Origin: Nitrospirota bacterium
GTDB lineage: Bacteria > Nitrospirota > Thermodesulfovibrionia > Thermodesulfovibrionales > UBA9159
Length of the DNA: 49,829 bases
Reading direction: 5' to 3'
Assembly: GCA_023382175.1 (NCBI GenBank)
Contig: JAMCQB010000061.1
Span: 1 to 49,829, forward strand
Positions 1-49,829 of the stretch are shown here, piece after piece; positions within the stretch are counted from its first letter, which is position 1, and each line of letters starts with the position of its first letter. The position numbers and the translations under genes are program-made. Below the pieces are notes generated by a model. It was not told where the DNA came from. It did no database searches and saw only the letters and a program-made list of their open reading frames with translations.

Positions 1-1
1 T

Positions 2-73
2 ATAGAGGCGGTTTCCATATTCCTATTCTTCTACAATATGCTCGCAACGATCTACGCAAAGTCAGAAGCGTAA
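2..73 (+). CDS. 3' end of an unidentified, probably membrane protein (partial)
   Basis: An open frame enters from the left edge and stops at TAA 71-73. It encodes about 23 residues, with a hydrophobic aromatic stretch (FLFFYNMLATIYA) followed by a short polar tail. That composition suits the last membrane helix of an integral membrane protein. Too little is present to name a family, and a chance frame cannot be excluded. Confidence 0.35.
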   Translation: MEAVSIFLFFYNMLATIYAKSEA

Positions 74-258
74 CTCGGGAGGCAAAGGGAGAGGTAAAGA
101 GCTTCCGCCTCTCCTTTTGACCACTCGAGCTCCCTTTCCCTTTACTTCGGGCCGTCACGTCAGCACCATACGCCGCCATTGCCCTGAGATTGTTTTATGT
201 GATAACATTTCAACCAATACGATCGCGCGAGACTTCCACATTATGGAGATGAAACCGT

Positions 259-870
259 ATGACCGCTTTTCCCGCAAATGACACGTTAAAGACAATCGGG
301 AGCCGGCGCAGCATCAGGACCTTTACGAAGCAGCCGGTCTCCGACGAACTTGTAAATGTTCTGCTTCAGGCGGCCAACGACGCACCCTCTGCCCATAACC
401 AGCAGTCATGGCGGTTTATTGTAGTGAGAGACGGGAAGAAGGAGGAACTGGCGCAGCTTATCAACACCAGATCGGGCGACTTCCCCCGCCCCGCATCGGT
501 CCTGTTGCGCATGGCTGCAAAGGGTATCGCAGGGGCGCCGGTAGTAATTGCCATTGCGAATACAGGGGAATTGATGAGCCATGGCACGGAACTCTTCAAG
601 GTCGAAAAAGAAATGGCACAGGATTTTTTCCGCACCATGGAGATACAGAGTTCTGCAGCAGCGGTCCAGAATCTGCTCCTGGCTGCGACGTCCCTTGGGC
701 TTGGGACCGTCTGGCTCGGGATCCTCTATCTCATCAAGGACGATCTGCTGCACTTCCTCGGGGAACCCGGGGGAGAGTTCATGGCCGTCGTCCCTGTGGG
801 CTATGCGGCTCATGCCGGCAGCGGACCCCGGAAACAGCCCTTTGAAATGAAGCGGAGATATCTGGATTAA
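259..870 (+). CDS. Nitroreductase family FMN-dependent oxidoreductase
   Basis: The 203-residue protein has the nitroreductase fold signature: an N-terminal RRSIR motif (residues 16-20) that binds FMN phosphate, APSAHNQQSW (42-51), a central LGLGTVWLG segment and a C-terminal VVPVGYA strand. Family members are homodimeric flavoproteins that use NAD(P)H to reduce nitro compounds, quinones or flavins; the substrate cannot be read here. The ATG at 259 has a GGAG-type ribosome site about 10 bases upstream. It is a lone plus-strand gene converging on the Crp-type regulator, with a hairpin (881-906) between them. Confidence 0.88.
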   Translation: MTAFPANDTLKTIGSRRSIRTFTKQPVSDELVNVLLQAANDAPSAHNQQSWRFIVVRDGKKEELAQLINTRSGDFPRPASVLLRMAAKGIAGAPVVIAIANTGELMSHGTELFKVEKEMAQDFFRTMEIQSSAAAVQNLLLAATSLGLGTVWLGILYLIKDDLLHFLGEPGGEFMAVVPVGYAAHAGSGPRKQPFEMKRRYLD

Positions 871-880
871 AGAAGCGGGC

Positions 881-906
881 AGGTGAGGAGGTTCAAATCC
901 TCGCCT
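881..906. terminator. Hairpin between convergent genes, possible bidirectional terminator
   Basis: GGTGAGGA (882-889) pairs with TCCTCGCC (898-905) with one G-U pair, extended by A881-T906, around an 8-base loop. It lies 10 bases after the nitroreductase stop and just beyond the stop of the convergent regulator gene. There is no clear T-run, so termination would be weak. The loop region also resembles a tRNA T-arm (GGTTCAAATCC). Confidence 0.4.
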
Positions 907-928
907 CAGTTGGGGGAGTGACGAGGAG

Positions 929-1600
929 CTAATAGCAGAGGGTTCTGAGTTTTTCGAGATTCTTTATCACGATCTTTCCCTCCTTCTCGGCCACAATGCC
1001 CATTTTTTTTAGCTTAGACATGGTGCGTATGGAGGTCTCGACCGTGGTGCCGACCATTTCTGCGATATCCTGTTTTGTGAGTTTCATATCGATAACGACC
1101 CCGTCATCTCCCTTTATCCCGGTCTTGTCGGACAGTTTCAGGAGAAGGGATGCGATGCGCGCCTCGACCCTTTCCAGTGCTATGTTCTTCAGGGTCTCGT
1201 GGGATTCCTTCATCCTGTCCCCCACTTGCTGGGCCATGCAATACATGAGATTGGGGAAGCGGTCCAGAATCCTCATGAGACTGGAGCGGGAGATCTTCAG
1301 GAGCTTTGTGTCTTCCATGGCGATGGCGTTAGCAGGATAGGGGAATCCCCGGATCACCGCAAGGCCGCCGAAGAAATCCGTGGGATGGATCAACTCAAGG
1401 ATGATCTCCTTACCGTCCTGGGAGAGTTTCGTGATCTTCACCTTCCCCTCGGTAACGATGTAGAACCACTCCGAGGAATCTCCCTCGGAAAAAATCACAT
1501 CTTTTTTCCTGACCGATGTAGAGATGAGGTAAGGAGCAAGTTCTTTGAGTTCTGTAGTGTTGAGGGCGCTGAAGATGGATATCTTGCTGAGGTCGACCAT
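929..1600 (-). CDS. Crp/Fnr-family transcriptional regulator
   Basis: The 223-residue protein has an N-terminal cyclic-nucleotide-binding-type beta-roll (about 10-120, with GDSSEWFYIVTEGKVKI), a long dimerisation helix and a C-terminal winged helix (LTKQDIAEMVGTTVETSIR, about 172-190). The N-terminal cysteine set that holds an Fe-S cluster in FNR is absent, so a Crp-like or haem/redox sensor is more likely than an oxygen-sensing FNR. The ATG follows the ilvN stop by 16 bases with no obvious Shine-Dalgarno, so it is probably the last gene of the ilvB-ilvN transcript. It might regulate branched-chain amino acid synthesis or simply share the transcript. Confidence 0.85.
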   Translation of the reverse strand: MVDLSKISIFSALNTTELKELAPYLISTSVRKKDVIFSEGDSSEWFYIVTEGKVKITKLSQDGKEIILELIHPTDFFGGLAVIRGFPYPANAIAMEDTKLLKISRSSLMRILDRFPNLMYCMAQQVGDRMKESHETLKNIALERVEARIASLLLKLSDKTGIKGDDGVVIDMKLTKQDIAEMVGTTVETSIRTMSKLKKMGIVAEKEGKIVIKNLEKLRTLCY

Positions 1601-1616
1601 CAGGGTGTGCGGGAAC

Positions 1617-2105
1617 TCATTTCTTCTTTACGCCTTCCCTGGCAATGGCAACCTTTCCTGTTCTCACAAACTCCTTGATACCCATGGGCTTCACCAATTC
1701 GATGAACGCCTCTATCTTTTTCTCGTCTCCGGTAATCTCTATGGTATAGGTCTTCTGGCTTGAGTCCACGATCCTGCCTCGGAATATCTCGGTGATGTTC
1801 AACACCTCAGCCTTATCCTCTTGCTTCGGGGCCACTTTTACAAGAACCATCTCCCGCTCCACGTGCTCCAGCTCCTTCATATCAGTGACCTTGATCACAT
1901 CGATGAGCTTATTGAGCTGTTTCGTGATCTGTTCAATGATCTGGTCATCTCCTGTGGTCACGATGGTCATGACAGAGACCTGGGGGTCTATGGTCTCTCC
2001 CACGGAAAGACTTTCGATATTGTAGCCCCTCCCGCTGAAGAGACCTGACACCCTCGACAGGACGCCGAATTTATTCTCCACAAGAACAGATATTGTATGT
2101 CTCAT
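1617..2105 (-). CDS. ilvN: Acetolactate synthase small (regulatory) subunit
   Basis: The 162-residue protein begins with an ACT domain ([19 protein letters not shown] from residue 4, then [11 protein letters not shown]) and has the C-terminal small-subunit domain ([15 protein letters not shown]). In this family the subunit binds valine and activates and feedback-inhibits the catalytic subunit. It lies 10 bases after ilvB; its GAGGAGA ribosome site overlaps the end of ilvB, so the subunits are translationally coupled. The length (about 160) is normal. The gene is often called ilvH for this size class. Confidence 0.95.
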
Positions 2106-2115
2106 GCGGTTCTCC

Positions 2116-3846
2116 TCACTTCACTGCCTTGAGCTTCTTTTCAGGCTTTTTCTCCGGTTCTTCAAAAAGCATATGGTCGATGGGCGCGCCGGCAGGCACC
2201 ATGGGATATACCTTTTCCTTCCAGTTCACCACGAAGTCCATGAACACAGGCTTGTGTATTTTGAACGCCTCCTTCAGCACAGGCTCAACCTCAGAGGGTT
2301 TGGTTGCCCGCAGGCCCACGGCGCTGTATGCACGGGCTAGCTCGACAAAATCGGGCACAACGTCGAGATGGCTGTATGAGTACCTCTCGTTATAAAAGAG
2401 CTCCTGCCACTGCCTCACCATTCCCAGATACCGGTTGTTCAGGATCGCTACCTTTACCGGGAGCTTATTGATTACTGCTGTTGCAAGCTCCTGGATGTTC
2501 ATCTGGATGCTCCCGTCACCTGCGATGTCGATCACCAGTTTGTTCGGGAATGCAAGCTGGGCGCCGATGGCCGCGGGAAAACCGTATCCCATGGTGCCGA
2601 GCCCTCCTGACGATAACCAGGTCCGGGGTTTGTCGTACTTGTAAAACTGGGCTGCCCACATCTGGTTCTGCCCTACCTCTGTGGTGATAATGGCGTCACC
2701 CCTGGTGAGCTCGTAGATCTTTTCCACAACAAACTGGGGTTTGATCACCTCGTCGCTCCAGGTGTAGGTGAGGGGCCTCTCAGCCTTCCAGTCCTCGATC
2801 TGCTTGAGCCATGCCTTCCTCACCTCATCCCACTGTTCCTTCACCTCTTCCTTCAGAACCTTGTTCAGTACCGTAAGGACCCTCTTTACATCGCCCACAA
2901 TCGGCACATCCACCCGTATGTTCTTTCTGATGGATGTAGGATCTATATCAATATGCACGATCTTTGCATGAGGGGCAAAGGCCTCAACCTTTCCGGTAAC
3001 CCTGTCGTCAAAACGCATTCCGATGGCTATGAGGAGATCAGATTCCTGGACCGCCTTGTTTGCATAGTAGGTCCCGTGCATGCCGAGCATGCCCAGGGAG
3101 AGGGCATGGGTTCCGGGAAAGCCGCCCAGACCCATGAGGGTCATGGTTACCGGAATCTCGGCATGTTCTGCGAGCTCTCTCAATTCTTTCGATGCGCCGG
3201 ATAAGATCACTCCGCCGCCCGCAATAATCACCGGCTTCTTTGCCTTGGCAATGGTGTGGGCTGCCTGGGTGATCATCCACTTGTTGCCTTCGTAGGTCGG
3301 CTTATAGCTTCTCATGTCCAGCTCAGGCCAGGTAAACTCTGCCTTGGCGACGGTCACATCCTTGGGAAGGTCTATAAGCACAGGTCCGGGTCTTCCGGTG
3401 GTCGCAATGTGAAAGGCCTCTTTGATGATCCTCGACAGGTCGTTCACATCCTTTACGAGATAATTATATTTTGTACACGGTCTTGTTATGCCGACGATAT
3501 CCGCCTCCTGAAAGGCATCATTGCCGATGAGCATGGTCGGCACCTGGCCGGACAGCACCACAAGGGGGATTGAGTCCATGGAGGCCGTTGCGATCCCGGT
3601 GACGGTATTAGTGGCGCCGGGTCCCGATGTGACGAGGGCCACCCCGGCCTTCCCCGTTGCCCTGGCATAGCCATCCGCTGCGTGAATGGCGCCCTGTTCA
3701 TGCCTCGTAAGGATCAACTGGACGTCCTTATTGTCGTAAAGAGAGTCGAATATATTCAGCACCACACCGCCGGGATAGCCGAATACATGCTTTGCCCCTT
3801 CCCGTTTCAGACTCTCGATAATTATCTCAGCGCCCGAGATCTTCAT
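2116..3846 (-). CDS. ilvB: Acetolactate synthase large (catalytic) subunit
   Basis: The 576-residue thiamine-diphosphate enzyme makes acetolactate or acetohydroxybutyrate, the first committed step of valine, leucine and isoleucine synthesis. The catalytic glutamate is E50 in RHEQGA. The central FAD-binding domain and the C-terminal ThDP/Mg motif (GDGSIQMN ... AILNN) are intact. An AGGAG site lies 9 bases before the ATG. It precedes ilvN directly and follows ilvD by 313 bases of repeat-rich DNA, so it may have its own promoter. Confidence 0.96.
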
Positions 3847-4159
3847 AGGTAATCTGCTCCTTTAAAGTTTTACAATTTTAACAAAACTGCTTCGGAATTG
3901 CAAAAGTTCCTGTAGATCGTCAGCAATTCACAGCGAAAAAGTGAGTAGATTGCTTCAGGATAAGGCTCTTCGCAATGACAGATTACGAAAGCTTATTTTG
4001 TCATTGCGAGCGAAGCGAAGCAATCCCGCGTTTATCACTCGGGATAAACTCCGCAATCTCAAGGGTTTTCAATTTCACCGAGAATTGCTGGTAGATCGTA
4101 GATACATGATACATGGTGCAGGATTTAAAAAAAGTCATCGTGCATCCTGCATCTGTTTT
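3847..4159. repeat. Repeat-rich spacer between ilvD and ilvB, with REP-like inverted pair
   Basis: This 313-base spacer holds two inverted copies of a REP-like element: 3948-3979 (GATTGCTTC ... CGCAATGAC) and 4000-4025 (GTCATTGCG ... GAAGCAATC). The TCATTGCGAGCGAAGCGAAG form is a familiar dispersed repeat in environmental bacterial genomes. Further on, TGCAGGAT (about 4119) and ATCCTGCA (about 4144) form an inverted pair around an A7 run. I see no gene here. Confidence 0.75.
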
Positions 4160-5812
4160 TTAGTCCATTACCGCCCCTTTTCCTGCGGAAGTAACCATCC
4201 TGGCGTACCGTGAGAGATACCCCTTTGTTATCTTCGGTTTCGGGGGTTTCCACTGGGAAAGCCTCTTCTTAATCTCTTCGTCAGGAACCAGCAGCTCTAT
4301 CTTCCTCTTTGTGATATCGATCAGGATCCTGTCTCCATCCCTGATGACCGCAATGGGCCCGCCTTCCATGGCCTCAGGGGAGATATGGCCGATGCAGGGA
4401 CCCCTCGTGCCCCCTGAAAACCTGCCGTCAGTGATGAGGGCAACCGATTCGCTCAGCCCCATCCCTGCAATGGTTGCCGTAGTGGAGAGCATCTCCCTCA
4501 TGCCCGGACCTCCCTTCGGCCCTTCGTATCTGATGACCACAACATCCCCTGAACGGATATTTCCCGCGAGGATCGCCTTCATGCCTTTCTCTTCGGAATC
4601 ATACACCTTTGCCGTTCCCTCAAACCGCATCACATTCTGACTCACAGCAGACTGCTTCACCACAGCGCCGTCCGGAGCGATGTTTCCGCGGAGAATAGCG
4701 ATGCCGCCCTGTTTATGATAGGCCTTATTCAAAGGCCTGATCACATCTTCGTCGAAGACAATGGCAGAATCCGCAATCTCCAATACCCGCTTCCCGCTCA
4801 CGGTAATATTGTCCTTGAGGCCGTGCCTGAGCCTCTTCAGGACAGCAGGGATGCCGCCCGCATTATCAAGGTCTTCCATATAGTGCTGTCCGCCGGGAAT
4901 CATATTCGCGATATGGGGGGTCTTTTTGCTGATGGTATCGAAGGTCTCCAGAGGAAGGTCTATGCCGGTTTCGTGCGCGATCGCCGGAATATGAAGGGCG
5001 GTATTCGTAGAGCCGCCCAGGGCAAGGTCAACCATAATGGCGTTCTCGAAGGCCTTCTTCGTCATGATCTTCCTCGGTGTTATGTTCTTCCTGAGGAGCT
5101 CCACGACCCGTCTCCCGCTCTCAAAGGCTATCCTCCTCTTATTGGCGGAAACGGCAAGTTCCGTTGCACACTTCGGGAGGCTCATGCCGAGGGCCTCGGT
5201 CACGCACGCCATCGTGTTCGCCGTGTACATCCCCTGACAGGAACCCGCTCCCGGGCAGGCGCACATCTCAAGGGCCTCCATTTCTTCGTCCTTTATCAAT
5301 CCCTTCTTGTATTTCCCCACCGCCTCAAAGGTGTCGCTGGTAAGGTTGAGCCTCCTGTTTTTGTAATGGCCGGAGAGCATCGGGCCCGCGGTTATCACAA
5401 TGGACGGAATATTGATCCTCGCCGCGGCCATGAGCATGCCGGGAGTTATCTTGTCACAATTGGTGAGAAGGACCAGCCCGTCCAACTGATGGGCCTGGGC
5501 AACAGTCTCGACCATGTCAGCAATGAGTTCCCGGGAAGGCAGCGAGTAGTGCATGCCGGAATGGCCCATGGCGATGCCGTCGCAGATGCCGGGAATGCCG
5601 AAAAAGAACGGATATCCGCCGCCCGTATGGACGCCCTTTTCGATGAATCGCTCAAGATCCCGCATGCCGATGTGGCCGGGAATGATATCGGTAAAACTGG
5701 TTGCTACGCCGATGAACGGTTTGTTCATCTCTGTCTTCGGAATGCCGGTGGCGTATAACAACGCCCTGTGTGGAACCCGCTCTAGCCCCTTCTTGATCTT
5801 CGCGCTTCTCAC
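4160..5812 (-). CDS. ilvD: Dihydroxy-acid dehydratase
   Basis: The 550-residue Fe-S enzyme performs the third step of branched-chain amino acid synthesis. Cluster-related cysteines are C77 ([10 protein letters not shown]), C119 (NCDKITPG) and C192 ([11 protein letters not shown]). At the position where the E. coli type has PCN it has PGH, a variant I recall from archaeal and clostridial IlvD. The C-terminal swivel domain carries GRFSGGTRG. It starts with GTG, supported by an AAGGAGG site. It is upstream of ilvB-ilvN on the same strand. Confidence 0.95.
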
Positions 5813-5918
5813 CGCAATAGTACCTCCTTCATTAGAATGAACTAAAAGGTCAAGGTTAAGGTTAAGACATTAGAGCCTCAACCTCAGCCTTAACCTGTCA
5901 TTAACTTCCTCGTAGTTT

Positions 5919-6146
5919 TTAATTCGTGTGGCTTTTCCTGTACTCCCTGATAAACTCCGCCATCCTGTCTTTTTTGCTCAATTTAAGTTTCTGAAGCTTT
6001 TTCCGCTCCATCTCTTCGTCCGCCGAAAGATACACCTTCCTGTCCATCTCTGCCAGGAGCGACTTGAGGCTCTTGTGTTCTTCATCCAGCTTCTTGAATT
6101 CCTCGTTTTCCCTCCTGAGCAGCTCCTTGATCTCCTCGTCGTTCAA
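5919..6146 (-). CDS. DUF465 (YdcH-type) small coiled-coil protein
   Basis: The 75-residue, highly charged helical protein has the DUF465 pattern: FKKLDEEHKSLKSLLAEMD followed by a basic LKKLKLSKKDRM-like segment. Members are small cytoplasmic proteins of unknown function. The start is TTG at 6146 with AGGAGG six bases upstream. The gene follows hemG by 33 bases on the same strand, so it may be the last member of the haem operon. A repeat containing AAGGTTAAGGTTAAG, with an imperfect inverted partner, lies between it and ilvD. Confidence 0.75.
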   Translation of the reverse strand: MNDEEIKELLRRENEEFKKLDEEHKSLKSLLAEMDRKVYLSADEEMERKKLQKLKLSKKDRMAEFIREYRKSHTN

Positions 6147-6179
6147 TGGATCCTCCTTTCCTGCCAGAGGGTAAACCCC

Positions 6180-7559
6180 TCAGGCGCCCTTTGTTTTTGT
6201 TCCTGCCATTAATTCCCCTGCAAGCCTGTATGAATTCTCTATGCAGTCATTCACGCTGATACCCCGGTATGAGTTGCCCGCAAGAGAGAGCCCCTTGTAG
6301 CGGGCCAGCAGCCTCTCCAGAGTCTCAAGTCTTCCCTGATGCCCTATGGTGTATTGAGGAATCGCTTTCTCATGGACATAGACCCTTGCGAAATCAGGCT
6401 GTACCCTTATGCCCATAATATCTCCCAATTCAGCCGTAACGGTGCCGATGAGCCTATTCTCATCCTGCATTGCCGCCTGAGATGCCCGCGCCCCGCCGAG
6501 CATCGATCTCAGGAGAACATATCCCTCGGGCGCCCTGTTCGGAAAGATGCTGGAGTCCCACAACGTCCCAAGGATTCTCCTCCCTTCCCTGAAGGGCACA
6601 AGGAAACCGAAACCATCAAGACTGCGTCCGATCTTCTCCTTTTTGTAGCCGACGCAGACTACAGAAACCGGGGGATAGGGAATTTCCGAAAGGGTCCGGG
6701 AAAGAGAATGGTCGAAGTCCCTGAGTATCCCGGCCGTGGCATGCGCGGGCGACGCCATCACCACACAATCCGATTCCATGCTCGACCCGTCCTGAAGATG
6801 TACCGTATAGTGACCGCCGTTCTTGACCAATGACGTAACTTTGCTGCGAGGCATGACCCTTTCACCCAGGGAATCTCTGAGGGCGAGAATGAAGGTTTCC
6901 ATACCGTCAAAAAAGGAGGTTAATACCCCTCCGGGACCCGGCCCCGGGCCGGTCCTTCCCTCTTTTTTTGCCTTTATCTGGAGTCTGATCAACGCCCTGA
7001 TGAGGCTGCCGTATTCGGTCTCGAGCTGATTGATCCTGGGGAAACAACTTTTCAGACTCAAGGCCTCGGGATCTCCCGCGTAGATCCCTGATGCCATGGG
7101 GTCAATCAATTTTTCAAAGGCCTCTCTTCCAAGCCTCCTTCTTCCGAACTCGGCAAGGCTCTCGTCCGCCTTCGTGCCCCTGGGAGCAAACATCTCATAC
7201 ATTATCCTGAGACGGCCCCAAACACTCAACAGGTTCGACCTAAAAAAGGCAGGAGGCGATTCCGGAAGAGGATGCAGTTTCCCGCAGGAAAAGATAAACC
7301 GCTTCCTTGCTGCATCATTGCTTTTGATGGGTTTCAATGAAAGGTCAGCTGCAAGTTCAAGGGTCCTGGGCTTGTTGTTCAGAAAGCCGTTCACACCGCC
7401 TTCGCACAGGAATCCGTCCGCCCTGTCGGTCCATATCTTGCCTCCCAGCCGTTCCCCGGCCTCAAGCACGGCGATATCCAGAGACGGGTTCGCTTTCCGC
7501 AACAAGTACGCGAGGGAAAGTCCTGAGATCCCCCCTCCGACAATGACTATCCTGTCCAT
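6180..7559 (-). CDS. hemG: Oxygen-dependent-type protoporphyrinogen/coproporphyrinogen oxidase (HemY-like)
   Basis: The 459-residue FAD enzyme starts with a Rossmann dinucleotide site (VIVGGGISGLSLAYLL, 5-20, then VLEAGERLGGKIWT) and ends with the family's FAD-binding signature (LSLAGNSYRGISVNDCI). It oxidises a porphyrinogen to the porphyrin that ferrochelatase uses. Its first 13 bases overlap the end of hemH, so the two are translationally coupled. Whether the substrate is proto- or coproporphyrinogen cannot be decided from the gene alone. The nomenclature hemG/hemY varies. Confidence 0.9.
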   Translation of the reverse strand: MDRIVIVGGGISGLSLAYLLRKANPSLDIAVLEAGERLGGKIWTDRADGFLCEGGVNGFLNNKPRTLELAADLSLKPIKSNDAARKRFIFSCGKLHPLPESPPAFFRSNLLSVWGRLRIMYEMFAPRGTKADESLAEFGRRRLGREAFEKLIDPMASGIYAGDPEALSLKSCFPRINQLETEYGSLIRALIRLQIKAKKEGRTGPGPGPGGVLTSFFDGMETFILALRDSLGERVMPRSKVTSLVKNGGHYTVHLQDGSSMESDCVVMASPAHATAGILRDFDHSLSRTLSEIPYPPVSVVCVGYKKEKIGRSLDGFGFLVPFREGRRILGTLWDSSIFPNRAPEGYVLLRSMLGGARASQAAMQDENRLIGTVTAELGDIMGIRVQPDFARVYVHEKAIPQYTIGHQGRLETLERLLARYKGLSLAGNSYRGISVNDCIENSYRLAGELMAGTKTKGA

Positions 7560-8581
7560 CCCAGCTCCCTGGTCCTTTTCATCACCATCTCTTTTAATGC
7601 CTCGATGAACAAAGGGTTCGTATTCAGGGACTCTGCCCTGATGAGTTTCATGCCGACTGCTTCAGCCAGTCGCTTATATAATATATCAATTTCATAGAGG
7701 GTTTCTATATGGTCCGAGACAAAACTTATGGGCACCACCAGAAGGTTCTTCACTCCATCTTCGGCGAGCTCCTTTATCTTCTCTTCGGTGGACGGCTCGA
7801 GCCATTTTACCGGACCGCTCTTGCTCTGGTACGAAAGGTGCCATCTGCTGCCCGTCTTTTTCACTACCTCATGAATAGTGGCTTTTATATGGGAGACATA
7901 GGGGTCCCCCGCTTTCACGATGCGCACAGGCAGACTGTGGGCGCTGAAGAGGACATGGACGCCCCCCCAGCCTTCCCTCCCCCTCTGAGGGGGGAGGGTT
8001 AGGGAGGGGGTGAAAGATGCCAGACCTTTCTTTATCACATCTGCAACGGCCGCTACGTAGAGGGGATGGTTATACCATGAGGAAATACTGGATGATTCCA
8101 TGGGACATTCTCTGATCACCTCCTGAAACCTCTCCATGGCAGAGCCTGTGGTGGCAAGGGAATAGTGGGGGTAAAGGCTGACTGCCAGCACTGACCTTAT
8201 CCCCTCGTCGCGCATCTGTCTCACCGTATCCTCGATAAAAGGGCGCCAGTACCGCATGCCGACGTAAACCTTAAAGGCACGTGAGGCGTGAGGCGTGGGG
8301 TGTGAGATGTTTAAAGCCTTTTCAAGGGCATCTGCCTGGGCTTTCGTGATGTCCAGTATGGGAGATTTTCCTCCTATGAGGCGATACATCGCTTTCGTCT
8401 TGCCTGAGCGAAGGCTTGAGATGAGCCATGCCATAGGCTTCTGGAGGAACGGGGGCCCCAGCTTTATGATCTTCCTGTCAGAGAAGAGGTTATAAAGGAA
8501 CGGCCTTACCGCCTGAAGGGAATCAGGTCCCCCGAGGTTAAGAAGGAGTATGCCTATGGTTCTCTCAGTCCGCGTCAGCAA
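7547..8581 (-). CDS. hemH: Ferrochelatase with two repeat-derived in-frame inserts
   Basis: The 344-residue protein inserts ferrous iron into the porphyrin. It has the N-terminal ILLLNLGGPDSL, the FKVYVGMRYWRPF strand, the catalytic histidine segment FSAHSLP and the conserved glutamate in HIETLYEID. Two stretches are foreign to the family. SHPTPHASRA precedes FKVYVGM and is encoded by GTGAGGC-type repeats at about 8280-8310. SLTLPPQRGREGWGG precedes the FSAHSLP strand and is encoded by a C/G-rich palindrome at about 7962-8010. Both keep the frame. The start is probably TTG at 8581, 9 bases after the HD-GYP gene. Confidence 0.92.
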   Translation of the reverse strand: MLTRTERTIGILLLNLGGPDSLQAVRPFLYNLFSDRKIIKLGPPFLQKPMAWLISSLRSGKTKAMYRLIGGKSPILDITKAQADALEKALNISHPTPHASRAFKVYVGMRYWRPFIEDTVRQMRDEGIRSVLAVSLYPHYSLATTGSAMERFQEVIRECPMESSSISSWYNHPLYVAAVADVIKKGLASFTPSLTLPPQRGREGWGGVHVLFSAHSLPVRIVKAGDPYVSHIKATIHEVVKKTGSRWHLSYQSKSGPVKWLEPSTEEKIKELAEDGVKNLLVVPISFVSDHIETLYEIDILYKRLAEAVGMKLIRAESLNTNPLFIEALKEMVMKRTRELGWTG

Positions 8582-8590
8582 ATAGTTCCA

Positions 8591-9703
8591 TCAATCCTTA
8601 TGTTCTTCGTATATGGCATGGAATTCCCCTTCAACCTTTTTGAATATCTCCAGTATTTCAGGGTCAAAGTGCTCGGGTTGTGTCCTGCCGTCACCCTCGA
8701 CGATGATCTTCACTGTCTCGCTGTGGGAAAGAGCGGCCTTGTATGCCCGCATGCTCCTCAGGGCATCATACTGGTCAGCAATGCTCACAATCCTTCCCTC
8801 TATGGGGATACGGTCGCCCTTCAACCCGCGGGGATACCCTGACCCGTCCCACTTTTCGTGGTGGTTCAGAGCAATCGCCTCCCCTAACTGCAGGATCTCC
8901 GACTCTGATCCATGGAGGATGTTTGCGCCGATAGTGGTGTGCGTCTTCGCCAGCTCGAACTCCTCAGTGCTGAGCCTGCCTGATTTGAGCAATATGGCAT
9001 CGGGGATGCCGATCTTGCCGATGTCATGCATGGGTGAAGCATAAAAAATGGTGTCGACAAAGGACTCCGGCATCTTCAGCTCCTTTGCCACCATATGGGT
9101 ATAAAAACTTATCCTCCTCAGATGGTTCGCCGTGCCCACGTCCTTGAACTCGGCAGCCATGGTAAGCCGGTAAATGGTGTCAAGATACCCGGCCTTGATC
9201 TTTTCATTGGCGTTTTCCACCTCTTTATACGCGCTCTCAAGCTGGAGGGTCCTCTGGTGCACCATGCTCTCAAGAGTTTTATTGTAATCTCTGAGGAAAT
9301 CCCCATATTCCTTGACCTTCAGGAGATTCTGGAGACGGAGGGTGAGTTCAACCCTGTCCACCGGCTTTGTGAGGAACTCATCCGCCCCTGCCTTGAATCC
9401 TGAAAGCCTCGATGCCCTGTCATCGAGAGCGGTAACAAGGATTACGGGGATTTTGCCCGTCTCCTCTTTGCTCTTCAGTTTCATGCACGCCTCATAGCCA
9501 TCCATCTCGGGCATCATGATGTCAAGGAGTATCACGTCCGGCTGGAACGTCTCCGCTCTCTCAAGGCCCCGTATGCCGTTGACCGCGGTGGCGACATCAT
9601 ATCCCTGGGCCTCGAGCATCGATTTCATGAACCTCAGGTTCAGTTCATCGTCATCAACAACCAGTATCTTCTTAATTTCTCCGCGCCTCTCTCTCTTCCT
9701 CAC
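8591..9703 (-). CDS. Response regulator with receiver and HD-GYP phosphodiesterase domains
   Basis: The 370-residue protein has a receiver domain (acidic DDD at 17-19, phospho-acceptor D61, K113), a coiled linker (about 135-172) and an HD-GYP domain with HDIGK (226-230) and HHEKWDGSGYP (281-291). HD-GYP domains hydrolyse cyclic di-GMP to GMP. All metal-binding and GYP residues I can check are present. The likely GTG start overlaps the preceding receiver gene by 32 bases, and hemH follows after 9 bases. It is probably phosphorylated by the kinase two genes upstream. Confidence 0.9.
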   Translation of the reverse strand: MRKRERRGEIKKILVVDDDELNLRFMKSMLEAQGYDVATAVNGIRGLERAETFQPDVILLDIMMPEMDGYEACMKLKSKEETGKIPVILVTALDDRASRLSGFKAGADEFLTKPVDRVELTLRLQNLLKVKEYGDFLRDYNKTLESMVHQRTLQLESAYKEVENANEKIKAGYLDTIYRLTMAAEFKDVGTANHLRRISFYTHMVAKELKMPESFVDTIFYASPMHDIGKIGIPDAILLKSGRLSTEEFELAKTHTTIGANILHGSESEILQLGEAIALNHHEKWDGSGYPRGLKGDRIPIEGRIVSIADQYDALRSMRAYKAALSHSETVKIIVEGDGRTQPEHFDPEILEIFKKVEGEFHAIYEEHKD

Positions 9704-10058
9704 GGACGTGAAGAATTTCTTGGACGGTCCTTAAGAACTCCCTGACCCTCACCGGCTTTGTGATAATACCGTCGAATCCCGCCTCCCCTACTTCCGATTC
9801 TGCGGATGCCGTCAGGGCGTATACTTTTGTGCTGCCCAGCAATCCCTTTTCCTTACATGCCTTGAGCACCTCATAGCCGCTCATCTTCGGAAGGACGATA
9901 TCCATGAAGATCAACGAAAGGGCTTCTTTTGCGATGAGCTCGATGGCTGTCTGGCCATCAGCCGCCTCCACCACCTCGTATCCCCCCTCCTTAAGGAGGG
10001 ACACAAAGAATTTTCTGTTTATCTCATCGTCTTCTATCACAAGGATCTTCTTTGGCAT
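9672..10058 (-). CDS. Single-domain response regulator (CheY/DivK-like)
   Basis: The 128-residue receiver has acidic residues EDD (9-11), phospho-acceptor D53 (IFMDIVLPKMSG), the switch TAS and the conserved K-P (ITKPV). It has no output domain and so may relay phosphate between the adjacent kinase and the HD-GYP regulator, as DivK-type proteins do. It follows the kinase by 57 bases and overlaps the HD-GYP gene by 32, indicating co-translation. AGGAAC before the ATG serves as ribosome site. Confidence 0.88.
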   Translation of the reverse strand: MPKKILVIEDDEINRKFFVSLLKEGGYEVVEAADGQTAIELIAKEALSLIFMDIVLPKMSGYEVLKACKEKGLLGSTKVYALTASAESEVGEAGFDGIITKPVRVREFLRTVQEILHVREEEREARRN

Positions 10059-10115
10059 CTGTTCCTGAAACGCTCACTTTCTCGGGTGATGAACCGCCTT
10101 TCTTTTTTCACTATA

Positions 10116-11183
10116 TCAAACATCATTTCTCATGGGAATCGAAAAAGTAAATCTGGTACCCTTACCCTTTTCACTCTCCACCCGGATCCTCCCGCCATGC
10201 AATTCAACGAGTCTTTTCGTCAGAAAAAGGCCGAGTCCCGTGCCTCCGTATTTCTTCTGGTAGGGGGATTCCAGCTGCTGAAATGACTGGAACAACTTCG
10301 GGATATCCTCTTGCGCGATCCCGATGCCTGTGTCCTCAACGGAAATTTCGATGAAACTTCCGCCGGGTTCCACGTTCGATGTTCTATGTTCAATGTTCCT
10401 GTCTTCATGCCCTTGAACTTTGAACTTAGAGCCTTGAACCAGTCGCGCAGCGACGCGCACTGAGCCCCCGTCAGGACTAAATTTGATGGCATTGGAAAGG
10501 AGATTCACCATGATCTGTTTGAGCTTCCTCTGATCAGCCACGATCTCATCTAGCCCTTCCTCCATCCCGTAATCGAGCCTGATATTGTGCTTCACCATCT
10601 TCTCCTTGAACATGCCGGCAGAAGATTTTATGAGTTCACGGAGGGAGAATTCCCGGGGCTCAAGGTTCATGGAGCCCGACTCGATCTTGCTGAGGTCCAG
10701 GATATCGTTTATGAGGCCCAGGAGATTTTCCCCGCTCACCATGATGTCATTGAGATACTCCCTGTGCCGCTCATTGAGCGGTCCGTAAATCCCGCTGAGC
10801 AGTGCCTCTGAAAAGCCTATGATGGCATTGAGGGGGGTCCTCAGTTCGTGGGACATGTTGGCAAGGAATTCCGACTTTGCCCTGTTGGTGGATTCGGCTA
10901 GGAGCATGGCATCGCGAAGCTCTACAGTGCGTTCCCTGACCTTGGCATCCAGTTCACGGAGAACCCGTTCGTTTTCCTTCTGGCTTTTCCCTATGAGAAC
11001 ATAAATGAGGAAAGACGAAATTGCCACAAAAACGATACCTTTATAGGTCTGAACCACGGTGAGGAGATTGGGATCCTCAAGCAGCGCTCTTACTAGGCGG
11101 TCCGAGAGATAGATATAGGCGATGCTCACTGCGAAGTAGATGAGCGCAACCCTCAGCGCATCGGAGATCACGTGTTTTTTCAT
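10116..11183 (-). CDS. Membrane histidine kinase with repeat-derived insert in its ATPase domain
   Basis: The 355-residue kinase has two N-terminal transmembrane helices (about 9-27 and 47-65) with almost no periplasmic domain, a coiled-coil, HisKA ([16 protein letters not shown]112) and HATPase (N231, DTGIGI 284-289, GTGLGL). Sensing is probably at the membrane or cytosolic. Residues about 250-275 are unlike the family and are encoded by short degenerate repeats ([13 protein letters not shown]). They sit between two strands of the ATPase domain. The gene starts 3 bases after hemE and is the likely partner of the two regulators downstream. Confidence 0.9.
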
Positions 11184-11186
11184 CAG

Positions 11187-12209
11187 TTACCTTTCACTGA
11201 ATCTGTGCACCGCCTCTACCAGCGCCACGGCATTTTCCGCGGGGCTCTCGGGCAATATCCCGTGTCCGAGGTTAAAGATATGCCCCTTTGCGAATTCCCC
11301 CTTCCAGAGGATATCCTTCACCTTGTCCTCCATCTTTTCATGGGGAAGGAAAAGAGCGCAGGGGTCGAGATTCCCCTGTACAGCGAATTTCTTCCCCAGC
11401 CCTTTTATGGCATCCTTCAGGTCTATCCTCCAGTCAATCCCTATGACGTCTGCCGTGGTCTTTTTAATCTCTTTCAGGAGGGCCGCGCATTCGTTCACGA
11501 AATAGATCACGGGGACTCCCTCCTTTTTCAGTTCGGCGATGGCTCTCTTTACAGAGGGGAGGACAAACTCTTTGTAGTCCTCGGGTGCGAGGGCGCCTGC
11601 CCACGTATCAAAAAGCTGCACTGCCTGAGCCCCCGCCCTGATCTGTGACGACAGGTAGGAAATGACCGTCATGGTTATCTTATCCATGAGAAGGCTGAAA
11701 AGCCCCGGGTTCTGGAACATCATCCTCTTGGTGTTAAGGAAGTTCTTCGAGCTTCCCCCCTCTATCATGTATGTGGCAAGGGTAAAGGGCGCGCCCGAAA
11801 AACCGATGAGAGGAACATTGAGCTGAGACCTGAGAATTTTTATCGCCTCTATTACAAAGGGCATGCTGTCTTCCGTATCAGGGATGACCAGCCGGTCAAT
11901 GCCGGATTTCGTCCTCACCGGGTCACTCAATACCGGCCCCTTCCTATCAGAGAATTCCAGGTGCATCCCCATGGCTTCCACAGCGATGAGGATGTCGGAA
12001 AAGAGGATCGCTGCATCGACCTTAAGCTTCTCCACGGGCTGCAGCGTGACCTTCGCCGCCAGTTCAGGGGTTTTGCAGAGAGTGAGAAAATCCACTTCGG
12101 CGCGAACCGCCTGGTATTCCGGGAGATACCTTCCCGCCTGCCGCATGATCCATACCGGGGTGTACGGCACTTCTTCCCCTCTGCACGCTTTAAGAAATAT
12201 GTCGTTCAT
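11187..12209 (-). CDS. hemE: Uroporphyrinogen decarboxylase
   Basis: The 340-residue protein has the N-terminal TPVWIMRQAGRYLPEY signature with its substrate-binding arginines, the FSDIL motif and GFSGAPFTLATYMIEGG. It decarboxylates uroporphyrinogen III to coproporphyrinogen III, the branch towards classical haem. A strong AAGAGGAGG-type ribosome site precedes the ATG. It heads a tight group hemE-kinase-receiver-HD-GYP-hemH-hemG with gaps of 3, 57, -32, 9 and -13 bases, so these genes probably form one transcript. Confidence 0.96.
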   Translation of the reverse strand: MNDIFLKACRGEEVPYTPVWIMRQAGRYLPEYQAVRAEVDFLTLCKTPELAAKVTLQPVEKLKVDAAILFSDILIAVEAMGMHLEFSDRKGPVLSDPVRTKSGIDRLVIPDTEDSMPFVIEAIKILRSQLNVPLIGFSGAPFTLATYMIEGGSSKNFLNTKRMMFQNPGLFSLLMDKITMTVISYLSSQIRAGAQAVQLFDTWAGALAPEDYKEFVLPSVKRAIAELKKEGVPVIYFVNECAALLKEIKKTTADVIGIDWRIDLKDAIKGLGKKFAVQGNLDPCALFLPHEKMEDKVKDILWKGEFAKGHIFNLGHGILPESPAENAVALVEAVHRFSER

Positions 12210-12437
12210 AAAACCTCCTCTTCTAAGGAATAAAAGTCTTAGCCACAGAGGGCGCAGAGTTCACAGAGAAAGAAGAATTCATCCTAAAAATACTCAGAAG
12301 TTCATAGGATAATAATGCATTGTCATTCCGGGCTTGACCCGGAATGACAATAATGTTGCTGCTTATAATTAACTCTGTCTTCCTCCGTGTCCTCTGTGAT
12401 CTCTGTGGCAAAATTTCCTGTGTTTGTTCATTGTCGT
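12210..12437. repeat. Nested inverted repeats between AhbD-like gene and hemE
   Basis: Outer arms are CACAGAG-type direct repeats in opposite orientation (about 12242-12268 and 12389-12409). Between them is a perfect 13-bp palindrome with a 5-base loop, at 12320-12332 and 12338-12350 (TTGTCATTCCGGG and its complement). The unit resembles dispersed REP-like elements. The hairpin could also stabilise or terminate the transcript upstream of hemE. I see no gene here. Confidence 0.8.
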
Positions 12438-13514
12438 CTATTTGCTCACTACTTTTTTTCTCATCTTTAGCGGCACGTAACTGCAGAAGGGTTCCTCTTC
12501 AAGATAATCTCCGTGCACTGAATAGGCCCTTGCCCTGCAGCCGCCGCAGACGTTCACGTACTCGCAGGAACCGCACCTGCCCTTGTATTTCTTGAAATCC
12601 CTCAGCTCCTTGAAAAGCTCCGAGTTCTCCCATATGTCCTTGAAGGACTGCTCCATGACATTGCCCGCGGACTTGGGGAAATAGCTGCAGGGGAGGACAT
12701 CGCCGTCTACATTGATGAGGCAGATAAGCTGCCCTGCAATGCAGCCCTTTGACCCACCGGTGGAGAACTTCAGCGTCCTCCTCTCGAATTTTACCCCCTC
12801 CTCCTTCGCCTTCTGGAGCACTACCCTGTAGTAATGGGGCGCGCAGGTCGGTCGGACAAGCATATCGTGTTCGTCCTTCTCCATCTGGTAGTGCCACTCG
12901 AGGATATCTTCATAGTCCTCCCTGGAGATCAGCTCATTCATGATTTCCTCACCCCTTCCCGTGGGCACGATCATGAACATATACCACGCCGTAGCGCCCA
13001 GTTCCTTGGAGAGCCTGTACACCTTTGGGATATCTTCCTGGTTCCTCTTTGTGAAGGACGAATTAATGATGAATTCGATGCCATGCTTCTTGAAGAGTTT
13101 CGCGGCGTTTATGGTCCCGGAAAAGGCACCCTGCTCGTTCCTGAAATCGTCATGGACCCCTTCTGTGGAACCGTCAAGGCTGAGGGACACGATCCGGAGG
13201 CCCGAATCCTTGATCTTCCCGCACAGCTCATCCGTGACAAGGGTGCCGTTGGTGGCAAGGCACATCCTGAGCCCCTTTTCCGTGCCGTACCGGGCTATGT
13301 CAAAAACATCATTCCTGATCAATGGCTCCCCGCCTGACAAGACCACTACGGGCTGCGCATAACTCGCTATGTTGTCCAGTATGGCAAAGGCCTTTTCCGT
13401 CGAAAAATCAGGGTGGCCCTTAATCTCCATCTCAGAAGAAGAGCGGCAATGAACGCACCTCAGATTGCATCTCCTCGTGATCTCCCACGCTATCCACTTC
13501 GGCTTAAATTCCAT
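12438..13514 (-). CDS. Radical SAM/SPASM protein, AhbD (haem b synthase)-like
   Basis: From the ATG at 13514 (GGAGGAGACGGGAG lies upstream) the protein is 358 residues; a longer frame to 13589 lacks support. The radical SAM cluster is C16, C20, C23 (CNLRCVHC), with GGEPL for SAM. The C-terminal SPASM-type part has [20 protein letters not shown] and [13 protein letters not shown], suiting auxiliary Fe-S clusters. [19 protein letters not shown] and the [13 protein letters not shown] segment resemble AhbD, which decarboxylates didecarboxysirohaem or Fe-coproporphyrin to haem b in anaerobes. Its position next to hemE supports a tetrapyrrole role. It could also be a peptide-modifying SPASM enzyme. 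Confidence 0.75.
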
Positions 13515-13597
13515 AGAAACTCCCGTCTCCTCCACTAAGAATACCGAGATTCGCTGCACCAGCCGTAAACTCGTGAGCTGACAGCCCACAATTTAAT

Positions 13598-13651
13598 GTC
13601 ATTCCTCCTTGACGGGAATCCTTCTTTAGATTCCGGACAAGCCGGAATGAC
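13598..13651. repeat. REP-like compound palindrome
   Basis: GTCATTCC at 13598 pairs with GGAATGAC at 13644, and an inner GGAATC/GATTCC pair is nested inside, giving a two-tier hairpin. It is related to the palindrome at 12320-12350. It lies between hflX and the radical SAM gene in a 165-base spacer. It may act as a transcript stabiliser or weak terminator. Confidence 0.7.
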
Positions 13652-13679
13652 AAATAGGTGGCGGTTATCTGTTTACCTA

Positions 13680-15317
13680 TTATACCGTTGCCTCCGTCAT
13701 TTTGCCATTCCAGATATAGGCCTCTATGGCAGCGAGAAAGGGCCCGAAGGTCGAGGGATCCATGGCCGAGACCGCAATGGCGGAGAACCTCATCTTCAGG
13801 TTCTCCGCCTCTTCCGCCGGTATTTTGTCGATCTTATTAAAAACCAAAAGCTGCGGTTTCTTCCCCAGGTCAAGCTCTTCCAGTATCTTTTCCACAGAGG
13901 CCATATGCTGCTCAAACCTCGGATTGGATGCATCCACCAGGTGTATCAGAAGTTCTGCGTCCTCAAGCTCCTCAAGGGTCGACCTGAAGGCCGCCATGAG
14001 ATCCCTGGGAAGGTCCCTGATGAATCCCACGGTATCGGTAATGATCACCTCCCTCTCACGGGGAAACCTGAGCCTCCTGCTTGCGGTGTCCAGGGTCGCG
14101 AACAACTTGTCCTCCACAAAGGTTTCGCTTCTCGTAAGGGCATTGAGGAGGGTTGACTTCCCTGCATTGGTGTAGCCAATGATCGAGACAATGGGGATGC
14201 CTGTTTCAACCCGCCGCTGTTTTCTCTGCCGCCTCGCCTCGGAAAGAGACCTCAATTCCCGTTCCAACAGGGTTATCCTTTCCCTCACACGCCTTCTGTC
14301 TATCTCGAGTTTCATTTCCCCGGGGCCCCTGCCCCCAATGCCTCCCATGAGCCGCGACATTGCGGTCCCCTTGCCCGTAAGCCTCGGGAGCCGGTACTTT
14401 AACTGTGCCAGTTCCACCTGGACCTTCCCATCCCTGCTGTGGGCCCGCTGGGCAAAAATGTCGAGTATGAGCTGGCAGCGGTCGATCACCTTCAGTTCAG
14501 TCAACTCCCCTATGGCCTTGGTCTGGGACGGGCTCAGCTCCTGATCGAATATCAGCAGGGTAGCTCCTTTATTCATCGCATTAATAACAAGCTCCTTGAC
14601 CTTGCCCTCGCCCATAAGATATTTCGGGTTGATCTCCTTGGGCCTCTGGATCACTTCGCCAAGGACAAGGACACCGCTGGACAGAGCCAGTTCCCTGAGC
14701 TCTTCCACAGAGTCTTCCTGTTCATATTTCGGCCTCGTGGATACACTCACCAGGAGAGCTCTCTCCCTGGTGTCCTTCTGATCAAAGGTCCTCCGCCTCT
14801 CCAGCTCTTCCTCAAGGGCATTGATGAAGGAGAAGAAATCAAGATCAAGTTGATAGAATCCTTGTGACTGAAAGACCTCCACAGGTCTCTCAGAACCCTG
14901 GGGCATGAGATGGGCCACAAAGATCCTGTCAGGCAGCCTGTCTTTGACGCCAATTGCAGCGATGAGGTCCAGCCTTAAGAGGGACAGATCGGTGAGATCG
15001 TCCTGGTTCAGGGGTTCATCCTTCAGGTGCGTATGCACGAGCCTCAATCCCCGCAGAGATTTTCTGCCGATGGGGTAATCCACGAGATCAGGAATAAGGA
15101 TCCCCTTTGTATCTCCCACGATGACATGGGTGATGGCGCCGGACCGGGGGATCAGCACGCCTATCTGGCGCCCTGTCTCCGATGACAATTCCGCAAGGTA
15201 TTTCGCCAGTTCAGGGGTGATAACCTTATCCTGGGGGACCTTTCTCCGGTATATCCTCTCCAGGGAATGGACCGTTGTTCCCTTGAGGCCTGAGATATTG
15301 CCGTAAACTGCTGGTAT
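13680..15317 (-). CDS. hflX: GTPase HflX, ribosome-associated; non-canonical start
   Basis: The protein has the HflX N-terminal domain, a central coiled region with GGIGGRGPGEMKLEIDRR, and a G domain (GYTNAGKSTLLN, DTVGFIRDLP, NKIDK). HflX binds 50S subunits and splits stalled ribosomes. The family's N-terminus (YGNISGLKG ... LERIYRRKVPQDKVITPELA) is encoded in frame upstream of the first usual start, a TTG at 15188. No ATG, GTG or TTG lies ahead of it. The reading ends at an ATA (15317-15315) six bases after GGAGG, or ATT at 15323. The start is therefore inferred and may be non-canonical. Confidence 0.88.
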   Translation of the reverse strand: MPAVYGNISGLKGTTVHSLERIYRRKVPQDKVITPELAKYLAELSSETGRQIGVLIPRSGAITHVIVGDTKGILIPDLVDYPIGRKSLRGLRLVHTHLKDEPLNQDDLTDLSLLRLDLIAAIGVKDRLPDRIFVAHLMPQGSERPVEVFQSQGFYQLDLDFFSFINALEEELERRRTFDQKDTRERALLVSVSTRPKYEQEDSVEELRELALSSGVLVLGEVIQRPKEINPKYLMGEGKVKELVINAMNKGATLLIFDQELSPSQTKAIGELTELKVIDRCQLILDIFAQRAHSRDGKVQVELAQLKYRLPRLTGKGTAMSRLMGGIGGRGPGEMKLEIDRRRVRERITLLERELRSLSEARRQRKQRRVETGIPIVSIIGYTNAGKSTLLNALTRSETFVEDKLFATLDTASRRLRFPREREVIITDTVGFIRDLPRDLMAAFRSTLEELEDAELLIHLVDASNPRFEQHMASVEKILEELDLGKKPQLLVFNKIDKIPAEEAENLKMRFSAIAVSAMDPSTFGPFLAAIEAYIWNGKMTEATV

Positions 15318-15367
15318 GTAAATCCTCCGAAGCTCTTTTTTTTATTTTATCACAGAAAGAACTTTTA

Positions 15368-15373
15368 TATAAT
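15368..15373 (+). promoter_or_regulatory. -10-like element for the macro domain gene
   Basis: TATAAT at 15368-15373 lies 55 bases before the macro gene ATG. The -35 region is only AT-rich. It sits in the divergent spacer shared with hflX. Confidence 0.4.
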
Positions 15374-15428
15374 GGGGAAGAGAACTGTAGTCACGGAGTT
15401 GTCTGAGAGGACAGAAAGGGGGTAATTC

Positions 15429-15971
15429 ATGAAAATAATAGGGGAAAAGAACATTAACGGCAAAACCCTGCGTCTCGTGCAGGGGGATATCACCGAAAGG
15501 GCTGTGGACGCCATTGTGAATGCCGCCAATTCCCATCTCCAGCATGGCGGCGGCGTTGCAGGCGCCATAGTGAGGAAAGGCGGACAGGTCATACAGGAAG
15601 AAAGCGACAGGATAGGCTTTGTTGCCGTGGGCCACGCGGCTGTCACCGGTGCGGGAAAGCTTCCCTGCAGATACGTCATTCACGCAGTAGGGCCCAGGAT
15701 GGGGGAGGGAGATGAGGACAACAAGCTGAAAAACGCGGTCCTCAGCAGCCTCATGCTCGCATCAGGGAAAGGGCTGAAGAGCATCTCCTTGCCGGCCATA
15801 AGCTCCGGCATTTTCGGCTTCCCCAAAGACAGGTGTGCAGAGATCCTGATGAGGGAGGCATTGAATTATCTGAAAGAGAACCCGAAATCGAGCCTTGAAG
15901 TCGTAGAATTCTGTGTCTATGACGATCTTAGCATGGGGTATTTCAAGAAAGAATTTGAGAAGCTCGGGTAG
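15429..15971 (+). CDS. Macro domain protein (ADP-ribose-binding/deacetylase-type)
   Basis: The 180-residue single-domain protein has the ADP-ribose-binding segments GDITERAVDAIVNAANS, HGGGVAGAI and PAISSGIFGFP. Bacterial macro domains of this type remove ADP-ribose from proteins or deacetylate O-acetyl-ADP-ribose. A GGGGG-type ribosome site precedes the ATG. It is transcribed divergently from hflX and converges on vorB, with no partner gene that would fix a pathway. Confidence 0.92.
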   Translation: MKIIGEKNINGKTLRLVQGDITERAVDAIVNAANSHLQHGGGVAGAIVRKGGQVIQEESDRIGFVAVGHAAVTGAGKLPCRYVIHAVGPRMGEGDEDNKLKNAVLSSLMLASGKGLKSISLPAISSGIFGFPKDRCAEILMREALNYLKENPKSSLEVVEFCVYDDLSMGYFKKEFEKLG

Positions 15972-15985
15972 ACTGAGTTTTTTCT

Positions 15986-17050
15986 TTACGAACGGCTTTG
16001 GGAAGCGGAGTAGTGAGGGGTGAGGACTGACTGTATCTTTTCCTGCACTTCTTCCGGCGTCATGATGGCGCCGCCGGGCCTGCCGTAGAAATGGACCTTT
16101 GACTTCCCGTTGATGGATAGTTTCACATCCTCCACCATCTGGCCGGCGTTAAGTTCGATGGTGAGAAATTCCCTTCCCTTTCCTGCGAGACGGTAAAGCT
16201 CCTTTTCAGGGAAAGGGAAAAGGGTGATGGGCCTGAAAAGCCCCACTCTGAAACCGTCATGCCTCAGCCTCCTCACCGCGGAATGAGCAATCCTTGCAGT
16301 GATGCCGAAGGCGACGACAATGAGTTCTGCATCATCGGTATCGAAGGTGTCATAACGCACTTCCTTCTCTTTCATTTTCCGGTACTTCTCCTGGAGGAGG
16401 TTGTTTCTCATCTCCAGTTCTCCTTCGCCCATGTAGAGGGATTTCAGGACGTTGGGCTCTCTTCCCCGGCATCCCGTAAGGGCCCAGGTCTTTTCAGGAA
16501 GATTGGGTTTCACATAGGGGGTCGGGAAAAAGGGCTCCATCATCTGACCGAGTATTCCATCGGCAAGGATCATTGCAGGGTTCCGGTATTCGTCGGACTT
16601 GTCAAATGCGAGTATGGTCATATCCCAGAGTTCCTGGAGATTATAGGGCGCATAAACGAGAAGTTTGTAGTCTCCGTGCCCCCCTCCCTTCACCGCCTGA
16701 AAATAGTCCGCCTGACTGCCTGATATATTCCCGAGACCGGGGCCGCCCCGCTGCATATTCACGATCACCGCAGGCAGTTCCGACCCCACCAGAAACGAGA
16801 TGCCTTCCTGCTTCAGACTTATTCCCGGACTGCTGGAGGAGGTCATGGCCCTTGCGCCGCACGCAGAAGCGCCGTACACCATATTAATGGCAGCCAGTTC
16901 GCTCTCGGCCTGAATGAAGACCCCGCACACTTCGGGCATCCTTCGGGACATGTACTCAGGGATCTCATTCTGGGGGGTTATGGGATATCCGGCATAGAAA
17001 CGGCAGCCCGCCTGGACCGCAGCCTCTGCGATCACCTCGTTCCCCTTCAT
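15986..17050 (-). CDS. vorB: 2-oxoacid:ferredoxin oxidoreductase alpha subunit, VorB type
   Basis: From the ATG at 17050, preceded by AGGAG, the protein starts MKGNEVIAEAA and has the GYPITPQNEIPEYM signature of the pyrimidine-binding domain and MTSSSSPGISLKQEG. It would be part of a complex oxidising branched 2-oxoacids with ferredoxin and CoA. The ThDP-binding (VorA) and gamma subunits that normally follow are absent; the next gene is convergent. The last residues (LTPHYSASQSRS) come from a GTGAGG-type repeat at about 15990-16025. An in-frame upstream ATG (17068) sits at the likely transcription start. Confidence 0.85.
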   Translation of the reverse strand: MKGNEVIAEAAVQAGCRFYAGYPITPQNEIPEYMSRRMPEVCGVFIQAESELAAINMVYGASACGARAMTSSSSPGISLKQEGISFLVGSELPAVIVNMQRGGPGLGNISGSQADYFQAVKGGGHGDYKLLVYAPYNLQELWDMTILAFDKSDEYRNPAMILADGILGQMMEPFFPTPYVKPNLPEKTWALTGCRGREPNVLKSLYMGEGELEMRNNLLQEKYRKMKEKEVRYDTFDTDDAELIVVAFGITARIAHSAVRRLRHDGFRVGLFRPITLFPFPEKELYRLAGKGREFLTIELNAGQMVEDVKLSINGKSKVHFYGRPGGAIMTPEEVQEKIQSVLTPHYSASQSRS

Positions 17051-17075
17051 GAACAATTTCTCCTGCATGGGTTGA

Positions 17076-17084
17076 ATTATACCA
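17076..17084 (-). promoter_or_regulatory. Extended -10 promoter of vorB
   Basis: Read on the minus strand this is TGGTATAAT, an extended -10 element. It is followed by 7 bases and then an ATG (17068), so transcription would start at or next to that ATG. The AGGAG-led ATG at 17050 would then lie in a very short leader. No -35 consensus is visible. Confidence 0.55.
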
Positions 17085-17116
17085 TATTCCGGAAAGGGAG
17101 AACGTCCCCTTATTAT

Positions 17117-17146
17117 TTGACAAAATCTGCACCCTTCTTTTATGAT
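17117..17146 (+). promoter_or_regulatory. Promoter of glyQ-glyS
   Basis: TTGACA (17117-17122) and TATGAT (17141-17146) are separated by 18 bases, a strong sigma-70-type match. Transcription would begin near 17153, only about 8 bases before the glyQ ATG. No Shine-Dalgarno fits in that leader. Confidence 0.65.
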
Positions 17147-17160
17147 TTCCTGACATCGTC

Positions 17161-18078
17161 ATGAATTTTCAGACTCTCATTTTACGACTCCAAGAATTCT
17201 GGGCAAAAAAGGACTGTGCGCTCCTTCAACCCTATGATATGGAAGTGGGAGCAGGGACTTTCCATCCTGCCACCTTCTTCAGGGTGCTGGGTCCGGAGCC
17301 GTGGAGGGTGGCATATGTAGAGCCTTCCCGGCGGCCCACGGACGGCAGGTACGGAGAGAACCCCAACCGCCTCCAGCATTATTACCAGTACCAGGTGATC
17401 CTGAAGCCCTCCCCTCTGGAGAGCCAGGAGCTCTATCTCGACAGCCTTACCCACCTCGGCATCGACCCGTTGAAGCACGACATACGGTTCGTGGAAGATG
17501 ACTGGGAGTCGCCGACCCTCGGCGCATGGGGCCTTGGCTGGGAGGTCTGGCTTGACGGCATGGAGATCACCCAGTTCACCTATTTCCAGCAGGTGGGGGG
17601 CATTGACCTGAAACCGGTCTCGGTGGAGATCACCTACGGCCTCGAAAGAATCGCCATGTACCTTCAGGGAGTGGACAATGTCTACAATCTCGACTGGGGC
17701 AGCGGGGTCAGGTACGGCGACATCCACCACATTGAAGAAGTGGAATTCTCCAAATACAACTTTGATTTTGCGGACACCGAACTCCTCATGAGGGAGTTCG
17801 AATCCTGCGAAAGGGAGTCGAAGAGACTGAACGGGCTTGGTCTGGTGATGCCCTCCTATGAGTTCTGCCTCAAGTGTTCACACACCTTTAACCTCCTGGA
17901 TGCCAGAGGCGCTTTCTCTGTGACGGAGAGGACCGGCTATATTGCCCGCGTCCGCAGCATTGCCAAACTCTGTGCAGAGGCGTTCCTGAAGCAAAGGGAA
18001 GAGCTGGGATTTCCGCTCCTGAAGGACAGCGACATTGCGGCGCCGGGGAAGGAACAGAGAAATGTCGCGGAAAAATAG
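17161..18078 (+). CDS. glyQ: Glycyl-tRNA synthetase alpha subunit
   Basis: The 305-residue class II catalytic subunit begins with the typical [26 protein letters not shown]. It continues with [19 protein letters not shown] and the motif 2 region [19 protein letters not shown]. With GlyS it forms the alpha2beta2 enzyme that charges tRNA-Gly. The ATG has no ribosome site and lies about 8 bases from the predicted transcription start, so it may be translated as a near-leaderless message. glyS overlaps its 3' end by 17 bases. Confidence 0.97.
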
Positions 18079-20164
18079 CGCGACTCCGCCTGCGCCGGAC
18101 CGTCTTTCATCCCTTCTTCTTGAGATGGGCGCCGAGGAGATTCCTGCGAGGTTTCTCCCCCCTGCCCTCACCATGCTGAGGGACAATACGGAATCCATAT
18201 TGAATGAGTACCTCATTGCTTTCTCGGATCTAAGAACCTATGCTACCCCGAGACGTCTCACGGCGCTGGTGAAGGGCATCCCCTCCATGCAAAAAGAGAG
18301 GGTAAAGGAGGTCTTCGGTCCTTCGAAGAAGGCGGCATTTGATGAATCGGGCAATCCCACGAGGGCCGCAGCAGGCTTTGCCCAGTCCCAGGGAGTGGAG
18401 GTTGCCGACCTTGTTATCAGGAATAAAGACAAAGGGGAATATGTGGCGGCGGTGATCAGGCAGGAAGGCATCGCAGTGAAAGACCTCCTTCCCGAAGTGC
18501 TGAGAAAGCTAGTCCTTTCTTTGAGCTTCCCCAAATCCATGAGGTGGGGCAGCGGCAGTCTGAGATTTGTGAGGCCCCTCCACTGGTTGCTGGTCCTCTT
18601 GGATGGCGAGACGATCCCCTTTGATATCGACGGAATACGGAGCGGGAATATCACAAAGGGCCACCGGTTCCTTTCCCCGGGCTCCTTTGCTATAAAAGAG
18701 ATCCCGTCTTATGTCCACCTTCTTGAGAATAACTATGTGGTCGTGGACCAGGATGAGAGGAGGAGGAGGATTGAGACCGGCATCGCAGCCCTTGCCTCTT
18801 CGGTGGAGGGAAAGGCGCCAAAGGACGAGGAACTCCTTGAGACCGTTACCTATCTCGTGGAGTATCCGGCGCCGGTCCTGTGTGAATTTCCCGTGGACTA
18901 TCTCAGTCTCCCCAGGGAACTTCTCATCACCGTGATGAAGGGCCACCAGAAATACTTTGCAGTGGAGGGTGAAGACGGGAAGCTCAAAAACTATTTCATC
19001 GTCATCAGCAATACAAAGGACGAGAACGCAGAGACCATCAAGGCCGGCGCAGAACGGGTGATAAAGGCACGCTTCGAAGATGCGCGGTTTTATTATGAGG
19101 AAGACATCAGGAAGCCCCTGAAGGAAAGGATGGAGGATCTCAGGCGGGTGACCTTCCATGACAGGCTCGGAACCCTCCATGACAAGACAGAGAGGATCGT
19201 GGCGCTGGCATCATACCTCGCCCACAGGCTTTGCCCTGACAAAGTGAAGGTCATCGAGAGGGCTGCCTGGCTCAGCAAGACCGATCTCATCACCGGCGCC
19301 GTGGGTGAATTCCCGGAGCTCCAGGGACTCATGGGGAGGTACTATGCCCTGAATGACGGCGAAGGCAGGGAAGTGGCGGAGGCGATCCTGCAGCAGTACC
19401 TGCCGGCCCACTCCGGCGACAGACTTCCCGAAACTGACGAGGGCGCCATTCTCAGTCTTTCCGACAAGATGGACAACATCGTTTCCTTCTTCGCCATCGG
19501 GCTCACGCCCACCGGCTCGGAGGATCCCTTTGCGCTGAGAAGACAGGCCTTGGCGGTTATCGCCATTCTCATGGAAAAGGATTATAACATTACTCTGGAA
19601 GAGATGATCAGGAGGGCTGAAGAGAAGGCATGTGAAAGCCGACCCGCTCTCCTATCAGAGGTTCTTGCTTTCTTCAGCCAGAGGATGGAACCGCTCCTTT
19701 CATCCCAGAACCACGACCCTGACATCATCCAGTCCGTGATCCATTTCACAAGCAGTATCCCTCTCCGGGAGATCAGGGAAAGGATTTACGCCATCAAGCG
19801 GTTCACCTCTGATACCGAATATGCGGCCTTCCTCCTTGCCATGAAGCGCATAAACAATATCTTGCCTGATACGGAGTTGCCCGCAGTATCCAGAGACCTC
19901 CTTCATGAGGACCAGGAGAAGATCCTTTACAGTGAGATACTGAACATCAGGCCCGTCCTTCAAAAATTGCTGGGAGAAGGAAAATATTACGAAGCCCTCA
20001 GACTCTCTTCCACGCTGACCAGGTTCATCAACAGCTTCTTTGATGGGGTCCTGGTCATGGACAAAAGGGATGAGGTCAAGATGAACCGGTTCGCCCTGCT
20101 CAGGGAGATCTGGTCCTTGACTTCTCACATCGCCGACTTCTCAAAGCTGAAAGAAAGCCGCTGA
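18062..20164 (+). CDS. glyS: Glycyl-tRNA synthetase beta subunit
   Basis: The 700-residue protein begins near [19 protein letters not shown], has an HD-like middle region and the C-terminal anticodon-binding (DALR) region ending [22 protein letters not shown]. It binds and positions tRNA-Gly for GlyQ. The ATG at 18062 overlaps glyQ by 17 bases and follows GGAAGGA. An in-frame upstream start at 18035 has weaker support. A weak hairpin lies downstream at 20226-20253. Confidence 0.95.
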
Positions 20165-20225
20165 TCCGAAGTTCGGTCCTGCTCCGTCACTGGCCACCCG
20201 CGTCTCTGCGCTTCCCGCACATTAT

Positions 20226-20253
20226 CCCTCAGCATCGGGATGGATATTGAGGG
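20226..20253 (+). terminator. Possible weak terminator after glyS
   Basis: CCCTCA (20226-20231) pairs with TGAGGG (20248-20253) around a 16-base loop, followed by GTTTCTGTG. The stem is short and the T-run poor. Confidence 0.3.
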
Positions 20254-20314
20254 GTTTCTGTGATAAGATTTGGATATATTCAAGAGCGATTCCCGGGTAT
20301 GAAAGGAGGTCATC

Positions 20315-20482
20315 ATGCCGGCATACGAATATGGCTGCAAAGACTGTAACAAGGAATTCATCGTTTTCCTCTCCCTCAAGGAATATGACGCAAAGCCGAA
20401 GATCAGGTGTCCTCACTGCAAGAGCGACAACGTGGTAAAAAAAATTACGGGTTTCTTCGCCAAAACGAGCAAAAAATCGTAA
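20315..20482 (+). CDS. FmdB-family zinc-ribbon protein (55 aa)
   Basis: The protein starts MPAYEYGCKDCNKEF and has two CxxC pairs (C8/C11 and C32/C35) that would bind one zinc ion, ending with a basic tail. This is the FmdB/CxxC_CxxC regulatory-type small zinc ribbon; its biochemical role is not known. An AAAGGAGG ribosome site is placed ideally for the ATG at 20315. It is independent of glyS (150 bases away). Confidence 0.85.
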   Translation: MPAYEYGCKDCNKEFIVFLSLKEYDAKPKIRCPHCKSDNVVKKITGFFAKTSKKS

Positions 20483-20507
20483 TACGTTTTCTTGCCACAG
20501 GTGACAG

Positions 20508-20742
20508 ATGAGAACCGCCATGACAGAGGATACGCTCTATGACTGCATCGTCATCAGTGCCGGGCCCGGTGGGTTGCAGGCTGCCACCTACCTCGCCAGA
20601 TGCAACAGACAGTCCTTCTCATCGACAGGGGCGGCAGGACAAGCTTTGCAGAATGGGCAATCACCTCAGCGCCCATAAGGGCAAGGGTCCTCATGGACGC
20701 GGGGAAGAACCAGTCAAAGCATTCAAAGCAAGGGAGGGGTAA
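20508..20742 (+). pseudogene. Remnant of a thioredoxin-reductase-like FAD protein, frameshifted and truncated
   Basis: The frame begins MRTAMTEDTLYDCIVISAGPGGLQAATYLAR, an FAD Rossmann start. It then loses homology; the continuation LLIDRGGRTSFAEW is in another frame (about 20600 onwards). The FAD, redox and NAD domains that should follow are missing. One frameshift plus a large 3' deletion indicates a relic. Sequencing error could explain the shift but not the missing body. Confidence 0.6.
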
Positions 20743-21208
20743 TGGAAAAGAAAGGATATCCAAAGGTCATAGGGGTATCGGACATTACAGGGAAAACCGT
20801 GAAGGTCCGCCACGCCATTGAGGCGGACATGGCATTCATTGAAGAAGAGCTGAAAAAGAACAGCATCGATACGGGCAAGCTGGATTATGGCGAATTCGTG
20901 GTCGCCACTGAAGACGGGAACATAGTGGGCTTCGGCAGACTGAGGAAGACAGGGAAGTTCTATCAGATCGGCTGCGTTGTGGTGGTGGAAGAGAAGAGGA
21001 GCGGGGCATAGGCGCATTGATCGTAAAGCATCTTCTGGACTTCGCCCAGGTGGATATGGTGTACGTGCTGACTGACCTGGTGGACTATTTCAGAAAACTC
21101 GGTTTCGTGGAGATGAAAGAAGGTTCCAAGGAGCTCTTCGATGCCCTGGACGAAGAGTGCAAAGTCAAGGGCATGCCCAATACCGTCATTATGGTCCATG
21201 AAAAGTAA
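20742..21208 (+). pseudogene. GNAT-family N-acetyltransferase interrupted by one frameshift
   Basis: The first frame (20742-21011) encodes VRHAIEADMAFIEEELKK ... GEFVVATEDGNIVGFGRL ... YQIGCVVVVEEKR, the first half of a GNAT fold. The second (to 21208) resumes with GIGALIVKHLLDFAQVDMVYV and YFRKLGFVEM, the acetyl-CoA loop and second half. They join at the GCGGGGCATAGG stretch near 21000, where one base appears lost. The break falls in the CoA-binding loop, so without correction the enzyme would be dead. A homopolymer error in a G run is a fair alternative. Confidence 0.75.
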
Positions 21209-21268
21209 CCCAGAAAACTTCGGGGAAGAGTAAGGGGGCAGTGGGAAGAGCATTCCGGTTACGCTGGG

Positions 21269-21302
21269 TTTGGGCAAACTTTGGGCACAACTTTGGGCCA
21301 AC
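21269..21302. repeat. Three tandem TTTGGGC repeats upstream of rplM
   Basis: TTTGGGCAAAC, TTTGGGCACAAC and TTTGGGCCAAC follow each other directly from 21269 to 21302, with spacing of 11-12 bases. That is about one helical turn, so a multimeric protein could bind on one face. They abut the -35 box of the predicted rplM promoter. Confidence 0.7.
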
Positions 21303-21304
21303 TA

Positions 21305-21334
21305 TTGACTTTTCAATGGATTTTCTATTATCCT
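21305..21334 (+). promoter_or_regulatory. Predicted rplM-rpsI promoter
   Basis: TTGACT (21305-21310) is followed after 18 bases by TATCCT (21329-21334). The -10 is mediocre. About 30 bases of leader precede the rplM ATG. Confidence 0.45.
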
Positions 21335-21368
21335 ATTGCACTTTTTATAACTACAAGGATGGTGCTTG

Positions 21369-21794
21369 ATGAGGACCCAGTTTGCAAAGAAAAACGAGGT
21401 AGAACGGAAATGGTATCTCTTTGATGCCAAGGATAGGGTACTGGGGAGGCTTGCCGCCAGGATAGCTACGTATCTCCGCGGGAAGAACAAGCCGATATTC
21501 ACCCCGAACACCGATACCGGAGATTTTGTGGTTGTGGTGAATGCCGGGAAGATCAAGCTCACCGGGAAAAAACTGGACGATAAGGTCTATTACCACCACT
21601 CAGGGTATATCGGCGGGATAAAGGCAGCCACTGCGAAGGAGCGCATGGACAGTGATCCTGAAGGGATTATTATGGATGCAGTGTGGGGCATGCTCCCCAA
21701 GAACAGGCTCGGCAGGGCTATGCTGAAGAAACTGAAGGTGTACCGGGGCTCTGAACACCCCCATGCCGCGCAAAAACCCGAAATAACACAATAA
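21369..21794 (+). CDS. rplM: 50S ribosomal protein L13
   Basis: The 141-residue protein matches L13 along its length: [48 protein letters not shown], and [26 protein letters not shown]. It is an early-binding 23S rRNA protein. The ATG at 21369 is preferred to an in-frame TTG just before it. rpsI follows after 10 bases, the usual L13-S9 order. Confidence 0.97.
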
Positions 21795-21804
21795 AGGAGT
21801 TCAA

Positions 21805-22197
21805 ATGGTAGAAATCAGATACAACGCCACCGGCAGAAGAAAGACATCCATCGCCAGAGTGCTGGTCTCGTCGGGCAGTGGTCAGATCACGGTCAATGAA
21901 AAACCGGTAGATTCTTATTTCCCGAGGGAGACCCTCAGGATGATGATACGTCAACCCCTTGAGCTCACTGGCATGATCGGAAAGCTCAACGTATCCGCAA
22001 AGGTAGAAGGCGGAGGGCTCACCGGACAGGCTGGGGCGCTGAAGCACGGCATCTCAAGGGCCCTGACACAGATGGACAGTGACCTGAGGTCAAAGCTCAA
22101 GAAAGAAGGCTTCCTCACAAGGGACCCGAGGGAGAAGGAAAGAAAGAAGTACGGCCAGAAAGGCGCAAGGAAGAGATTCCAGTTCTCCAAGAGATAA
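21805..22197 (+). CDS. rpsI: 30S ribosomal protein S9
   Basis: The 130-residue protein has the S9 start [14 protein letters not shown], the central [17 protein letters not shown] and the C-terminal [17 protein letters not shown] tail that reaches the ribosomal P site. An AAAGGAG site precedes the ATG. It is followed by argC after 7 bases, so the amino-acid gene is probably read from the ribosomal promoter. Confidence 0.97.
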
Positions 22198-22204
22198 TTC
22201 CGGG

Positions 22205-23245
22205 ATGTTAAGAGTAGCCATATGCGGCGGCAGCGGTTATGCCGGGGCAGAGCTTTTGCGGATACTGGCTGCACACCCCAAAGTAAAGATCACTGTTGCT
22301 ACCTCCGAAAAATCCGCAGGGAAAAGGGTTACTGACCTCTTCCCCTATCTCCACAGGTACGAGAACCTCGTCTATGAACCCCTGGACAGGGAGAAGATCA
22401 TCTCCAGGGCAGACCTGTTCTTCATGGCCCTTCCCCATGCCGCATCACAGGTTGCGGTGGACTTTTTTGTCTCACAGGGGAAAAAGGTCATCGATCTGTC
22501 AGCCGACTACCGGTTAAGGGAGCCCAGGATCTATGAGGAATGGTACAAGGTCCCCCATATGTTCCCGGGAACCCTGAAGAAGGCGGTTTACGGACTTCCG
22601 GAACTTCACAGAAAAAAGATTGCAAAGGCGAGCCTCGTGGCAAATCCCGGCTGTTATCCCACCGGCGCGATTATCGGCCTTACTCCGGCGATCAAGAACG
22701 GCCTCATTAAACTCAACTCCATTGTCATCGATTCCAAATCAGGCGCTTCGGGCGCCGGGAGACAGTCGGAAGTCTCCTTTTCCTACTGCGAGGTGAACGA
22801 AGGATTCAAGGCATACAGCGTGGCCTCCCATCGGCACACCCCCGAGATTGAGCAGGAACTCTCGGCTGTGGCGGGAAAGGGTGTCAGGGTAAACTTTACG
22901 CCACACCTTGTGCCCATGGACAGAGGCATATTGACCACCGTCTATGCCCAACTCGCAAAGAGCATGGAGGGAAAAGGTATTCATGAAATCTACCGGACCG
23001 CGTACGGGAAAGAGCCGTTCACAAGGGTCCTCGAAATGGGCAAGTTCCCCAACGTGAAGAATGTCAGGGGCACCAACCTGTGCGAATTAGGGGTTGCGGT
23101 GAACAAAAGGACCGGTACCCTCATCGTCATTGCTGCCATAGATAACCTTGTGAAGGGCGCATCCGGCCAGGCAGTGCACAACATGAATATCATGATGGGC
23201 TTTGATGAGAAGGAGGCCCTCAATGCCATTGCCCTCTTCCCCTGA
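22205..23245 (+). CDS. argC: N-acetyl-gamma-glutamyl-phosphate reductase
   Basis: The 346-residue NADPH enzyme of arginine synthesis has the dinucleotide motif GGSGYAGAELLRI (8-20), the active-site cysteine C150 in NPGCYPT and the SASGAGR-like segment KSGASGAGR. It reduces N-acetylglutamyl phosphate to the semialdehyde. It lies 7 bases after rpsI. Its 3' end overlaps a small gene by 23 bases. Confidence 0.96.
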   Translation: MLRVAICGGSGYAGAELLRILAAHPKVKITVATSEKSAGKRVTDLFPYLHRYENLVYEPLDREKIISRADLFFMALPHAASQVAVDFFVSQGKKVIDLSADYRLREPRIYEEWYKVPHMFPGTLKKAVYGLPELHRKKIAKASLVANPGCYPTGAIIGLTPAIKNGLIKLNSIVIDSKSGASGAGRQSEVSFSYCEVNEGFKAYSVASHRHTPEIEQELSAVAGKGVRVNFTPHLVPMDRGILTTVYAQLAKSMEGKGIHEIYRTAYGKEPFTRVLEMGKFPNVKNVRGTNLCELGVAVNKRTGTLIVIAAIDNLVKGASGQAVHNMNIMMGFDEKEALNAIALFP

Positions 23246-23420
23246 TAAAAAAAGATTCGCCAATCCCCGGGCCGAGGGAATGCGCCTGAGGGCGCTCTAT
23301 CGGGACTATGTTCTCAAAGGAAAGGTCAGACTCCCTGCAGAGGCCATGAAAGCATTGATAGGCCCTGACTGCGCCTATCACCTCTACAGGTTATCCCCTG
23401 AGGAAAAACAGAAATCCTAG
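23223..23420 (+). CDS. Small basic protein of unknown function (65 aa)
   Basis: I do not recognise the family. The ATG at 23223 has a perfect AAGGAGG six bases upstream, inside the end of argC, which argues for a real coupled gene. The product is basic and helical (EGMRLRALYRDYVLKGKVRLP ... ALIGPDCAYHLYRLSPEE). Its stop overlaps that of the convergent NifU-like gene by 4 bases. Confidence 0.6.
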   Translation: MPLPSSPDKKRFANPRAEGMRLRALYRDYVLKGKVRLPAEAMKALIGPDCAYHLYRLSPEEKQKS

Positions 23421-23644
23421 ACAGACTCCACAGAAGCTATCTCAGGCAGCCTCTGTTTCAGCGTCGCCTCAATACCTCTTTTCAGCGTCAATATGGACAT
23501 GGGGCATGTGCCGCATGCGCCGACGAGCTTTACCTTCACCACTCCTTCCGGTGTTACCTCCACAAGTTCCACATTCCCGCCATCACGCTGCAGCGCCGGC
23601 CGTATCACATTGAGAGCATCTTCAACCTTCGACCTGTCGATCAT
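23417..23644 (-). CDS. NifU C-terminal (Nfu) domain iron-sulfur scaffold
   Basis: The 75-residue protein is a stand-alone Nfu domain: ALQRDGGNVELVEV and the cluster-binding CGTCPMS with two cysteines, then LKRGIEATLKQRLPE. Such proteins hold and pass on [4Fe-4S] clusters, which suits the many Fe-S enzymes nearby (IlvD, radical SAM proteins, glutamate synthase, AOR). It lies downstream of hemB on the same strand but is separated by 222 bases of repeats, so it may be transcribed alone. Confidence 0.92.
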   Translation of the reverse strand: MIDRSKVEDALNVIRPALQRDGGNVELVEVTPEGVVKVKLVGACGTCPMSILTLKRGIEATLKQRLPEIASVESV

Positions 23645-23719
23645 TTTCTCACCTCCTGTGTTTCATTATATAGCATAACGAAATTCCTGCAAATCAACCA
23701 TGATGCATATCATAAGCAA

Positions 23720-23822
23720 AGCGAGGATTCGAGGGATCAAGGGGTCGAGGGAATTCATTCGTTGACGGTTGTTTTCACTCGAACCCTGGAATCCTTGGCC
23801 CTCGGACCCTTTGCATAGATTA
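23720..23822. repeat. Degenerate GGATTCGAGGG-type repeats in inverted orientation
   Basis: A block reading GATTCGAGGGATCAAGGGG and GTCGAGGG at about 23732-23751 is mirrored by CCCTGGAATCC, CCCTCGGACCC at about 23784-23810. The two arms are diverged inverted copies that could form a long imperfect hairpin between hemB and the NifU-like gene. Confidence 0.6.
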
Positions 23823-23866
23823 GCCGCGGGGTGCTGCTGGTGAGATGACCGGTAAAGTGGGAAATG

Positions 23867-24838
23867 CTATTTGTTGAGGATCTTTGCAGCGTCCTTTGCG
23901 AAATAGGTGAGGATAAGGTCAGCCCCTGCCCGCTTTATGGAAGTGAGGATCTCCATCATCATTCTTTCTTCATCGATCCAGCCAAGCCGGCCCGCTGCCT
24001 TCACAAGGGAATATTCGCCGCTCACATTGTATGCAGCCACAGGGACATCGAAATTGTCCTTCACATCCGAAATGATGTCCAGGTAGGAGAGAGCAGGCTT
24101 CACCATCACGATGTCCGCCCCTTCCTCCATATCCAGGGCAACCTCTCTCAGCGCCTCGATCCTGTTTGCAGGGTCCATCTGGTAAGAACGCCTGTCTCCG
24201 AACTGGGGAGTGGACTCGGCAGCCTCCCTGAAAGGCCCGTAGAAGGCAGAAGCATACTTCGCGGCATAGGACATGATGGGCACTTCTGGGAATCCCTCAT
24301 CGTCCAGCGCAAGGCGGATCGCCTCAACCCTGCCGTCCATCATATCCGAGGGCGCCACCATGTCGGCGCCCGCCCTGGCATGGGAGACAGCCTCCTTTGC
24401 CAGAAGTCCCAGGGTGGGGTCATTGGCCACATCCCCCCCTTCTATGATCCCGCAATGGCCATGGCTCGTATATTCGCACATGCAGACGTCCGTAATTACA
24501 TACAATCCCGGAACCGCATCCTTTATTGCCTTGATGGCTTTCTGGACAACTCCCTTGTCGTCAAAGGCGCCGGACCCTTTTTCGTCCTTATGCTCGGGGA
24601 TCCCGAAGAGGATCACCGAAGGTATGCCGAGGGAATGGATTTCCTTTGCGCTCTTGACCACTTTGTCGACGGACTCCTGAAAACATCCGGGCATTGCCGA
24701 GACCTCTTTCTTCACTCCCTTGCCGTGGGTGACAAAGAGGGGATGGATAAAGTCATCAGGGGACAGCGAGGTCTCCCTCACCATCCTCCTGATGGTCTCA
24801 TTTTTTCTCAGCCTTCGGGGTCTATGAATAGGGAACAT
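23867..24838 (-). CDS. hemB: Delta-aminolevulinic acid dehydratase (porphobilinogen synthase), zinc type
   Basis: The 323-residue enzyme condenses two aminolevulinates to porphobilinogen. It has the Schiff-base lysines ([17 protein letters not shown] and [12 protein letters not shown]) and the three-cysteine zinc site C119, C121, C129 ([11 protein letters not shown]). It supplies the pathway continued by hemE, hemG and hemH elsewhere in the window. It follows the IscA-like gene by 19 bases and has only a weak ribosome site. Confidence 0.96.
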
Positions 24839-24857
24839 GCTTTAATCAGATTCTGTC

Positions 24858-25178
24858 TTATCCGCAGGTGCTGCAGCCGGAGTCGCACGAGGACGGTTTG
24901 CCGCCGGTGAGGACAAACCCCTGCCTTTCGCCATCATCGATAAAATCGACCTGCATGCCGCCGAGGCTCTTGAGGGTATTCTGGTCGATGAAGACCTTCA
25001 GTCCGTCCTTCTCAACGACCTCGTCGCCATCAGCAGGGTTTTCATCCAGGTCCATACCGTATGACGGTCCGCAACAGCCGCCTGCTGCGGTATAAATCCT
25101 CAGGCCCCACTCAGCCTTTCCTTCCGCCGTCAGTATCTCCTTTGCCTTTTTCGCCGCCACTTCTGATATTGTTACCAC
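24858..25178 (-). CDS. HesB/IscA-family iron-sulfur cluster assembly protein
   Basis: A GTG at 25178 just after AAGGAGG is the best start, giving 106 residues; a longer frame to 25205 would include the ribosome site. The fold signature is present (ISEVAAKKAKEILTAE, GLRIYTAAGGCCGPSYGMDLDE, GFVLTGG). The usual C-terminal CGC is a cysteine-rich tail, SSCDSGCSTCG, with a CC near residue 35. It probably delivers clusters and is cotranscribed with hemB. Confidence 0.85.
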   Translation of the reverse strand: MVTISEVAAKKAKEILTAEGKAEWGLRIYTAAGGCCGPSYGMDLDENPADGDEVVEKDGLKVFIDQNTLKSLGGMQVDFIDDGERQGFVLTGGKPSSCDSGCSTCG

Positions 25179-25387
25179 AACAACCTCCTTATGGTTCCTC
25201 TCCAAATATCTTGCGATTTATGGAAGACCTTTTCATTTAAGAATAAAGGAAAAGCGGCTGAAAAAGCAAGGAAACAGGGTGAATGGGGCCTGTCAGATAA
25301 CCACCGGTATTGCCCTTTGTTGCAAAGGCCGGATTTTTTGATATGCTGAAATATATATAACCGTTTGAACGGAAGGAGGAAAAACCA

Positions 25388-26005
25388 ATGAAACCCAGGG
25401 TCAAGGAAATCATAAAAACATTGCATGAGGCCGGCAATGACGCAGAAGATTGTTTGTCTTTATTGCAGACTTCATTCCTTTATCATTCCCTGCAGCACCT
25501 GCATGAATGCCGGAAAAAGATTCACCACTTCAGGGACATCGAACCTCAGCTTACCCGTGAGATCGCTGAACTGGCGAGGGAGCATACCGATGCGAAGCCG
25601 TATGTATCCGTCCCTGTCCATCTCGCGAGGATAGGAGAATGCACGGAGAAACTGGGCGGGTGTATCGAGAAGATGGTGAAGGAACGCGTCCTTTTCAGCG
25701 ACAGGGCCATTGAGGAGGTCACCTATCTCCTCCAGAGGCTCATGGATATCCTGAGGCCGATGTCGGACATCATCCTTGCCAGGAACACCATCCTGGCGAA
25801 ATACGTGAACGAATCCGAGGCAGGGGTTGTGAGAAGGGCGCTGGAATATGCTACACTGCATGAAGAGCGCCTGATCGAAGGGCTCTGCATCCCTTTTGCA
25901 TCATCGCTCTATATCAACATGCTGGACGAGATAAAGAATATCGGCTGGCATGCAAAGGAGATAGCCACAAAGCTTACCGCTGACATGGCAGTGGAAGTGC
26001 AATAA
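25388..26005 (+). CDS. PhoU-like helical protein
   Basis: The 205-residue all-helical protein has two similar helical-bundle halves with spaced acidic and histidine residues. VPVHLARIGECTEKLGGCIE recalls the PhoU metal-binding helix (DLERIGDLAVNI). PhoU-domain proteins modulate phosphate transport or act as transporter accessories, but no phosphate gene is adjacent. GGAAGGAGG lies before the ATG. Family assignment is by pattern only. Confidence 0.6.
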   Translation: MKPRVKEIIKTLHEAGNDAEDCLSLLQTSFLYHSLQHLHECRKKIHHFRDIEPQLTREIAELAREHTDAKPYVSVPVHLARIGECTEKLGGCIEKMVKERVLFSDRAIEEVTYLLQRLMDILRPMSDIILARNTILAKYVNESEAGVVRRALEYATLHEERLIEGLCIPFASSLYINMLDEIKNIGWHAKEIATKLTADMAVEVQ

Positions 26006-26008
26006 CGG

Positions 26009-26155
26009 ATGTCATTGACCGTTTCCTATCATACACGGTCCCGTCCGGAGTTATGGGAACAGGTGAGGTCTGCCGAGGAGCTGAGGGAATACGCAGAGGC
26101 GATCAAAATGGCCACTGGTGCGGGCCTTACAAGAATCGACGGCGTTACCACCTGA
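26009..26155 (+). CDS. Short ORF of unknown identity (48 aa)
   Basis: It begins 3 bases after the PhoU-like stop and encodes a charged helix (ELREYAEAIKMATGAG). I do not recognise it. It could be a fragment of a lost gene or a coupled small protein; the ribosome site is weak. Confidence 0.3.
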   Translation: MSLTVSYHTRSRPELWEQVRSAEELREYAEAIKMATGAGLTRIDGVTT

Positions 26156-26171
26156 AACCGACCGAAATGAT

Positions 26172-26200
26172 TTGAATTTTTTTCCGTAAATTGTTAAAGT
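26172..26200 (+). promoter_or_regulatory. Possible promoter of the amidase/actin/SPOR unit
   Basis: TTGAAT (26172-26177) and TAAAGT (26195-26200) have a 17-base spacer. Transcription would begin about 5 bases before the ATG at 26212, leaving no room for a Shine-Dalgarno. Confidence 0.4.
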
Positions 26201-26211
26201 GATTCATTATT

Positions 26212-27270
26212 ATGATCATGTTGTCCGCCTTTCCCAAAAAAAAGGAGTTGAGAATCAGGCAAACTATTCTCAGGGGTGTCTACGAAGACAACCTAAGAAT
26301 CATCGGGAAAGGTTCTGCCGTCCTTTCAAACAGACCGTCCTTCTCCCTCAAGAAGATTTCTCTGTTCATTTCCACGGTATTGCTCGCTCTCCTGGGATAT
26401 GGGAATTACTCGGATCTTTCATTGTCCCCGGACAAACAGATCGCCCCGCTAAGTATCGCGGCACAGCAGCTTTCTCCTTTACCCGCTGAAACATCCGTTC
26501 ATCCATCAGAGTACGCCGCCTTTTTTGGCGGTCAGGCGCATCTGAAGCGGGTGTTCGGGCTGGCGGTAAAGACGATCATGATCGACCCGGGACATGGAGG
26601 CGCTGACTCCGGAACCGTAGGAAAGCTGGGGACCCGGGAAAAGGATATTACCCTGGATATTGCGAAACGGCTCAAGGAAAGACTGAAGAAGCAGGGATAT
26701 TCCAATGTCCTTCTGACCCGTGAAGAGGACATAACTCTTCCCCTTAACAAAAGGGTAGAACTTGCCAATTCAGGCAGGGCAGATCTTTTCATCTCCATAC
26801 ATCTCAATTACCTCCCTTCCAAACCGATAAATATTATCGAGACCTACTATTTTGGTCCCTCTTCAGACGCCAAAACACTGAAGCTCGCAGAGCAGGAAAA
26901 TGCAGGCTCTCACTATGGACTGAGCGACTTCAAGGAGATAATCGAGAAGATCGGTGAGACAGTGAAGCTCCAGGAATCCAGGGAGCTCGCAGGCTCCATC
27001 CAGCAACATCTTTTCGTAAACAGCCTGAAGCAGAACGGGAATGTTCAGGACTTCGGCGTAAAAAGGGCTCCCTTTGTTGTCCTGCTGGGAGTGAATGTGC
27101 CCGCTGTCCTTGCAGAGGTCTCTTGCCTCAGCAACCGGGAGGAAGAGGTCGAACTCAACACGGAGAGCCACAGGGAAAATATCGCACGGTATCTTGAGGC
27201 CGGCATCCTACATTACTTAAGTAAAGGAGAGGTACGCTATGAAGCAAAAAGACTCGAAGAGGGAAGATAA
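26212..27270 (+). CDS. Membrane-anchored N-acetylmuramoyl-L-alanine amidase (Amidase_3)
   Basis: The 352-residue protein has a basic cytoplasmic head of about 46 residues, one membrane anchor (about 47-65), a spacer and an Amidase_3 catalytic domain. Zinc ligands are H128 (IDPGHGG), E143 and H197 (ISIHLNY); the catalytic E302 (LAEVSCLSN) is present. It would cut the amide bond between glycan and stem peptide, making denuded glycan. It lacks an AMIN domain. The actin gene starts inside its last 32 bases, so the two products are made together. Confidence 0.9.
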   Translation: MIMLSAFPKKKELRIRQTILRGVYEDNLRIIGKGSAVLSNRPSFSLKKISLFISTVLLALLGYGNYSDLSLSPDKQIAPLSIAAQQLSPLPAETSVHPSEYAAFFGGQAHLKRVFGLAVKTIMIDPGHGGADSGTVGKLGTREKDITLDIAKRLKERLKKQGYSNVLLTREEDITLPLNKRVELANSGRADLFISIHLNYLPSKPINIIETYYFGPSSDAKTLKLAEQENAGSHYGLSDFKEIIEKIGETVKLQESRELAGSIQQHLFVNSLKQNGNVQDFGVKRAPFVVLLGVNVPAVLAEVSCLSNREEEVELNTESHRENIARYLEAGILHYLSKGEVRYEAKRLEEGR

Positions 27271-28267
27271 TACAGTCTTCGTCGGCATTGACCTCGGAAC
27301 CTCGAGGAGTTCTATCTCTGCAAGCAACAACACAAGGGAATGGATCGAGAGCTATGTGGGCTGGCCCAAGGATTTCATTGCGCTTCAGGTGGTGGGAAAG
27401 CCCGTCCTCTTTGGCGCCGAGGCCCTGAAAAACAGGCTCTCCCTCGACCTCTGCAGGCCTCTGGAACATGGGGTGATAAAGGAGGGCATCGAAAGAAGTG
27501 AAGAAGCGGTGAAGGAGATCATCAAATATCTCATCGAACTCGCAAAACCAGAGCCTGATCAGAAAATCCATGCGGTAGTGGGGGTCCCTGCAGATACCCT
27601 GAAAGTGAACAAGCTTGCCATCAGAAAGGCAGTATCTGAATTTGTGCATTCGTTAATGGTGGTATCGGAACCATTTGCGGTAGCATACGGGATGGATCTG
27701 CTGAACAACTCCCTCGTGATCGACATCGGTGCGGGGACAACAGATTTCTGCATCATGCACGGCACCATTCCCTCAGAGGAGGACCAGAAAACGATCCTCG
27801 CAGCCGGTGATTACATTGATGAACAGCTCTACAGTTATCTCACCGAAAGGTACCCCAATGCGAAGTTCAACAAAAACATGGTGCGTCAGTTCAAAGAGCA
27901 GCACAGTTTTGTGAGAGAGGTCCCCGGCGAAGTCCGCGTTGAAATCCCGGTGGACGGGAAGCCTGTAATGCACGATATCACCAACGAGATACGCCGTGCC
28001 TGTGAAAGCATTCTCCCTGCAATCGTGGAGACGACCACGGAGATGATCGCGCGCTTTGATCCTGAATTTCAGGTAAAGATAAAGAACAACATTGTTCTTG
28101 CAGGCGGCGGCAGCCTCATCAAGGGGATACGTGAATATCTTCAGGATGCGCTGAAGGAGTATGGTTCCTGCAGGGTGACGTGCGTGGAAGATCCCCTCTT
28201 TGCAGGTTCAAACGGCGCGCTCAAGCTTGCAGAGGATATGCCTGCAAAATACTGGGAGACTTTATAA
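27239..28267 (+). CDS. MamK-family bacterial actin
   Basis: The 342-residue protein follows MamK almost end to end. It has phosphate-1 VGIDLGTSRSS (15-25), VGWPKDFIALQVVGKPV, a conserved GVPA, VVSEPFAVAYGMD with the glutamate E144 needed for ATP hydrolysis in MamK, phosphate-2 VIDIGAGTTDFCI (160-172), and adenosine NIVLAGGGSLIKGI (284-297). The end, KLAEDMPAKYWETL, also matches the MamK tail from memory. MamK filaments position magnetosomes; here no magnetosome gene is nearby, and the partners are an amidase and a SPOR protein. AAGGAGAGG precedes its ATG. Confidence 0.9.
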   Translation: MKQKDSKREDNTVFVGIDLGTSRSSISASNNTREWIESYVGWPKDFIALQVVGKPVLFGAEALKNRLSLDLCRPLEHGVIKEGIERSEEAVKEIIKYLIELAKPEPDQKIHAVVGVPADTLKVNKLAIRKAVSEFVHSLMVVSEPFAVAYGMDLLNNSLVIDIGAGTTDFCIMHGTIPSEEDQKTILAAGDYIDEQLYSYLTERYPNAKFNKNMVRQFKEQHSFVREVPGEVRVEIPVDGKPVMHDITNEIRRACESILPAIVETTTEMIARFDPEFQVKIKNNIVLAGGGSLIKGIREYLQDALKEYGSCRVTCVEDPLFAGSNGALKLAEDMPAKYWETL

Positions 28268-28271
28268 TCCC

Positions 28272-29417
28272 ATGGCAAACAAAACGATACTGCTCATCGA
28301 TTCTACTTCTGAAACTGCTCAGGATATCGCGGCGACCCTTGAATCCGAAGATTATCTTGTCTTCATGTCCTCCACTGCAGAGTTTGCGGTTGCCATGGCC
28401 AGGAAAGTGAAGCCGGCGCTCATATTGGTTAACCCCGCAATGGCCGGGGCGAGCGGCCTGGATATCTGCATAAAGCTTCACGAAATAGACGAGCTCAGCA
28501 GCGTGCCGATCATTGCCCTCGCCTCCTTCGAGGGAGAGATGGACCCGCGTTATCGTTCTGAATACGGCATTGTGGACCTGCTCAGGAAACCCTTTACCCA
28601 CAAAGAACTTATAGCAAAGATTGCCGGTGCCCTTTCAGCGGGAGGGGAAGATGTGACGCCTGAGCCCTGGAAGGAGGCGACGGGCCAAGAGGAGATTCCC
28701 GGGGAGAAGGCGGGCAGGTCTGACAGGATCGTTGTGAGACTGAAGGAGAAGAAAGAAGAAAAAGAAACCGAAAAAGTACAGATTCCGGAAGAAGCTGCAC
28801 CCTCAGGCCAGCCCCTGGAGACCGAGGAAATCACGGAGAGAGAAGGTGAAAGGGCATTCGTGGCGAAGAAGCCCATGAGAAGGCGGAGAAGCTCAGGAAG
28901 CAAGTTGTCTCTTCCGGTTATTGTCGCCGCCCTTCTTATCATACTGGGCGCAGCCGGGGTGATGGTCTATAAAATGGGCCTGATCCCGGGTACGGAAGTG
29001 AAGAAAGCGGTCATGGTTAAACCTCCCCAGCCCGCTCAAGAGCAGCCTGTTCAGGAACCTCCTGCACCGGAACAAAAACCTCAGCAGGAAGTTATACAGG
29101 CTAAGCCCCCTGCAGCAGTGTCTCCTCCTGCAGCAATGTCTTCCCCTCCCCCTGTGCAATTGCCGGAGAAAAAACCGGCAGGCAAGGCGCTTTATTCTGT
29201 TCAGATCGGCGCATTCAAGAATGAGAAGAATGCCGAGGCCCTGGCAAAACAGTATAAAGAGAAGGGGTATGACGCCTTTGTGCAGACCATTCCAAAGGAC
29301 AAAGAAATGCTCCACAGGGTTTTGATAGGAATGTTTCAAGACAGGAAAGAGGCCGGGAAACTGGCTGAAGACATCCGGAATAAGGAAAACGTTCAGGCGC
29401 TTGTCATGGGGGACTAA
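28272..29417 (+). CDS. Degenerate receiver - transmembrane - SPOR domain protein
   Basis: From the ATG at 28272, 4 bases after the actin stop, the protein is 381 residues. It has a receiver-like domain (5-120) whose phospho-acceptor is asparagine (N54, ALILVNPAMAG) although K106-P107 is kept. A charged linker (125-205), an RRRR stop and one helix (212-232) follow, then a proline/glutamine-rich periplasmic stalk (250-303) and a SPOR domain (305-379, YSVQIGAFKNEKNAEALAKQY). SPOR domains bind peptidoglycan stripped of stem peptides. It could link the cytoplasmic actin to amidase-treated wall. Confidence 0.9.
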   Translation: MANKTILLIDSTSETAQDIAATLESEDYLVFMSSTAEFAVAMARKVKPALILVNPAMAGASGLDICIKLHEIDELSSVPIIALASFEGEMDPRYRSEYGIVDLLRKPFTHKELIAKIAGALSAGGEDVTPEPWKEATGQEEIPGEKAGRSDRIVVRLKEKKEEKETEKVQIPEEAAPSGQPLETEEITEREGERAFVAKKPMRRRRSSGSKLSLPVIVAALLIILGAAGVMVYKMGLIPGTEVKKAVMVKPPQPAQEQPVQEPPAPEQKPQQEVIQAKPPAAVSPPAAMSSPPPVQLPEKKPAGKALYSVQIGAFKNEKNAEALAKQYKEKGYDAFVQTIPKDKEMLHRVLIGMFQDRKEAGKLAEDIRNKENVQALVMGD

Positions 29418-29725
29418 GGTAAGACCCCGGCAATATCACTCTGTTCCCCAATCTTCCGTATCAGGTCTCAGATATCCTGATATTTCCCCCTCTCCCCTTT
29501 CTTCATCTGCATCTTAACCTCATTTCACTGCTCTGTTTTTGCATGAAGAGATATCTTTCAGAGTTGACAAAGGCCCTGTTTCCTTTTTATTATAATCAGA
29601 CGGCAAACGGTTGCCGTCTAACTGGCGTCTGATACCACTGGCGATGCAAAAAAAGTGGTTAAGACGCTTTTTTTGCCTGAAGCGGGATAACAACTATAAT
29701 AAGGGTAGTGATGAGGAAATAGAGA
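29418..29725 (+). promoter_or_regulatory. 308-base leader region of the glutamate synthase genes
   Basis: The first 140 bases after the SPOR gene are T/C-rich with no gene. A promoter-like TTGACA (29564-29569) with TATTAT (29588-29593, 18-base spacer) is followed by a perfect 9-bp hairpin (29598-29619). A terminator (29625-29674) and a second promoter-like TTGCCT/TATAAT pair (29673-29678, 29695-29700) come next. GCAAAAAAAG (29646-29655) and CTTTTTTTGC (29667-29676) offer a competing pairing. This may be attenuation, or simply the upstream terminator followed by a fresh promoter. Confidence 0.5.
29625..29674 (+). terminator. Intrinsic terminator upstream of glutamate synthase
   Basis: GCGTCT (29625-29630) pairs with AGACGC (29662-29667) and ACCACT (29634-29639) with AGTGGT (29654-29659), followed by seven Ts (29668-29674). 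It lies about 210 bases after the SPOR gene stop and about 50 bases before the glutamate synthase start. Confidence 0.7.
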
Positions 29726-30835
29726 ATGTGCAGGCTGGCAGCCATAACGTCCAATGAGTATTTCTCGCCCATGGAGAACATCCTCGCCCTGGAGACGATG
29801 AAGGAAGGCCACGACGGTTCCGGTCTCGGCCTGACCCTCAAGGACCTGGGGGGCGAATTCGAGGAATTCAAGGAGTTTCCGATCATGTCGGGAATCTGTT
29901 CACGGAAGGGCCTCGATACCCTTGATGATTTCATGAAGAAGCACGGCTTCAGGCTCAAGCATGAGTGGAACCCGAAGATCAAACACGTGAAGGGCGTCGT
30001 TTCCCGGGAATACTATTTTGCAAGGGCGTACGACTATCCGAAATCCTATAAAGAGAAGTCCATGCGGGAAAAGGAAGACCTGCTCATGAACACCCGCCTC
30101 ATGCTCAGGAAGATCGGCGAGCCTGATGAGTCCATTTTCGTCTTTTCATTCTACCCGGACGTGATTACCCTGAAGGAAGTGGGAGACCCCCTTCAGCTGG
30201 GAGAGTTCTTCGGCCTCGACAGGGATGGCCTGAGGGCGAAAATCATCTTTGCTCAGGGGAGGCAGAATACCAATTACGCAATATACCTCTACGCCTGCCA
30301 TCCCTTCTTTATTCAGGGCTTCTGCTCCATGACAAACGGAGAGAATACTGCCTTTGTTCCCATAAGGGAATTTCTCATGGGAAGAGGGTTTCCGGGGTAC
30401 ACAGGATACAACAGCGACAGCGAGGTCTTCACCCACATTCTCCATTACACGGTGAGACAGCTGGGATTTCCCCTGACGTATTACAAAGATGTCATCACCC
30501 CCCTCAAGACCACGGAGATCGATCAGCGTGAGGACAGGGATGCACTGAGACTCGTCAAACAGTCATTGAGACCTCTGTGCATAGACGGCCCTAACATGGT
30601 CATCGGGTTCACTCCCGACGGCACCTGCTTCATGGTGCAGGATGCAAAGAAACTGAGGCCCGGCGCTGTGGGCGGGGTGAAGGGCAAATACGCATTGATG
30701 TCTGAGGAATGCGGAGTTGACAAGGCGGTTCCGAAGAGGGACAGGACCAGGGATATCTTCCCCATGAAATACGACATGGTGACGATTTCGCCTCAGGCAG
30801 AGGAGGTACGGGTATGGAACCAGCTACGCGCTTAG
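29726..30835 (+). CDS. Glutamate synthase, class II glutamine amidotransferase subunit
   Basis: The 369-residue protein starts MCRLAAITSNEYFSP; cysteine 2, exposed after Met removal, is the N-terminal nucleophile of class II amidotransferases. GHDGSGLGL and the substrate-binding FSMTNGEN-like stretch (CSMTNGENTAF) suit a GltB amidotransferase domain. It frees ammonia from glutamine for the next subunit. Having it as a separate gene is the split arrangement known from archaea and some anaerobes. It overlaps the next gene by 22 bases. GAGGAAATAGAG lies before the ATG. Confidence 0.88.
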   Translation: MCRLAAITSNEYFSPMENILALETMKEGHDGSGLGLTLKDLGGEFEEFKEFPIMSGICSRKGLDTLDDFMKKHGFRLKHEWNPKIKHVKGVVSREYYFARAYDYPKSYKEKSMREKEDLLMNTRLMLRKIGEPDESIFVFSFYPDVITLKEVGDPLQLGEFFGLDRDGLRAKIIFAQGRQNTNYAIYLYACHPFFIQGFCSMTNGENTAFVPIREFLMGRGFPGYTGYNSDSEVFTHILHYTVRQLGFPLTYYKDVITPLKTTEIDQREDRDALRLVKQSLRPLCIDGPNMVIGFTPDGTCFMVQDAKKLRPGAVGGVKGKYALMSEECGVDKAVPKRDRTRDIFPMKYDMVTISPQAEEVRVWNQLRA

Positions 30836-32475
30836 ACCACAACCATCAGCTCTCTTTAAGGGAGTTCCCCTATATCATCCGCTGGAGGGATGACCGGTGC
30901 AAGAGGTGCGGGAAGTGCACAGCGGTCTGCCCGGTGAAGGCCATCGAGCCTACGGTGAACGTCCAGAGGACTGTGCATTCGGAAGGACCGCTCCCCCAGC
31001 CCACTGCGGTAAGGAAGGTCATCCAGGTAGTGGAACAGGTCACTGACATGGAGCGGTACTGCACCGGCTGCGGGACCTGCACCCTGGTTTGTCCCAATGA
31101 GGCCATAGAGCCTGAATACAATCCCCAGAACAAGTTTTACCATTACAAGAATAAAAGCGGCGAGCCGTACAAGAGAGGCGGGAGGAGGAACGATCCGTCC
31201 ATATCTACCCTTGATAAGCTCAAGTTCACAAGGATCTCCATGCTCACAGACCCGGCCCTCGACGCCGGCAGGCACGAGTTCCGCGTACGGACACTTCTGG
31301 GAAGGATCCTTCCTCCGGAAGAGCTGCCGTTGAAAATGGTCAACGGAAAGCTGGTGGTGGATAAGGAGAGCGGCAGGTTCATCCCGCCGGTGAGGGAAAT
31401 ATTCCCCATCATGGTCGGCAGCATGTCCGTTGGCGCCCTTTCTCCTCCCATGTGGGAAGGTCTTGCCATGGGTGTGGCCTATCTCAATGAGGTTGAAGGG
31501 CTGCCCGTGGTGATGTGCTCCGGTGAGGGAGGAATGCCGCCGAGACTGCTGAGGTCAAAATACCTGAAATATTTCATCATCCAGATCGCGTCGGGATATT
31601 TCGGATGGGACGAGATCATCCATGCGCTTCCTCACATGGTGGAAGACCCTGCGGCCATCGAGATCAAGTACGGTCAGGGCGCCAAGCCCGGTGACGGCGG
31701 ACTCCTTATGGCCCAGAAGGTCCTGAGGCTCATCGCGAACATCCGCGGGGTGCCCCAGTTCGTGGACCTCTCATCGCCGCCCACTCATCAGACAAAGTAC
31801 TCCATCGAAGAAGCGGTGGCGAAGATGATCCAGTCCATGTCCATGGCCTGGGGCTTCAGGGTGCCGGTCTATCCCAAGATCTCCGGCACAAAGACAGCCC
31901 GTGCGGTGCTGAATAATCTGGCAAGGAATCCCTTTGCTGCCGCCCTCTCCATTGACGGTGAGGACGGCGGAACAGGGGCGGCATACAATGTCTCCCTGGA
32001 CAAGATGGGCCATCCCATAGCATCCAACATCAGGGACTGCTATCTCGACCTTGTGAAACAGGGCAAGCAGAACGAACTCCCCTTGATCGCAGCAGGAGGC
32101 GTGGGCAAGAAAGGGAACCTGGCAGCGAACGCTGCTGCCCTCATCATGCTCGGCGCATCCGCGGTCTCCATAGGGAAATATATCATGCAGGCCGCAGCAG
32201 ACTGTTTCGGCGATGAATACAACCGCTGCAACCTCTGCAACACCGGAAAATGTCCCAGGGGCATCACGACCCAGGACCCGAAGCTTTACAGAAGGCTTGA
32301 TGCAGACAGAGTGGCGGAGCGGGTGGTCGAGACCTTCAAGGCTGCTGATGTGGAGATGAGAAAGATCTTCGCCCCCATGGGAAGAAGCACAGAACTGCCC
32401 ATCGGCATGTCTGATGGCCTGAGCATAGAAGACAAGGCAATGGCAGAGAGGTTAGAGATCAACTATGCGTGCTAA
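30814..32475 (+). CDS. gltB: Glutamate synthase FMN/Fe-S synthase-domain subunit with N-terminal ferredoxin domain
   Basis: The 553-residue protein starts with two [4Fe-4S] motifs (C29, C32, C35, C39 and C83, C86, C89, C93). The FMN-binding synthase barrel follows, with MVGSMSVGALS, GEGGMPPRLL, GQGAKPGDGGLL, SIDGEDGGTGAA and AAGGVGKKGN. The 3Fe-4S loop is CNLCNTGKCPRG. It combines ammonia with 2-oxoglutarate to make glutamate. The added ferredoxin domain, absent from the usual large GltB, would feed electrons directly. It overlaps the next gene by 11 bases. Confidence 0.92.
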   Translation: MEPATRLDHNHQLSLREFPYIIRWRDDRCKRCGKCTAVCPVKAIEPTVNVQRTVHSEGPLPQPTAVRKVIQVVEQVTDMERYCTGCGTCTLVCPNEAIEPEYNPQNKFYHYKNKSGEPYKRGGRRNDPSISTLDKLKFTRISMLTDPALDAGRHEFRVRTLLGRILPPEELPLKMVNGKLVVDKESGRFIPPVREIFPIMVGSMSVGALSPPMWEGLAMGVAYLNEVEGLPVVMCSGEGGMPPRLLRSKYLKYFIIQIASGYFGWDEIIHALPHMVEDPAAIEIKYGQGAKPGDGGLLMAQKVLRLIANIRGVPQFVDLSSPPTHQTKYSIEEAVAKMIQSMSMAWGFRVPVYPKISGTKTARAVLNNLARNPFAAALSIDGEDGGTGAAYNVSLDKMGHPIASNIRDCYLDLVKQGKQNELPLIAAGGVGKKGNLAANAAALIMLGASAVSIGKYIMQAAADCFGDEYNRCNLCNTGKCPRGITTQDPKLYRRLDADRVAERVVETFKAADVEMRKIFAPMGRSTELPIGMSDGLSIEDKAMAERLEINYAC

Positions 32476-34858
32476 GAAAGAACAAAGGGCAAAGGGCAAG
32501 GGGCAAGGGGCAAAAAAGCTCCATGCTCCCAGCTCCATGCTGACAATACACGGCGCCGTGAACGGCAATCGCGTTCCTTCGAGGATCCTTGAGGAGCAGA
32601 TACAGCAGGCGGTCCGGGAAGGGGCGCGGGAACTCCATGTCATCGCTGAGGGTCAGCACGGCATCGGCGGCCGCATCTGGCCGAGGGGCGAAGCAGTAAA
32701 GATAACCGTGGAAGGCCCGGTGGGCCAGAGGCTGGGAAGCATGGGCATGCCCGGCACTGAGATCGTTGTCAGAGGCAGCTCTTCCGATGATATAGGCTGG
32801 CTCAACTGCGGCGCAAAGATAACGGTTTTGGGAGACGTGACCAACGGCGCCTTTAATGCCGCTGCCCAGGGGATCCTCTATGTCCAGGGAGGCGGTGGCG
32901 CGCGGTGCGACACCATGACCAAGCACAACCCCCGTTTTGACCCTCCCCAGTCGTGGTATTTCAGGGATGTGGGAGATTCCTTTGCTGAGTTCAAAGCCGG
33001 CGGTATCGCTGTGGTCTGCGGGGTGAAACCGAGGAACCCTGAGAACATCCTTGGGTACCGTCCCTGTGTCGGCATGGTGGGCGGGACCATCTATTTCCGC
33101 GGCCCCATCAAGGGATACAGCGAGAGGGATGTAAAACTCCTTGACCTCACACCCCAGGACTGGGAATGGCTCAGGACGAATATGCAACCCTTCCTTGAGG
33201 CCATCGACAGGATGCCCTCCTACGAAGAGCTCACCCGCTCCTCTGATGACTGGAAGAAGCTCATGGCATATACACCCCAGGAAAAGAGAGGGAGGAAGTG
33301 GTTCAAGGTCACCACGTCCGACTTCAGAAAGAACATCTGGGAAAAGGAAGTGGGACAGGGCGGCATCTTTGCCGAATACCTGAACCACGACCTCACGCTG
33401 CTGCCCTATATCACCACGGGCACGGAGAGACGGAACAGGCCCCTGTGGGCTAACGAGAAATATGCTCCGCCCTGCGCTTATGCGTGCCCTACGCAGATAC
33501 CTTCCCACAAAAGGGCTTCCCTCATCAGGCAGGGCAGGCTCAATGACGCTTTGGAACTGGTATTGAAATACAGTCCATTGCCCGCAACGGTCTGCGGTGA
33601 GATATGTCCGAACCTCTGCATGCAGAGCTGCACCAGAGCCCATCTCGACAAGCCCCTGGAGATAGACATGATGGGCAAGTTAGCCCTTGATCTCCCTGCC
33701 CCGAAAAAGGAACCGGCAACAGGTCATAAAATTGCGGTGATCGGCGGCGGTCCGGCAGGCATGAGCGCTGCGTGGCAGCTCGCCCTCAAAGGACACACGG
33801 TTGATCTTTATGAAGCCGGGGACAAGCTGGGCGGAAAGATCGAACTCTGTATCCCCAGGGAACGTCTGCCCCACCAGATTCTGGAGAAAGAGGTTTCGCG
33901 GTTCAGGGAACTGGGGGTGAATCTCCACCTCGGCATAAAAGTGACGAGGGAGAAATTCGATGAGATATACAAGAGCCACGAGGTCGTTGTCCTGGCCTGC
34001 GGCGCCCATGAACCGAGAAAGGTATCCTTCCCCGGTTCTGAGGAGATAGTCTCTGCCTATGACTTCCTGAAGAATATCAATCTGGGCAACAGGCCGGATC
34101 TGAAGGGCAAGAAGGTGGTGGTCATCGGAGCGGGCAATGTGGGAATGGACGTTGCTTCAGAGGCATACAACAATGGCGCAGAATCTGTTGTGGCAGTGGA
34201 TATCCAGAAACCCGCTGCCTTCGGAGCAGAGCTGGAGATCGCCAAGGTAAAGGGGACCCAGGTCCTCTGGCCCAAATTTACCGAGCGCTACGACAGGAAC
34301 GAGAGAAAGATCTATTTCAAGGACGGCACTTCCCTGGATGCGGATTTCGTGGTGATGTCCATAGGGGATGTGCCCCAGTTGGATTTCCTCCCCCCTGGCA
34401 TCCATACCGAAAGAGGCTGGATCGTTGTGAATCAAAAATACCAGACCTCGGATGTGAAGGTTTATGCCATCGGGGATGCGACAGGGCTTGGATTGGTGAC
34501 CCATGCCATCGGCCACGGGAGGCTCACCGCGGATTATATCCACTATGAACTGATGCATGCGCCGCGTCAGCCCGAAATCCAGCAGGTCATCCCCTATGAA
34601 AAGATCAAAACAGAATACTACGATGTCTGCCGGGGGGATTTCGTCTCACCCGAGGTATCTGCCAATCGCTGTATGTCCTGCGCAACGTGCAGGGACTGCC
34701 ACATGTGCGAATCCACCTGCTACTGGGGAGCCATCAGCAGAATCGAGCATGCTGACGGCGCGTACGAATACGTAGTTGACGATAGCCTCTGCATAGGCTG
34801 CGGCTTCTGCGCAGGGGTCTGCCCCTGCGGCGTCTGGGAGATGGTGGAGAACGTTTAG
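32465..34858 (+). CDS. Fusion of glutamate synthase GXGXG domain with GltD-type NAD(P)H oxidoreductase and ferredoxin domain
   Basis: The 797-residue protein has, after a repeat-coded head (about 1-20), the GXGXG beta-helix (IGGRIWPRGEAVKITVEGPVG, about 60-230). A Cys-rich GltD head follows (VCGEICPNLCMQSC), then FAD site AVIGGGPAGMSAAW (about 423), NAD site VVIGAGNVGMDVAS (about 551) and two C-terminal cluster motifs (CRDCHMCESTC, CIGCGFCAGVCPCG). It completes the three-gene glutamate synthase and lets NAD(P)H or ferredoxin supply electrons. The start overlaps the gltB stop in ATGCGTGCTAA; a later ATG (about 32537) lacks a ribosome site. Confidence 0.9.
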   Translation: MRAKKEQRAKGKGQGAKKLHAPSSMLTIHGAVNGNRVPSRILEEQIQQAVREGARELHVIAEGQHGIGGRIWPRGEAVKITVEGPVGQRLGSMGMPGTEIVVRGSSSDDIGWLNCGAKITVLGDVTNGAFNAAAQGILYVQGGGGARCDTMTKHNPRFDPPQSWYFRDVGDSFAEFKAGGIAVVCGVKPRNPENILGYRPCVGMVGGTIYFRGPIKGYSERDVKLLDLTPQDWEWLRTNMQPFLEAIDRMPSYEELTRSSDDWKKLMAYTPQEKRGRKWFKVTTSDFRKNIWEKEVGQGGIFAEYLNHDLTLLPYITTGTERRNRPLWANEKYAPPCAYACPTQIPSHKRASLIRQGRLNDALELVLKYSPLPATVCGEICPNLCMQSCTRAHLDKPLEIDMMGKLALDLPAPKKEPATGHKIAVIGGGPAGMSAAWQLALKGHTVDLYEAGDKLGGKIELCIPRERLPHQILEKEVSRFRELGVNLHLGIKVTREKFDEIYKSHEVVVLACGAHEPRKVSFPGSEEIVSAYDFLKNINLGNRPDLKGKKVVVIGAGNVGMDVASEAYNNGAESVVAVDIQKPAAFGAELEIAKVKGTQVLWPKFTERYDRNERKIYFKDGTSLDADFVVMSIGDVPQLDFLPPGIHTERGWIVVNQKYQTSDVKVYAIGDATGLGLVTHAIGHGRLTADYIHYELMHAPRQPEIQQVIPYEKIKTEYYDVCRGDFVSPEVSANRCMSCATCRDCHMCESTCYWGAISRIEHADGAYEYVVDDSLCIGCGFCAGVCPCGVWEMVENV

Positions 34859-35078
34859 GACTGGGAACTGAGTTCTCATCGTTACTTCTCAGTGATGCCC
34901 TTTCCCTGAATGGCCGTCTGCTATGACGTAGATCACCCCTGTGCAGCATATTGTGCACAAAAATAGTCAATTCATGTCTCTCCTCTGTATTCATCATAGC
35001 AAAACGCACGCTGCAAATGAACAGAAAAACAGATGGCTATTTGCGCCACATATCTCATTTTTGACGGCGCGCCTGAAT

Positions 35079-35107
35079 TTGACTTTTTCCTCTAAAATTC
35101 ATTATGT
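35079..35107 (+). promoter_or_regulatory. Promoter of the tRNA cluster
   Basis: TTGACT (35079-35084) and TTATGT (35102-35107) have a 17-base spacer; TATGTT one base later is an equal choice. It lies 9 bases before tRNA-Pro. The preceding 34859-35078 stretch has no gene. Confidence 0.5.
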
Positions 35108-35116
35108 TAATTAGTT

Positions 35117-35194
<78 letters not shown>

Positions 35195-35196
35195 GT

Positions 35197-35273
<77 letters not shown>

Positions 35274-35303
35274 AGCAATTTCACGCAGTGAAACTGCAGT
35301 GGT
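35274..35303. repeat. Short palindrome after tRNA-Arg(TCT)
   Basis: GCAATTTCAC and GTGAAACTGC (about 35275-35297) pair with one mismatch around GCA. It is one of three related hairpins that directly follow tRNA 3' ends. Confidence 0.6.
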
Positions 35304-35399
35304 CAGTGACGAGTGACTTGCGATGAGCGCTCTTTGATTTTCTTCGTTTTTCATTTATACTATTCACTGTCAACAGATTACTGATCACGGTAGTTCGAT

Positions 35400-35476
35400 G
35401 GTGGGCGTAGCTCAATGGTCAGAGCACTGGACTGTGGCTCCAGGTGTTGGGGGTTCGAGTCCCCTCGCCCACCCCA
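35400..35476 (+). tRNA. tRNA-His (GTG)
   Basis: The cloverleaf has acceptor GTGGGCG/CGCCCAC, the extra G at position -1 (35400) opposite C73 that marks tRNA-His, and encoded CCA. Anticodon stem CTGGA/TCCAG with loop CTGTGGC gives GTG. Confidence 0.96.
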
Positions 35477-35477
35477 A

Positions 35478-35502
35478 CTGAAATTTGCAGAGCAAATTTC
35501 AG
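35478..35502. repeat. Perfect 11-bp palindrome after tRNA-His
   Basis: CTGAAATTTGC (35478-35488), loop AGA, then the exact complement GCAAATTTCAG (35492-35502). It begins 2 bases after the CCA end. No T-run follows, so it resembles a processing or repeat element more than a terminator. Confidence 0.8.
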
Positions 35503-35578
35503 AGTTTATGAGTTCAGAGTTCACAGTTCAAAGTTACTGTCTGTGAACTACAAGCTTTCAGCTATGAACTTAAATAGT

Positions 35579-35655
35579 GCGCCTGTAGCTCAGCTGGATA
35601 GAGCATCAGCCTCCGGAGCTGAGGGTCGGAGGTTCGAATCCTCTCAGGCGCGCCA
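35579..35655 (+). tRNA. tRNA-Arg (CCG)
   Basis: Acceptor GCGCCTG/CAGGCGC is identical to that of tRNA-Arg(TCT), with discriminator G and encoded CCA. Anticodon stem TCAGC/GCTGA with loop CTCCGGA gives CCG. An imperfect AATT-CGC/GCG-AATT hairpin follows at about 35660-35680. The spacer beyond it is AT-rich ATTA-type repeat. Confidence 0.96.
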
Positions 35656-35803
35656 ACCAAATTGCGCAAAGCGAAATTGATAGTGATTAGTTCTTAGTTA
35701 CTGGTGATTAGTTTTTATTGACTCAAAAATTTTTTTTATTTACTATAGATTGTTTGCTAATTACCAATTACAAATTACTAATAACTATTCACTGTCTTCA
35801 CAT

Positions 35804-35879
<76 letters not shown>

Positions 35880-36203
35880 GTTTTTCCTTAAAAAAAGATC
35901 GGTTATCTTTGTGTGAACGGCTGGCTCTTTATGAGAACTGTTCTAAAATGCCAGAATAGCCCTGTTTCAGAAAATTTTTCAATTTCGCGGAAAGACAGAA
36001 CTTTAATCACCTGACACGCCCGCCGTGCACTCTTCCGCACTTCTCCACCTATTCCGAGGCAGACAGGACAAGAGGCATACGATGCTCACTTCTACTGTAT
36101 GCATAACGAGTCCCCTGTGAGTCAGCAGTTTCCAAATACAATGATTATTAACAACTGGTTGTCCTTACAGGGTCTTCGACAGCGCTGCAATCCGGAAAAC
36201 TCG
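35880..36203. other. 324-base spacer without a gene
   Basis: Near 35893-35915, AAAGAT and ATCTTT flank a 5-base loop next to an A7 run. On the minus strand this could be a weak terminator for the radical SAM gene 300 bases away. Otherwise I see nothing I can name. Confidence 0.4.
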
Positions 36204-37553
36204 CTACTGAAGGCACTGGAAAAGTCCGGTGCACCAGAGACATGCGCCACAGGGCACGCTCTCTATGTAGCAATCCTGCTCAAAATGCTCTCCCTGGACA
36301 TAGTCGCAGAGCGCAAAGCTGCAGTCAAAGCAAAAGGGGAAATTGTAATGGAGAACGTTCTCCCTGAAGGAACGGTAGTTCTGATCGCTCCAGATCTCGA
36401 TGATATCTTTCTCGCGCAGATTGCCGAATACCCACGGCTTGACATGCTTCTCCCAGCCGCCGACATAGCACCGGTAGCGATGCCAGAGGAAATAGCAGGG
36501 GTGGATGTCCCCATCCCATGAGACAAAGGCGCTGCTGGATTCCACAAACTCACATCTCCTGTTATTCTTCGGCGCCACCTCCGGCAGGGTTACCGATATA
36601 CCTTCTTCTTCCCCGATCTGTTCCACCTCTTCAAAGACCTGTCCCACCTTCGCGAACCATTCCTCGTCCCTCCTGAGCAGCCTCTCCACGTGGAGGGCAA
36701 TGTCCCGGGAAACGGCATCTTCCTTCATCTGTTCGACCAACCTGAAAAGCTCCTCCTCACCAGGGTCTTTGAAATACTTCATGAATGTGTCGAAGTAGCG
36801 ATGCATGTCGAGGCCCTCACGTTCTGCCCTTGCCTTCCACTGCTTATAAACCGCTATGGCCTCCCAGGTATTGGTGTCGTACACTGTCTGGTTCACAAGC
36901 GTCCTGTCGTATGGAAGGAGCTGTGTGATGAGGGCAAAGCTCGCTCCATTACGGGCAGCCCAGCGTATGGTGTCGGGAAGTTCGAAGAGATTGTCGCGCA
37001 TTAAAACAAACTCTATGCCTGTGCTGAAATCCTTCCTGCCGCATACTGTTTTCGCCCTGGCAAGGGCAGCGAAAGCCCTCTGGACGTCTCTCACCTCTCC
37101 GCCTTGTCGGATTTTGCCGAAGTTATTCTGTGAAATGGAATCCATGGAGAGGCAGATACGGTCGAGGCCTGCACGAACAAGTGATAGGGCGCGGTCTTCA
37201 GTCAGGAGGATGCCGTTTGACTGGAACCCTATCCATGCATTCTCCCGCAGAAGTTCCTTAGCCCGGCGTATGAAATCGTCAAGCTGAGGATGGAGGAGGG
37301 GTTCTCCGATCCCGTTCAGGACAACGGCATCGAGAAAAGGGAATACCGGCTCCAGCGCCCTGAATGTCTCGCGTGACATATGCCCTTCGACGATCCCGCC
37401 CTTGCCGTTCTGCTTCACGCACATGCCGCATCTGAGATTGCACTTCGTGGTGATCTCGACAAAGAGTTTGGACGGCTGGCTTCTGCCTGGAAGAAACCTC
37501 TCTTTTTTGCCTGTTATTCTGTTGGTCAGATCACCCATGCTTTCACCGGCCAT
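36204..37553 (-). CDS. Radical SAM/SPASM protein, probable maturase for the AOR-type metalloenzyme
   Basis: The protein has the radical SAM cluster C38, C42, C45 (CNLRCGMC), NGIGEPLLHP for SAM, and a long C-terminal part with WDGDIHPCYF and an unusually Cys-rich end (CFDCSFALC ... CGACLWCTGLFQC), suiting several auxiliary clusters. I recall SPASM proteins of this type beside tungsten aldehyde oxidoreductases and predicted to mature them; AOR and a MoaD-like gene here fit that. The ATG at 37553 lies 8 bases after an extended -10. A second ATG (37538) after GGTGA is equally possible. Confidence 0.8.
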   Translation of the reverse strand: MAGESMGDLTNRITGKKERFLPGRSQPSKLFVEITTKCNLRCGMCVKQNGKGGIVEGHMSRETFRALEPVFPFLDAVVLNGIGEPLLHPQLDDFIRRAKELLRENAWIGFQSNGILLTEDRALSLVRAGLDRICLSMDSISQNNFGKIRQGGEVRDVQRAFAALARAKTVCGRKDFSTGIEFVLMRDNLFELPDTIRWAARNGASFALITQLLPYDRTLVNQTVYDTNTWEAIAVYKQWKARAEREGLDMHRYFDTFMKYFKDPGEEELFRLVEQMKEDAVSRDIALHVERLLRRDEEWFAKVGQVFEEVEQIGEEEGISVTLPEVAPKNNRRCEFVESSSAFVSWDGDIHPCYFLWHRYRCYVGGWEKHVKPWVFGNLREKDIIEIWSDQNYRSFRENVLHYNFPFCFDCSFALCDYVQGEHFEQDCYIESVPCGACLWCTGLFQCLQ

Positions 37554-37561
37554 CCAAGGCC

Positions 37562-37570
37562 ATTATGCCA
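37562..37570 (-). promoter_or_regulatory. Extended -10 promoter of the radical SAM gene
   Basis: On the minus strand this reads TGGCATAAT and is followed by 8 bases and ATG (37553). It has the same layout as the vorB and MoaD-like promoters. Confidence 0.45.
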
Positions 37571-37758
37571 AACGCTTATTCGCTTGTGCTGTCGGACCCC
37601 TTACGCCTTAGCTCCCTGACACCCGACCCACATAGCTTATGTTCACTATGTCTATTTTAGCAGTTTATGCGAATGAGAATATGAGGAAAATCATACGAGG
37701 TGCGTCCTGTGCGCGTTGTGAAACACGCCCGAGTGTGAAGGACTCTCTTGAAGAAGTT

Positions 37759-37767
37759 TGGTATAAT
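37759..37767 (+). promoter_or_regulatory. Extended -10 promoter of the MoaD-like gene
   Basis: TGGTATAAT at 37759-37767 is followed by exactly 7 bases and the ATG at 37775. Transcription would start at the ATG itself, giving a leaderless mRNA. No Shine-Dalgarno is present. Confidence 0.55.
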
Positions 37768-37774
37768 TGATTCT

Positions 37775-38062
37775 ATGAAAATCACGATCAAGCTCTTCGC
37801 CAGTCTAAAACAGTATGGCCCTGAAGAGCAGGAGACAACAGTTCCTGAAAATATGACCGTAGCGGATGTAATAAAGATGCTGAAGATCCCGGATAAAATG
37901 CCGATGCTCAGGATCGTGAACGGCGAACACGTCGACAAGAACCACCACCTGAAAGAAGGCGATGTCCTAGCCCTCTTCCCCCCCATTGCAGGCGGTCAAC
38001 ATAAGCGCGCTCAGGCGTCTCCTTTCTGTATGACAACCGAAAGAAACAGACGATTGTGGTGA
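37775..38062 (+). CDS. MoaD/ThiS-like sulfur-carrier protein with a tail after the diglycine
   Basis: The 95-residue protein has the ubiquitin-like MoaD fold (MKITIKLFASLKQYG, VADVIKMLKIP, HHLKEGDVLALFPPIAGG). MoaD-type proteins carry sulfur as a C-terminal Gly-Gly thiocarboxylate for molybdopterin. Here the GG (73-74) is followed by CAA and 21 more residues (QHKRAQASPF...). It could not be activated unless cut, or unless CAA replaces an ancestral TAA. Its position between the radical SAM gene and AOR points to pyranopterin supply. It is divergent from the former and convergent with the latter. Confidence 0.8.
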   Translation: MKITIKLFASLKQYGPEEQETTVPENMTVADVIKMLKIPDKMPMLRIVNGEHVDKNHHLKEGDVLALFPPIAGGQHKRAQASPFCMTTERNRRLW

Positions 38063-38074
38063 GATAGCCATGTA

Positions 38075-38123
38075 ATGTCCTCCAATGACCTCGTCTCGGC
38101 GGGCTTGCCGTCGAGGAGGACAT
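38075..38123. terminator. Long hairpin between convergent MoaD-like and AOR genes
   Basis: ATGTCCTCC (38075-38083) pairs exactly with GGAGGACAT (38115-38123). Inner CCTCG/CGAGG pairs are possible in the 31-base interior. There is no strong T-run. It may terminate both transcripts. Confidence 0.45.
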
Positions 38124-38184
38124 CCCTGCATCCCTGCCAAAAATCTCTGCACTCACAGAAAAAAGCGTGAGATCCAGGTCTTGG

Positions 38185-39921
38185 TTACCAGTTAAAGACC
38201 TTGTCCAGGTCTTCGTCTTTCACGTCAAAGGTGACGTTGTGAGGCGCAAACTTCTCGGTCTTAAAGAACCGGGGGAGCCGATCATGCTGGGCGGTAAAGC
38301 CTGCCCTGGCATTGAAGTCACGCTCCATAGTGAGGACCTTTTTCCCGAGTTCCGTAACGCCATCGGCGGTCAGATTCAGGCCGTAGAAGGCATTGAGCAG
38401 ATCAAGAAGGGCCTGGAAGGTATCCGGCTGATCAAGGACTGCAAAGGCAATGAAGAGACACATTCCTGTGGAGTCAATGGCAGCAGTAGCAATCTGGAGG
38501 TTTCTTGAAAGCTCAACCTGACCCTCCGGTTTCAACGCGTTTACATCTCCTCCCACCTTTAACACATTTTGGGCCACGGCGTACCCGGCGGTATGGTCTG
38601 CGCCCATGGGACTGGTGGCATAGGTAACACCAACGCCCTGCACTGCGCGGGGGTCATAGGCAGGCATAGCCTGGCCTTTTACAACAGGTGCCCTCTCCAC
38701 ACCAAAGGCCTTTGCGGTAAATGCAGCCCCGTTCCCCAGGATGCGGCCCAAATAGCTGCCCTTTCCGACCTCTTTTACCATGTTTATGGCTGCCTCGGCA
38801 TCTCCAAACTTTGCCAGACCTGCTTCCATAGCCACGCCGATGGTGGCTCCCATCTCAATGGTGTCGAGGCCGTAATTGTCATCCAGGAAGTCAAGCATGG
38901 CAATAGCGTCAAGATCACCAATGCCGCAGTTCCCGCCATGCGCCCAGACTGTTTCATACTCAGGCTGTTTTGTCAGGTAATGACCGTCTTTATCATGGTA
39001 AACACCGGAGCACTGGATAACACACCCTCGGTGACAGCCGTGGGTCGCAAGTCCTCCACGCTTGACCTCCAATTCAGCCTGTGTCTCTCCGCTGATCTTG
39101 CCGGCGCTTTCAAATTTGCCTTCCTTGAAATTGTAGGTGGGGTATCCTCCCACTTCATTCAGGATGTTGGTCAGGACATTGGTGCCGTATGCAGGCAAGC
39201 CCTGTCCGGTGACCGGATGTTGCCTCAGGCCCTCAACGAATTTCTTGTTCGCCTCTTTGAATTTTTCAGGGTCTTTGGGCGGCCGCATCTTCATTCCTGA
39301 ATCATCGAGGACAATTACTTTCACGCCCTTTGAACCCATCACTGCGCCGACCCCTCCCCGTCCGGCATGGCGCGTCGGCCTCAGTTCCATGTCCGTGCAC
39401 GCTACTGATGCCGCGCTCATTTTCATCTCGCCGGCCGGTCCGATCGATATACAGGCTATTTTGTCCCCGTACTCAGTCTTCATCTTTTCGATGAGGTCAT
39501 AATTAGGGAGCATTCTCAGGTTGTTGTCAGGGACTATCTTCACACCGTCTTTGTTGATGAATATCTTGTGGAGGGCGTCATCTTTCGGTTTCCCTTCGAG
39601 GACTATGGCCGCATATCCCAGTCTCGCCAGGACCTGGGCAGCTTGCCCCCCGGCATTTGCTTCTTTAATGCCGCCGGTGAGCGGACTCTTGCAGCCCACG
39701 GAGATACGTCCTGACATGGCAGCTATGGTGCCGCTCAGCATGCCTGGCGCGATGACAAGCTTGTTCTCTGCTCCCAATGCATGGCATAAGGGCGGAACCT
39801 CCTTCGAAACGATTGCAGAGGTCATAGCTCTGCCCCCAAAACCGGCATATTCTCCCAGAGGCGTTTCTTTTGCCTGAGGACCACCCTCTGCGCCCATGTC
39901 TATTCTCAGAATCTTATCCAT
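38185..39921 (-). CDS. aor: Aldehyde:ferredoxin oxidoreductase family protein (tungsten/molybdenum)
   Basis: The 578-residue protein has the AOR N-terminal domain (GGRAMTSAIVSKEVPPL, SGTIAAMSGRISVGCKSPLTGG, RHAGRGGVGAVMGSKGVKVI) and the cluster cysteines CHRGCVIQC plus a distal DSTGMC. AOR enzymes use a tungsto-bispterin and a [4Fe-4S] cluster to interconvert aldehydes and acids with ferredoxin. The length is slightly under the usual 600. AGGAGG precedes the ATG. The exact substrate cannot be read; benzoyl-CoA-reductase-type and GOR-type relatives have similar motifs. Confidence 0.93.
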   Translation of the reverse strand: MDKILRIDMGAEGGPQAKETPLGEYAGFGGRAMTSAIVSKEVPPLCHALGAENKLVIAPGMLSGTIAAMSGRISVGCKSPLTGGIKEANAGGQAAQVLARLGYAAIVLEGKPKDDALHKIFINKDGVKIVPDNNLRMLPNYDLIEKMKTEYGDKIACISIGPAGEMKMSAASVACTDMELRPTRHAGRGGVGAVMGSKGVKVIVLDDSGMKMRPPKDPEKFKEANKKFVEGLRQHPVTGQGLPAYGTNVLTNILNEVGGYPTYNFKEGKFESAGKISGETQAELEVKRGGLATHGCHRGCVIQCSGVYHDKDGHYLTKQPEYETVWAHGGNCGIGDLDAIAMLDFLDDNYGLDTIEMGATIGVAMEAGLAKFGDAEAAINMVKEVGKGSYLGRILGNGAAFTAKAFGVERAPVVKGQAMPAYDPRAVQGVGVTYATSPMGADHTAGYAVAQNVLKVGGDVNALKPEGQVELSRNLQIATAAIDSTGMCLFIAFAVLDQPDTFQALLDLLNAFYGLNLTADGVTELGKKVLTMERDFNARAGFTAQHDRLPRFFKTEKFAPHNVTFDVKDEDLDKVFNW

Positions 39922-40234
39922 TTGTTCCTCCTATCTTTGCGGAATTCCCGCAGCTCGTAAGACTACCAGATTTGGTCTATACTGAGAACCTCTGTTCTTA
40001 TTTTCTTCCCACAAGGTTTAGCTGACAAGGCCCTCTTCAGGTTTTCAAGAGCTTTCTATTACTTATAGCAGGAAAAATAAATTGTTTCAACTTAAAAGTT
40101 TTGTGATAGATAACCTTATGCTTATAATTTGAAGGCTTCGTCCTCCACAGCTCACTTTTTGTTGTCAAAGGCTGAAACCCTCACAGTGTTGGTTACACAC
40201 CTGACTGTGCTCTCCCAGAGCGCAATTTTGGACC
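39922..40234. other. Gene-free spacer upstream of AOR, with a possible tRNA-Lys 3' remnant
   Basis: About 310 bases with no convincing gene. At 40134-40155 the sequence GGCTTCGTCCTCCACAGCTC plus AC resembles the 3' end of tRNA-Lys (35857-35876), in the same orientation. The remainder is AT-rich and may hold the AOR promoter, but no consensus pair stands out. Confidence 0.4.
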
Positions 40235-40272
40235 AAAAAATAGGCCAATCTAAACAAGGTCAGATTGGCCTA
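40235..40272 (-). terminator. Strong intrinsic terminator overlapping the stop codon of the lipoprotein gene
   Basis: On the minus strand an 11-bp perfect stem (40272-40262 with 40251-40241, TAGGCCAATCT type) has a 10-base loop and is followed by six Ts. The gene's TAG stop (40252-40250) lies at the loop and second-arm junction, so the first arm encodes the last residues. Confidence 0.88.
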
Positions 40273-41098
40273 TGGCCTTTATGAATAAATAGAGTCTCGG
40301 TCTTTTTTTACTTCTTGCGGTCTTATCCCTTACGGGCTCTTCCGGAAGAGAAGGAAGCTGATCCATTTCATAGAACGCGATGATCCGCGCATGCTGATAC
40401 CTCTGATGCTCCTTCATCGAAACATTTTTCGGGCTGTAAACATCCCCGGTGCCATACACCTTAAAAACATTGTGGGGGATATTCACCAGGTACTGATCCA
40501 GGATCTCTACAGGCGCTTCGGAGCGTTTCTTTGCAAGTTTTTGGTTAACCTTCCTGTTCCCGAAGGCCGAGGCACTGCCTATGGAAATCAGGAGCACCTT
40601 CCGCCCTCTGCTTTCTCTCGAGAGGAAATCAGCGAAATTCGCTGCTCTCCCGTACTCGTGGGAACCCTTTTTTATCACGCCTGAACCCACGGGGAAGAAT
40701 AACGTTATCTCCCCTGTCCCCTGTCTTTTCGAGAGTTGCTCGATTATCTGAAGCGATTTCCGGGCGGTCTCAAGGTTGCTCCTGCTCGTCTCAAGGATCT
40801 TCCGGTTCGGCTCTTCCAGTTTCTGGATTGCCTCCTCGATCCTTTGTGTCGACCGCTTTATTGCTTCCTCATTTCCTTTTATCCCGGCCAATTCCTCCAT
40901 GGCCATATTGTGTGATTCCACAAATATTTGAGCCAATGCGCTTGACTGATCTTTTGAGGCTGCGCCGGTAAGAGTGCCTTTCGGAAATTCTATCGTCTTT
41001 GTGGCGCCTGCCGTGTCCTTCATCTGAAGCTGTTTAACCTCACCACCGCAACCCACAACACAAAATACCGTGAGAATTCCCATAAGAAGACTTTTCAT
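40250..41098 (-). CDS. Lipoprotein with coiled-coil and OmpA-like C-terminal domain
   Basis: From the ATG at 41098 (GAGGAGGGG upstream) the protein is 282 residues. It has a lipoprotein signal peptide with lipobox VVGC (C17), a helical region with heptads (about 60-130), and an OmpA-like domain (GTGEITLFFPVGSGVIKKG ... NQKLAKKRSEAPVEIL) that may bind peptidoglycan. The basic C-terminal tail is unusual. It probably anchors the outer membrane to the wall. Its last codons form part of the terminator. Confidence 0.78.
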   Translation of the reverse strand: MKSLLMGILTVFCVVGCGGEVKQLQMKDTAGATKTIEFPKGTLTGAASKDQSSALAQIFVESHNMAMEELAGIKGNEEAIKRSTQRIEEAIQKLEEPNRKILETSRSNLETARKSLQIIEQLSKRQGTGEITLFFPVGSGVIKKGSHEYGRAANFADFLSRESRGRKVLLISIGSASAFGNRKVNQKLAKKRSEAPVEILDQYLVNIPHNVFKVYGTGDVYSPKNVSMKEHQRYQHARIIAFYEMDQLPSLPEEPVRDKTARSKKRPRLYLFIKAIGQSDLV

Positions 41099-41471
41099 GC
41101 TTTTCCCCTCCTCTATTCGTTGCTCCATAATACCAACGTATTATATCGCCAATAGTTCTCCCTCCTTCGCATCCAAGATGCGTGTGTTCCTGGTCTTCTG
41201 CTCTGTCTCCCCTCCTTTCAGGAGAAAAGAGAACTGTTTGTTGATCCTTTTTTCCTTTACCCTGAACGGTCAATAGTATGACGCAGGAAAATTAAATCTC
41301 GATTAAGAATCAGTTAAGTTTTCTTAATTCTCTATCCTATGGGCAGAACCATTGCTGTGCCAGTTCATTAGTATATTATTTATAGGAAAAAGTTTATCAA
41401 TTCACTGACTGAAGATATCTCGATTGTTGAATTTTTTTGATATATAATTCAACTATACAGGTGATTCAAGA
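41099..41471. other. Divergent intergenic region of 373 bases
   Basis: It separates the lipoprotein gene from the PilZ gene and must hold both promoters. It is AT-rich. TATAAT at 41443-41448 is a good -10 for the PilZ gene, with a leader of about 17 bases containing AGGTGA. I see no gene here. Confidence 0.5.
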
Positions 41472-43079
41472 ATGTCTAAACTGATTGGGTTCCTCGACGA
41501 TACCACTAAGGGGCACTGGGCACATATCAGGATGGATAACGGAGACCCCTGTTGGATCATTATTTCACGGACGGGTGTCTCAGTTAAGAAGTCCAGGGTC
41601 GGTCTTTTCGGATCAAAGCTCTACGAAGAGAAAAATATATACAAAGCTGCGAAAACGGCCAAAACTCTGAGCCTCCTTTATACGGATAATTTAATCCCTG
41701 CCGAAATGCAGAATTCGGTGTTGAAATCATTCACGAACGCTGTTCTGCATAGCCATTCATTGACTGAAGTTATCGCCCTTCTCAATGAAGTGTCCGGCTA
41801 TCTGCAGGGAAGAGCCGGAGAGGTATCCTTTGTCAGAAATCTTCTCGGCCTTTCTGATAAACTCCGCGCTGAAAATGGGCTCAAGGCAACAGATGATGTC
41901 CAGGAAGCTGCCGTATCAGTAGCCGCACATATGGTGACCCGATCACTGCTAGAGACCGGCCGATCCCCGATGAAAAGCTCTGTGGATTCGGCGGGCTCAG
42001 TCACCAGCGCCATGCTTCTCTGTTTTGTTAGCTCTTCTTTGATCATGCGCCTCCGGCAAGAGGGATTTGCATTGTCGGTCACCGATATTACAAGGAAATC
42101 AGGTTTGGCAATCTTTCATCTTTACGAAGAGGATGAAGCAGCCGGAGTAATTTCCGAGGGAACCCGTCAGTATGAAGCGCTCATCGCGTTCAGAGATGAG
42201 CTGCAGGATATCAGGGAATTCTCCGATTCCGTTAACCAGCTTGTTTATACGTATGTCGTGTCAGGCAATAAGAAATACATTTGTATTTTAGGTAAATTAT
42301 ATACGGCCTTCCTCGACGCTCATGCATATCTCATTCAAAAACAGGCAGAACGTCCGGCGAAGAACAGTGGGAAAAGGCGGTACAAAAGGTTCGCAGTGGA
42401 GAATATGGACGTCCATGCAAAGACGCTTTTTGCCGCAGAGATCGATCTCCTGAATATCAGCATGAGCGGGGCCTGCATACTCTCGAAAAAGAGCCTGAAG
42501 GCTGGTGACAAATATCTTATCAAGCTCGCCATGCATCTTTCCCTGCCGTGCGTTGTCATATGGGAGTCCTTGTGCCGCAGCCTGAAGAAGTCCGGCGGAG
42601 AGTTTATTCCTGCTTACAGAACCGGAGTTGCCTTTAAGGACATGACCTCCGATAAGCTGGTGAAGCTGAAGGATTTTATCAGGGTGTCAGGCATTCCGAA
42701 TGAGCAGCGGTTAAGCGACGAATACAGGCCAAGCGCCCTGAGGTTTACGGTTTTTACAAACGGAAAGGCTGCGCTGCTTTACCCGAAGACGTCGCCTGTC
42801 AAGAAGATGAGCCTTGGTGGTATGCTTGTGGAATTACATAATGGCGTTCAGGCCGAAAAGAAATTTCCCATGGCGCTCATTCTTCCGAATGAGGCCCTTC
42901 CCGTAAGGTTTCAGGGGAGAGTTGCGTCCTGCATTGCAATACCCAACGAGAGATCGAAACGCTTCGACATAGGAATCGAGTTTCTTGACATGGCAGAATA
43001 TGACCGGTCAAGAGTGAGTAAATTTCTTGGCCTCCTCGAATCCTCTCAACGGATAGAGAAAAGCGAGGAATTCTTTTGA
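41472..43079 (+). CDS. Protein with two C-terminal PilZ domains
   Basis: The 535-residue protein has an N-terminal helical region of unknown type (about 60-290; part recalls HD-domain helices but lacks the metal residues). Two PilZ domains follow: one from about 303 (RRYKRF ... LLNISMSGACIL) and one from about 430 (RPSALRFTVF ... KKMSLGGMLVEL). The RxxxR and xSxxG motifs of c-di-GMP binding are clear in the first; the second has the SLGG turn but a weaker arginine motif. It may read c-di-GMP set by enzymes such as the HD-GYP protein at 8.6-9.7 kb. Confidence 0.82.
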   Translation: MSKLIGFLDDTTKGHWAHIRMDNGDPCWIIISRTGVSVKKSRVGLFGSKLYEEKNIYKAAKTAKTLSLLYTDNLIPAEMQNSVLKSFTNAVLHSHSLTEVIALLNEVSGYLQGRAGEVSFVRNLLGLSDKLRAENGLKATDDVQEAAVSVAAHMVTRSLLETGRSPMKSSVDSAGSVTSAMLLCFVSSSLIMRLRQEGFALSVTDITRKSGLAIFHLYEEDEAAGVISEGTRQYEALIAFRDELQDIREFSDSVNQLVYTYVVSGNKKYICILGKLYTAFLDAHAYLIQKQAERPAKNSGKRRYKRFAVENMDVHAKTLFAAEIDLLNISMSGACILSKKSLKAGDKYLIKLAMHLSLPCVVIWESLCRSLKKSGGEFIPAYRTGVAFKDMTSDKLVKLKDFIRVSGIPNEQRLSDEYRPSALRFTVFTNGKAALLYPKTSPVKKMSLGGMLVELHNGVQAEKKFPMALILPNEALPVRFQGRVASCIAIPNERSKRFDIGIEFLDMAEYDRSRVSKFLGLLESSQRIEKSEEFF

Positions 43080-43203
43080 TTGAATAAAAACCGGCCTTCG
43101 GAGGCAAGGGAGATCAGCTCAGTGGAGATATTTTCAGAGGGGCGGTAGCTGTGAGGTGAATAAATGTTGTTATTTCAAGCAGTTAGCCTTGCCAAAAAAA
43201 CAT

Positions 43204-43232
43204 TTGTCATCCGGCCCATAAAGCGGTACAAT
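43204..43232 (+). promoter_or_regulatory. Promoter of the host-attachment-family gene
   Basis: TTGTCA (43204-43209) and TACAAT (43227-43232) have a 17-base spacer, a strong sigma-70-type match. The transcript would start near 43239, giving a 45-base leader. Confidence 0.65.
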
Positions 43233-43283
43233 GAAGCTAGGAGAAACAGAATGTATATCACTTTCACTGAGAAGGAGGATAAC

Positions 43284-43745
43284 ATGAGCAAAGTTATTTT
43301 TGTAGTTGACCTGGGTCATTTCAAGGCTTACAGAGTCACCAAGGATCCCTTTGAAAAAAGTCCGAAAACGGAGCTCATCGAGAGCTACGACTCCCTCGAG
43401 GCCCGTTTGAAGCTTTCAGATAAATTGAGCGATGCAGCAGGAAGATACCGGCAGGCCGGGGGCAGGAACGGCAAGGGCGCGGGGTTCGGCGAGGCCCACA
43501 ACATCGCGCTGGAATCAGACAAAAGGATCATAAAACAGATTGCCGCCGACATTAGTGAGATAGTGTCCAGGGAAAAGTGTGAGAAGTGGTGCCTGGCAGC
43601 TCCCAAGGACATCAATAACCAGATTCTCGAACACCTGGAGCAACACTTGAGGGCCAAGCTTGACAAGAATATCCCCAGCAACCTCACTAAGACAGGGAAA
43701 ACAGAGCTTCTCGCCTATTTTGGCAACGTTGCGCCCGCTTACTGA
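43284..43745 (+). CDS. Host attachment protein family (PF10116-like)
   Basis: From the ATG at 43284, with GAAGGAGG upstream, the protein is 153 residues. It has the family pattern: VVDLGHFKAYRV at the start, a Gly-rich basic loop with histidine (GKGAGFGEAHN), and the end DKNIPSNLTKTGKTELLAYF. The family name comes from a plant-attachment locus in rhizobia; the fold relates to a release-factor domain and the function is unclear. A longer frame to 43164 would include the promoter and is rejected. Confidence 0.78.
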   Translation: MSKVIFVVDLGHFKAYRVTKDPFEKSPKTELIESYDSLEARLKLSDKLSDAAGRYRQAGGRNGKGAGFGEAHNIALESDKRIIKQIAADISEIVSREKCEKWCLAAPKDINNQILEHLEQHLRAKLDKNIPSNLTKTGKTELLAYFGNVAPAY

Positions 43746-45125
<1,380 letters not shown>

Positions 45126-45128
45126 GTC

Positions 45129-46253
45129 TTATTTCTTTCTGAGCAGAAGCAGTAACGGATTCAGCAGGTAATAAGCGTATATTTTCTTCGAGCCCGCAGG
45201 CAGGCGGTAGCGGAGCCTGACCTCGGACAGAGGCGGGAAAACCCTTTGGGAAAGCACCTTGAGCGTGTCCAGGGGGGTTTGCTGGAGAGCGGTAAACAGG
45301 AGCATCCTGGTATGTATCTTTTTAATGTCTTGAAAGAGCCCTGAAAGGACAAGCCGCTTCAGGGAGTGATACCCGGAGAACCTTCTTTTCACCACTTCCT
45401 CCGGCGCCGGACACCCAAGGAGCTCGTTGAGCAGTTTTAGTGTGAAGAGCACAAGTCGCTCCATTCTATATTTTCTCGCACAGGAAATGAGTTTCGGCCA
45501 ATCCAGCTCCTTCTCATATTTATTGATAATCTCTGCAATGAGAACGAAGAACCTGAGGGGTCTGAAGGCATGGCTGTAAAGGCGGAAAATCGTATAGAGG
45601 ACGTACCGTTCCGCCGAGAGTGCGGGCATCTGAACTCCTTCATATTCCATTCCCCTGGCATCTTCCCACCAGAAATCTGCCGGAATGTCAAAATAGCGGA
45701 ACGCAAGCTTCCAGTGGACTTCCACAACGTTCCTGCCCTGCTGAAAAAGCAGGTGATAACTGCTCCTGAGCATGTCTTCTTCATCCATGGCATCGCTCTC
45801 TTTGTACCCGGCGTCCATGAGCGCCCGCTTCGCTCCCTCCAGGTCGGACGGCCTCACCAGCATGTCGAGATCGCCGGCCGGATAGAGTCCGGGGTTTCCG
45901 AGAATAACGTCCGATGCAATAGCACCCTTTAATGGAATCGCTTCCACCCCGGCCATTTTCAGCAGCATCAGTATCCGCTTCATCTCTGCGGCATTCCCGA
46001 TGTTTTCCTTAACCGTGAAGAGATAGGCGTTCCTGAATTCTTCCATCGTCTTCTCAGGTATGCCTCCAAGGGACTTCAGGTTGTGGTAGAGGAGCGGAGA
46101 GACGCCGCTCATGTTCGCTGATCTCACCATTTTGGTGAAATCAACAGGGTTGTCTTTTAACAAACTTCCTGCCTCTTCCAGGGCGGTTGGAGAAGGGTTC
46201 ACCCTGGCCAGCAGGAGGATTATCTGTTCTTCAGGACTCAGGGAATGGCTCAT
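45129..46253 (-). CDS. Nucleotidyltransferase-fold protein (NTP_transf_5-like)
   Basis: The 374-residue protein has the family's key segment: IPLKGAIASDVILGNPGLYPAGDLDMLV, where DLD supplies two metal-binding aspartates, then LLFQQGRNVVEVHWKL. Such proteins occur in surface-polysaccharide and exosortase-linked loci, with unknown substrate. It lies 116 bases from the WecA-like gene on the same strand. Its start codon is within an ATGAGCC-type repeat, so the first few residues may be repeat-derived. The C-terminus is basic and hydrophobic. Confidence 0.8.
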   Translation of the reverse strand: MSHSLSPEEQIILLLARVNPSPTALEEAGSLLKDNPVDFTKMVRSANMSGVSPLLYHNLKSLGGIPEKTMEEFRNAYLFTVKENIGNAAEMKRILMLLKMAGVEAIPLKGAIASDVILGNPGLYPAGDLDMLVRPSDLEGAKRALMDAGYKESDAMDEEDMLRSSYHLLFQQGRNVVEVHWKLAFRYFDIPADFWWEDARGMEYEGVQMPALSAERYVLYTIFRLYSHAFRPLRFFVLIAEIINKYEKELDWPKLISCARKYRMERLVLFTLKLLNELLGCPAPEEVVKRRFSGYHSLKRLVLSGLFQDIKKIHTRMLLFTALQQTPLDTLKVLSQRVFPPLSEVRLRYRLPAGSKKIYAYYLLNPLLLLLRKK

Positions 46254-46369
46254 AGCGCTCAGCTCATGGCTCGCTTGTTCGCCTGCAGGCTTGTGACCAC
46301 GTGCGTCAATCGTAAGGTGTGAGAGATCAGAGTCTCCAATCTCCAGTCTCTCATCGATCTCTTAATCTC
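46254..46369. repeat. Degenerate short repeats between nucleotidyltransferase and WecA-like genes
   Basis: Variants of CTCTTAATCTCTTAGTCTCTA and GAGCGCTCAGCTCATGGCTC fill this spacer. They resemble in style the other low-complexity arrays of the window. I see no gene here. Confidence 0.6.
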
Positions 46370-47812
46370 TTAGTCTCTATTATTCAGATTCCTCGTCACA
46401 AATCTGCTCACTTCTTCAGAGAGGGCCCGGACCATCTCGGCAGTGCAGAGGAAATAGTCGTCGTCCATCTGTTTGGAGACGCGGATGTCGCCCATATGCG
46501 TATTATCGCTGCTGACAAGAGGGAAGGCGAGCGTCATCGGTTTGCCGGGTTCTTCCCTGTTGTTGAAGGCATACACGGGGTTGTCAATATCCGGAATTTT
46601 GAGGTTTATCTCTGCGGAGCTGAAATTGTATTCCTGCATCAGTTCGGTGAGGTGGGACCAGAAGTCGTCAAGGGACTTGCTCTTTGCGGCGTTCCTCTTG
46701 AACCTTCTGATGACATAATTGAAGTATTTCCTTTTCCTTCCCACGGTGAAGTTTCTGTGCATCTCCTTTGCAATGGGCAGAAACTCGATGTAACCGAGCA
46801 TCCGCAAGCCGAAAACTGAAAGGGCCACGAGAAAGACAAGTCCCAGAAAACTAAAGTCCCTTTGCCTCTGAATTATGAGGAGTACTCCAATGAGAACAAA
46901 AATATTCAAAGAGTAAAGGACCAGTAGAACCTTTCTCTTGGAGAGCCCCTTTTCCAGAAGCTTGTGGTGGATATGCTCCTTGTCCGCCTCGCCGAGGGGC
47001 ACGCCCCGGTAAAAACGTCTGATAACGGCATAGAACATGTCCATAAGGGGCAGGCTGAAAGCGAGGATGGGGATCATCAATGTGGCAATGGCCGTGGCCT
47101 TGTGGGACGAGAGGATCGATACCGAGCCGAGGAAGAAGCCGAGGAAGAGGCTCCCTGAATCACCCATGAAGACAGTGGCAGGGGGGAAGTTATACCTGAG
47201 GAACCCGAGGAGACTCCCCACGAGGATCACATACGTCAACTGCATATGAAAATTGTTGCCCGATAATGAAAAAAGCGTTGCGGATATGAGGATGACAGTG
47301 CCGGCTGCAAGGCCGTCCAAGCCGTCGATGAGGTTGATCGCGTTGGTAATGACGATGATCCAGAGGACTGTTGCAGGCAGGCTCAGCCAGCTGAGATCGA
47401 TGGGACTGCCGAAGGGGTTGCTTATGATCGTAATGCGGATTCCCCATGCGTAGATGATGATGGCGGCGAGGATCTCCAGAAAGAGCTTGGTCCTGATCCT
47501 CGCGCCTTTGATGTCATCATAAGCGCCTGTCAGAAAAATGATCGTTGAGCCGATGAGAACGCCCACCATATTGTCATGGAAGGCATCCCATTCCCCCCTG
47601 GTGAGGGAGAATCCAAAGGGGATGACAAAGGCCAGGAATATGCCGATGCCGCCAAGACGCGGTATGACACCCGAATGCGCCCGCCTTCCAGTTCCCCTGT
47701 CCACGGCGCCGAGCTTGAAAGACAAGGGACGCATCAAGGGGACAAGAACGAGTGCAAGGGCACATGAAACAACAAAGTAGGAGAAGAAGTAATAGATGAG
47801 GGCTTTATTCAT
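46370..47812 (-). CDS. MraY/WecA-like undecaprenyl-phosphate sugar-1-phosphate transferase with a C-terminal cytoplasmic extension
   Basis: The 480-residue protein has about 11 membrane helices, the start motif RGTGRRAHSGVIPRLGGIGI, DDIKG, NAINLIDGLDGLAAG, FMGDSGSLFLGF and the HIHHKLLEKG loop, which favours the WecA group. It would transfer a sugar phosphate (typically GlcNAc-1-P) from UDP-sugar to undecaprenyl phosphate, starting an envelope glycan. Residues after about 345 form a soluble domain that ordinary WecA lacks. GalE and the nucleotidyltransferase nearby may serve the same glycan. Confidence 0.9.
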   Translation of the reverse strand: MNKALIYYFFSYFVVSCALALVLVPLMRPLSFKLGAVDRGTGRRAHSGVIPRLGGIGIFLAFVIPFGFSLTRGEWDAFHDNMVGVLIGSTIIFLTGAYDDIKGARIRTKLFLEILAAIIIYAWGIRITIISNPFGSPIDLSWLSLPATVLWIIVITNAINLIDGLDGLAAGTVILISATLFSLSGNNFHMQLTYVILVGSLLGFLRYNFPPATVFMGDSGSLFLGFFLGSVSILSSHKATAIATLMIPILAFSLPLMDMFYAVIRRFYRGVPLGEADKEHIHHKLLEKGLSKRKVLLVLYSLNIFVLIGVLLIIQRQRDFSFLGLVFLVALSVFGLRMLGYIEFLPIAKEMHRNFTVGRKRKYFNYVIRRFKRNAAKSKSLDDFWSHLTELMQEYNFSSAEINLKIPDIDNPVYAFNNREEPGKPMTLAFPLVSSDNTHMGDIRVSKQMDDDYFLCTAEMVRALSEEVSRFVTRNLNNRD

Positions 47813-47934
47813 GGGTCAAGGCATAGCCAATGATAAGAACCTTCAACCTCACCGGCTCGCCTGTCCGGATTCACCCGATCTGTTCTTACTGTCCGCCACG
47901 TGTGAGATTGCCGATTATTTCTTCCAGAACCGCT

Positions 47935-48090
47935 CTAAAATCCGGTCGGACCGGACAACGACTCCTGCAACGTGCTTGTGGTCTCTGAAAGCCAGACATC
48001 AATCTTTATTTCAGAGGAGATGATGAAGCCTGTTTGTGAATACTCTTCAACTGCCTTTGTGACTTCGGAAAGGTATTCAGTGAGATACAT
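47935..48090 (-). pseudogene. Truncated toxin-like small protein paired with upstream antitoxin-like gene
   Basis: The ATG at 48090 overlaps the end of the upstream gene by 14 bases. It encodes 51 residues starting MYLTEYLSEVTKAVEEYSQT and FIISSEIKIDVWLS, which resembles the N-terminus of DUF6516/TumE-type toxins (usually about 100 residues). The frame then stops (TAG 47937-47935). A different frame stays open beyond, suggesting a frameshift or truncation. The identification is tentative. Confidence 0.4.
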
Positions 48091-48370
48091 ACTCTATGTC
48101 TTTTAACTTCCGTAAATCCTCCCGAATCCTTTCTCTCATTTGCAATTCTCCCGCCCACTTTACATAGTCTTCGTCACCGCCCTTCAGGTTCTCAGCGGCA
48201 AAATCCCTTAAGAAAGCCTCCGAGGGCACCCTGTACTCCTCTTCGAATTTCCGAATCTCCCTCTCCGTCCTGCGCAAAGCCACCTCAAGCCGCTTTATCT
48301 CGGCCAGAATAGCGGTCTTCACCATCTCTTCCGTATCTTTTTCTTCCGATATGATCTTCAGTTTGCTCAC
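48077..48370 (-). CDS. Antitoxin-like coiled-coil protein (97 aa)
   Basis: The protein is almost wholly helical and charged (EIKRLEVALRRTEREIRKFEEEYRVPSEAFLRDF). Its layout matches the gene at 48631-48942: a coiled coil, then an F/Y-x-PSEAFL- or MSSEDFF-type turn, an acidic stretch, W-x-x-L-x-M and a terminal helix. The short-protein overlap downstream is typical of toxin-antitoxin pairs. I cannot assign a named family with certainty. Confidence 0.6.
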   Translation of the reverse strand: MSKLKIISEEKDTEEMVKTAILAEIKRLEVALRRTEREIRKFEEEYRVPSEAFLRDFAAENLKGGDEDYVKWAGELQMRERIREDLRKLKDIEYVSH

Positions 48371-48438
48371 AGTTCGCTCCTTGTACCGTTAAATCAGTAT
48401 AGCATAGAGAAACTTTCTTGTTTCCATAGTGCCAATCC

Positions 48439-48464
48439 TTGCACCCCGGAGGTGCAATTTTTTT
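48439..48464 (+). terminator. Intrinsic-terminator-like hairpin with no plus-strand gene upstream
   Basis: TTGCACC (48439-48445), loop CCGGA, GGTGCAA (48451-48457), then seven Ts. It is a textbook form on the plus strand, but the nearest plus-strand gene (galE) ends 3.5 kb away. It may belong to a mobile repeat or end an antisense transcript. Confidence 0.6.
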
Positions 48465-48488
48465 GGGGGGATCTACATGGATTCAGAA

Positions 48489-48506
48489 AATAGAACCGTC
48501 CCCTTT
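48489..48506. repeat. Direct repeat AATAGAACCGTCCCCTTT, copy 1
   Basis: This 18-base sequence recurs exactly at 49178-49195 in the same orientation. Its complement, AAAGGGGACGGTTCTATT, resembles dispersed elements seen near IS200/REP-associated transposases in other genomes; that link is from memory. Confidence 0.7.
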
Positions 48507-48508
48507 AC

Positions 48509-48634
48509 CTATTTTGCCTTTAGTCTAATATAACCGTCGGTGCTGGTTGTCTTCTTTTTAATGATTTCAAATCTGTCTATAGAGGGACTTTCATTAAGAG
48601 AAAGGACTATATCTTCAAGGTAGGTGTCAATCAT
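48509..48634 (-). pseudogene. Truncated TumE-like toxin (41 aa)
   Basis: Its ATG overlaps the upstream stop in ATGA (48634-48631). The product, MIDTYLEDIVLSLNESPSI then RFEIIKKKTTSTDGYIRLKAK, looks like the first third of a DUF6516/TumE-type toxin and then stops at TAG, directly next to the GGGGACGGTTCT repeat. Truncation by arrival of that repeat is a simple explanation. Confidence 0.45.
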
Positions 48635-48942
48635 TCAGATTTCAGAATGCTCAATCTTTCAGAAGCTCTCAGGTACATCTGATACAATGCAGACCATTCA
48701 AATAAATCAGCATTGTCTCCCAATTCTCCATTGCTGAATTTGCTGAAAAAATCTTCAGAACTCATTTTAAACCGTTCTTCGTAAACCTTAAGTTCTTCTT
48801 TTAATTCCTCCAGTTCTTTAGTTGTCTTTGCAATCTCATAAGAGATGATCTTGGAAATACCCTTCTCAAGATATTCATCACTCAGATTTTTCTCAAAGAT
48901 TTTCTCTAAACCTTTTATATTCAAAACCGTCATATTTTCCAC
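48631..48942 (-). CDS. Antitoxin-like coiled-coil protein (103 aa), paralogue of 48077-48370
   Basis: It is helical and acidic/basic (EIAKTTKELEELKEELKVYEERF), then MSSEDFFSKF, a short acidic loop, FEWSALYQMYLRASERL. The architecture parallels the protein at 48077-48370. The ribosome site and first codons (ATG at 48942 or 48933) lie in the left arm of a 27-bp inverted repeat. A truncated toxin-like frame follows with ATGA overlap. Confidence 0.6.
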   Translation of the reverse strand: MENMTVLNIKGLEKIFEKNLSDEYLEKGISKIISYEIAKTTKELEELKEELKVYEERFKMSSEDFFSKFSNGELGDNADLFEWSALYQMYLRASERLSILKSE

Positions 48943-49013
48943 CCCCTTTTTCTAACTATTCTACCACATCCTGTTTCCCGCGTATCAAAAGGGGGTGGAA
49001 AATATGACGGTTT
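48924..49013. repeat. Perfect 27-bp inverted repeat
   Basis: Left arm 48924-48950 and right arm 48987-49013 are exact reverse complements, with a 36-base spacer. The left arm holds the ribosome site and start of the antitoxin-like gene. The right arm repeats that signal on the plus strand (GGGGGTGG then ATGACG) ahead of a short frame that ends after 9 codons. Confidence 0.92.
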
Positions 49014-49741
49014 CAAAACAAAATTCTGCATGAAGGTGGTTCACTCCCGGTTACAGCGCTCACCACATCCAATTCAAGAAATGTCGAGGCGTACTCGAAT
49101 GAGGAAAAAATATCGGGACTACTCCGTATAGAAAACCACCTCATTCTCCCTGCGGGGATTGAGAAATTCGTGTGATAAATAGAACCGTCCCCTTTTTTCG
49201 GCATTTTATGGGGGAAAAAGGTCCGATGTTTGACATCTATGTTGCCGCCCCTGCCCTCTCCCCACATGGCGCCCACAAAATCACCGAAGCCGTCAACCGA
49301 AACCACTGCTGCCTCTTCAAAGGGAGAGACGAAGAGAGAACTTGCAAGATGCGCTATATGATGCTCTACGTTATGAATTACAGTTTTGAGTTTTGAGTTT
49401 TGAGTGTTGAATTCACTGCTGAGGAGTGATTTAATATCGCGGATCTTTGATGCGTTCTTGAGACGATCTTTAACCAGATCAAGAGAGGGGCGTTTGGAGA
49501 ATGCAAAAAAAGCCTTTCTGAGGAAGTTGGCTTTTGGATCTCGATTAACCGCAATGTGGTCTATGTCCTCAATTTTGGTCTTCGCCTCGTCCAAACAGTA
49601 CTTGATGGCCTCTGTCGGCAACCCGGCCCAGTGCTTAATTCTTGTAAACCGCTCCTCTTCAGCGGCAGCGATCAGTTGACCGTCAACGACAATACAGGCT
49701 GAAGAGTCGCCGTGGTAGGCGTTAAGGCCGAGGATCACCAT
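49013..49741 (-). pseudogene. Carbamoyltransferase (NodU/CmcH family), 5' part only
   Basis: The start ILGLNAYHGDSSACIVVDG, AAAEEERFTRIKH and the catalytic-site region NVEHHIAHLASSLF, VVSVDGFGDF match the N-terminal carbamoyltransferase domain. After about residue 178 (FFPHKMP) the frame is coded by the GGGGACGGTTCT repeat and unrelated sequence to TGA/TAA at 49013. The remaining 350 or so residues of a normal enzyme are missing. A TTTTGAG repeat (49382-49412) adds FNTQNSKLK just before the histidine motif. The gene is probably dead. Confidence 0.8.
49178..49195. repeat. Direct repeat AATAGAACCGTCCCCTTT, copy 2
   Basis: Identical to 48489-48506 and located exactly where the carbamoyltransferase loses family similarity. 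Confidence 0.7.
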
Positions 49742-49744
49742 TCT

Positions 49745-49825
49745 CTATTTTTCACCTGCAAGATGTCTGGCTATATTCACCACTTCATCAGAAATCCAAT
49801 ATCCCTGGTTTCTCAACTCATCAGG
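49745..49825 (-). CDS. 3' end of an unidentified gene upstream of the carbamoyltransferase (possible)
   Basis: A frame ending at TAG (49747-49745) encodes DELRNQGYWISDEVVNIARHLAGEK, which looks protein-like. It is blocked by a TAA at the very edge of the window (49828-49826), so it may be a remnant or need a GTG start. I do not recognise it. Confidence 0.25.
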   Translation of the reverse strand, partial: PDELRNQGYWISDEVVNIARHLAGEK

Positions 49826-49829
49826 TTAC

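Follow-up and report, generated by a model that had tools for sequence, protein, structure and literature searches.

The window analysed here, i.e. the whole stretch of 49,829 nucleotides of contig JAMCQB010000061.1 from a Nitrospirota bacterium (assembly GCA_023382175.1; 2.85 Mb, 171 contigs, 86.8% complete), contains three consecutive genes on the + strand, to which all coordinates refer. The first (26212..27270) encodes a 352-aa protein of the Amidase_3 family (Pfam PF01520, 151 bits), the second (27239..28267) a 342-aa actin of the MamK family (NF040964, 431 bits) belonging to an amidase-linked, non-magnetosome clade, and the third (28272..29417) a protein composed of a pseudo-receiver, a transmembrane (TM) segment, a proline-rich linker, and a SPOR domain (PF00072 and PF05036). 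The three open reading frames, the 32-base overlap of the amidase and actin genes (27239..27270), and the 4-base gap between the actin gene and the third open reading frame lie in the sequence where a preliminary description of this DNA had placed them. From the conserved start in homologues, translation of the amidase probably begins at 26218 (third codon) and not at 26212. An overlap of the amidase gene with the actin gene, most commonly of 32 bases, is present at 79 of 82 homologous loci, so the arrangement is not due to chance.

Amidase_3 was the sole Pfam domain identified in the first protein, and the AMIN targeting domain was not found in the same search. The catalytic domain, predicted to be periplasmic (26569..27222), aligns with AmiC, AmiB, and AmiA and contains the zinc ligands H128, E143, and H197 and the catalytic E302, all invariant in 81 homologues, in agreement with the intact zinc ligands read previously from the sequence. 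The nearest structures are AmiC (4bin), AmiB of Bartonella (3ne8), and AmiA (8c2o). Since the alignment to these enzymes covers their inhibitory-helix region (approximately residues 230-250 here), in which the AlphaFold model places a short helix (residues 237-246) with low confidence, the amidase is probably a regulated enzyme. The model (mean pLDDT 81) includes a helix at residues 8-30, a TM helix at residues 46-62, and a well-defined amidase fold. About 45 residues precede the TM helix (26347..26409). The basic residues on the N-terminal, cytoplasmic side of this helix (K47/K48) are conserved, so by the positive-inside rule the N-terminal tail would be located in the cytoplasm.

The actin exceeded the cut-off of the NCBIfam MamK model (400 bits), and its best relative in the PDB was the Magnetospirillum MamK (5jyg, approximately 317 bits), followed by BeeR (8r2n, 157 bits) and MreB (64 bits); the MamK-family identity proposed earlier is thus borne out. 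Against MreB_Mbl it reached only 100 bits, compared with 345-501 bits for the true MreB proteins of 60 relatives. True MreB was present in all 60 relatives, including those carrying the linked actin. The linked actin thus exists alongside MreB, and its role as an MreB replacement was ruled out. The lack of MreB in the source assembly itself is probably an assembly gap. The phosphate-2 aspartate D162 is invariant in the linked actins. Three further residues, W35, W42, and F46, which fall within 12 residues (27341..27376), alone combine fixation in the linked clade with near-absence from other MamKs, and are candidates for a client docking site or a changed filament contact.

Co-inheritance of the amidase-actin pair

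In the order to which the source genome belongs, MamK-family actins were identified in 23 of 61 genomes and fell into two classes. The first class (308-334 bits to the window actin) takes in the magnetosome copies, and members of the second class (511-694 bits) always have the amidase directly upstream; this amidase-actin block was found in 16 of the 61 order relatives. The pair also occurs far beyond the order. By scanning 84,980 species genomes, 146 loci with relatives of the linked actin were obtained, and in the best 80 of these 146 the amidase gene was located directly upstream on the same strand without exception (80/80). The best 80 of the 146 loci include Nitrospirota, Gammaproteobacteria, Defluviicoccus (Alphaproteobacteria), Acidobacteriota (Aminicenantes and another acidobacteriotal member), Desulfobacterota (Desulfobulbaceae, Desulfosarcina cetonica, strain NaphS2, and Desulfuromonadales), and one Rokubacteria bin. 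The carriers are nearly all uncultured MAGs. The actin of a bin named as Syntrophaceae is 80% identical to the window actin and that of the Rokubacteria bin 74%; some carriers look like transfers, with mis-binning possible. In the Defluviicoccus locus (L119) the amidase is split over two frames, and another locus (L056) is truncated at the end of its contig.

The MamK model matched 54 of 396 sampled Nitrospirota genomes, and 35 of these 54 carry the linked actin instead of the magnetosome type, which is found in the remaining 19. A model of the tail-bearing amidase identified the same 35 genomes (443-609 bits), while the next-best amidase in the 396 genomes reached 251 bits and aligned only from model position ~90-100, i.e. 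without the tail. None of the 19 genomes with magnetosome-type MamK has the tail amidase. Among 395 Desulfobacterota genomes, the tail amidase was detected in three, and these three were also the ones with a linked actin (truncated by a contig end in one case); the tail amidase was absent from 13 further genomes with MamK-like actins. In both phyla together, 38 of the 791 genomes, which were drawn evenly per phylum and are not phylogenetically independent, contain both genes, none contains one of them alone, and 32 carry other MamK types and no tail amidase. The pairwise distances of amidases and actins were strongly correlated over 83 loci (Mantel r 0.93), with a maximum of 0.12 in 2000 permutations. 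The distribution is patchy (35 of 396 Nitrospirota), and the module is thus dispensable for basic growth.

The third protein matched both of its proposed domains, with 46 bits for the receiver and 61 bits for SPOR (cut-off 21), which confirms its identity. The acceptor aspartate of the receiver is replaced by asparagine here, and 28 of 29 homologues have lost this aspartate, which justifies the term pseudo-receiver. Of 36 distinct Nitrospirota loci with enough space downstream, 29 have the SPOR gene after the actin gene and seven lack it; in other phyla it is essentially absent, and different genes lie downstream. The three-gene machine as a conserved unit was ruled out on these grounds. More generally, the genes flanking the pair vary, and no third gene is common across phyla. 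The conserved core is the two-gene amidase-actin pair, and the SPOR protein, often added in Nitrospirota, lies outside this core. The conservation of the block, on which the preliminary description had staked its reading, was found in the order, in Nitrospirota at large, and in the best 80 of 146 homologous loci, but it holds for two genes and not for three. It is known that glycan stripped by amidases is the ligand of SPOR domains (PMC6895207). The earlier suggestion that the amidase makes the ligand and the SPOR protein binds it fits Nitrospirota well, and fails as a description of a universal core. The strongest link between the actin and the wall would instead be the conserved cytoplasmic tail of the amidase itself.

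A conserved motif in the cytoplasmic tail of the amidase

The tail motif comprises residues 16-29, RQTILRGVYEDNLR (26257..26298), and is proposed here as an actin-docking helix. It is new in this work and had no place in the preliminary description of the locus. Its 14-residue consensus in 81 homologues is [KR]xxIL[RK]GVYE[DE]NL[RK], and Asn27 is invariant (81/81). By comparing the information content over the same 81 homologues, the motif (2.88 bits per column) equals the catalytic domain (2.91) and stands far above the flanking parts of the tail (0.87 and 1.10), the TM segment (1.44), and the periplasmic linker (1.23). The conservation has a helical periodicity (100 degrees, permutation p=0.009), and the helix predicted at residues 8-30 in the AlphaFold model spans the motif. 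On the other hand, the hydrophobic moment is not raised (0.27 vs 0.28 for shuffled sequence), so a classic amphipathic helix is unsupported. A WH2-like reading of the motif, with a hydrophobic helix followed by L[KR], was also considered; the spacing differs.

A search of the 61 order genomes with the tail alone gave matches at E 1e-19 to 1e-8 in 16 genomes, one copy per genome and always on the amidase partner of the linked actin. These are exactly the 16 genomes with a linked actin. No further client bearing the motif was found in the 61 genomes (best non-amidase match E=0.014). The tail is also absent from the proteins encoded by the two further Amidase_3 genes of the host genome. Given a constraint of the same grade as that on the enzyme, the confinement to one protein, and the presence exactly together with one actin, the best explanation we can infer is that the motif serves as a docking site for the linked actin. 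It could also bind another partner, or contribute, as an element of the membrane segment, to translation or targeting.

Proposed function and alternative explanations

A clade of MamK-family actins, distinct from the magnetosome MamK, is inherited together with a bitopic amidase, their genes forming an overlapping pair. We consider it probable that the two form an actin-directed peptidoglycan-amidase module in which the tail docks the enzyme on the filament. The linked actin would polymerise on ATP, as MamK does, and the tail motif would dock on this filament as a short helix. The amidase would thereby be concentrated along the filament or at its end, across the membrane, where it would strip stem peptides from peptidoglycan locally, and its putative AmiC-like inhibitory region would keep it inactive elsewhere. 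In most Nitrospirota, the denuded glycans may be bound by the SPOR domain of another bitopic protein, whose receiver, facing the cytoplasm and unable to be phosphorylated, could serve to mark the site or to hold it. As far as can be judged from sequence, the module most likely remodels the wall locally, beside MreB, for cell shape or for septum formation and cell separation; cell shape, septum position, cell separation, and wall opening for another complex are inseparable on this basis. In a broader sense, there is a somewhat better than even chance that these proteins represent a widespread, undescribed class of bacterial actins with a dedicated amidase client, recruited by a short linear actin-binding motif and providing a one-step link from filament to wall cleavage across several phyla.

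An actin above the NCBI cut-off of the MamK subfamily might be expected to be a relic of magnetosome MamK or a part of a magnetosome island lying beyond the window, yet this explanation is scarcely credible here. In a tree of 73 actins obtained by a quick method, the 46 rows of amidase-linked actins were split from the other rows by a branch with SH-aLRT 100, and the grouping of the window actin with magnetosome MamK was rejected (AU p=3.8e-5). No match over the cut-off was found for MamM or MamP in the source genome (86.8% complete), or for MamM in 22 linked-actin carriers from other phyla. Magnetosome genes are located beside most magnetosome-type actins, and the true magnetosome MamKs of Nitrospirota sit with MamM, MamP, or MamQ; in a positive control (L028), the magnetosome-type actin adjoins MamM, a MamP match, and a MamQ-like gene. 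Beside the linked actins no such genes were detected, except for a weak generic CDF match in one locus (L106). A magnetosome origin of the linked actin was ruled out by the tree together with the gene content, and the preliminary description was right to place this actin outside the magnetosome machinery.

The remaining alternatives concern how the two proteins are connected. Amidases serve to open peptidoglycan for other machines, so the actin could position something else, e.g. an envelope complex, for which the amidase opens the wall, while the tail binds a different factor in the cytoplasm or membrane and the pair is linked without direct binding. We regard this as unlikely, although less so than the other alternatives, because the neighbours vary outside the pair with no third gene shared by the phyla, the motif and the actin occur in exactly the same genomes, and the two genes are inherited together. 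It is quite improbable that the tail is an extended signal-peptide region which delays or directs export and has no partner in the cytoskeleton, the amidase being released to the periplasm. Some exported proteins do have a conserved N-terminal extension ahead of the signal segment, but such extensions are found on many exported proteins, whereas the motif here occurs on one protein per genome, tracks the actin perfectly, and is lacking in the two other amidases of the host genome. Finally, amidases and actins are both found in division and shape operons, and the two genes might merely be co-regulated neighbours in a shared operon, e.g. a division gene cluster. We give almost no weight to this view, since the pair is adjacent in several phyla amid unrelated surroundings and was never split in 791 genomes.

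Comparison with known filament-hydrolase systems

The known cases in which a cytoplasmic filament steers wall hydrolysis across the membrane are either indirect (FtsA via FtsEX and EnvC) or based on bactofilin (LmdC). The module described here would be an actin-based case of two genes, in which the enzyme is defined and the motif is 14 residues long. Because the actin occurs in every genome examined together with an anchored amidase bearing a strictly conserved tail motif, our results suggest that the site of action of a wall-cutting enzyme beyond the membrane is set by an actin filament in the cell interior. In the open-access papers searched, no link between MamK and a wall amidase was found. 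The results also mean that the annotation "MamK family" alone is no sign of magnetosomes, which matters for surveys of magnetotaxis based on MamK.

The closest parallel is bactofilin BacA of Hyphomonas neptunium and Rhodospirillum rubrum, which recruits the M23 hydrolase LmdC via the N-terminal cytoplasmic region of LmdC (PMC10945521). Both systems combine, in an overlapping operon conserved across phyla, a cytoskeletal polymer with a bitopic wall hydrolase recruited (putatively in our case) via a short cytoplasmic N-terminal region. The same layout was found here, i.e. a conserved cytoplasmic N-terminal element and a TM-anchored hydrolase whose gene lies beside that of a polymer-forming protein. 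The BacA-LmdC system uses a nucleotide-free bactofilin, an endopeptidase, and a β-hairpin docking element, with binding shown, whereas the present pair joins an ATPase actin to an amidase with a predicted helical motif, for which binding is inferred. In the E. coli divisome, which is similar in outline, an actin homologue at the inner face (FtsA) is connected both with the activation of septal amidases and with FtsN, a bitopic SPOR protein (PMC7343993, PMC6895207). However, FtsA belongs to another actin subfamily, its link to the amidases via FtsEX and EnvC is indirect (PMC7343993), and these amidases have no cytoplasmic tail. E. coli AmiC and AmiA and Bartonella AmiB share the catalytic fold, the zinc ligands, and possibly the inhibitory helix with the window amidase, but they are exported without a cytoplasmic tail, and AmiC relies for its targeting on an AMIN domain, which the window amidase lacks.

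Among the actins, Bbp of Ca. Electrothrix gigas and giant bacteria is likewise a non-magnetosome actin with a MamK-like fold from Desulfobacterota and Gammaproteobacteria (PMC10580974). Its description places it in an operon with a hypothetical protein and a Kelch protein and mentions no amidase, whereas the linked actin has the amidase as its neighbour, joined in Nitrospirota by the SPOR protein. Mad28 is also a second actin of Nitrospirota and Desulfobacterota, but it lies with magnetosome genes and has serine in place of the phosphate-2 aspartate (PMC10653835) that the linked actins retain. Magnetosome MamK itself belongs to the same family (NF040964), with conserved ATPase motifs and a similar length, and the linked actin differs from it by its separate clade, the absence of magnetosome genes, the W35/W42/F46 cluster, and an obligate amidase partner.

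Surroundings of the block in the window and MreB in its genome

Upstream of the amidase gene in the window, a 205-aa protein is encoded on the plus strand (25388-26005), for which no significant Pfam or NCBIfam match was found. Among the order relatives examined, only G005 (locus L046), a genome of the same family, has a homologue of it upstream of the block. A true MreB was not found in the assembly of the window's own genome, while it is present in 60 of 60 relatives; its lack is probably due to a gap in this assembly, which is 86.8% complete.

A split amidase in Defluviicoccus

On the complete chromosome of Defluviicoccus sp. SSA4 (locus L119), the amidase at about 5532-6802 is divided between two frames, one encoding its tail and the other its catalytic part. 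This is the sole broken amidase among those seen, and the adjoining actin is intact.

Other MamK-family actins

In the 6.0 Mb genome G058, the actins at L034 and L035 both belong to the magnetosome MamK clade, and one of them has a receiver/histidine kinase immediately 5'; no MamM, MamP or MamQ lies within about 9 kb of either. Another MamK-family branch (409-435 bits) is represented by L190 (G473) and L191 (G422), where the actins are adjoined by uncharacterised proteins, with neither magnetosome markers nor an amidase nearby. In Desulfobacterota, MamK-like actins occur in tandem pairs at L185 (G563), L186 (G719), L189 (G613), L170 (G658) and L192 (G628). None of these five pairs is adjoined by an amidase, and no magnetosome markers were identified near those of L185, L186 and L189. 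In the actin tree, the tandem-pair actins form separate branches close to AMB-1 MamK.

Follow-up and report, generated by a model that had tools for sequence, protein, structure and literature searches.

A predicted membrane protein joining a degraded receiver domain to a SPOR domain is encoded beside an amidase and a MamK-family actin in Nitrospirota

A contig of 49,829 nucleotides from a Nitrospirota bacterium (JAMCQB010000061.1, positions 1 to 49,829; hereafter the window) encodes a protein in which a receiver domain with a degraded phosphorylation pocket is joined through one membrane helix to a SPOR domain, directly downstream of the genes for an N-acetylmuramoyl-L-alanine amidase and a MamK-family actin. 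Proteins with a receiver and a SPOR domain in one open reading frame (REC-SPOR) were found in 65 genomes of the phylum (75 proteins), and none keeps all five canonical phosphorylation residues. We consider that there is about an even chance that REC-SPOR is a bitopic protein resembling FtsN and DamX that sits on amidase-processed glycan and uses a phosphate-independent receiver to hold cytoplasmic partners, including the actin. The gene set hints at an undescribed link between the cytoskeleton and the cell wall.

Table 1 Features of the window discussed in the text.
Feature	Position	Strand	Remarks
N-acetylmuramoyl-L-alanine amidase (Amidase_3)	26212..27270	+	N-terminal membrane helix; H128, E143, H197, E302 intact
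MamK-family actin-like protein	27239..28267	+	Nucleotide-binding motifs intact; outside any magnetosome cluster
REC-TM-SPOR protein	28272..29417	+	381 aa plus stop; ATG at 28272, stop ends at 29417; from ORF, Pfam, structure model and relatives
Receiver domain, residues 6-117	28287..28622	+	D10, K106 kept; S11, N54, A84 changed
Single membrane helix, about residues 212-236	28905..28979	+	KKPMRRRR precedes; receiver predicted inside, SPOR outside
SPOR domain, residues 307-378	29190..29405	+	Q311 corresponds to the glycan-contacting residues RlpA Q270 / DamX Q351

The longest frame of the REC-SPOR gene starts upstream of the chosen ATG, at an in-frame TTG (28200). Pfam recognized both the Response_reg domain (45.7 bits, cut-off 30.2) and the SPOR domain (61.2 bits, cut-off 21) of its product. 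The first search for relatives returned five loci with one full-length relative among them (L003), and an AlphaFold2 model was computed from the window protein, L003, and four partial relatives. The model (mean pLDDT 69.7) contains a helix at residues 214–235, a disordered linker, an alternating beta-alpha receiver (blocks within residues 1–120 at pLDDT 80–94), and a SPOR fold (pLDDT 88–96 over residues 311–380). In a Foldseek search, the best solved structural matches of the receiver were the receivers of DivK, RpaA, and MtrA, with a target TM-score of 0.84 for DivK (1mb3), while the nearest solved receivers by sequence were those of PleD. An earlier note on this DNA, made from the letters alone, had proposed a receiver fold with D10 and K106-P107, linked to the SPOR domain by one membrane helix. 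Pfam, the model, and Foldseek bear out the fold, the outcome that would count against it (a predicted structure other than a receiver) was not seen, and both hydropathy (about residues 212–236) and the model agree on the helix. The basic stretch that precedes this helix predicts that the receiver lies inside and the SPOR domain outside. A chance reading frame or an artefact of a single genome could be ruled out because the 75 open reading frames carry both domains, with the same three-part layout in 64 genomes besides that of the window. A PHROGs search gave generic matches only.

The protein shares with FtsN, DedD, and DamX a predicted inside N-terminus, one helix, a long disordered linker, and a C-terminal SPOR domain with a conserved Gln; as far as the predicted topology goes, it is bitopic in the manner of FtsN. 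FtsN, however, has a short FtsA-binding tail and, in the periplasm, an essential helix through which septal synthesis is activated, whereas the cytoplasmic part here is about 210 residues long and contains a whole receiver fold, and the gene lies beside those for an amidase and a MamK-family actin.

Two of the five canonical phosphorylation residues are left in the window receiver (D10 and K106). The protein has S at position 11 and A at position 84, where working receivers carry an acidic residue and Thr/Ser, respectively; the pocket is therefore more degraded than the earlier note had stated when it pointed, correctly, to N54 at the acceptor position and to a pocket poor in acidic residues. 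A profile built from 26 receivers was searched in 395 genomes of the phylum of the window. Among the 75 REC-SPOR proteins in the retrieved loci, the acceptor Asp is absent in 70, the residue at this position being N in 38, S in 15, K in 13, D in 5, E in 2, and R in 2, and the five proteins with the Asp each lack other pocket residues. Loss of the Asp is thus conserved, but Asn itself is found in only about half of the proteins. Nor did the idea that Asn marks the copies linked to the actin hold, as it occurs in 16 of the 27 linked and 22 of the 48 unlinked copies. One receiver whose open reading frame ends at a contig end (L155) was left out of the 75, and L081, whose frame starts after an in-frame stop and lacks the first strand, was counted as it stands. 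The stop codon of L081 (G038:C5, a genome with a magnetosome-type MamK) lies inside the receiver frame and possibly reflects gene decay or an error in sequencing.

Whereas the acceptor and five-residue counts cover 75 proteins, the other per-position counts, for both the receiver and the SPOR domain, cover 60. At position 10, 11 of the 33 unlinked copies have Glu instead of Asp and none of the 27 linked copies does, but these replacements are confined to families f4 and f5 and one f8 genome, and we therefore draw nothing from the difference. Four related receivers without a SPOR domain, in REC-DUF4388-type open reading frames of 419–437 aa (L191, L192, L188, and L173), keep all five residues; comparison with these sequences makes the pocket loss of REC-SPOR look derived. 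The fusion of Response_reg with DUF4388 was confirmed by Pfam in L192, and L188 and L191 adjoin CheY-like and CheA-like open reading frames, as read from their translations.

In the available text of PMC12632262, a receiver missing any one of the five residues is defined as a pseudo-receiver. All 75 proteins fall under this definition, the window protein missing three residues, and with N54 at the acceptor position it is also an aspartate-less receiver. It has in common with the pseudo-receivers described in the accessible parts of PMC12632262 and PMC4395418 the fold and the absence of the acceptor Asp and other residues, for which Asn is a common replacement (PMC4395418), but its output part consists of a membrane helix and a domain for wall binding; neither main text, in the form available to us, contains the word SPOR. 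Judging from its residues, phosphorylation of an Asp is almost certainly not how the receiver works, in line with the suspicion of the earlier note that it takes no phosphate.

The SPOR domain has a fold that scores above the Pfam cut-off and also has the Gln that contacts glycan (Q311), which is kept in 59 of 60 REC-SPOR proteins. This Gln is the conserved glycan contact in the SPOR domains of RlpA and DamX, and SPOR domains recognize the glycan made by amidase action, according to the part of PMC6895207 at hand. The SPOR domain of the window protein would thus be expected to bind denuded peptidoglycan. A point against the bitopic reading is that the four proteins of family f8 match SPOR weakly, with 34–69 bits (one of them ends at a contig end), compared to 78–110 bits for the remaining copies linked to the actin.

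A MamK match over the cut-off was found in 54 of the 395 genomes, which fall into two non-overlapping sets, 19 with a magnetosome-type MamK and 35 with an actin of the window type; loci were divided at 400 bits to the actin of the window, in a gap between 511 and 327. With the record L003, the 35 genomes provide 36 window-type loci. In all 36, the amidase gene lies directly upstream of the actin gene and overlaps it (by 32 bases in the window), and H128, E143, H197, and E302, which in this class of amidases bind zinc or act in catalysis, are kept. A hydropathy rule finds an N-terminal membrane helix in 35 of the 36. REC-SPOR is directly downstream of the actin in 27 of the 36 loci, across nine families. 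In the other nine, it is truly elsewhere in seven; in G382, the receiver is next door but its open reading frame ends at a contig end, and in G057 the actin and REC-SPOR are at the ends of two contigs. Neither an amidase nor a REC-SPOR neighbour was seen at the six magnetosome-type loci examined, out of 20 matches of this type. Genes were called by a script as the longest open frames, and the labels of neighbours are approximate. The earlier note had mentioned the neighbouring actin but had named neither its MamK-family identity nor the amidase, whose association with the actin is more constant than that of REC-SPOR.

All sampled genomes with a window-type actin have REC-SPOR (35/35, with both domains in one open reading frame in 34 and at a contig end in one). 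Conversely, 30 of the 65 REC-SPOR genomes have no window-type actin, 11 being of the magnetosome type and 19 without a MamK match over the cut-off; the 30 are a lower bound, as REC-SPOR status was taken from the retrieved loci, and weaker receiver matches are mostly outside these. All presence and absence calls come from draft genomes, and the genomes are related, so that the counts are not independent events. In families f1, f4, f8, and f10, genes flanking REC-SPOR are common to genomes that have the amidase-actin pair and genomes that lack it. In f4, for example, the order is c2-c9-c5-[amidase-actin]-REC-SPOR in G021 and c2-c9-c5-REC-SPOR in G041, G323, and G388. Because the flanks match with and without the pair, amidase and actin come or go as a unit, which we read as repeated loss, although gain is possible too. 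The linkage between REC-SPOR and the actin changed at least four times, on the starred branches of a receiver tree. This tree is based on few columns, leaves many forks open, and was used only for these changes and for the separation of the f13 clade.

This f13 clade comprises 17 receivers (support 100/97), and a Mur-ligase-type gene (cluster c0) was adjacent or one gene off in all 11 neighbourhoods read. A second, paralogous REC-SPOR of f13 stands at a conserved position beside the Mur ligase gene at L082, L085, L180, L181, L184, and L189. In G029, G047, G266, G277, and G386, the f13-clade member is the sole REC-SPOR found, and the amidase-actin pair is without one.

The earlier note suggested that the receiver may be a module that binds the neighbouring actin. 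This is only partly supported: the adjacency at 27 of 36 loci and the presence of REC-SPOR in every genome with the actin speak for it, while the 30 REC-SPOR genomes without the actin and the absence of the pair in four families speak against actin binding as the sole role of the receiver. The seven actin loci with REC-SPOR elsewhere also weigh against a tether. The frequent occurrence of REC-SPOR without the actin indicates that a further partner of the receiver exists or is at least possible. It is quite possible, if somewhat doubtful, that it binds only such a partner, either itself, as a dimer through the helix 4-strand 5-helix 5 face, or a general division protein; the actin would then work with the amidase only, and REC-SPOR would be in the operon since it reads the amidase product. 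The persistence of REC-SPOR where amidase and actin are absent together from one site points this way, as do the f13 paralogues beside a Mur ligase gene instead and the most family-specific of the conserved segments, Y94...Y98-G-I-V. It lies on helix 4 and strand 5, and its YGIV takes the place of the GADD common in working receivers. On the other hand, an actin with no bearing on the receiver fits poorly with their adjacency in as many as nine families and with the lack of a single sampled genome in which the window-type actin occurs without REC-SPOR.

It is improbable that the receiver still serves as a signal input, by decoy docking on a histidine kinase or by deamidation of N54 to Asp, tuning the docking of the SPOR domain. 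K106 is kept in 33 of 60 proteins, position 10 is acidic in 58 of 60, and five of 75 have the acceptor Asp; Asn can also revert to Asp by deamidation according to the available part of PMC4395418. However, the full five-residue set occurs in none of the 75, including the five with the Asp, the replacements K, R, S, and E cannot deamidate to Asp, and no kinase gene adjoins the window gene, as read from translations. Still less probable is that the receiver is a decaying remnant next to a SPOR domain that alone matters. Pocket degradation in all members and the length of some branches speak for it, but positions of the core and surface that have no part in phosphorylation are conserved over 60 proteins (P48 in 60, P79 in 59, G99 in 58, Y94 in 51, and Y98 in 46), and the receiver is kept in all 75, even if its presence defined the count.

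The actin of the window scores 430.8 bits with the NCBIfam MamK model (cut-off 400), and its second-best named actin family is BeeR, with 239.5 bits, far below the cut-off of 530. Its identity to a magnetosome-cluster MamK is 45%, and it scores 317 bits with the solved "Actin-like ATPase" chains 5jyg/5ljv/5ljw, taken here to be MamK. As the same chains give 252 bits with a magnetosome-cluster MamK of the phylum, we do not claim that the window actin lies outside all MamK. Its nucleotide-binding motifs are kept in nearly all actins of its type. Unlike MamK of the magnetosome, it is not in a cluster with other magnetosome genes but is paired with an amidase, next to REC-SPOR, and it lies on a separate branch. 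In the actin tree, which includes 19 of the magnetosome-type matches, these form one clade (99/100), while window-type actins are one side of a branch in 23% of bootstrap trees and no clade against the MreB root. A magnetochrome-PDZ protein (domain named by Pfam) was found in 20 of the 395 genomes, among them all 19 with a magnetosome-type MamK, and a magnetochrome match in none of the 35 with the window-type actin, the genome of the window (86.8% complete) included. The score above the MamK cut-off might suggest that the gene is part of a magnetosome system or of one derived from it. This is hardly credible given this distribution of magnetochrome-PDZ and the split of the two actin types in the tree, and was rejected.

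MreB was not found over the cut-off in the genome of the window, where the best match outside the window reached 46.7 bits. All 60 sampled relatives have a MamK-profile match, most at the level taken for MreB. The missing MreB may be an assembly gap, as the assembly is 86.8% complete.

The accessible part of PMC9376291 argues for a non-magnetotactic ancestor of Nitrospirota, in keeping with separate histories of the two types of actin. A MamK-family actin accompanied by a gene for an amidase or a SPOR protein is not described in the portions of the MamK papers PMC10653835, PMC9376291, PMC7602337, and PMC12748827 available to us, and no description of REC-SPOR, of MamK with an amidase, or of the three-gene set was found in the open-licence literature. 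This agrees with the view of the earlier note that the REC-TM-SPOR layout is not a standard one, even though it is kept throughout an order-level group of the phylum. The NCBIfam MamK model lumps both kinds of actin, and genomes with the operon could therefore be mistaken for carriers of a magnetosome actin. Tentatively, and with the balance rather against it, the MamK family might have a wide non-magnetosome branch that forms a wall-linked cytoskeleton, a positioning device that reads and writes peptidoglycan, with the filament inside, the amidase outside, and the pseudo-receiver/SPOR adaptor crossing the membrane. From such an envelope actin, the magnetosome MamK was perhaps recruited. If so, MamK-type actins would have a cell-wall role in bacteria without magnetosome genes, which bears on the origin of the magnetosome cytoskeleton.

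Returning to the bitopic protein on amidase-processed glycan, its SPOR domain would dock in the periplasm on glycan strands stripped of peptides by the amidase, while the cytoplasmic pseudo-receiver would act as a constitutive protein-binding domain that needs no phosphate. The ancestral operon, taken to be as in the window, would have combined the amidase that makes the docking site, the MamK-family actin, and REC-SPOR, the receiver tethering, or being positioned with, the neighbouring actin. As the amidase would make the glycan that the SPOR domain recognizes, we propose a wall-reading and wall-writing module, with an actin where one is present. Filament, wall-cutting enzyme, and wall-reading protein would form one envelope-spanning module at amidase sites, possibly the septum, the new pole, or a growth zone. 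Such a module could work as a reinforcing loop, like that proposed for FtsN, FtsA, and septal amidases. It is presumably not essential to division, because genomes without the actin presumably divide normally. If this reading is right, a receiver has turned from a signal switch into the fixed cytoplasmic anchor of a wall-reading protein.

A precedent is found in the available part of PMC7822825, in which the FtsN-like SPOR protein RgsS and the amidase AmiC of Sinorhizobium meliloti mark the growing pole, with amidase-processed wall serving the SPOR protein as a landmark. As in the window, an FtsN-like SPOR protein and an amidase product would mark a site in the cell, but that part mentions no receiver or MamK-family actin.

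Two further observations concern the surroundings of the operon. Upstream of the amidase, an open reading frame of 205 aa (25388–26005) has no Pfam or NCBIfam match. Downstream of REC-SPOR, three consecutive open reading frames (29726–34858) resemble a split glutamate synthase, as read from their translations, and the same three (clusters c43–c45) follow REC-SPOR in G006.
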